NCBI GenBank assembly: GCA_031262805.1
Contig: JAISGX010000099.1
Location: 1 to 38,914 of the forward strand
DNA from: Verrucomicrobiota bacterium
GTDB taxonomy: Bacteria > Verrucomicrobiota > Kiritimatiellia > CAIQIC01 > Lenti-01
Reading direction: 5' to 3'
Length of the DNA stretch: 38,914 nucleotides
Shown: one piece after another, positions 1-38,914 of the stretch
Numbering within the stretch: the stretch's first letter is position 1
Layout of the letters: every line of letters starts with the position of its first letter
Notes under the pieces: generated by a model
What the model saw: the letters and a program-made list of their open reading frames with translations, nothing else
What the model was told of the DNA's origin: nothing
Database searches by the model: none
Position numbers and translations under genes: made by a program

Positions 1-215
1 GTTCGAAACGCCGCTCCCACCCCCCGATTCCCCGGATGCGACACCACAAAGGCCCCCGCCCCCCGTGCCAGTTCCGCCGTGCGGTCTGTGGAGCCGTCAT
101 CCACCACCAGCTTCACCACCTCATCCACATCGGGCAGCGAATCCGGCAACCGCTCCAACACATGGGCAATGGACGCCTCTTCATTCAACGCGGGAAGTTG
201 GATCACTAATTTCAT
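1..215 (-). CDS. Glycosyltransferase family 2 N-terminus (truncated by window edge)
   Basis: Reverse-strand translation from ATG at 215 reads MKLVIQLPALNEEASIAHVLERLPDSLPDVDEVVKLVVDDGSTDRTAELARGAGAFVVSHPGNRGVGAAF, a typical GT2 start with a DDGSTD motif. Confidence 0.85.
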   Translation of the reverse strand, partial: MKLVIQLPALNEEASIAHVLERLPDSLPDVDEVVKLVVDDGSTDRTAELARGAGAFVVSHPGNRGVGAAFR

Positions 216-450
216 GCGCACCTGTCCGAATGGGGTTCAGCCTTTTTCACTTGGGCATCATAACCGCCCCAACGCTCCCCGTGCAATCTTTATGGCACAA
301 CCGGATGATCCTTAAGGATAAACCCGCCGTCACTTTTTGAAATCTGGATTCAAGGAATGCGTCCAATCCTCCTCGATGTTCCGAGATTGGGGAGCATGTG
401 GGCCGAGATGCCAGCATAATGTAGAGCCATGGACTACGTTTTTTCAGGCG

Positions 451-990
451 TCAAAACGGTGGAATGGCTTCCCGGCGGCGGTGTTCTTCTGTTTTTTCAT
501 ATGCATCGCGGTATCGCCCAGCGGCGGGAGTTTCCAGCGTGAGGGAGGTGTGCAGGGGATTATTGAACCAAGCCGTCATGCCTTTGGTGTTGCGCCAGCT
601 TTTCGGCCGGACGAGCAGGTTTCGGGCACGTTCCAGCAGGTGGGCTTCCGAGGAATCCACTTGCTCCCAACGGCCGCGGCGGCCTTCGGCTTTCAGGATG
701 ACGGCGAGTTCGTCCTCCCCAATGGCTTGATGGCTCGCCTTGCTGTAGCGAATCACGGCGGCGCGGCCGCGAACAAAGGACAAGCGGAGGGTCCAACCGT
801 CGTAGGCATAGGTGCGGTCGGGAAGAGCGGGCAGGAGGGAATGGACGGAATCGTTGGTGGAGGAGGGTGGGCCGTAGCGGGCGTCGTTCTGCGCCACCGT
901 TTCATACAGCCGGGCAGGGGCGGAGCAGGCGGCGGCGAAGCAGAGCACGGCCCAAACGCGGAAAAGGCGGGTTTTCGATGGAAACGTCAT
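451..990 (-). CDS. Hypothetical secreted protein / possible lipoprotein (an upstream start at 1131 is also open)
   Basis: ORF with MTFPSKTRLFRVWAVLCFAAACSAPARL, which looks like a signal peptide with a lipobox. No family recognised. Confidence 0.5.
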   Translation of the reverse strand: MTFPSKTRLFRVWAVLCFAAACSAPARLYETVAQNDARYGPPSSTNDSVHSLLPALPDRTYAYDGWTLRLSFVRGRAAVIRYSKASHQAIGEDELAVILKAEGRRGRWEQVDSSEAHLLERARNLLVRPKSWRNTKGMTAWFNNPLHTSLTLETPAAGRYRDAYEKTEEHRRREAIPPF

Positions 991-1161
991 GCCCCGAGCT
1001 TTCCTTTGGCCACCCCTGGCCCCGACGGAGCAATCCGCATGAGCATCCACCCGTCTTGCGCACGGGAAGGTCCAATATGCCACGGCGATGTTCCAGAGCG
1101 CGGCGGCCGGAAAAAGAATTCGGTTGAGCATCGCGGCGCCTCCTGCCTGCCTTGAGGACGG

Positions 1162-2859
<1,698 letters not shown>

Positions 2860-2917
2860 CTATATCAAAGCACGAAGCGAACGGTTTTTCAAGCGGTGGG
2901 TTGGCGAAGGCGGAAAC

Positions 2918-2950
2918 GAAAAACGCCCCGCCGGGAAGGACGGGGCGTTT
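2918..2950 (-). terminator. Intrinsic terminator downstream of the phosphofructokinase gene
   Basis: Perfect inverted repeat AAACGCCCCG..CGGGGCGTTT (2921-2950). On the minus strand it runs into a T-rich tract. Confidence 0.7.
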
Positions 2951-2966
2951 GGAAGGCGGGTAGCCT

Positions 2967-4184
2967 TTATTTTTTGGCTTTCACGCGTTTGAAACGGCCG
3001 ATCTTCGGCAACTTGCCGACGATGGGCGCGGCATAGTTGAGGAAGGCCTTGGTGACATCGCAACCGTTCTTGGCAATGAAGTTGTCGGGCATGTGGCGCG
3101 TTTCCTTGGCGACGTTGCACAGGGGCACGCGCTCAAAATACACTTGGTATTTCGCGCCTTTTTTGCGGCGGATGGCGATGGAACCGTCGATGTCGGCGCC
3201 AACGGCGCATTTGACGGCTTCACGGCCCACGGCAAAGGCTTCCTTGGCGTCATTCTCGGAGACCACGCCCGGGAAGGAGCGCTGGAGATAGCCGAAGGTA
3301 TCGGCGCGCACGCGGGAAATATCGGTCTTCTGCTTGATCAGGCCGACGAGGAAATCGCCGAGGATGCCGGTGCCGGAGAGCTGCACATTGCCGTGGCTGT
3401 CCACTTCTTTGGTGTAGGCGGCGGCGATGGGCGTTCCGGCGGCATCCACGATGCCTTCGGAAACGGCGACGACGCAACGGCCATATTTCTTGTATTGCGC
3501 CTGCACCTGAGCGGCGAACTGCGTGACGTCAAAGGCCCGTTCGGGAAGGTAGATGAGGTGCGGACCTGCGCCGGGATAGGTTCGGGCCAGGGCGGAGGCG
3601 GCGGTCAGGAAGCCGGCGTGGCGGCCCATGATGACGTTGATTTTCACCCCGGGCAGGGCGGCGTTGTCCAAGTCGTCGCCCATGAAGGCCTGGGCCACGA
3701 ACTTGGCGCTACTGGCGAAACCGGGGGTGTGGTCATTTTCGCGAAGGTCGTTGTCCACGGTTTTGGGGATGTGGAAGCAGTGCAGTTCGTAATCGGCTTC
3801 TTTGGCTTCCTCGTTGATGATGTGGGCGGTTTCGGCGGAGTCGTTGCCGCCGATATAGAAGAAGTAGCGGACATTGTATTTCTGCAACTTTTCAAAAATC
3901 TTCTGGCAGTCTTCCTTGGTGGGCTTTTTCCGGACGGAGCCCAAGGCGGAGGAGGGAGTGGCGGCGACGGCTTTGAGGGTTTCGAGACTTTCGCGGCCCA
4001 GATCAATCAGATCCTCCCCCAGAATACCTTTAATGCCGTGCAGGGCGCCGAAGATCTTTTGGATTTGCTTGTGCTTGCGGGCTTCCATAACGGCGCCGAT
4101 CAGGCTTTGGTTGATCACCACCGTGGGACCGCCGCTCTGGGCGATGAGCATATTGCCGACGATTTTTTTGTACTTCTTAGCCAT
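2967..4184 (-). CDS. 6-phosphofructokinase, PPi-dependent type
   Basis: MLIAQSGGPTVVINQSLIGAV, FFYIGGNDSAETAHII and IPKTVDNDL. The PKTxDND lysine motif is typical of PPi-PFK, whereas ATP-PFK has PGTIDND. Confidence 0.92.
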   Translation of the reverse strand: MAKKYKKIVGNMLIAQSGGPTVVINQSLIGAVMEARKHKQIQKIFGALHGIKGILGEDLIDLGRESLETLKAVAATPSSALGSVRKKPTKEDCQKIFEKLQKYNVRYFFYIGGNDSAETAHIINEEAKEADYELHCFHIPKTVDNDLRENDHTPGFASSAKFVAQAFMGDDLDNAALPGVKINVIMGRHAGFLTAASALARTYPGAGPHLIYLPERAFDVTQFAAQVQAQYKKYGRCVVAVSEGIVDAAGTPIAAAYTKEVDSHGNVQLSGTGILGDFLVGLIKQKTDISRVRADTFGYLQRSFPGVVSENDAKEAFAVGREAVKCAVGADIDGSIAIRRKKGAKYQVYFERVPLCNVAKETRHMPDNFIAKNGCDVTKAFLNYAAPIVGKLPKIGRFKRVKAKK

Positions 4185-4289
4185 AAAACGTTTTTCCTTT
4201 TCGTGGGGGGTTCATGCCACGGGGGCGAATAGAAGCAAAAATTCCGCAGTTTTTGCAAGTGGTTTGTGCACCGGGACGGATTTTCCGCT

Positions 4290-4970
4290 CTAGCGTTTCC
4301 GGTTCCAGGCGGCGGAGTGATATTTCTGGAGAAGGCTGGGTGGAACATCCGGGGCTGGCGCCTCCCGCCACCGGGAAATCCCCCATTCCTGGGCAATGGC
4401 TTCCGCCATGGCGGCTTCCGTTTCCTCTGCACCCGAGCGGATGCCGGGCGCCTGAAGGGATCCTTGGTATAGGGCCGCCGGGCCCATCCGACGCAACGCC
4501 CCACCTAGGATTTTACGACCGGCGGCCATCAGATCCATCGCCACCGGCCGGACAAAGCACTGCGAGGCGCCTTCCGGCCCGTTCGGGGCGAGCTGACCGG
4601 TGGGACCGTAGGCCTCGGTGGAAAGGCCGCACCGGCACAGGGCGCCCTGAACGGCGCCATGCAGTCGGGCATAGAGGGTTTTTGGGCGCCAGCCGCCTTC
4701 CAGCGGAATCACGCAGGAAAAGGTCATATCGGTTTCGTGAAGGACCACGCCGCCGCCGGTCGGCCGACGGACGGCCTGGGCATGCAACTCCGGCGGAAGG
4801 GTCCGAAGGACATCCGCCCAAGCCTGGGCATAGCCGAAGGTGGCGCCCCGCCCCCCCCACCGATAAAACCGCAGGCAAAAGGCGGCGGGCGCGGTGCGGG
4901 CCACGGCTTCATCCACCGCCATCTGGGTGAAGACATCCGCTTCTGGAAATGAAATCCGCCAACCGTCCAT
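4290..4970 (-). CDS. Lipoate--protein ligase A family (BPL/LplA) protein
   Basis: MDGWRISFPEADVFTQMAVDEAVA..LRFYRWGGRGATFGYAQ..AVRRPTGGGVVLHETDMTFSCVIP; RRPTGGG is the LplA-family signature. Confidence 0.85.
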   Translation of the reverse strand: MDGWRISFPEADVFTQMAVDEAVARTAPAAFCLRFYRWGGRGATFGYAQAWADVLRTLPPELHAQAVRRPTGGGVVLHETDMTFSCVIPLEGGWRPKTLYARLHGAVQGALCRCGLSTEAYGPTGQLAPNGPEGASQCFVRPVAMDLMAAGRKILGGALRRMGPAALYQGSLQAPGIRSGAEETEAAMAEAIAQEWGISRWREAPAPDVPPSLLQKYHSAAWNRKR

Positions 4971-5126
4971 GGCGGCAGACATAGCCCACACAGCGGAAAA
5001 AGTACAGGCGGAAACCGGAGTGGACCGGAAAAGACGGGTCAACTTTTTACTGGCGGAAAGTGTAGCGTTTCGTCATAGTTCAGCCCGTCTTACGGTGCAG
5101 GTTCCCCGTCTTCAAACGGAGCAAGG

Positions 5127-6032
5127 ATGGTTATGGTTAGGAAATGGATGCAGATTGCAGGAGCACTTCTGGCAGGTGTGGTGGCCACCTTGCTGGTTTC
5201 GTGCGCCCCAAAAACGGAGCAGGCGCAGGGAGATGCGGCCTCCTTGGTGAGGAATGCATGGATGGCGTACCGCTTGGGCGAGTATCAGAATGCCATCCAG
5301 GATTTCACGACCGTCCGAAGCATGACGGAAAAGGGATCGGACGAGTGGGCCATGGCAACCTACGGCCTGGGCATCACGTGGGACCTCCGGCGGCCCGGCG
5401 AAAATCCGCGCCTGGCCACCCAGCTCTATCATGAGGTGCTCAACGCCGCCGCCGACGCCCCCATTGCCCCCTGGGCGGAATTAGCCTTGGCCCGCCAGCT
5501 GCACCTGGTGCCGGTGGGGCAGGAGCCGGATTATGACGCGGTGAATGCCGCCTATCAAAAAATTGTCGATACCTATCCGGACCATTTGGCCGCGAAGGAG
5601 GCCTTTTTATACCTCGAAAGCATCCAACTGGCCAAACTGGAGCCGGTCTCCTCCAAGGCTTCGGCGGAACGCCTCTTGAACTTCATCCGGCAGGACCCAG
5701 GCAAAGCGGAATTCGTCGGCCCGGCCTATTCCCTACTGTCCGTCGCCTATGTCACGCTGGATGACCAAGAAAACCGCCTGCATGTGGAGCAGGAAGCCTT
5801 CGAGCACACGGAAACAGACCCCACCGACCCGTCGGTGGAATTTGCCTGGGCGTATTGGAACCTAGCGACGATTGCCGAATTCGAGGTGGGCGATTTCGAC
5901 CTGGCCCGTTCGTATTACACGGCCCTGATTAAGGAGTATCCCAACGACATCCGCGTCCATGGCAGCAAACAGGCGCTCAAACGCATGGACGCGCTGGAGG
6001 CCAGGCTGCTGGCGGAAGAGGAGGAACGGTAG
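5127..6032 (+). CDS. Tetratricopeptide-repeat lipoprotein
   Basis: Signal peptide with lipobox (LLVSCAPK) and TPR-like helical repeats (WMAYRLGEYQNAIQDFTTV; DFDLARSYYTALIKEYPND). Confidence 0.7.
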   Translation: MVMVRKWMQIAGALLAGVVATLLVSCAPKTEQAQGDAASLVRNAWMAYRLGEYQNAIQDFTTVRSMTEKGSDEWAMATYGLGITWDLRRPGENPRLATQLYHEVLNAAADAPIAPWAELALARQLHLVPVGQEPDYDAVNAAYQKIVDTYPDHLAAKEAFLYLESIQLAKLEPVSSKASAERLLNFIRQDPGKAEFVGPAYSLLSVAYVTLDDQENRLHVEQEAFEHTETDPTDPSVEFAWAYWNLATIAEFEVGDFDLARSYYTALIKEYPNDIRVHGSKQALKRMDALEARLLAEEEER

Positions 6033-6034
6033 CC

Positions 6035-7846
6035 ATGTCTGTCCCCAAAAAACTGTTTTCGTTCATCCAGACCTATTTTGCTCTGCTTGTTGTGGTGGCC
6101 GTGTATGTCTGGTCCGTGTTCGTCATCATTACCTACCGCGCCCAGGAAGCCCCGCCGGAGGCCATTGTCATCCGCCTGGGCCACTGGCAGCTGGAGGCCA
6201 GCGTGCGGGAAGCCGTGGATGAAATGGCGGAGAAATACCGTGCGATGCACCCCAACGTCATCATCATCCAGGACGCCATTCCGGAAAGCACCTACGGCCA
6301 GTGGGTCAGCACCCAGCTGATGGGCGGCACCGCCCCCGACCTCCTGCAGGTGGGCGCACAGCTTCCGGCTAACATCTGGCTGTCCTATTACAACCGCTAT
6401 TTCCAACCGCTGTCCCGCTATGTCTACAACCCGAACCCCTACAACGCAGGCACCGAGCTGGCCGACACGCCCCTACGCCAGACATACAAAGACGGCATGA
6501 AAACCGCCTATGTGCCGGAAATGCAGGAATATCTCTCCATTCCGCTGACCTTATTCGGCACGCGAATCCTCTACAACAAGACCTTGCTAAAGGAAATTAC
6601 CGGCCTGGAGGAAGCGCCGCTGAACTACCGCGACTTCCTGGCCGTCTGCGCCCAAATCGCCAGCACCACCAATCCCGTGGATGGCACCCCCTACATTCCC
6701 ATTGCCGGCTCGGCCTATCATTTCGGCTTCTGGGATTCCATGATGTTCGCGCCCGTCACCTACGGCGCCTTGCGCCGGGCGGATTTCAACCGCGACGGTT
6801 TTGTGGGCAACGATGAAACCTTCGTGGCCTTCAAAACCGGATTGCTGGATTTCCATTATCCCCCCGTGGCGGGCTGGCTCAAGATGATCCGCGAAGTGAC
6901 GGACCATTTCCAAACCGGCTATACCGGCCTAGGCCGCGATGAGGCCGTCTTCCTCTTCGCTCAGCAGCGCGCCGTCTTCATGACCACGGGCACGTGGGAT
7001 GCCGGTTCGCTCCTCGCCCAGGCCGAGGGCCAGTTTGAGGTGGGCATCATGGATTTCCCGCTACCGGCGAATGACGATCCGTATTACGGCGGCGTGGTGG
7101 AAGGCCGGATCTATGAAACCCCCGGCGTCGGCTTCCAGTTCGCCATCACCCGCGCCTCCAAGCACTTCGATGTGGCGTTGGATTTCCTCATGTTCCTCTC
7201 CTCCCAGAAGGGCAACGAGGAACTCAACGGCATCATCGGCTGGATTCCGGCCATCAAAGGCACGGAGATCATCCCCCTGCTGCAAGCCTTTGAGCCCCAT
7301 CTGGAAGGCGTCTACAACAACGTCAACTTCGCCCTCGGCGGCAACACCACCATCAAATGGGGCCAAGAGTTCGATTTGTACAAGGTCAACCAGCTTTCCT
7401 TTGAAGATCTGGCGGGGCGCTTCACCCGGTATTACCTCGAAAACGGCTTGAAGGACTTTCTGGAGCAGCAGCGCGACTGGCGCCGCGGCATGCAGCGCAA
7501 TGAGCAGTATCTCGCCGGCATCCGCGGCCGGGCCATCCTGGCGGATCTGGCGATGGAACAAGCCGGAACCCCGGAGGAACGCGCCGCCGCCGAGCTGGAT
7601 TCCGAATCCTCCTGGGTGCGCTACCGCGCCATCACCTCCGCCCGGCAAATCTGGGGGGAATTGAACCACGCCCGCCAGATGGACCTGGTGAATCAAACGG
7701 AGTTGCCCGAGGATTTCGTCGGTCCCTATGAATACTCCGAGCGCGTGATGGAGAAAATCCGCCGTCGCCTGCGCGAGCAGAAAGCGGCGGAGACCCGGCT
7801 GGCGAAGGAGCCGCCGGACGATCCTCCACCGGCCGAATCCCCTTGA
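6035..7846 (+). CDS. Extracellular solute-binding protein of a sugar ABC transporter (apparently membrane-anchored)
   Basis: Family 1 SBP pattern (RAMHPNVIIIQDAIPESTYGQWVSTQLMGGTAPDLLQVG; MTTGTWDAGSLLAQAEGQFEVGIMDFPLP). N-terminal TM helix without a lipobox. Confidence 0.88.
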   Translation: MSVPKKLFSFIQTYFALLVVVAVYVWSVFVIITYRAQEAPPEAIVIRLGHWQLEASVREAVDEMAEKYRAMHPNVIIIQDAIPESTYGQWVSTQLMGGTAPDLLQVGAQLPANIWLSYYNRYFQPLSRYVYNPNPYNAGTELADTPLRQTYKDGMKTAYVPEMQEYLSIPLTLFGTRILYNKTLLKEITGLEEAPLNYRDFLAVCAQIASTTNPVDGTPYIPIAGSAYHFGFWDSMMFAPVTYGALRRADFNRDGFVGNDETFVAFKTGLLDFHYPPVAGWLKMIREVTDHFQTGYTGLGRDEAVFLFAQQRAVFMTTGTWDAGSLLAQAEGQFEVGIMDFPLPANDDPYYGGVVEGRIYETPGVGFQFAITRASKHFDVALDFLMFLSSQKGNEELNGIIGWIPAIKGTEIIPLLQAFEPHLEGVYNNVNFALGGNTTIKWGQEFDLYKVNQLSFEDLAGRFTRYYLENGLKDFLEQQRDWRRGMQRNEQYLAGIRGRAILADLAMEQAGTPEERAAAELDSESSWVRYRAITSARQIWGELNHARQMDLVNQTELPEDFVGPYEYSERVMEKIRRRLREQKAAETRLAKEPPDDPPPAESP

Positions 7847-7892
7847 TCCCCGATGACCCAACCCCATCCACCTGTGAACTGAGCGGAGCGAT

Positions 7893-10769
7893 ATGCAACC
7901 GAAATCTGTACAACCGAACCAACTCAAGCACCATTGGGAAATTTATTTTTTCATCATTCCCACGCTGATCCTCATTGCCCTCTTCCAGTACTACCCCGCC
8001 AGCTCCGGAATCTTCCACTCCCTGTTCCGCTGGAACGGATCGGACATTTCCGAATTCGTCGGCTTCGCCAACTATGTGGACCTGCTCAAAACGATGGAAT
8101 TCTGGAATTCCTTCAAGCTGGCCTTCATTCTCGGCTTCTGGAACGTCATCAAGATGATTCCCGCTCTGCTGGTCGCCGTTTGCATTCACCGGTGCGTCTC
8201 CACCAAAATGCAGTTTTTCTACCGCACACTCTTCGTCGTGCCCATGGTGATCCCCGGCCTGATCACCGTGCTGATCTGGCGGTCCTTCTTCTTCGAGGCC
8301 ACCTCGGGATATTTGAACCAGTTTCTGGATTGGTCCGGCCTGATGACGGCCCTCCAGAATGCCGGCATGTTCGTGACCGCCAAGCTGGCGGATCCGGCCG
8401 ACGGCGGAGTCGCCATCGGTAGCCTTGCACGCTCCTTTTTCGAGACGTTCGACTGGATCACCGCCTTCAAGCCTGGAACCACCCCCGCCTGGCTCGGAGA
8501 TCCAAAGCTGATCATCATCGCCTGCGTGGTCTGGGGCTTCCCCTGGGTGGGTTCCTTCGCCGTGCTGACCCATCTGGCCAAACTGCAGAACATTTCCAAG
8601 GATGTCTATGAAGCCGCCGACATCGACGGAGCCACCTGGTGGTCCCGCTTCACCAAGATCGAACTGCCCCTGCTGATGGGCTCCATCTATCTTCTGCTGG
8701 TGTTTGCCATCATCGACACCATCAAAGACGCCGGCATGATCATGGCCCTCGCCGGCATCACCGGCGGTCCCGGCGGACGGGCCACCGTCCCCGCCCTCTT
8801 CATGTTGCGCAAGGCCTTCATGGACCAGCAGATGGGCTATGCCTGCGCCGTCGGCATCGTGTTGACCGTGGTGGTGCTGCTACTCCAGAAGATCAGCAAC
8901 ATGTTGCTGAACGCCGAACCCACCGACCGGCCCGGCAAGAGCGCTTGGTTCGGCATCCTTTCCTTCTATGCGTTCATCGAAGGCTATCTGTTCTTCCGGG
9001 GCTATCTCCTGCCGAAAACGGCCACCGTGGCCGTGCTGCTGCTCTTCGTGCTGCGCCTAGCCGTCCAGTTGGGCCTGTTGATCAGCGTGCCCGTGTTGCT
9101 GCGCAAATTCGGCAAGCCCTTCCGTCTCTTGGGCTACACCCTCGCCGTCCTGTGCATCCTCGCCCCCGTCGCGGGCCTGCCGAATCCCGCCGGCATCCAT
9201 TTCCTGTTCTTCGGCTTCGCCCTGCTACTGATGGCCACCGCCGAAATCTTCAAAATGGCCATCGGCGCCATCGGGCTCATCCTCGCCAGCTATGGCATCC
9301 GGACCGGTTCCATCGACATGATGGTGGCCGGCGGAGTCTTCATGGTGCTGGCCACCCCGTGGGACCGCCTGTTCACCCGGATGGACAAAGCCTATCTCGC
9401 CCGCTGTCTGGCCAATCCACAGGCCCCTCCCGGGCAGCATATCGGGTATTATCTCGCCATCGCCCTCTTCCTGTTCGTCTGCTTCCTTCTCTCCCGCACC
9501 AGCGGCGCCCGCTCAGGCATGGGGCCCTTGGCCCTTTCGGCCATCCAGGCCGCCGTCCTCTACGGGCTACATGTCCTCTCCACCCTGCCCTCCACCCGCC
9601 GCTGGATCACGCCGCTGGCCGTGGCCGCCGGCGCCTTCGCCGTGTGGGGCGTGGTCGGCGGGCAGCTTCCACGCGTGCTGCTCGGGCTCTTCGCCCTCGG
9701 TATGTTGTCCACCGCGCCCTTCCGGAGCCTGCTCCTGGCGGGCGGCGCCGCCCTCCTGCTCTCCAACCAGCTCCACGGAACCGGTGGATTCTGGCCCGGC
9801 CTGCTGCTCGTCTTGATCTTTTTCCCATGGAAGGCCCTGTACCTCAAAGCCATCCGCTTCAATCCAGCGGCATACCGCTCCAAGGGGGATTTGTATTCGG
9901 CGGAATCCTTCGCCCTCCGGCAACACGCCGGCTACCGCGCCGCCTCCCTGACGGGCGATTGGGGCCTCCGTTTCAGCAAGCACGCCTTCATCTGGTTCAT
10001 TCTGGCCTTCGCCTTCCTGCCGCTCTACCTCATGCTGATCGTGTCGCTCAAGGACAACAACCAGTTCTACCGCAACCCGACCACCCTCGCCGAGCCCTAC
10101 CACTGGGAAAACTGGAAAACCGCCTGGGAAATGGTCTCCCCCACCGTCGCCAACTCCATTTTCCTCTCCACCACCGCCACGTGCCTGATTGTGCTCTTCG
10201 GATTGGCCGGCGCCTATTTCTTTGCACGCCTGCGCGTGCCCGTTTCCTCCTTCCTGTGGAACGCCCTGCTCTTGCTGATGATGATGCCGATGATCGCCAA
10301 CCTCGTGCCCCTGTTCATCCTCCTGCGCGACATGAACCTGCTCAACACCCTGACCGCCCTGATCCTGGTGGGCGCCTCCGGCGGACAGGCCTTTGCCATC
10401 TTTGTCTTCCGAAACTTCATCTCGGACATTCCACAGGATTTGTTTGAAGCGGCGGAAATCGACGGCGCCAATCATTTCCAACAGCTCAAGCTGGTGGTCA
10501 TTCCGCTCTCCGGTCCCATCATGGGCACTGTGGCCGTCATGCAATTCCTCGGGCAGTGGAACGAATTTGTGCTGCCGCTGATTGTGATGCGCGAACAGGC
10601 CCGCTTGCCCGTAACCGTCCAGCTGATCCGTATGGCTGGTGAATACATCAAGCTGTGGGGTCCCCTCATGGCCGGATATGCCATCGCCTCCATCCCGGTC
10701 ATCATCCTGTTCACCTTCTCCATGAAGCTCTTCGTCCGCGGCCTCACCGAAGGCGCGGTGAAGGGTTGA
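7893..10769 (+). CDS. Fused MalF-MalG-like sugar ABC transporter permease with extra membrane-spanning central region
   Basis: Two EAA loops in one uninterrupted 958-aa ORF: VYEAADIDGATWWSRFTKIELPLL and LFEAAEIDGANHFQQLKLVVIPLSGPI, separated by a long hydrophobic region. Confidence 0.88.
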   Translation: MQPKSVQPNQLKHHWEIYFFIIPTLILIALFQYYPASSGIFHSLFRWNGSDISEFVGFANYVDLLKTMEFWNSFKLAFILGFWNVIKMIPALLVAVCIHRCVSTKMQFFYRTLFVVPMVIPGLITVLIWRSFFFEATSGYLNQFLDWSGLMTALQNAGMFVTAKLADPADGGVAIGSLARSFFETFDWITAFKPGTTPAWLGDPKLIIIACVVWGFPWVGSFAVLTHLAKLQNISKDVYEAADIDGATWWSRFTKIELPLLMGSIYLLLVFAIIDTIKDAGMIMALAGITGGPGGRATVPALFMLRKAFMDQQMGYACAVGIVLTVVVLLLQKISNMLLNAEPTDRPGKSAWFGILSFYAFIEGYLFFRGYLLPKTATVAVLLLFVLRLAVQLGLLISVPVLLRKFGKPFRLLGYTLAVLCILAPVAGLPNPAGIHFLFFGFALLLMATAEIFKMAIGAIGLILASYGIRTGSIDMMVAGGVFMVLATPWDRLFTRMDKAYLARCLANPQAPPGQHIGYYLAIALFLFVCFLLSRTSGARSGMGPLALSAIQAAVLYGLHVLSTLPSTRRWITPLAVAAGAFAVWGVVGGQLPRVLLGLFALGMLSTAPFRSLLLAGGAALLLSNQLHGTGGFWPGLLLVLIFFPWKALYLKAIRFNPAAYRSKGDLYSAESFALRQHAGYRAASLTGDWGLRFSKHAFIWFILAFAFLPLYLMLIVSLKDNNQFYRNPTTLAEPYHWENWKTAWEMVSPTVANSIFLSTTATCLIVLFGLAGAYFFARLRVPVSSFLWNALLLLMMMPMIANLVPLFILLRDMNLLNTLTALILVGASGGQAFAIFVFRNFISDIPQDLFEAAEIDGANHFQQLKLVVIPLSGPIMGTVAVMQFLGQWNEFVLPLIVMREQARLPVTVQLIRMAGEYIKLWGPLMAGYAIASIPVIILFTFSMKLFVRGLTEGAVKG

Positions 10770-10795
10770 GAAAGCCCCGTCGGCCGGACGCCGCG

Positions 10796-10825
10796 TTGAC
10801 ACGCTTCTTTCCCGCGTGATAGGTT
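10796..10825 (+). promoter_or_regulatory. Candidate sigma70-type promoter for the 10831 gene cluster
   Basis: TTGACA (10796-10801), 18-bp spacer, TAGGTT (10820-10825), directly upstream of the ORF. Confidence 0.4.
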
Positions 10826-10830
10826 GAGGC

Positions 10831-11355
10831 ATGCTCAGGCATACTTTCCAGCCATGGCGTTTCCGGAAGACAGGGTTTTTCTTCCATCGAAATGCGCTCC
10901 TGCTCTCGGGTTTGGCGGTCGCCTCCATCCTCTGCGCCCCCGCCGCCGCGCACTCTGAACCCTATGCCTATACCCCCCGCGCACACATTGAAACCGTCGA
11001 AAAAACATTCATCGTCGCCCGGAGCGCCGACATTCCCGGTGCAGGCGTCCGGTTTTTCCAGACCTCGGAACCCCTCAACATCGGCACCGAACGCTTTGAA
11101 ATCCGCTGGTATGCCAACCCGCCTGGAATTCCCCCCGGCGTGGTGGTGATGCTCGAAACCGTGGCCGAGCACCGGCCCTCCGTTAAAAACCACACCGTGC
11201 AGCTTCGCCAAAAATCAGAAGGGCACATCCAGTCGGTGTTCGAGCTCTCCCGGGAGGATATGGCACAAGCCGGGCGGGTCCGGCAATGGCGCGCACGCAT
11301 TATCTGGCGGGGACGCCTTTTGGCTAGCCAAGCTTCCGAAAATTGGGGATACTGA
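10831..11355 (+). CDS. Hypothetical secreted protein
   Basis: ORF with signal-peptide-like start (NALLLSGLAVASILCAPAAAHSEP); compactly linked to downstream genes. Confidence 0.55.
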   Translation: MLRHTFQPWRFRKTGFFFHRNALLLSGLAVASILCAPAAAHSEPYAYTPRAHIETVEKTFIVARSADIPGAGVRFFQTSEPLNIGTERFEIRWYANPPGIPPGVVVMLETVAEHRPSVKNHTVQLRQKSEGHIQSVFELSREDMAQAGRVRQWRARIIWRGRLLASQASENWGY

Positions 11356-11363
11356 GGAATTGT

Positions 11364-11903
11364 ATGGCGAGGTCTTGTCCAATTCAAAGCCGGATTCTGG
11401 CGGCCGTGGCGGATGACTGCACCTTGGTGGCCGTGATCGGGCAAGGCTCCTTTCGGCTGGCCGCCGCCTTCAAGCAAGCCGCCGAAGCCGCACGACTGGC
11501 CGGAAGCCCGCTGATTGTGGTGGATATGGCCAAGTGCATTTCCATGGACAGCACCTTCATGGGCGCCTTGGCCGCGCTGGGCTTCGCCGTCCAGAAATCC
11601 AGCGATACCCGCCTTGTACTCATCAATGTCAGCCCCTCCGCCTACAATCTGCTCCATGGCCTTGGCATCAGCCGCATCCTGAAAACCTATTCCATCGGCG
11701 CCATTCCCGAAGGCATGGGTGATTTGACCCCTCTGGTGGACAATTTGAAGCCGGTGGAGTCTGCCCCCTGCTCCGCCTATGAAATGGCCGCATTGATGTT
11801 CGATGCCCATGAAACCCTGACCCGCGCCGATCCCGAAAATCTGCAGCGCTTCAAAGATGTCCTCGCCTTTCTGCAGGAGGACCTGCAACGCACGGAATCA
11901 TGA
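11364..11903 (+). CDS. STAS-domain protein (anti-sigma-factor-antagonist-like)
   Basis: GSPLIVVDMAKCISMDSTFMGALAALGFAVQKSSDTRLVLINVSPSAYNLLHGLGISRIL matches the STAS core pattern. Confidence 0.75.
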   Translation: MARSCPIQSRILAAVADDCTLVAVIGQGSFRLAAAFKQAAEAARLAGSPLIVVDMAKCISMDSTFMGALAALGFAVQKSSDTRLVLINVSPSAYNLLHGLGISRILKTYSIGAIPEGMGDLTPLVDNLKPVESAPCSAYEMAALMFDAHETLTRADPENLQRFKDVLAFLQEDLQRTES

Positions 11904-11937
11904 CGGACGGCGCATGTGTGAACCTCTGGAGGACCCG

Positions 11938-12240
11938 ATGAAAAAATGGATGTGGCTTTCCACCCTTCTGCTCCTTTCCTGCCTTCTGTCCGGTTGCGCC
12001 ATGCTGGAAGGCCAAGACCTAGGCGACGCCACCTCGGACGCCAACATCACCGCCATCGCCAACAGCCGCCTGAATAGCGATGTCATGACCGCCAACGCCA
12101 TGCTCAGCGCCACCGTGGCGGATGGCTTGGCCATGCTGTACGGAACAGTCCCCGATGAAGCCACCCGCCAACGCGCCATCCAACTGCTGAAAGCCACACC
12201 CGGCGTGTTTGAGGTGCGGGACCGCACCCGGCGGTTCTGA
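11938..12240 (+). CDS. BON-domain lipoprotein
   Basis: MKKWMWLSTLLLLSCLLSGCAM lipobox, then DANITAIANSRLNSDVMTANAMLSATVADGLAMLYGTVPDEATRQRAIQLLKATPGVFEVRDRT (BON pattern). Confidence 0.8.
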   Translation: MKKWMWLSTLLLLSCLLSGCAMLEGQDLGDATSDANITAIANSRLNSDVMTANAMLSATVADGLAMLYGTVPDEATRQRAIQLLKATPGVFEVRDRTRRF

Positions 12241-12263
12241 TTCTCCCACCTTCGGATTCCCAC

Positions 12264-13454
12264 ATGCCCGTGCGGCGAAAACGCTCCGTCCAATACCAGC
12301 GGCGGTGCGCCGGATGGATCGTTTTCCTGCCCCTTCTCTGGATGCTCTCCGGATGCTCCACCGTTCCCAGATCGGATGCGTTCCGTACCCTCCGGCCTCT
12401 TCCCACCGCTCCCTCCGACCGCGCCGACCGCGCCGTTCTGTCGGCTTTTTTCACCGCCAGCGGCATCGCCCTCACTCCGGCGGAAGTGGACGAAATCATC
12501 CCCGCACGCTCCCCCTCCGGCCGTCTGGATCGAAACGCCCTCCGGCGCATCGCACGGCGGCACAACCGCCTCGTGTGGGTGCTCCAAGCGGATGAAACCC
12601 ATCTATGGGAAGAGTTGAAGCGCAACCACCCGCTGTTGCTCTATCTCCCCGCCCCCTCCCCGGGGCGGCAGACCGCCGCCCTGTCCATTCCCCTTTCCTG
12701 GGACCGCACAACCGGGCGCTTGACACTTCTCGACGGCAGCGGGGCAACATATGATTTGCCGGCCAGCGACTTTTTCGCCCGCCGGGAGGAATGGAAGCAC
12801 GCCGCCCTCCGCTTGGTCCCTCCACGGGAATTCGGCCGGATGAGACCGACCCTAGAGCAAAAACAGCTGATGGCCGATTTCTGGTATCACCAAGGGGCCT
12901 ACCGACGGGCCGCCGCTCTATATAAGCAAACAGAAGAAGAATCGGACTCATCCGCCGCCACGGTGGAGGCGCTGTGCGGACGTGGAAACAGCTTGGTCCA
13001 GCAGAAACGGTATACCGCTGCCATTGCCTTGTTCCGCCAGGCGCTGGCGCTTGAACCGGACAATGCCGACGTGCTCAACAACCTGGCCTACGCCCTGTTG
13101 TGCGGCAACGGCGGACTGATGGAAGCCCTCCGGTATTCCACACGGGCCGTGGAACAAGCTCCCGGAAATCCCCTGTTCCTGGAAACCTTGGGAACCCTCC
13201 ACCTGCGCCTCGGCGATGGGGAAACCGCCGCCCGGCTGCTGGAACAGGCATGGGCGCGCGCCCTGCGGCATCCGGACAGCGTCCAGCGGGCCATCATGGA
13301 GCAACTCATCCGCGCCTGGTTCGCTGCCGGGCGAACCGATCTGGCGTGGCAGGTGGCGGACCACCGGCGCCGCACCCATCCCTCCCATCCCCTGCCCAAA
13401 GACATCGTGGCCTCTTTCCCCTCCCTTCGGAACCCACCCGCCCCTCTGGAGTGA
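12264..13454 (+). CDS. C39-like cysteine peptidase with C-terminal TPRs, lipoprotein (PA2778-type architecture)
   Basis: Lipobox MLSGCSTV, a C39-like region (NRLVWVLQADETHLWEELKRNHPLLLYLPAPS) and TPRs (YRRAAALYKQTEEE; YTAAIALFRQALALEPDNADVLNNLAYALL). Confidence 0.65.
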   Translation: MPVRRKRSVQYQRRCAGWIVFLPLLWMLSGCSTVPRSDAFRTLRPLPTAPSDRADRAVLSAFFTASGIALTPAEVDEIIPARSPSGRLDRNALRRIARRHNRLVWVLQADETHLWEELKRNHPLLLYLPAPSPGRQTAALSIPLSWDRTTGRLTLLDGSGATYDLPASDFFARREEWKHAALRLVPPREFGRMRPTLEQKQLMADFWYHQGAYRRAAALYKQTEEESDSSAATVEALCGRGNSLVQQKRYTAAIALFRQALALEPDNADVLNNLAYALLCGNGGLMEALRYSTRAVEQAPGNPLFLETLGTLHLRLGDGETAARLLEQAWARALRHPDSVQRAIMEQLIRAWFAAGRTDLAWQVADHRRRTHPSHPLPKDIVASFPSLRNPPAPLE

Positions 13455-13480
13455 AAATAAATTTTTCGATAAGAAGGGGA

Positions 13481-13509
13481 TTGACAACCCAGGGGCCAAC
13501 GCCTATCCT
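13481..13509 (+). promoter_or_regulatory. Strong candidate sigma70-type promoter
   Basis: TTGACA (13481-13486), 17-bp spacer, TATCCT (13504-13509). No ORF starts directly downstream. Confidence 0.6.
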
Positions 13510-13515
13510 TCGCCC

Positions 13516-13689
13516 CAGATGGTCGGGGATGGTTTCTCCCCCGGTAGATCTTTTTGAATAATTTTGTACATCTTGTTGCTAACCACGCAACAAGCAGACG
13601 GGATTAGGAGAGTCCCCCCATATCTCCCCCGTTTGCATCCTCCGTGCCAGGCTACCCCCCCCCGATAATGCCTGGCACGGACCTTTTTT
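13516..13689 (+). ncRNA. Candidate structured non-coding RNA of about 174 nt
   Basis: Begins just after a good promoter. Contains hairpins CTTGTTGC/GCAACAAG (13572-13594) and CAGACGGG..CCCGTTTG (13595-13635), with inner GGAGA/TCTCC. Ends in a terminator hairpin plus T6. No plausible CDS. Confidence 0.5.
13642..13689 (+). terminator. Intrinsic terminator of the candidate RNA
   Basis: CCGTGCCAGGC (13642-13652) pairs perfectly with GCCTGGCACGG (13670-13680), followed by ACCTTTTTT. Confidence 0.8.
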
Positions 13690-13774
13690 ATCCACGACCT
13701 TCCACCACGCCCTCTTGACCGCCTTCGCGGCTCCACTCTGCGGGCTTCGGGGGGGGGCAACTTTAATTTTAACG

Positions 13775-13792
13775 GGGTCAAGATAACATAAG
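13775..13792 (+). repeat. Isolated 18-bp sequence identical to the IS1595-like terminus at 38797
   Basis: gggtcaagataacataag is identical at 13775-13792 and 38797-38814. No transposase follows here. Confidence 0.6.
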
Positions 13793-14046
13793 TGGGTTGT
13801 TTCGAAATAATTTCGGCAAAGTTTTATATGCGTTGCAATGGCGATGATTGAAGCGCCATTCGCATGGGCGAAGCGATTCTTATCTTGCCAAGGGAAATGC
13901 GTTGTTCGACTTCCGTGCGGCATTTCAAAGCAGCAAAGGCTCTTTAGCGTGGCTTCTGCTTAAAACCACATAATTTCGCTTAAAAACTGGATTCGTCCCG
14001 CGAGAAAAAGGTATATTTGCTTCTCTTACAGAAGGATGAACCGAAG

Positions 14047-15864
14047 ATGGACAACCAAATTCACAACCAAATCGTCAGCTTTATATGGGGCATTGCAGAT
14101 GACTGCCTAAGAGATGTTTATGTGCGCGGCAAATACCGCGATGTTATACTGCCCATGACGGTAATCCGCCGCCTTGATGCTGTTTTGGAAGGCACAAAGG
14201 AAGAGGTGTTAAAGACAAAAGCCATGCTGGACAAGGCTGGCATCGTCAGCCAGGCAGATAGCCTTTGCAAAGCGGCAAAGCAGTCCTTTTGCAACTGGTC
14301 GCCCTTCCGCTTAAAAGATTTAACAAGCCGCGCTAAGCTGCAACAGCTTCAGGCGGACTTCACCGTATACTTAGACGGCTTTTCGCCCAATGCGCAGGAG
14401 ATACTGACAAAGTTCAAATTCCGTGAGCAAATCCAGACCATGGTGGATGCGGATATTTTGGGCTTGGTGATAGAAAAGTTTGTGTCGCCCACCATCAATC
14501 TAAGCCCCTTCCCCGTGATAGACGGAAGCGGCAAGGTGAAGCTCCCCGCCCTTGACAACCACGCCATGGGAACGGTTTTTGAGGAGCTTATCCGCAAGTT
14601 TAATGAAGAAAACAACGAGGAGGCTGGCGAACACTTTACCCCGCGTGATGTAGTGGAGCTGATGGCAGACCTTGTGTTTGTGCCGGTCAAGGGCAAAATC
14701 TTAGACTCCACCTATTCCATCTATGACGGCGCAAGCGGCACGGGCGGTATGCTCACCGTGTCCGAACATCGCCTGCAAAGCCTTGCTCAAGAGGCGGGCA
14801 AAAAGGTCTCCGTCCACCTCTTTGGGCAGGAGATTAACCCCGAAACCTACGCCATCACCCGTGCCGATATGCTGATAAAGGGTGACGGCGCGGAAGCCGA
14901 GCATATTGCCTACGGCTCAACCCTTGGTAACGATGCCTTCCCGACCAAACAGTTTGACTTTATGCTGAGTAACCCGCCCTACGGCAAGTCGTGGAAAAAC
15001 GATGCCGAAAAGATGGGCGGCAAAAAGGGTATTTTAGACACCCGCTTTGTGACACAGTTTAGCGGCGACCCAGAGTTTGCCATGATACCAAGGAGTTCTG
15101 ACGGGCAGCTTTTGTTCCTCCTAAACAATGTGGCAAAGATGAAAGAGACCACCGAGCTTGGCAGCCGCATTGCCGAGGTGCACAACGGCTCCTCGCTGTT
15201 CACTGGGGATGCGGGGCAAGGCGAAAGCAATGCACGGCGATATCTTATCGAGCGTGACCTTGTGGAGGCGATAATCGCCTTGCCCAACAATATGTTTTAC
15301 AACACTGGGATAGGCACGTTTATATGGGTGCTTTCCAACCGCAAGGAGACGCGGCGCAAGGGCAAAATTCAACTAATTGATGCCACATCCCTCAAAAGCC
15401 CCCTCCGCAAAAACTTGGGGCAGAAGAACTGCGAGTTTACATCGGAGATAAGACAGCAGATACTTGACCTGTATCAGGACTTTGCAGAAAACGAATACAG
15501 CAAAATTTTTGCCAACACCGACTTTGGTTCTTACAAGGTCACCGTCATGCGCCCCGCAAAGGACGACAAGGGCAACCTCCTATGTGACAAAAAGGGCAAG
15601 CCCGTGGCAGATAAAGAGCTGACGGACACCGAAAATATCCCCCTCAACTACGCCGGCGGCATTGATGCCTTTATGGCGGCGGAGGTTCTCCCGTATGCCG
15701 AGGGTGCATGGGTAGACCATACCAAAACCAAAATCGGGTATGAAATCAGCTTCACCAAGTATTTTTACAAGCCCGTACAGCTTAGGGAAATGGCAGACAT
15801 CATTGCCGACATCCGCGCCTTAGAAAAGGAGACAGACGGCTTACTGGATGAGGTGCTTGGATGA
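14047..15864 (+). CDS. hsdM: Type I restriction-modification system, methyltransferase subunit
   Basis: N6-adenine MTase motifs (DGASGTGGML; FDFMLSNPPYGKSW; GEHFTPRDVVELMADL). Start set at MDNQIHNQIVSFIW. Confidence 0.96.
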   Translation: MDNQIHNQIVSFIWGIADDCLRDVYVRGKYRDVILPMTVIRRLDAVLEGTKEEVLKTKAMLDKAGIVSQADSLCKAAKQSFCNWSPFRLKDLTSRAKLQQLQADFTVYLDGFSPNAQEILTKFKFREQIQTMVDADILGLVIEKFVSPTINLSPFPVIDGSGKVKLPALDNHAMGTVFEELIRKFNEENNEEAGEHFTPRDVVELMADLVFVPVKGKILDSTYSIYDGASGTGGMLTVSEHRLQSLAQEAGKKVSVHLFGQEINPETYAITRADMLIKGDGAEAEHIAYGSTLGNDAFPTKQFDFMLSNPPYGKSWKNDAEKMGGKKGILDTRFVTQFSGDPEFAMIPRSSDGQLLFLLNNVAKMKETTELGSRIAEVHNGSSLFTGDAGQGESNARRYLIERDLVEAIIALPNNMFYNTGIGTFIWVLSNRKETRRKGKIQLIDATSLKSPLRKNLGQKNCEFTSEIRQQILDLYQDFAENEYSKIFANTDFGSYKVTVMRPAKDDKGNLLCDKKGKPVADKELTDTENIPLNYAGGIDAFMAAEVLPYAEGAWVDHTKTKIGYEISFTKYFYKPVQLREMADIIADIRALEKETDGLLDEVLG

Positions 15865-17738
15865 TTTGGTATGGAAAATTACCCGACAGATGGTCGGAAA
15901 AGAAAATTTCAGAAGTTTTTAGCGAACGTAAAATTAAGGTTTCGGACAAAGATTTTGCGGCATTATCTGTTAGCAAAGGCGGCATAGTGCCTCAAATTGC
16001 AACGGTTGCAAAATCAAATGACAGCGACAATCGCAAGAAGGTTTGCAAGGGTGACTTTGTCATTAACAGTCGCTCGGATAGACGCGGCTCAAGCGGCGTT
16101 TCCAATTACGATGGGTCGGTTTCCCTAATAAATATCGTTTTAACGCCAAGACACTACGAGAACGCAAGGTATTGGCACTATTTACTCAAAAGTCATTCTT
16201 TCATAGAAGAATATTATCGCAATGGACGTGGAATCGTTGCAGACCTTTGGACAACGCGATATTCAGAAATGAAAACTATTTATCTTCCCGTGCCGCCACG
16301 AGAGGAGCAAGACAAAATCGTGCGGTTTTTGGACTGGAAAGTTTCACAAATCAACAAGCTCATCAACGCCAAAAAGAAAGAGATTGCCCTCCTAAAAGAA
16401 CTACATCGTGCAGCAATCTCCGAAACTGTGAAAAATTGCAATGGTACTGTTGTTAGAATTGGTCGTGTTCTTAAAAAACTGAACCGTAGTTACAGCATTA
16501 ACGATGATGTCCTTATCTGCTCTAATAGTGGCGCTGTGTTCTTTAGGGGAAATAGAAAACTCGGTGTTATATCTGACAAAGAGGATATTTTCCAAGGTGT
16601 TGAAAATGGTGACCTTTTAATACACGGAATGGACACATGGCATGGTGCAATTGGCATCTCTGATTTTAGCGGAAAGTGTACAACAGTGGTTCATGTCTGT
16701 GATACCGAACAAGACAAGCGTTATATAAAATACTATTTGCAAATGCTTGCCTTTGCAAAACTTTATAAAGCTATATCCAATGGCGTTCGTCAAAACACAA
16801 GCGACTTTAGAAGTTGGCAAAAAGCAGGTTCAATAGAAATTGTTTTACCCTCAATTGACGACCAGAAAAACATAGCAGATTTCCTTGATAAAAAATGTGC
16901 AGAGTTTGAGAATGTTAAGATAAAGTTAGAAAAAGATATCTCGTTGTTATCCGAATACCGCACCCGCCTTATCTCTGATGTGGTGACGGGCAAGATGGAT
17001 GTGCGCGGCATTGCCGTGCCTGATTTTGATGCCGTGGGAGAAATGGCCGAAACCGAGGTAACGGATGAGGCGGACGAAGTGCTTGCGGTTGAAGAAAGCA
17101 GTTTGGATGTTGAAGAAGTTAAAGTTGTTGCCGCAAAAAAGCCAAAACAACAAAAGCATTCGTTCGGTTTTGAGGATGCGGTTGTTCTTGCCGTACTTGT
17201 AAAAGAGTTCGGCAGCAATGACCACCCATTTACCGCTTTTGACGGCCAAAAGTTTCCGTACCTTTTTCATCGCCATGTTGAGGGCGTTGCGAAAGGGTAT
17301 GAGAAGTTCGCGGCGGGACCATACAATAGGGCTCTGAAACATAAGACTGCCCAGCCGATAGCGATTAAGAAAAACTATATTCGTCGACATGTGGGAAAAT
17401 ATAGAGGATTTGTTGTGGACGCTAATATTTTGGAAGCTGAAACGTATTTTAATAAGTGGTTCGGCGCAGACACATTAAGGTGGATGGATCAATTTCGTTG
17501 CATTCCGAATCGGAAAGCTGAACTGGAGCTTTTAACAACCGTTGACATGGCTATGGTAGAACTGCGCAAAGCAAATAAGCCCATAACGGTTGCCAACGTC
17601 AAGAATGTAATTCAAAGCAACAAAGCGTGGAAAGCAAAACTCACTCGCCCTATATTCTCAGATGAAAATATCGACCGCGCAATCAAATGGAGTGAGCGCC
17701 TTTTCGGTACGGCTTCCAACCAGCCAAAGGAGGGCTAA
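15861..17738 (+). CDS. hsdS: Type I restriction-modification system, specificity subunit with ~240-aa C-terminal extension
   Basis: Two TRDs with conserved helices (EEQDKIVRFLDWKVSQINKLINAKKKEIALLKELH; IADFLDKKCAEFENVKIKLEKDISLLSEYRTRLISDVVTGKMDVRGI). ATGA overlap with hsdM. Confidence 0.93.
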   Translation: MIWYGKLPDRWSEKKISEVFSERKIKVSDKDFAALSVSKGGIVPQIATVAKSNDSDNRKKVCKGDFVINSRSDRRGSSGVSNYDGSVSLINIVLTPRHYENARYWHYLLKSHSFIEEYYRNGRGIVADLWTTRYSEMKTIYLPVPPREEQDKIVRFLDWKVSQINKLINAKKKEIALLKELHRAAISETVKNCNGTVVRIGRVLKKLNRSYSINDDVLICSNSGAVFFRGNRKLGVISDKEDIFQGVENGDLLIHGMDTWHGAIGISDFSGKCTTVVHVCDTEQDKRYIKYYLQMLAFAKLYKAISNGVRQNTSDFRSWQKAGSIEIVLPSIDDQKNIADFLDKKCAEFENVKIKLEKDISLLSEYRTRLISDVVTGKMDVRGIAVPDFDAVGEMAETEVTDEADEVLAVEESSLDVEEVKVVAAKKPKQQKHSFGFEDAVVLAVLVKEFGSNDHPFTAFDGQKFPYLFHRHVEGVAKGYEKFAAGPYNRALKHKTAQPIAIKKNYIRRHVGKYRGFVVDANILEAETYFNKWFGADTLRWMDQFRCIPNRKAELELLTTVDMAMVELRKANKPITVANVKNVIQSNKAWKAKLTRPIFSDENIDRAIKWSERLFGTASNQPKEG

Positions 17739-17741
17739 CCT

Positions 17742-20696
17742 ATGCCGGCAAACACAAAGGAGTGGGGGCTGGAGAGCCTTATCGCGGGCTGGCTTGTTTC
17801 CGAAAACGGCTATGAGCAAGGGCAAAGCAGTGACTACAACAAAGAGTTTGCCTTAGATGAAACCCGCCTCTTTAGGTTTTTGCAAACCACACAGCCCAAG
17901 GCATTTGCCATGCTGGGCGTGACGGAAGCCGAAATCAAAAAGGAAAAGTTCCTTAGCTTTTTGCGCGGCGAGATTACCAAGCGCGGCATTATTGATGTCC
18001 TCCGCAAGGGCTTAAAGTGCTACCCCGTCAATGAAGTGATACTGTTTTATCAAACGCCCTCCGAAAAGAACGTGGCGGCAAAGGCGAATTTTGATAAGAA
18101 CATTTTCAGTGTGACACGCCAGCTGATGTATAGCAATGACAACACCAAGCTCGCACTTGACCTGTGCCTGTTTATCAACGGCTTGCCCATCATCACCGTA
18201 GAGCTGAAAAACCAGCTGACCAAGCAGGATGTGGACGATGCGGTGTACCAGTATCAAAACGACCGCGACCCGAGGGAGCTTTTATTCAACTTCAAGCGGT
18301 GTATGGTTCACTTTGCCGTGGATGACAGCAGTGTGATGTTCTGCACCAAGCTGGACGGCAAAAAGTCATGGTTTTTGCCCTTCAACAAGGGCTATGATGA
18401 CGGCGCGGGCAACCCGCCCAACCCGAACGGCTTAATGACGGATTACCTATGGCGGGAGACCTTCACCAAAACGGAGCTTGCCAACATCATCGAAAACTAC
18501 GCCCAAGTGGTGGAGGAGAAGGACGGGGACACCAAAAAGACAACCTACAAACAAATATTCCCCCGCTACCATCAGCTTGCAGTTGTCAAAGCCTTGCTTG
18601 CGGATGTAAAGGCAAACGGCATCGGCAAACGCTATCTCATACAGCACAGCGCGGGCAGCGGCAAGAGCAATTCCATAGCGTGGCTTGCGCACCAGCTTGT
18701 GGGCTTGGAGCGGGGTGGCAAAAACGTGGTGGATTCCGTCATTGTCGTCACCGACCGCGTCAACCTTGATAAGCAAATCAACAGCACCATCAAGCAGTTT
18801 ATGCAGGTCAAAAACACGGTGACCCATGCCGAAAAATCGGAGGATTTGCGCACCGCCATTGCCACGGGCAAAAAAATCATCATCACCACCGTGCATAAAT
18901 TCCCATTCATTTTGGATGCCATCGGCACGGAGCATAAGGGGCATCAATTTGCCATCATCATAGACGAGGCACACAGCAGTCAAAGCGGCAGTATGAGTGC
19001 CAAGATGAATATGGCACTCTCCGGCGAATACGACCCCGAGGGGCACGATGATGAGGACTTTATCAATATCCTCATTGAAAACCTCATAAAAACCCGCAAA
19101 ATGCTGCCTAACGCCAGCTATTTCGCCTTCACTGCCACACCCAAGCAAAGGACACTTCGGATGTTCGGGACGGCGGTAGTGCAACCAGACGGCGACAACA
19201 AATACTATCCCTTCCACGAGTACACGATGAAGCAAGCCATACAGGAGGGCTTTATACTGGACGTACTCAAAAACTATATGCCCGTACAGAGCTATTGGAA
19301 GTTGGTCAAAACCGTAACGGACGACCCCAAGTATGACAAGAAGAAGGCGCAGAAAAAACTGAAAAAGTTTGTGGAGCGTGACAATTATTCCATCTCGCAA
19401 AAGGCAGAAGTGATGGTGGAAAATTTCTACTCACAGGTGATTGCGCGGGGCAAAATCGGCGGCAAGGCAAAGGCGATGGTGGTGACGGGCGGCATTGAGC
19501 TTGCCATCGAATATTACTACGACATCTGCCGCTGCTTAGAGGCACGCAAAAGCCCCTACAAGGCAATCATCGCATTCTCGGGCGAGAAGGAATACCAAAA
19601 GAAAATGCTGACCGAAGCGGACATCAACGGCTTCCCCAGCAGTGCCATAGAAAAGGAATTCAAAAAGGACGAGTACCGCTTTTTGGTGGTGGCGGACAAG
19701 TTTCAGACAGGCTATGACGAGCCGCTGCTACACACCATGTATGTGGACAAAGCCCTCTATGACATCAAGGCTGTGCAAACGCTCTCCCGCCTCAACCGTG
19801 CGTATCCTGGCAAGCACGACACCTTTGTGTTGGACTTTTTCAACAAGCCAGAAGAGATTCAGGAGGCGTTTCAGACCTACTACCGCACCACTGCGCTTTC
19901 GGGTGACATCGACCCCAACAAGCTATACGAGCTGCTGTCTAAGATGGAACAGCTTGAAGTCTACGACATGAACCAAGTGAATGACTTTATCGCGCTGTAT
20001 CTTTCGGGCGCGGATAGGGACAAACTTGACCCCGTTTTGGATGTGTGTGTTGCCGACTATAAAAAGCTGGACGAGGACAAACAGGTGGAGTTTAAGGGCT
20101 CGGCAAAAGCCTTTGTGCGCACCTACAGTTTTTTAAGCGCGGTTTTGCCTTACGGCAATGCCGACTGGGAAAAGACATATATCTTTTTGAGCTTCTTAAT
20201 CCGCAAACTGCCGTCCCCCGTGGAGGAGGATTTGGCGCAGGGTATCCTTGATGCCATCGACCTGCAAAGCTACCGTTCGGAGGCTGGCACGGCGATTTCC
20301 ATTCAGCTTGAAGACAGCAATGCCGAGATAGACCCCGCAACGGTCGGCGGCGGCAAAAAGCCCGCAGAACCCGAAATGGACGTTTTATCAAGCATAATCA
20401 CATCGTTTAACGACCTATTTGGTAATATCGAGTGGAAAGACTCCGACAACGTGCGCCGTCAAATCACCGAAATCCCCGCTATGGTTTCCAAAGACGAGAC
20501 CTACCAAAACGCCATGAAAAACTCTGACAAGCAGAACGCCCGCATGGAAAGCGACCGTGTGCTTGCCGCCGTGATGGCGGGCTTAATGTCCGACAACATC
20601 GACCTCTATAAACTGTTTGTCGACAACCCCTCTTTCAAAAAATGGCTGTCCGACATGGTGTTTAACCAAACATATCAGCCCCCCCCACCGCCATGA
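17742..20696 (+). CDS. hsdR: Type I restriction-modification system, endonuclease/translocase subunit
   Basis: Nuclease motif region ([19 protein letters not shown]), Walker A-like [20 protein letters not shown] ([12 protein letters not shown]), SF2 motifs ([34 protein letters not shown]). Confidence 0.96.
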
Positions 20697-20791
20697 ACTA
20701 CTACGGTTATAGATTCTACAACCCCGAACTCGGAAGATGGATCAACCGGGATCCGATTGAGGAAGGTGTAAAGTTGAAGCCGCCCAAGTAA
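20693..20791 (+). pseudogene. RHS repeat-associated core fragment (copy 1)
   Basis: Reads [32 protein letters not shown]. The RHS-core [18 protein letters not shown] motif is fused against the hsdR 3' end. Confidence 0.8.
20703..20788 (+). repeat. 86-bp direct repeat, copy 1 (RHS core)
   Basis: Identical by eye to 22283-22368. Confidence 0.95.
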
Positions 20792-20833
20792 GTTCCAGTT
20801 TCATATTCTTTGCCATTTATTCGTCCTTTTCTT

Positions 20834-21991
20834 TTATTTTTCACTTGGGGTCAAAAGATTGGTATATCCTGCGTAAGTATAAACCTGTCTCCATTTCTTT
20901 TCACTGATATTTTTGACTATTCCCAAGGCTATCAGGCGATTAACCGCACTGATTGCCGTCGGCTTGGTAAAGCCGGTGCGTTTGGTTATTTCGGCAATCG
21001 TCAGCATCGGCTTTTGCTTGAACTCGTCCAATACCACGCCAACGGATTCACGGGCGCGGCCAATGCCTTTTACTCGCTCATCGTCCTCGGCAAACATTTT
21101 TTGGATTTTAAGCAGAGTGTTCTTTGCGTTCTGTGCCGTTTCCACCACGCCCTCTAAAAAGAAGCCGAGCCAGTCTTCCCAATCGCCAGTCTTGCGGATT
21201 TCGTCCAGCTTTTCATAATACAAATCACGATGTTTTTTAAAAAATAACGACAGATACAAAAATGGCGATTTTAAGAACCCACGCTCGCATAGATACAGCG
21301 TGATAAGCAATCGCCCCGTGCGGCCGTTGCCGTCCAAAAACGGGTGGATTGTTTCAAACTGTTGATGAACAAGGGCGGTTTTGACCAGCAAGGGAATTTT
21401 ATCCTCTTCATTATGCATAAAATTTTCCAAATCGCCCATTAAATCCAAAACTTTGTCAGGCGGAGCGGGAACAAACCGAGCCGTTGATGGACGCGTGCCG
21501 CCAATCCAATTTTGACTGGTGCGGAACTCGCCTGGTGTTTTGTTCTTACCTCGGGCGTTGGTCAGTAAAACCTTGTGGATTTCACGGATAAGGCGAAGCG
21601 AGAGCGGAAAGCCACCCTCAATGCGTTTTAAGCCGTGGTTGAGTGCCGCAACATAACTTGAAACCTCGGCAACATCTTCAATCGGCGTGCCAATTGCATC
21701 GCCGGATTCATAGCGGAGCAAGTCGTCAAGTGTTGATTGCGTGCCTTCGATTTGCGAGGACAGCACGGCCTCTTTGCGGACATACATATAGTTGATAATG
21801 CTCGGGTCGGGGGCATTTTGAACAACGCCGTTTAACTCGCCGATAGCCAAATTCGCTTTTTCCAGCCAATCGGAAATCGCCATCATATCAATGGCGGGAG
21901 TGGGTGGAAGGGCATTCGGGACATAGGCTTCGTATCGCTCGCCACCAACCAGCGATGATTTTATCAAAGTTCCTTGCAGTTTTCGCTTCAT
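20834..21991 (-). CDS. Fic family protein (class II, N-terminal inhibitory helix; C-terminal winged-helix-like region)
   Basis: Canonical Fic motif HPFLDGNGRTGR, upstream inhibitory motif SSQIEGTQ, C-terminal wHTH-like PMLTIAEITKRTGFTKPTAISAVNRLIALGIV. Start set at MKRKLQGTLIKSS. Confidence 0.93.
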   Translation of the reverse strand: MKRKLQGTLIKSSLVGGERYEAYVPNALPPTPAIDMMAISDWLEKANLAIGELNGVVQNAPDPSIINYMYVRKEAVLSSQIEGTQSTLDDLLRYESGDAIGTPIEDVAEVSSYVAALNHGLKRIEGGFPLSLRLIREIHKVLLTNARGKNKTPGEFRTSQNWIGGTRPSTARFVPAPPDKVLDLMGDLENFMHNEEDKIPLLVKTALVHQQFETIHPFLDGNGRTGRLLITLYLCERGFLKSPFLYLSLFFKKHRDLYYEKLDEIRKTGDWEDWLGFFLEGVVETAQNAKNTLLKIQKMFAEDDERVKGIGRARESVGVVLDEFKQKPMLTIAEITKRTGFTKPTAISAVNRLIALGIVKNISEKKWRQVYTYAGYTNLLTPSEK

Positions 21992-22082
21992 TTTGCACCT
22001 AAACGATTGTTTTACATTACAGGCATCTAACAACAAAAACTTTGACAAGCCCAGCAAAAAGTCAATGATTTATAACTAACTT

Positions 22083-22284
22083 TTACTTTTTATAAAAGAA
22101 AGTAAAGTTATTGAGGTTTTTAGGCTGGATTACTTCCTTTTTACCGGCATAACTAAACGCCGCGCCAAATCTTTTTGCATCAATTTTATGCACGGTATCG
22201 TGCGCTTTTTGACTGCTAAAAACTTGCAGATTGCTTGGCGAATTGTTCAGTTTGTTTCGGTCTTTATGATGAACAACTTCGCAC
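22083..22284 (-). pseudogene. HNH endonuclease C-terminal fragment
   Basis: Minus-strand translation CEVVHHKDRNKLNNSPSNLQVFSSQKAHDTVHKIDAKRFGAAFSYAGKKEVIQPKNLNNFTFFYKK*. HNH-like HHKDRNKLNNSPSNL. The 5' part is missing at the 86-bp repeat boundary. Confidence 0.7.
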
Positions 22285-22368
22285 GGTTATAGATTCTACA
22301 ACCCCGAACTCGGAAGATGGATCAACCGGGATCCGATTGAGGAAGGTGTAAAGTTGAAGCCGCCCAAG
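22283..22368 (+). repeat. 86-bp direct repeat, copy 2 (RHS core)
   Basis: Identical by eye to 20703-20788. Confidence 0.95.
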
Positions 22369-22509
22369 AACTGGAACCGTCGTGGAATCGAGCACAACTT
22401 TCCCGGAATCGAACCGAATCTTTACCGGTTTGTTCGAAACAATGCGTTGCTCTTTCTTGATTCACAGGGATGGAAGCCCTTTTTGGATTGCGCGAAGGGG
22501 GCCAAATGA
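22285..22509 (+). pseudogene. RHS repeat-associated core domain C-terminus, 5' truncated
   Basis: [74 protein letters not shown]; ends at TGA 22507-22509. Confidence 0.8.
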
Positions 22510-22894
22510 TGGCGCTCCAAACGCAGAGGTCCCGAATGAAAGCGGGCGGGCGCAGGTTCCTTCTGGGAGTTGTGGTGTGTGCGATAGGCGCGTTTGCCTA
22601 CGCTCATTTTGCATTGCTCGATGGAGTCCGCGGGCTTGTGTTGCCGCTCATCTTCAGAGATACTACGATTTATGCCGTTGGGTATGAGCAGAACACGTTC
22701 AAACATCTTCACATCGGCGTAAATACGAAAACCGTATTGCAAACTCTTGGTCGCCCTTGGAGGAGGACGAATGTAACGGGCAGCAACGCTGGCGCTACAC
22801 TAAAAGCCGCTTGGATTCCCATTATCGCGTTCGGCAAATCACCATGAAGAACGGCTTGGTTGTCTCAAAGCAAAGTTACTTTGGGGTGGATTGA
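22506..22894 (+). pseudogene. Frameshifted small membrane protein with BamE/SmpA-like C-terminal pattern
   Basis: Frame 1 reads MMALQTQRSRMKAGGRRFLLGVVVCAIGAFAYAHF..FKHLHIGVNTKTVLQTLGRP. The adjacent frame continues LEEDECNGQQRWRYTKSRLDSHYRVRQITMKNGLVVSKQSYFGVD*, implying a 1-nt indel near 22753-22760. Confidence 0.6.
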
Positions 22895-22932
22895 CGTGGG
22901 GGGCAACGATATCATATCGGCTCTAGATGCCA

Positions 22933-23006
22933 TGGGCCCTGCAGGACTTGAACCTGCGACCAAAAGATTATGAGTCTTCCGCTCTGACCAACTGAGCTAA
23001 GGGCCC
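22933..23006 (-). tRNA. tRNA with CAU anticodon (Ile2 or elongator Met)
   Basis: GGGCCCT-TA-GCTC-AGTTGGTCA-GAGC-G-GAAGA-CTCATAA-TCTTT-TGGTC-GCAGG-TTCAAGT-CCTGC-AGGGCCC-A folds as a complete cloverleaf. Overall it resembles tRNA-Ile(CAU). Confidence 0.93.
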
Positions 23007-23112
23007 GTCAAGGGATGGATAATGCCGTGGCCCTCTTGGAAAAACAAGTTTTTCCGTTCCGCAGAACAGAATCCAGCGGCTTCTCCCACGGCAGAGACCG
23101 GCCATGGGGGGA

Positions 23113-23811
23113 TCAAGGTCCCGGCGGTGAAACGGGAGGGAGGGCCCCATCCTTCCCGCGCTTGAATTCCATGGCTTTCACCAGCAGGTCGGCAAGGGAG
23201 TTGCAACCCAGCTTGCGACGGATGTTCACGCGGTGGACATCCACCGTGCGGCCGCTCAATCCAAACTTTTCCGCAATTTCACGGGTGATCAGGCCATCGC
23301 CGATGGCATACAGGATTTCGCTTTCGCGTGCGGTGAGATGGGCGAAGTCCCCGCTGGCCTTTCCCTCCTCCAACGCTGCCGCAGCATCTACGCGGAGGGG
23401 TTTCACGGTGGGGCGCAGATAGATACGGCCGCAAAGGACCGTCTGGAGGGCCTGCACTAGGGTTTCCTCCGCCTGGTCCTTCATCACATAGCCTTGCGCC
23501 CCGGCTTGCAGGGCCTTTTCGGCATAGAGGGATTCGTCGTGCATGGAAAGAACCAGGATGTTCCCCGTAAACCCGCCCCGGCGGACTTCACGGATCCAAT
23601 CCAATCCGCTTTTGTCGCGAAGGGAGAGATCCAAAACCACGCAATCGGGAGCCACCTCCGACAACCGGGCTAGCGCCTCTTCATAGGTGCCTGCCTCGCC
23701 GGCCACGGTGAACGCCTCCTCCCGCGCCAGCAGGGCGGCCAGTCCCTGCCGGACAATGGCATGGTCGTCCACCAAAAACAACCGGGCCGCAACAGGAGGT
23801 GCGGAATCCAT
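23113..23811 (-). CDS. Two-component response regulator, NarL/LuxR type
   Basis: Receiver domain (LFLVDDHAIVRQGLAALLA; DCVVLDLSLRDKSGLDWI) plus LuxR HTH (LTARESEILYAIGDGLITREIAEKFGLSGRTVDVHRVNIRRKLG). Confidence 0.95.
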   Translation of the reverse strand: MDSAPPVAARLFLVDDHAIVRQGLAALLAREEAFTVAGEAGTYEEALARLSEVAPDCVVLDLSLRDKSGLDWIREVRRGGFTGNILVLSMHDESLYAEKALQAGAQGYVMKDQAEETLVQALQTVLCGRIYLRPTVKPLRVDAAAALEEGKASGDFAHLTARESEILYAIGDGLITREIAEKFGLSGRTVDVHRVNIRRKLGCNSLADLLVKAMEFKRGKDGALPPVSPPGP

Positions 23812-23817
23812 ATCGGC

Positions 23818-24820
23818 CTACCAGTCCCGCTCTGCGCGCAAATCGCGATTCATCAGTTCCAACACGGCAGTCGAAGGCGTTTTTCGGCCGTCCAGGATGG
23901 CTTCCACCTGGTCCATCACCGGGGTCGCCACCTGATGGGCGCGGGCCAGCGCCAATGCGTTTGGGCAGGTGCATACGCCTTCGGCCACTTGTTCCATGCC
24001 GTTTAAAATCTCCGCTAGGGATTCTCCGCGTCCCAAACGTTCGCCCACGCAGCGGTTTCGGCTCTGCAGACTCATGCAGGTCACCATCAAATCCCCAAGG
24101 CCGCTTAATCCATAAAAGGTTTCGGGATGCGCCCCCAAGGCCACGCCCAAACGAGCCATTTCCGCCAAGCCGCGCGTCACGAGCGCCGCTTTGGCATTCT
24201 GTCCAAAGCCGAGGCCATCGCAAACACCGGCGGCCAGGGCGATCACATTCTTCAACGCGCCGCCCAATTCCACACCACACACATCTTCGCTGGTATAGGC
24301 CCGGAAGGTCTCGCCGCCAAAACAATTCTGGAACCAGCGGGCCGTGGCCTCCTCCCGGCAGGCAATGGTGACGGCAGTTGGCACACCGCGGGCGGTTTCC
24401 GGCGCAATGCTGGGTCCCGACAAGGCGGCAGGAGCCGCCACACCCCAGCAATCGGAAATCAATTCCGTCATCCGTTCCCGGGTGGATTCATCCAATCCCT
24501 TGGTGGCGCTCACCACCGGCAACGCGGCATGCCGACTCCAAGCCGGACGGAACCGCTCCAGGGTCGTGCGCATGTATTTTGACGGCACCACCAGCACCAC
24601 GGCTTCGCTGCCCGCCAGCACCTCTTCCGGATCCGCCGTCCAGTCAATGGTCGGGGGCAGGTCCACCCCGCGGAGGAATTTTTCGTTTCGTCCGGTGTCC
24701 CGAATCTGCCGGATATAGGCGGCATCCGGCCCCCACACATGGGGCCGGTGTCCATTCCGCGCTAGGGTCAGGGCCAAAGCGGTCCCCCAGCCGCCGTCAC
24801 CTATTACACTGATTCTCATT
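23818..24820 (-). CDS. gpsA: Glycerol-3-phosphate dehydrogenase [NAD(P)+]
   Basis: MRISVIGDGGWGTALALTLARNGH; VSATKGLDEST; LSGPSIAPETARGVPTAV; ALKNVIALAAGVCDGLGFGQNAKAALVTRGLAEM. Confidence 0.95.
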
Positions 24821-25775
24821 GCGCTCCCTTTTCGATATCCACCACAATTTCGTTGGATTCCGTTGGAACATCCGCGCCTTTGGCATACGGCGTGCGTAAA
24901 TACACATTCTTGATCCAAGCATTGAAAAACTCGTTGCGGTTGGCCCGCCAGTTGTTGATGGGATGCACCGGGTCCAGATTCTCCAACGGGCCGACATCCG
25001 CCCGGCCTTTTTCGCGGTCACGCGCCGCTTCCTTCAACAGGCGGGAGGAATTGTATTCCTGATGGCCCAGGTGCATCATAAACTGGCTTTCCGGGGTTTC
25101 GAAAATGACGTAGCCGCCTTTTTCCGCCTGGGCCAGCAGGCGGATTCGTCCGGCGGCGGCTTCGGCTTCCAGCACCGCATCCTCAATACCCGAGTGACGA
25201 CTTTGGGGGCACCAGAATACATCATCGAGGCCACCCATGATGGCATGGTCGGGCACCAGATTCCGGGTGGGATACACGCCGAACACTTTTTCGGGATACA
25301 TCACTTTATCAATGCCCAGATACTTGGCGAGGGCCAACCCGCCCCAACAGATGCCCAGAATTTGCGTGCCCGAGCGTTTGGCGGCATCGATGATGTGATA
25401 CAGTTCCGTCCAATAGGTGATTTCTTCCCACGCCAGGTGCTCCACGGGCGCGCCGGTGACGATCAAGCCATCCAGCGCGGCCACGGACTGCGCCCAGTCG
25501 AATGGGATATAGTGCTTGTCCAGATAGGCGTGGTCCGACGAGCTGTATTCATGCGTGTTCAGCCGGATCCAAACGGGGATGATCTGCAGGATGCTACGCC
25601 CCATGGGGGCCAGCAGATTAAATTCATAGTCTTCGGCCCGGGGCATGATGTTCAAAACACCGATGCGAAGGGGGCGAATATCCTGATGTTCTGCGGCCTC
25701 CTCGCTCAGCCATGTCACATGGTGTTGATCGAACAGCGGTTTCAGCCGATGATTGGGTGATAGTCGAATCGTCAC
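24816..25775 (-). CDS. metA: Homoserine O-acyltransferase (MetA family)
   Basis: IRPLRIGVLNIMPRAEDYEFNLLAPMGRS; LDGLIVTGAPVEHLAWEEITYWTEL; QILGICWGGLALAKYLGIDK. Confidence 0.95.
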   Translation of the reverse strand: MTIRLSPNHRLKPLFDQHHVTWLSEEAAEHQDIRPLRIGVLNIMPRAEDYEFNLLAPMGRSILQIIPVWIRLNTHEYSSSDHAYLDKHYIPFDWAQSVAALDGLIVTGAPVEHLAWEEITYWTELYHIIDAAKRSGTQILGICWGGLALAKYLGIDKVMYPEKVFGVYPTRNLVPDHAIMGGLDDVFWCPQSRHSGIEDAVLEAEAAAGRIRLLAQAEKGGYVIFETPESQFMMHLGHQEYNSSRLLKEAARDREKGRADVGPLENLDPVHPINNWRANRNEFFNAWIKNVYLRTPYAKGADVPTESNEIVVDIEKGAQ

Positions 25776-25875
25776 GTTTGCTTCCTAACTCAAGCCGACA
25801 TTTTGCCACCGTGCAGGCGGGGGTGTCCATTCCTTTCCCCCGGCGGGCCGCGGCCATCCGCGCCCGGCGAAGGCC

Positions 25876-27372
25876 CTAAAAATACAAATCCCGCTCACCC
25901 GCCTCAATCCGGCGGTAGGTCTCGGAAAAGACGTCCCACACCTGGGGTTGACGGGTCTGTATTTCCGCCAGTTCCTTCTGTAGCAGGGCCTGGCCCACCG
26001 CCTGGGTGGCGGGGGTGGCGAAATCGTCCAGCCACTCCTTGAAGGTCAACACGGCATTCAGCTTGCAGAACTTGCCTTCGGCGCCCGAGCGCAACAGGTC
26101 CATGATGCATTTTCCGGTGCGGCCGCAACGGTATCCCGCCGTGCAGAAACTGGTGATGCTTCCCATTTGCGCCCATTCCCGGATCACGTCGTCCAACCCA
26201 CGCGGATCGCCCAGCACGAATTGCTGGCGTTCCTCCCGCTGGTTTTCCTGCCCATCGGCATAGGCGCCCACCCCGACGTTGGAAGCGGCATCCATCTGAG
26301 TGACCCCCAGCGGCAGCAGACGGCGGCGCATGGCGGGCGATTCACGCGCCGTGATGATTAAACCGGCATAGGGAACGGCCAGCCGGCCCAGCACCACGAT
26401 TTTCTCGAAATCCTCGTCGCTCACTCTCCAGGTGGGCGCATCCACAAACGGCGTATTGACGGCCGGTTCCAGACGCGGAAACGACAAGGTATGCGGACCG
26501 ATGCCGCAAAAACGTTCCATTTCCAACACATGCGCCTGCTGGGCGAGCAACTCAAAGCGCCAATCCGACAGGCCGTAGAGCACGCCGATGCCGTTGTCGT
26601 CAATGCCGGCTTCCTGGGCGCGGTGCATGGCATACAGCCGCCAGCGGAAATTCCCCTTGAGTGTCGCAGCAGGATGCAACTGGGCATAGGCCCGGCGGTC
26701 GTAGGTTTCCTGAAAAACCTGGAATGTGCCCAACCCGCATTCCGCCAGCATCTTCAATTCCGCCACGGACATGGGCGCAGCATTCACATTCACCCGCCGG
26801 ATCTGGCCGATGCCCTTCCGGGCCGGCACCCGCACATCGTAAACCGTGCGGATGCTCTCCGCCATATATTCCACGCCGGATTCCGGATGCTCGCCATAGA
26901 CCACGATCAACCGCTTGTGCCCCAGCCGACCGGCCAGCGCTTCCGTCTCCCGCCGCACCTCCTCCTGCGAAAGCACCCGCCGCACCACGGCCTCGTTGGA
27001 GCTACGCAAACCGCAATACAGGCAGTTGTTCACGCATTTGCTGCTCAGGTACAAGGGCGCGAAGGTGACCATGCGGTTGTCGTACACCTTGTGCTTGACC
27101 TCCCCGGCCGCCGCACGCATTTCCTCCCACAGCGCGGGGCTCTCCACTCGCATCAGGACCGAAAGCTCCGCCGGGCTCAACGTCTGAATCTCTAGGGCCT
27201 TCGCGATCAATTCGCGCACCTGCGTGGCATCCGGCGTCCCCCGCAAGCGCAACAAATCCCGAATGGAGGCGTCGTCCACATAATCCCGGCCGTCGTCGCG
27301 GATATACTTGTCGATTTCAGCCTGAACGATGCGTTCGCGCACCCACTGTTGCTTTTCCTGTGTCCTCATCAA
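25876..27372 (-). CDS. HydG-like radical SAM protein
   Basis: Radical SAM CX3CX2C motif (LSSKCVNNCLYCGLR) and HydG-like downstream blocks (GTFQVFQETYDRRAYAQLHP; LTFKEWLDDFATPAT). The C-terminal Cys motif deviates from canonical HydG. Confidence 0.85.
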   Translation of the reverse strand: MMRTQEKQQWVRERIVQAEIDKYIRDDGRDYVDDASIRDLLRLRGTPDATQVRELIAKALEIQTLSPAELSVLMRVESPALWEEMRAAAGEVKHKVYDNRMVTFAPLYLSSKCVNNCLYCGLRSSNEAVVRRVLSQEEVRRETEALAGRLGHKRLIVVYGEHPESGVEYMAESIRTVYDVRVPARKGIGQIRRVNVNAAPMSVAELKMLAECGLGTFQVFQETYDRRAYAQLHPAATLKGNFRWRLYAMHRAQEAGIDDNGIGVLYGLSDWRFELLAQQAHVLEMERFCGIGPHTLSFPRLEPAVNTPFVDAPTWRVSDEDFEKIVVLGRLAVPYAGLIITARESPAMRRRLLPLGVTQMDAASNVGVGAYADGQENQREERQQFVLGDPRGLDDVIREWAQMGSITSFCTAGYRCGRTGKCIMDLLRSGAEGKFCKLNAVLTFKEWLDDFATPATQAVGQALLQKELAEIQTRQPQVWDVFSETYRRIEAGERDLYF

Positions 27373-27594
27373 TCTTCAACCGGTCCTTGCTGCTCCGCGT
27401 GCATCTGCTGATCCACGCCAGCCCTCCCACTCCTGCAGGGAAGGCCTCCGAAGTCTTCCCTATTTCTACACCAGTTGCCGCGAATTCTCAACCGTGCACT
27501 GTTTTCTTTGCCAAGCTCTCCGTTTTCGGGTTGCGACGCCTTCGTGCGAACGGTAACATGCGATCACAAATCACCCGTAAACGAGGATTTCATT

Positions 27595-28587
27595 ATGACC
27601 GAACCCATGAATGCCCCAGTGGAGCGGCAGGAGCCGGATGTGTTGCCGCCGGAAAGTGGCGAAACCCTGCCGGTGCCGCCGCCGGTGCCCGCCCAAAAGC
27701 CTGGTTTTCTCCGCCGCCTATTCACCTCCCGGAAGAAACAGCAGGCCGTCGCCGTTCAAAACGGCTATCTGGAAATGGTGGACCTGATCCGGGCCATTCG
27801 CTCCCACCTGGACCGGCAGGAGGCCGTCCAAACCTCCGTCCTGTCCATGCTGGAAAAAGTGCCCGGTACCATGGACCGCCAGAACGAGGTGATGAACCTC
27901 TTCAAGCAACAGCTTGAAAACAATATGGAAAACGACCAGCGCCTCACGGAAAATATGGGCAAGCTCAATTCCACGCTCTCCTCCATGGATGAATCCCAAC
28001 GGGCTTCCGCCCATACCATCACGGATTTGATCCACCGTTCCCGTGAATCCGAACAGTTGCTCCGCGAGGTGATGCGCCGAGCGGAACGCCGCATGACGGT
28101 GTTGATGGTGCTCTTCCTCCTGTTGAGCATCGCGGCGGGGTTTTATTTTTTCCGCCTGCAAAAGGCCGCCGCTCCTGTGGTTCCCGCAGAGGTTGAAGCC
28201 GTCGTCTTGGAGGCGGCTTCGATGTCGGCGCCGGAAGAGGCCCCTCGCAAGGAGACGCCCACCGAGACCGCCGAACTGGCGGACGAGGTTGAAAGCCATG
28301 AGTTGACGGTCGTGGAGGAAATGCCCGAACCACCTGTGGCCACCTCCATGAACCAGCCGCCGCCAAAGCCGGAGCCCACGGCATCCGCCATACGGAAAAG
28401 CGCGGGAAAAAACAAAAAGGCCGCACCGGTCAAAAACGAGAACCCCAAGCAACCGCACAAACGGAAAGCGGCGAACTCCGCGCCGAGCGAGACGGCCGAC
28501 GAGCCGTCCACCTTGGATTTGACCCGGCAGGCCATCGGCGCCTCCGCTTCCGCCCCGGAGTCCGGCGCCCCCGTCTCCGTCCCATGA
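27595..28587 (+). CDS. Hypothetical protein with coiled-coil region, one TM helix and Pro/Lys/Glu-rich C-terminal tail
   Basis: ORF MTEPMNAPVERQEPD..; helical region MDRQNEVMNLFKQQLENNMENDQRL; TM MTVLMVLFLLLSIAAGFYFF. Confidence 0.65.
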   Translation: MTEPMNAPVERQEPDVLPPESGETLPVPPPVPAQKPGFLRRLFTSRKKQQAVAVQNGYLEMVDLIRAIRSHLDRQEAVQTSVLSMLEKVPGTMDRQNEVMNLFKQQLENNMENDQRLTENMGKLNSTLSSMDESQRASAHTITDLIHRSRESEQLLREVMRRAERRMTVLMVLFLLLSIAAGFYFFRLQKAAAPVVPAEVEAVVLEAASMSAPEEAPRKETPTETAELADEVESHELTVVEEMPEPPVATSMNQPPPKPEPTASAIRKSAGKNKKAAPVKNENPKQPHKRKAANSAPSETADEPSTLDLTRQAIGASASAPESGAPVSVP

Positions 28588-29591
28588 CGGCGCGCCGCCT
28601 TCCGGAACCGGAAGTGGACCTGTTTTGCTACGAAGCCTTCGCCGAAGAGGCGGAACGTCTGGTTCATCACGCCCATGCGGCCGGCATCCGGCTGGGGCAT
28701 ACCCCCGCCACCCTCCAAGAGGCCGGCCATACAGCGCCGCCCGCCGCCTGCATCAGCATCCGCACCCAATCCCTCCTGCCTGTGGAATGGGCTCCTCATT
28801 TGCAGGGCATTCTGTCGCGTTCCACCGGCTATGACCATCTGAGCGCCTACCAAGCGGCGGTGCAGACCCCGCCCCGGCTGGGCTATCTCCCCTTGTATTG
28901 CGCTCGCTCCGTCGCCGAGCAGGCCATGCTGCTATGGACCGCTCTTTGGCGACGGCTTCCCGCCCAGACCCAGCACTTCCTGTCCTTTGACCGCGACGGT
29001 CTGAGCGGACGGGAAATCCAGGGCCGACGCTTGGCCCTCTTCGGCGTGGGCCACATTGGATATGAAATCCACCGCATCGCCACGGCATTGGGCATGCACG
29101 TGAAAGCGGTGGACCCTGTCCGCCGATATGCGGATGTCGCCTATGCCTCCGCCGAGGAGGCGCTGGAGGATGCCGAAGGAATCGTCTGCGCTATGAACCT
29201 CACGGCCGAAAACCACGGCTATTTCACGCTGGAGCGCCTGGCCCAGGCCAGGCGCAAGCCGCTACTGGTGAACATTGCGCGTGGCGAACTCACGCCGGCC
29301 ACGGTTCTGCGCCAAGCGCTGGAAAAGGGGCTGCTTTCCGGCATCGGCCTGGATGTATACAACGAAGAAGCGTCCCTGGCGGACGGCCTACGGGCCGGAA
29401 CAACCGAGGCGTTCACCGCAGACAACCGCGCCCTGCTATGGCTACAGCAGCAACCGGAATGTCTCTGCACCCCCCACAATGCCTTCAACACCGTGGAGGC
29501 CGTGGAACGCAAGTCGGAACAAACCATCCGCACGTTCCTGCAGTTCCAAAAAAACGGCGCCTTCCTGTGGCCGGTCCCCGGCTCACCCTGA
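28584..29591 (+). CDS. D-isomer-specific 2-hydroxyacid dehydrogenase family protein
   Basis: NAD-binding GVGHIGYEIHRIATALGMHVKAVDP and PLLVNIARGELTPATVLRQALEKGLLSGIGLDVYNEE. Confidence 0.85.
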   Translation: MTARRLPEPEVDLFCYEAFAEEAERLVHHAHAAGIRLGHTPATLQEAGHTAPPAACISIRTQSLLPVEWAPHLQGILSRSTGYDHLSAYQAAVQTPPRLGYLPLYCARSVAEQAMLLWTALWRRLPAQTQHFLSFDRDGLSGREIQGRRLALFGVGHIGYEIHRIATALGMHVKAVDPVRRYADVAYASAEEALEDAEGIVCAMNLTAENHGYFTLERLAQARRKPLLVNIARGELTPATVLRQALEKGLLSGIGLDVYNEEASLADGLRAGTTEAFTADNRALLWLQQQPECLCTPHNAFNTVEAVERKSEQTIRTFLQFQKNGAFLWPVPGSP

Positions 29592-29599
29592 GCCGCGCC

Positions 29600-29674
29600 T
29601 TTTTCCACGCATTGGAAAAATAATTCCCGGATTTTCCACTCATTGGAAAAAAAGTTTCCATGGAGTGGAAAACC
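29600..29674. repeat. Three tandem imperfect palindromes TTTTCCA-N5-TGGAAAA between convergent genes
   Basis: TTTTTCCACGCATTGGAAAAA, TTTTCCACTCATTGGAAAA and TTTCCATGGAGTGGAAA lie in the 29592-29722 gap. Units 2 and 3 also pair with each other (TTTTCCACTC/GAGTGGAAAA). Confidence 0.8.
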
Positions 29675-29722
29675 GCCGGGCTGGAGCTCCCCTGCCGTGA
29701 AACCGCACCGGAGCCGGGCGGA

Positions 29723-31282
29723 TTATTCGTATTCCACCTCGACGCCATGGCGAGCCAGCATGGTGCCGGTGGCCAGCGCCAAGGAGGAAAGCTGCCGATT
29801 GTATTCCGCACGGGCGGCAATTTCCGCCTGACGGGCCTGCGTTAAAGCCCGCTGCAGTTGCAGGACCACAAAACTGGTGCTCCGGCCGCTGTTGAGTTTC
29901 TGCTCTTCGGCTTCCAAGGCTTGTTCGGCATATTCCCGCGCATCGCGGGTGGCGAGAATGCGCTCCCAGCCGGTCAGAACGGCGGCGGCGGCGTTTTCCA
30001 CTTCCACCAATGCACGTTCTTCGAGCTGGCGATATTGAAGCGCCATGCGCTCGGCGGTGGCGAGACTTTGCTTGTGTTGGTTGCGGGCGGCGCGGTTGCC
30101 GAGAGGAAAGGTGAGGGCCACCCCGACGGTCCAGAAGGGTTCATCGGCTGAATCCATGCGGTCGATGGCATGGCCATAGGTGTCTTCATCGCTGGCCGCT
30201 ACGCCGTAGCTGCCGATCACGTCAAGGGCAGGCAGGCGCTGGTTGCGTTGATAGTCCACGCTGAGGCCCTGACGCTCCAAGGCCAGCTTGGCCTCGCGCA
30301 AATCCGGGCGGAAGAGCAGGGCTTCTTCTCCGGCGGCCACGGCATCCACGGGCACCTGCTGCACGGATAAATCCCCCAGGGTCCGCAGCTCCACGTTGCG
30401 GGCGCTGCGGTGGTCGGCAAACACCAACGCCTTCAGATGGTTCTGGGCTTCCACATAGCTTTGCCGTGCGGCGCTCAAATCCGCCTGGGCGCTGGCGGCC
30501 TGGCTTTCCGCCTGTTTTTCATCCAGCCGGGACATGGAGCCAATCCGCACCTTGCGGGCCGTATCTTCATACAGTTGGACGGCCAAGCGGACGGCATCCT
30601 CTTGGACCGCAATGCTTTCTCGCGCCTGGATCAAGGCATACCACGCACTCTCCACCTGCGAGAGAACGGACTGCAGGCGGTTTTCGAGCTGGACGGCGGC
30701 TTCTTCGGACTGTTTGCGAGCGGCGGCCACGCGGTAGCGAGCGCCGTCCGTCTTGAAACCTTTGAGAAGCGGCTGGGTCAGGGTGAGGCCGAGGCTGCCG
30801 GTGGTGGTGTCGAAGGGGTTGGCGGCCCGGTGGCCGCTGCTGTTGCCCATCCGGCCGCTGAGGTCATAGCGCAGGCCGCCGAGGGAGGTGGCGCCGCCGA
30901 GGGCGGCGGTGTAGCTATCGCTTTCCGTCTTGGAGCGGACGGTTTCGAGCACGCCATCGGCCACACCGGGGCTATCGCCCAAGGTTTTCTCGTTGGAGCG
31001 TTGGGCGCGCAAGGAGAGCGCGGGATCGTAGGCGCCGAGGGCCACGTCGATTTCCAAAGCGGCCTCTTCACGCGTGATGCGCTCGATTCGGTAATCCAGA
31101 TTGTTGGCCAAGGCCATGCCGATGCAATCCTCTAGGCTCATCTCACGCTCCGCGGAATATACCGGGGAGGAGGGAGCGGAGGAGCCGGAGGCATAGATGG
31201 CTTCCATCTGCGCGAGCGCGGAGAGTGCGCAGAGCAGGCCGGTCCAAAGTCCTGTGCAGAGTTGTCTGCCGTATTTATTCAT
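29723..31282 (-). CDS. TolC-family outer membrane efflux protein
   Basis: MNKYGRQLCTGLWTGLLCALSALA..; EREMSLEDCIGMALANNLDYRIERI; long helical repeats (ARKQSEEAAVQLENRLQSVLSQVESAWYALIQARESI). Confidence 0.9.
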   Translation of the reverse strand: MNKYGRQLCTGLWTGLLCALSALAQMEAIYASGSSAPSSPVYSAEREMSLEDCIGMALANNLDYRIERITREEAALEIDVALGAYDPALSLRAQRSNEKTLGDSPGVADGVLETVRSKTESDSYTAALGGATSLGGLRYDLSGRMGNSSGHRAANPFDTTTGSLGLTLTQPLLKGFKTDGARYRVAAARKQSEEAAVQLENRLQSVLSQVESAWYALIQARESIAVQEDAVRLAVQLYEDTARKVRIGSMSRLDEKQAESQAASAQADLSAARQSYVEAQNHLKALVFADHRSARNVELRTLGDLSVQQVPVDAVAAGEEALLFRPDLREAKLALERQGLSVDYQRNQRLPALDVIGSYGVAASDEDTYGHAIDRMDSADEPFWTVGVALTFPLGNRAARNQHKQSLATAERMALQYRQLEERALVEVENAAAAVLTGWERILATRDAREYAEQALEAEEQKLNSGRSTSFVVLQLQRALTQARQAEIAARAEYNRQLSSLALATGTMLARHGVEVEYE

Positions 31283-32495
31283 ATCGCAATGCCTCAATCG
31301 GATCCAACCCGGCGGCCTTCCGCGCCGGATAAAAACCAAAAAACACCCCGATGGCGGCGCTGAATAAAAAGGCCAGCGCCACGGACTCCGGCGAAACCAG
31401 GGTGGCCCAACCGAATTTGAGGGAGACGCCCTTGGCCATGGCATAACCCAGCACAACGCCGATGAAGCCGCCGCCGACACTCAACACCACGGCTTCCACC
31501 AGGAACTGCAGCAGGATGTCCCGGCCGCGTGCACCAACGGCCATCCGGACGCCGATTTCCCTTGTCCGCTCCGTCACGCTCACCAGCATGATGTTCATGA
31601 TGCCGATGCCGCCGACCAGCAGAGAAACGCCTGCAATGGCGCCGAGCAGAATGGTCATGGTCTGGGCGGTGGAGGTGGCCATTTCCATCATATCCTGCTG
31701 GTTGTGAATCCGGAAATCGTTTTCCTGATCCTCCCGGAGGCGGTGGCGCTGCCGCAACAGCGCGGAGAGCTGGGCCATGACCTCCTCGATCATGTCCGCA
31801 TGCTGCACCTGGACGGTGATGGAGCGGAAGGCGGTCCCTCCCGTCAGGCGGATCATGGCGCTGGTCCAAGGGATGAGGACCATGTCGTCCTGATCCGCCC
31901 CCATCATGTTCGCGCCTTTGGGGTGGAGCACCCCCACCACTTCGTAGGGGGCGTTTTGAATCCGAACAATCTGCCCAAGCGGGCTGCCGCCGCCGAAGAG
32001 GTTGGTGGCCACCGTATGGCCCAACACGGCCACCTTGGCGGCCTGCCGGACATCCGCATCCGTCAGGTTGCCGCCGTCGGCAAGCCGCCAAGCGCGGACG
32101 GAGACATAGTCCTCGCTCACGCCGTAGATGGTGGTGTTGAGATTCTGGTTGCCGCAGAGCACCTGGATGCCGCCGCCGCGCACCTCGGGCGTGACGCCAC
32201 TGATGCCGTATACCTCTTGGCGGATGGCGGCATAGTCCTGCTTTGTGAGGGTCGGGGCGCTGCCCCAGCCCATATGCACGCGGCCGCTACGGGCGGCACC
32301 GGAAAGGATGGTCAAAATGTTCTGGCCCATTTGCTCGATGCTGGCGGCCACCTGGGCCTTGGCCCCGGCGCCGATGGCGACCATGGCAATCACGGCAGCC
32401 ACGCCGATGATGATGCCGAGCATGGTCAGCCCGGTGCGCATCATATTCCGGCGCAGGGCGCGTAACGCCATTCTCCATGTCGCGGAAAAGTTCAT
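31275..32495 (-). CDS. MacB-like ABC transporter permease
   Basis: TMLGIIIGVAAVIAMVAIGAGAKAQVAASIEQMGQNIL; GGIGIMNIMLVSVTERTREIGVRMAVGARGRDILLQFLVEA. Confidence 0.95.
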   Translation of the reverse strand: MNFSATWRMALRALRRNMMRTGLTMLGIIIGVAAVIAMVAIGAGAKAQVAASIEQMGQNILTILSGAARSGRVHMGWGSAPTLTKQDYAAIRQEVYGISGVTPEVRGGGIQVLCGNQNLNTTIYGVSEDYVSVRAWRLADGGNLTDADVRQAAKVAVLGHTVATNLFGGGSPLGQIVRIQNAPYEVVGVLHPKGANMMGADQDDMVLIPWTSAMIRLTGGTAFRSITVQVQHADMIEEVMAQLSALLRQRHRLREDQENDFRIHNQQDMMEMATSTAQTMTILLGAIAGVSLLVGGIGIMNIMLVSVTERTREIGVRMAVGARGRDILLQFLVEAVVLSVGGGFIGVVLGYAMAKGVSLKFGWATLVSPESVALAFLFSAAIGVFFGFYPARKAAGLDPIEALRYE

Positions 32496-33286
32496 GCCCC
32501 GGCCTCCGCATCTTCTTCGTGTGGTCGCGACCAGCGGCGGAGGGCCTCGGCAGCATCCAAGGGCGCCGCCACGGGTTCGTCGCGGAGGATCCGTCCGTCG
32601 CGCATGACGATTTGGCGGCGGCAGTATTGGGCAATGTCCGGCTCGTGGGTGACCATCAGGATGGTCATGCCCTTGCGGTTGAGCTCCTGGAAAATCTGCA
32701 TGATTTCCAGGCTGGTGTGGGTGTCCAGGTTGCCGGTGGGCTCATCCGCCAGCAATAGGGCGGGATGGTTGACCAAGGCCCGGGCAATGGCAACGCGCTG
32801 TTGCTGGCCGCCGGAGAGCTGGCTGGGATGGTGCCCGGCCCGGGCGGAGAGGCCGACGCGTTCCAAGGCCTGGAGCGCCTGGTCATGCAACTGTTTGCGC
32901 GAAAGAGTGTGGGTGGAATACAGCAGCGGCAACTCCACATTTTCCAATGCGGAGGTCCGGGAAAGAAGATTGAAGCCCTGGAAGACGAACCCCAAGCGCT
33001 GGTTCCGCACCCGCGAGAGCTCGTTTTTGTTCAGCGAGCCGACGGACTCGCCATCCAGCCAGTACTGCCCGCCGGAGGGGCGGTCCAGGCAACCGATCAT
33101 GTTCATCAAGGTGGATTTTCCCGAGCCGCTGGCGCCCATGATGGCCACAAACTCCCCCTTCCGAATGCTCAGCGAGACCGTGCGGACGGCATGGACGGCG
33201 ACTTCTTCGCCGGATTGGTAGACCTTGTCGAGATTTTCCAGGCGGATGACGGTGTCGTGGGGTATGGCGGGCGGCGCGGCGGGCAC
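32492..33286 (-). CDS. MacB-like ABC transporter ATP-binding protein
   Basis: Walker A GASGSGKST, signature LSGGQQQRVAIARAL, Walker B LLLADEPTGNLD. Confidence 0.96.
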   Translation of the reverse strand: MPAAPPAIPHDTVIRLENLDKVYQSGEEVAVHAVRTVSLSIRKGEFVAIMGASGSGKSTLMNMIGCLDRPSGGQYWLDGESVGSLNKNELSRVRNQRLGFVFQGFNLLSRTSALENVELPLLYSTHTLSRKQLHDQALQALERVGLSARAGHHPSQLSGGQQQRVAIARALVNHPALLLADEPTGNLDTHTSLEIMQIFQELNRKGMTILMVTHEPDIAQYCRRQIVMRDGRILRDEPVAAPLDAAEALRRWSRPHEEDAEAGA

Positions 33287-33289
33287 GGC

Positions 33290-34495
33290 TTATCTCCGGC
33301 GGGGAGGCCCCGGCATGAAAGGCGAAGGCGTGGACGATGAGGGCGCGTCCGCCCGATCTTGAGCAGTCAGGATGCCGACCGCCACGGCGTCTCCTTCGGA
33401 AAGGCCGCCGAGGACTTCCGTCCAGGAGCCATCCGTGATGCCGGTGGCGATGGGCACGCGGCGCAGGAGGCCCGGGCCCTCCACCACATACACCGTCCGC
33501 ATGCCGGAGGCCGGGCCCGCCGTTTCGCCGCCGAGCGGCCCACGCGGCGGCGGTTCTGCCACAATGGCCCCCTCCGGAGGACGAAAACGAAGGGCGGAAT
33601 TGGACAGGCGGAGCGCCTTTTCTCGACGTGCGGTCACGACGCTGGCATTGGCCGTCATGCCGGGGCGCAGCTTGAGGTCGGCATTCTGGACATCCACGAT
33701 GGCGATGTAATTGACGACATTCTGGACGGTGACGGGCTCGAAGCGAACCTGGCTGACGACGCCGGTGAAGGTGAGGTCCGCATAGGCATCCACGGTGAAG
33801 GAAACGGCCTGGCCTTCCTCCACACCGCCGACATCGGCTTCCGAAATTTCCGCTTCAATGCGCATTCGCCGCAAATCCTGCGCCAACAGGAAAAGCGTTG
33901 GCGCATTCAGGCTGGCGGCCACGGTCTGGCCGACATCCACGGCCCGGGAAATCACCACGCCGTCCATCGGGGAATAGATGGTCGTTTTTTCCAAATCCAC
34001 CCGCACCTTGTCCAGGCTGGCTTCGCGCATTCGGAGGGTGGCCTGGGCCTGGGCGAGCGAGGCTTCCGCCTGGTCGTAATCGGACTGGCTAAGCAGCTCC
34101 AGATCCAGCAATTCCTGGGCGCGGTTGAAATTGGCTTGCGCGAGTTTGAGGGAGGCGCGGGCGCTTTCCACTTCCGCCTCGCCCTGCTGGAGCTGGCGTT
34201 GATAGGTGGAGTCATCCAGCTTGGCGAGCACCTGGCCGTTGGTCACAATGGAATTGTAGTCCGCCATCAGCTCCATGATGGTGCCGGAGACTTCCGAGCC
34301 CACATCCACGGTCCGGACGGCGCCCAAGGCGCCGTTGGCTGTGACGGTTTGGACAATTTCGCCACGGTCGACGGGGAGCGTTCGATATTCCGTACGGCCA
34401 CCGAGCGCACCCGCCCGGTTCCGCCAAAACCAAAAGCCGCCGATGGCCAGCCCGATGGCGAGTGCCAAGACGATGAAGCGATGTCCTTTTTTCAC
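33290..34495 (-). CDS. MacA/HlyD-type periplasmic adaptor subunit
   Basis: VDRGEIVQTVTANGALGAVRTVDVGSEVSGTIMELMADYNSIVTNGQVLAKLD and hairpin helices (QAEASLAQAQATLRMREASLDKVRVDLEKTTIYSPMDGVV). Confidence 0.94.
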   Translation of the reverse strand: MKKGHRFIVLALAIGLAIGGFWFWRNRAGALGGRTEYRTLPVDRGEIVQTVTANGALGAVRTVDVGSEVSGTIMELMADYNSIVTNGQVLAKLDDSTYQRQLQQGEAEVESARASLKLAQANFNRAQELLDLELLSQSDYDQAEASLAQAQATLRMREASLDKVRVDLEKTTIYSPMDGVVISRAVDVGQTVAASLNAPTLFLLAQDLRRMRIEAEISEADVGGVEEGQAVSFTVDAYADLTFTGVVSQVRFEPVTVQNVVNYIAIVDVQNADLKLRPGMTANASVVTARREKALRLSNSALRFRPPEGAIVAEPPPRGPLGGETAGPASGMRTVYVVEGPGLLRRVPIATGITDGSWTEVLGGLSEGDAVAVGILTAQDRADAPSSSTPSPFMPGPPRRR

Positions 34496-34618
34496 ACGTT
34501 CTTCCTTTCCTTTCTTTAGTCGCCCAGCCGGAAGGCAATGTTACACCCTCGCCCACGTTTTCACCAAGCGCACCGTTTCCGCGCCATCCAACCGCCGGGC
34601 CTTCCCCGCCCTTGCGCG

Positions 34619-36313
34619 CTATGGCTCGACCCTCAAGCGAATGCTCCGCTGCTTCTGCGCCCCCAGTTCCACGCTCTGCTCCACGGAACCGGCCGTCTGG
34701 TTGGTAAAGCGCACAAGCGCACTCCACTCCACGCTCTCGGCGGAGAGGTCGGAGCTTGCCTCCACCGTATAGACGCGGCCGCTGGCGCCCGGGAAGGAAA
34801 CGGCCAGCTGGTTTGTCCCGAGCTGGACATGGGTGAAGGCAAAATAGCTGGCCGGATTGGTCGGCTGCGTACCGGCGATATATTCCGCCAAATTGTCGAA
34901 CCCATCCCGGTCCGCATCCGCTTCCTGCGCGCCTTCCGCCGTCTGCGGGTTCAATCCTTCGGAAAGGGCCCAGCTCTCATAGGCGCTTGGACGGCGCGCC
35001 ACTCGGAAGCCGAGGATAAAATAGGACCAGCCGGAGGGAAACGACGCATTCCGGAAGGAGCACCGCAGGAACGAGGGATCCACCTGTTGGAACATGGAGT
35101 GGGTTGTCCAGCCTCCTCCGCGGGCAATCCGTTGTTCATGAAAGGAAGCCTCCGCAGGCGGACCGGACGGATCCGGCAACGAGGCTTCCGGCTTCGGATA
35201 CCACGTGTTGGTCGAATCATCCTGATAATCCAGGCACCATTCATATACATTACCGGCCATGTCATACAATCCATAGCCGTTCGCCATATCCGCCAGCCGC
35301 CCGTAGTCCGCCCCGGCCCAGGGAATTTGGCGCTCCAAACCGGTGATCTGCTGCCGCCCGTTATAATAGCCGACGGGGGTGGTGGGGATGGCCTCGCCCG
35401 ACCACGGATGGGCGGGATGCGGCGCCTGCACCATCGAATAGCGGATATCCTGATAATTGGCTTTGCCCGGATCAATGTTATACAAATAGTGATTGGTTCC
35501 CTCTGCGGAATCGTTGGGCCAGGGGAAATGGGTGTTGCTCACGCCGCCTCGGGCGGCCTTTTCCCATTCCGCCTCCGTCGGCAGGCGGTATCCGGCGGCG
35601 GAAAGATCCACGGCCCAGCCTTCGGGCTGAAAATCGATGGCCCGCCGCCGTCCCTCTTGGTCGCTGAGGAAATTGCAGAAAGCCAATGCGCCATACCACG
35701 TCACGGAAATACAGGGAAAATTCGTTTTCCCTTCCTGGACGGCGAAGGCCCCATTGGTGAAGATGATTTGCGAGAAGCCGCTGTCCAAATTGAGCAGTTC
35801 ATAGCCATAGCCTTGCGTGTTCCACACCGCCCCAGCCACATTGGTCCGGACCTCGGAAACAGAGTTGGTCCACACCGTCCCAGCCTCATTGGTCCAGACG
35901 TTGGGAACAGAGTTGGTCAGCACCACATCGCGCACCTCCACCAGCCCTTGGTCATAGGCCCATTGCATGGTGCGCGCCATCTCCTCATTGGTCGTTTCAA
36001 AGGTCCCCATCCAGAACCCGCTGATGGGCACCGCATGCAGGGGGCTCTCAATGGGCCAGCCTTCCGTGCCCGGCGTTGTGACATGGGTGAACGGATTGCC
36101 CATCCAAAATGTTCCGGAGGGAATCCACGCCAATGAGGCAGAAGCGGTCGCCGAGGCGGACACAGGGGAGAACCGAAGAGAAGACGCCAACCGTGGCTGA
36201 ACGTATTTTTCAACATGCGCCTCCTGGCCTTCTTCCAAAGGAACAAATTGGGCAAATGCGGCGCTGGCGGCGAACAGCGTGCACACCATCCAGAATGGGG
36301 GGCTTGGCTTCAT
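34619..36313 (-). CDS. SUMF1/formylglycine-generating-enzyme-like secreted protein
   Basis: IPSGTFWMGNPF; GYRLPTEAEWEKAARGG; YGLYDMAGNVYEWCLDYQ; RIARGGGWTT; LGFRVARRP. Confidence 0.9.
   Translation of the reverse strand: MKPSPPFWMVCTLFAASAAFAQFVPLEEGQEAHVEKYVQPRLASSLRFSPVSASATASASLAWIPSGTFWMGNPFTHVTTPGTEGWPIESPLHAVPISGFWMGTFETTNEEMARTMQWAYDQGLVEVRDVVLTNSVPNVWTNEAGTVWTNSVSEVRTNVAGAVWNTQGYGYELLNLDSGFSQIIFTNGAFAVQEGKTNFPCISVTWYGALAFCNFLSDQEGRRRAIDFQPEGWAVDLSAAGYRLPTEAEWEKAARGGVSNTHFPWPNDSAEGTNHYLYNIDPGKANYQDIRYSMVQAPHPAHPWSGEAIPTTPVGYYNGRQQITGLERQIPWAGADYGRLADMANGYGLYDMAGNVYEWCLDYQDDSTNTWYPKPEASLPDPSGPPAEASFHEQRIARGGGWTTHSMFQQVDPSFLRCSFRNASFPSGWSYFILGFRVARRPSAYESWALSEGLNPQTAEGAQEADADRDGFDNLAEYIAGTQPTNPASYFAFTHVQLGTNQLAVSFPGASGRVYTVEASSDLSAESVEWSALVRFTNQTAGSVEQSVELGAQKQRSIRLRVEP
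35823..35918. repeat. 48-bp in-frame tandem duplication (2 units)
   Basis: cacaccgccccagccacattggtccggacctcggaaacagagttggtc / cacaccgtcccagcctcattggtccagacgttgggaacagagttggtc. Confidence 0.85.
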
Positions 36314-36381
36314 CCCCGAAAGCTTACGACGGCGGCGGAGATCTGTCGAGTTTCTGTGCCGGGAGTAAACCCCAAAAAAAA

Positions 36382-36399
36382 AGCGGCCGAACGGCCGCT
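36382..36399 (-). terminator. Intrinsic terminator, PEP-CTERM gene 1
   Basis: AGCGGCCG/CGGCCGCT hairpin with A9 on the plus strand (T-tract on minus). Confidence 0.8.
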
Positions 36400-36424
36400 T
36401 TTCTTTTCTCCACGCGGGAGCGTA

Positions 36425-36979
36425 TTACTTGCGCAGTTTGCGCCGGAGCACCATCGCCAGAGCGCCGAGGCCCAACAGGCTCATGGTCGCCGGTTCCGGA
36501 ATGGAGGGGGTGACAGCCAAGGTTGTGGAATAGTTTGCATTGCCGTTATTGTCCCACGCGATCTGGCCAGCGGTGGAGTCATCCACTGCGGCATAATAGA
36601 ACTCCAGCTCTTGGCCATCCATCCCCGCCGTGACGGGAATCATCTGTTCGGCGCTCTGGCTCTCCCAGACGCCGTTGTTGACTCTATCTTCCTTCCAACC
36701 CAAATTTATAGGGGCGACCCATGCTCCGTCCAGAGCATAACCGACCTGGGCGCTATAACCCATCCCAGCAGGATAGAGCTGCGTTTGGAAGCCGATCTGA
36801 TCGCCTTCAGTCAGAGCCAACGAGACGGGCAGGCCATCATTGGTGCCATCCCCTCCGGCGGCAGCCGTATACCAAGCGCCACCGCTTATGAACAAATACG
36901 AATCTCCCACCCAGCTGACCTGGGCCATCGCGGAACCTGCCACCATGGCGATCAATGCAAACACCAACCATTTCTTCAT
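36425..36979 (-). CDS. PEP-CTERM sorting-domain protein (paralog 1)
   Basis: Signal peptide MKKWLVFALIAMVAGSAMAQ and C-terminal IPEPATMSLLGLGALAMVLRRKLRK. Confidence 0.92.
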   Translation of the reverse strand: MKKWLVFALIAMVAGSAMAQVSWVGDSYLFISGGAWYTAAAGGDGTNDGLPVSLALTEGDQIGFQTQLYPAGMGYSAQVGYALDGAWVAPINLGWKEDRVNNGVWESQSAEQMIPVTAGMDGQELEFYYAAVDDSTAGQIAWDNNGNANYSTTLAVTPSIPEPATMSLLGLGALAMVLRRKLRK

Positions 36980-37224
36980 AACCTAATTTCTCCTATTTTT
37001 TTAATGCCTTTTGAAGCACACTGCGGACCCTAGCGGATTTGCCGCGTTCGGTACAAGTTTTTTTTAGAAAAAATTCGCTATTTTTCTTTACATTTCCAGA
37101 ACAAATGAAAGGGATTTGCGGAGGGTGGCAAGGCTTTTGGGAAACGGACGGCCCGGAGGGTTTTGTACGGAACGGCGGCGGCAAAATCGGCATGGGGGAA
37201 CGCCGGGAGTAAACCCAAAAAAAA

Positions 37225-37242
37225 AGCGGCCAAACGGCCGCT
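37225..37242 (-). terminator. Intrinsic terminator, PEP-CTERM gene 2
   Basis: AGCGGCC..GGCCGCT hairpin flanked by an A-tract (T-tract on minus). Confidence 0.8.
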
Positions 37243-37271
37243 TTTTCTTTGTCTCCCACGCAAGGGCGTAT

Positions 37272-37853
37272 TTACTTGCGCAGTTTGCGCCGGAGCACCA
37301 TCGCCAGAGCGCCGAGGCCCAACAGGCTCATGGTCGCCGGTTCCGGAACGGGGGTGGGAGGGGGAGTGACATGCAAGTTGACGGAATAATTGTCCCCGCC
37401 GTTGCTATCCCACTGGACCTGATTGCCGTCGCTGTCCGTCGTGGCATAAAAGAACTCCAGCGTCGCGCCATCCATTTCCAGCGTGACGGGAATAAACTGC
37501 TCCGCGGGCGAACTCCTGTATACGGCGTTGTTGTAATACTCACCACCCGAATTCGAATACCAATCCAATTGGGCGGTGTTCCATACCCCGTTCACGGCAT
37601 AACCAACCTCGGCATTATAGCCATAGGTGGCGGGAGAGAACTGTGTCTCGAAACCGATTTGATCGCCTGCGTACAAATCCAACGTGGCAGGCAGGATTGG
37701 GGCACCGGTACTCGGGGCGGCGGAAACGGCGTACCATCCACCACCCTCTCGACCGCCCTGTACGAACAAATACGAATTTCCCATCCAGCTGATCTGGGCC
37801 ATCGCGGAACCCGCCGCCATGGCGATCGATGCAAACACCAACCATTTTTTCAT
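37272..37853 (-). CDS. PEP-CTERM sorting-domain protein (paralog 2)
   Basis: MKKWLVFASIAMAAGSAMAQISWMGNSYLFV.. and VPEPATMSLLGLGALAMVLRRKLRK. Confidence 0.92.
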   Translation of the reverse strand: MKKWLVFASIAMAAGSAMAQISWMGNSYLFVQGGREGGGWYAVSAAPSTGAPILPATLDLYAGDQIGFETQFSPATYGYNAEVGYAVNGVWNTAQLDWYSNSGGEYYNNAVYRSSPAEQFIPVTLEMDGATLEFFYATTDSDGNQVQWDSNGGDNYSVNLHVTPPPTPVPEPATMSLLGLGALAMVLRRKLRK

Positions 37854-38079
37854 AATCTAATTTCTCCTGTTTTAAACCATGCACTTTTGAAATTGCGCAC
37901 GAACATTACCGGATTGCCGCATCCGGCGCAAGTTTTTTTAAGAAAAATTCATCCATTTTCTTTACATTTCCGGATCAGATGAAAAGGATTTGCGGAGGGC
38001 GGCAATGCTTCCTAGAAACGGACGGCCTTGGCGGCGGAGAGGCGCCCCAAGTTTCTGCGCCGGGAGTAGAACCCAAAAA

Positions 38080-38097
38080 AGCGGCCGAACGGCCGCT
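38080..38097 (-). terminator. Intrinsic terminator, PEP-CTERM gene 3
   Basis: AGCGGCCG/CGGCCGCT hairpin flanked by AAAAAA (T-tract on minus). Confidence 0.8.
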
Positions 38098-38124
38098 TTT
38101 TCATTTCTTCCACGCGAGGGCGTA

Positions 38125-38706
38125 TCACTGGCGCAGTTTGCGCCTGAGAACCATTGCCAAGGCGCCGAGGCCCAACAGGGTCATGGCCGCCGGTTCCGGA
38201 ACAGCGGAGGGGGTGGGATTCAAGGTGACGGAATAATTTTGCCCACCGTTATTGTCCCACTGGACCTGCTCGCCGGTGGAGTCATCCACCGTAGCAAAAA
38301 AGAACTCCAGCACTACGTTATCCATTTCCGCCGTGACGGGAATAAACTCTTCGTTGGAGTCGCTCCAGTATACGGCATTGTCCCAACTCGAACCACCCGA
38401 ATTTGAAAACCAACTCAAATTGATGGTCTGCGATTCTCCGCCGTTCACGGTATAAACGACCTCGGCGCCATAGCCATTGGTGATGGGATGAAACTGCGTC
38501 TGAAAGCCGATCTTATCGCCTTCGTTCACCTCCAACGAAGCGGGCAGAGCCGGATTGCTGGCATCCGGGACGGCGGAAACCGAGTACCAATCCCAATTAC
38601 CCGCAATGCCCTCGATGATCATATACGAATTCCCCATCCAGTCGATCTGGGCCATCGCGAAACCCGCCGCCATGGCAATCCATGCAAACACCAATCCCTT
38701 CTTCAC
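38125..38706 (-). CDS. PEP-CTERM sorting-domain protein (paralog 3)
   Basis: MKKGLVFAWIAMAAGFAMAQIDWMGNSYMII.. and VPEPAAMTLLGLGALAMVLRRKLRQ. Confidence 0.92.
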   Translation of the reverse strand: MKKGLVFAWIAMAAGFAMAQIDWMGNSYMIIEGIAGNWDWYSVSAVPDASNPALPASLEVNEGDKIGFQTQFHPITNGYGAEVVYTVNGGESQTINLSWFSNSGGSSWDNAVYWSDSNEEFIPVTAEMDNVVLEFFFATVDDSTGEQVQWDNNGGQNYSVTLNPTPSAVPEPAAMTLLGLGALAMVLRRKLRQ

Positions 38707-38796
38707 AACCTAATTTCTCCTGTTTTAAACCATGTACTTTTGAAATCAAACGCGAACATTACCGGATTTGCCGCAGCCGGTGCAAGTTTATTTTTA

Positions 38797-38914
38797 GGGT
38801 CAAGATAACATAAGCGCATTGAAAGTATGCCATAATGCGCAGAATGAAGCCCCAAAACAGGTATTTCAAACATTCCAAAATTTCTGAAGAGAAATTCAGA
38901 GATATTTTACGCCT
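38797..38914 (+). mobile_element. IS1595-like insertion sequence, left end (truncated by window edge)
   Basis: Terminus gggtcaagataacataag, then at 38844 an ORF start MKPQNRYFKHSKISEEKFRDILR that resembles the N-terminus of IS1595-family transposases. Confidence 0.65.
38844..38914 (+). CDS. IS1595-like transposase N-terminus (partial)
   Basis: MKPQNRYFKHSKISEEKFRDILR, open to window end. Confidence 0.6.
   Translation, partial: MKPQNRYFKHSKISEEKFRDILR

Follow-up and report, generated by a model that had tools for sequence, protein, structure and literature searches.

A 1494-bp insert, carrying on its minus strand an intact Fic gene and an HNH fragment truncated at the 5' end, lies between two identical 86-bp copies of RHS-derived sequence. 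We read this arrangement as an illegitimate insertion accompanied by an 86-bp duplication, brought about by break repair or by template switching during replication, and give this reading a probability of about one half. The locus looks like an ordinary scar of patchwork insertion and not like a special system for RHS tip exchange or excision.

The window, that is, the entire stretch of DNA analysed (38,914 nucleotides), is one whole contig (C118) of a draft Verrucomicrobiota genome of 1.98 Mb, assembled in 154 contigs and 86% complete. The source organism is an uncultured bacterium, probably of the insect gut. G+C content drops from about 60% outside the island to 40-53% across it, and the locus is a mosaic accessory island of defence type, a patchwork with several unrelated joints (Table 1).

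Table 1. Features of the island and of the repeat-bracketed insert (positions are those of the window).
Position	Strand	Feature	Evidence or remark
13775..13865		Relic of a dispersed ~90-bp repeat, beginning GGGTCAAGATAACATAAG	Just upstream of hsdM
14017..15864	+	hsdM, type I DNA methyltransferase	Pfam N6_Mtase 4.6e-54, HsdM_N 3.2e-22; PADLOC MTase_I 4.8e-239
15861..17738	+	hsdS, specificity subunit with long C-terminal extension	Pfam Methylase_S 6.7e-13
17742..20696	+	hsdR	Pfam HSDR_N, ResIII, SWI2_SNF2
20684..20702	+	RHS sequence left of the repeat, at copy 1 only	blastn of the window against C47, C50, C81, C83 and C4 starts at 20683/20684
20703..20788	+	86-bp repeat, copy 1, followed at once by TAA	~53 bp RHS core + ~33 bp gene-specific
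20789..20831		43-bp spacer between copy 1 and the Fic module	Unmatched by the Fic module of C48, whose homology begins at 20832
20834..22057	-	Intact SoFic-type Fic gene	Pfam Fic_N 1.9e-25, Fic 2.6e-22
22085..22282	-	HNH_3 (homing-endonuclease-like) gene, C-terminal fragment	Pfam HNH_3 2.4e-7; PADLOC HEase 8.5e-5
22283..22368	+	86-bp repeat, copy 2	RHS homology starts abruptly at 22283
22369..22509	+	Natural 3' end of the RHS ORF, no toxin domain recognised	NCBIfam Rhs_assc_core (TIGR03696) 7.5e-10 over 22282-22506
22933..23006	-	tRNA-Met(CAT), edge of the variable region	ARAGORN

The repeat itself was confirmed. An earlier note on this DNA had described two perfect 86-bp copies with a period of 1580 bp, and a repeat search of the window returned exactly these: the copies agree at 86 of 86 positions with a spacing of 1580, a match far beyond chance, and no other perfect copy occurs in the genome. 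An RHS-associated core domain is present in the ORF that continues from copy 2 (TIGR03696, 39.2 bits against a cut-off of 32.5), the match covering only the C-terminal part of the model (34-75 of 76), and the end of this ORF gave no Pfam match. The other RHS genes of the genome share a common core with small differences, after which each diverges, past the motif NRDP; five such cores match the repeat at 88-94%, limited to its first 51-61 bp. The repeat runs on for about 33 bp beyond this divergence point, and those bases are absent from every other RHS gene identified in the genome. The inclusion of these gene-specific bases argues that both copies derive from one particular RHS gene, and not from two independent arrivals of the common core. 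A search of genomes for this RHS tail recovered it from no genome but the present one; one order-level relative matches at 46%.

The polarity of the flanking sequence is equally telling. Beyond the repeat, RHS sequence is found on the outer sides only, for 19 bp to the left of copy 1 and to the natural end of the gene on the right of copy 2, as expected had 1494 bp entered one RHS remnant and duplicated 86 bp of target. RHS sequence upstream of about 20684 is missing at the locus, where hsdR runs directly into RHS sequence; the RHS gene had already been reduced to a 3' remnant, its 5' part gone, before the insertion. The joint between hsdR and RHS sits in a run of C, and the final four or so codons of hsdR (PPPP) are supplied by RHS sequence. 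Close homologues of HsdR stop near this joint, the distance ranging from a few to about 25 residues, and hsdR can therefore be regarded as essentially complete, its last codons being taken from RHS DNA. Separately, HsdS is unusually long (625 aa), and within it residues 432-609 are similar to the C-terminal portion of the NCBIfam DarG antitoxin model at 2.7e-5, below the cut-off of that model.

RHS genes whose cores are nearly identical and whose tips differ, at least five in addition to the one at this locus, were observed on contigs C47, C50, C81, C83 and C4, all near contig ends, and the genome probably contains more RHS genes than were counted. A further observation concerns the bases next to the repeat: GTTCCAGTT, which directly follows copy 1, and AACTGGAAC, which directly follows copy 2, are reverse complements of each other (9 bp; 20789-20800 and 22369-22378), a match that is perhaps due to chance or perhaps a trace of template switching. 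The predicted single-strand fold at copy 1 is weaker than that of shuffled sequences (z 0.80), giving no sign of a special structure there.

That a different module, Fic plus the C-terminus of an HNH protein, lies on the opposite strand between the repeats had been proposed from the sequence and was borne out by Pfam. The Fic protein resembles the SoFic-type AMPylating enzymes in having Fic_N and Fic domains, the complete catalytic motif HPFLDGNGRTGR, an N-terminal inhibitory-type motif (SSQIEG) and a C-terminal winged-helix match, and PADLOC assigns it to SoFic at 1.6e-118; it differs from them in scoring 164 bits against the 550-bit cut-off of the NCBIfam SoFic equivalog. The gene is intact, and its product probably acts as an ordinary intracellular AMPylating enzyme. 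Its relatives occur in a scatter of metagenome-assembled genomes (MAGs) from spirochaetes, Endomicrobium and alphaproteobacteria. A second Fic copy in the same genome (C48:35541-36819, 85% nucleotide identity) stands alone between different flanks, with neither HNH nor RHS sequence beside it, and in a phylogenetic tree the two copies fall together with modest support (83/71), beside a gene from a Planctomycetota MAG.

The HNH fragment retains its HNH motif but lacks the start codon and the N-terminal part, the break falling exactly at the repeat; its last ~25 bp overlap the Fic module. No second copy was found in the genome and no source among the phage and plasmid records searched, while the relatives that were found, longer than the fragment and only partial matches to it, lie in viral contigs. 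At the right joint a candidate 4-bp microhomology, ACGG, belongs to RHS sequence and also fits the HNH reading frame, and a viral relative (L158) has the same proline at this point. Neither this HNH nor RHS sequence accompanies Fic at any of the 38 loci of Fic relatives, and since the other Fic copy of the genome also stands alone, Fic and HNH are not an inherited pair. An inherited unit of Fic, HNH and hsd genes was likewise rejected: beyond the missing HNH neighbour, hsd genes occur near Fic at 1/38 loci only (L067, from Helicobacter), with distant homologues of hsdM and hsdR, and a close relative of the HsdR encoded here was found at none of the 38. The insert is a chance combination of pieces, and its HNH piece, like the RHS pieces around it, is debris.

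The scheme that we favour would begin with the type I restriction operon hsdMSR lying directly against the 3' remnant of the RHS gene. A 1494-bp piece, holding a stand-alone SoFic-type Fic gene and the promoter of that gene along with a broken HNH gene, would then have entered the remnant and duplicated 86 bp of it. Synthesis would have departed from the remnant at ...CCGCCCAAG, taken in the Fic-HNH fragment by copying or capture, and returned to the remnant at ACGG, 86 bp upstream, possibly through the 4-bp microhomology with HNH. We infer the repair mechanism itself, and two features weigh against it: no diagnostic trace was left beyond that possible microhomology, and 86 bp is long for a duplication made by repair. 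A Ku gene was not found in the genome (86% complete), which argues against the classical end-joining version, and no donor of the Fic-HNH fragment was found.

The main rival, which we regard as unlikely, is the Campbell-type integration put forward in the earlier note, whereby a circle carrying the 86-bp RHS segment, Fic and the HNH fragment would have recombined homologously into the resident RHS remnant and so placed a copy at either side; a crossover in the reverse direction would release the circle again. The geometry of copy, module and copy, with RHS sequence continuing only outward, fits integration as it fits insertion, and at rhs loci a role for homologous recombination with circles has been suggested (PMC2935791). 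Such a circle, however, would have had to carry exactly the 86 bases of this one gene, including the gene-specific 33 bp, with foreign DNA on both sides and zero divergence. No source of it was found, a 31-base piece of the repeat matched none of the viral contigs, and the insert, in which only Fic and the HNH fragment were found, contains no recombinase, transposase, integrase, replication or transfer gene. The broader proposal that RHS cores in this lineage serve as landing sites for small, integrase-less circles with defence-type cargo (Fic, HNH, restriction genes) is, in our estimation, very improbable. If a circle were shown, the locus would matter more, as RHS genes would then be landing sites for unrelated cargo.

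Rather less credible than the circle is an origin in two unrelated events, with copy 1 representing an RHS fragment joined to hsdR when the hsd genes were acquired and copy 2 an RHS end later truncated by the insertion of Fic-HNH. The island is indeed a mosaic with several unrelated joints, including the element relic at 13775, and the run of C at the hsdR-RHS joint could have provided microhomology. Two separate events would nonetheless leave the complementary outward extensions to coincidence, whereas one insertion with duplication explains both.

The relic at 13775 belongs to a dispersed repeat of its own. Full-length matches of 90-92% to this ~90-bp sequence lie on C21, C48, C11 and C100, with partial ones elsewhere, and the copies on C21, C48 and C11 are within ~60 bp of a contig end. 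Given its position at several contig ends, the repeat is possibly the end of a multicopy mobile element that is absent from the assembly. Sites of this repeat (GGGTCAAGATAACATAAG...) were observed in the window at 13775-13865 and 38779-38814 and on C21, C48, C11, C100, C4 and C54. On C48, a degraded stretch resembling the inner part of the repeat adjoins the second Fic copy.

It could also be supposed that the assembly is at fault, the contig having been mis-joined at the 86-bp sequence or one copy added by the assembler. The genome is a draft of 154 contigs, and each of the five other RHS cores is no more than ~400 bp from the end of a contig; RHS sequence is thus a real source of disturbance in this assembly. 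Against this, contigs C83 and C81 share their first 119 nt exactly, the mark of a de Bruijn assembly with k=119. We infer from this overlap that the present genome was so assembled; MEGAHIT-type names (k119_) are carried by several MAG contigs that hold Fic relatives. As k exceeds the length of the repeat, 119-base words would cross each copy into both flanks and each copy should have been resolved between its own neighbours, which makes an artefact unlikely. Moreover, the ends of the repeat coincide with real joints, namely the HNH break and the TAA codon, and not with overlaps of word length.

The age of the insertion is loosely bounded. The perfect identity of the copies had been taken to suggest a recent event, which is possible and weakly supported, 0 differences in 86 positions giving a 95% upper bound of ~3.4% divergence. 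Excision by recombination between the repeats is plausible; it would restore no intact RHS gene, only a short RHS remnant after hsdR. Comparison with ~3.6-kb loci of family relatives, which lie around a conserved pair of response regulator and gpsA genes, revealed no empty site; no tRNA was found at these loci, and the TPR gene is present in none of them. At the locus itself, a small ORF lies between the end of the RHS ORF (22509) and tRNA-Met. A tRNA-targeted island was considered and rejected: the window holds no second exact 12-mer of the tRNA-Met region, the 3' end of which would be the att site. No integrase was found among the island ORFs examined.

Two further features of the contig were observed. 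An ORF of 958 aa at 7893-10769 appears, as judged from its sequence, to fuse two sugar-transporter permease domains, one MalF-like and one MalG-like. At the contig end (36368-38900) stand three diverged tandem copies of a unit of ~850 bp, each with a terminator-like hairpin (AAAGCGGCCGAACGGCCGCTTTT).

Collectively, these results show that a gene framed by a long direct repeat can look like a mobile cassette. They also advise caution, as a repeat of RHS core sequence need not mean tip exchange.

The locus was also compared with known systems. The earlier note's objection that a usual target-site duplication is shorter than 86 bp is fair, with the qualification that IS1549 and IS1634 make duplications of variable length, from 8 to 514 bp (PMC2266710). 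The present locus is like these elements in having a direct repeat of a length within that range around inserted DNA. Transposition of this kind is nevertheless highly doubtful: the insert has no transposase, its inner ends have no terminal inverted repeats, their end-to-end alignment being no better than that of shuffled sequences (21% of shuffles align as well; fraction 0.206), and its boundary cuts through the HNH gene, unlike a transposon end.

The second comparison is with RHS C-terminal tip displacement, in which a complete rhs gene acquires a new tip while its former core and tip are displaced downstream (PMC2935791, Jackson et al. 2009). The earlier note had invoked such tip exchange, a suggestion that does not hold here. 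No complete rhs gene lies upstream of the acquired DNA, where hsdR ends at 20696 and RHS homology begins only at ~20684. Copy 1 gained no new in-frame tip, being followed directly by TAA and then by Fic on the opposite strand. The shared sequence is not confined to the core, its identity extending ~33 bp past NRDP. The identity between attached and detached cores that tip displacement expects is seen in full (86/86), and the locus is like that system in having acquired DNA flanked on either side by identical RHS-derived sequence and in that a circular intermediate is conceivable; it is unlike it in that the inserted genes lie on the opposite strand and are unrelated to RHS tips.
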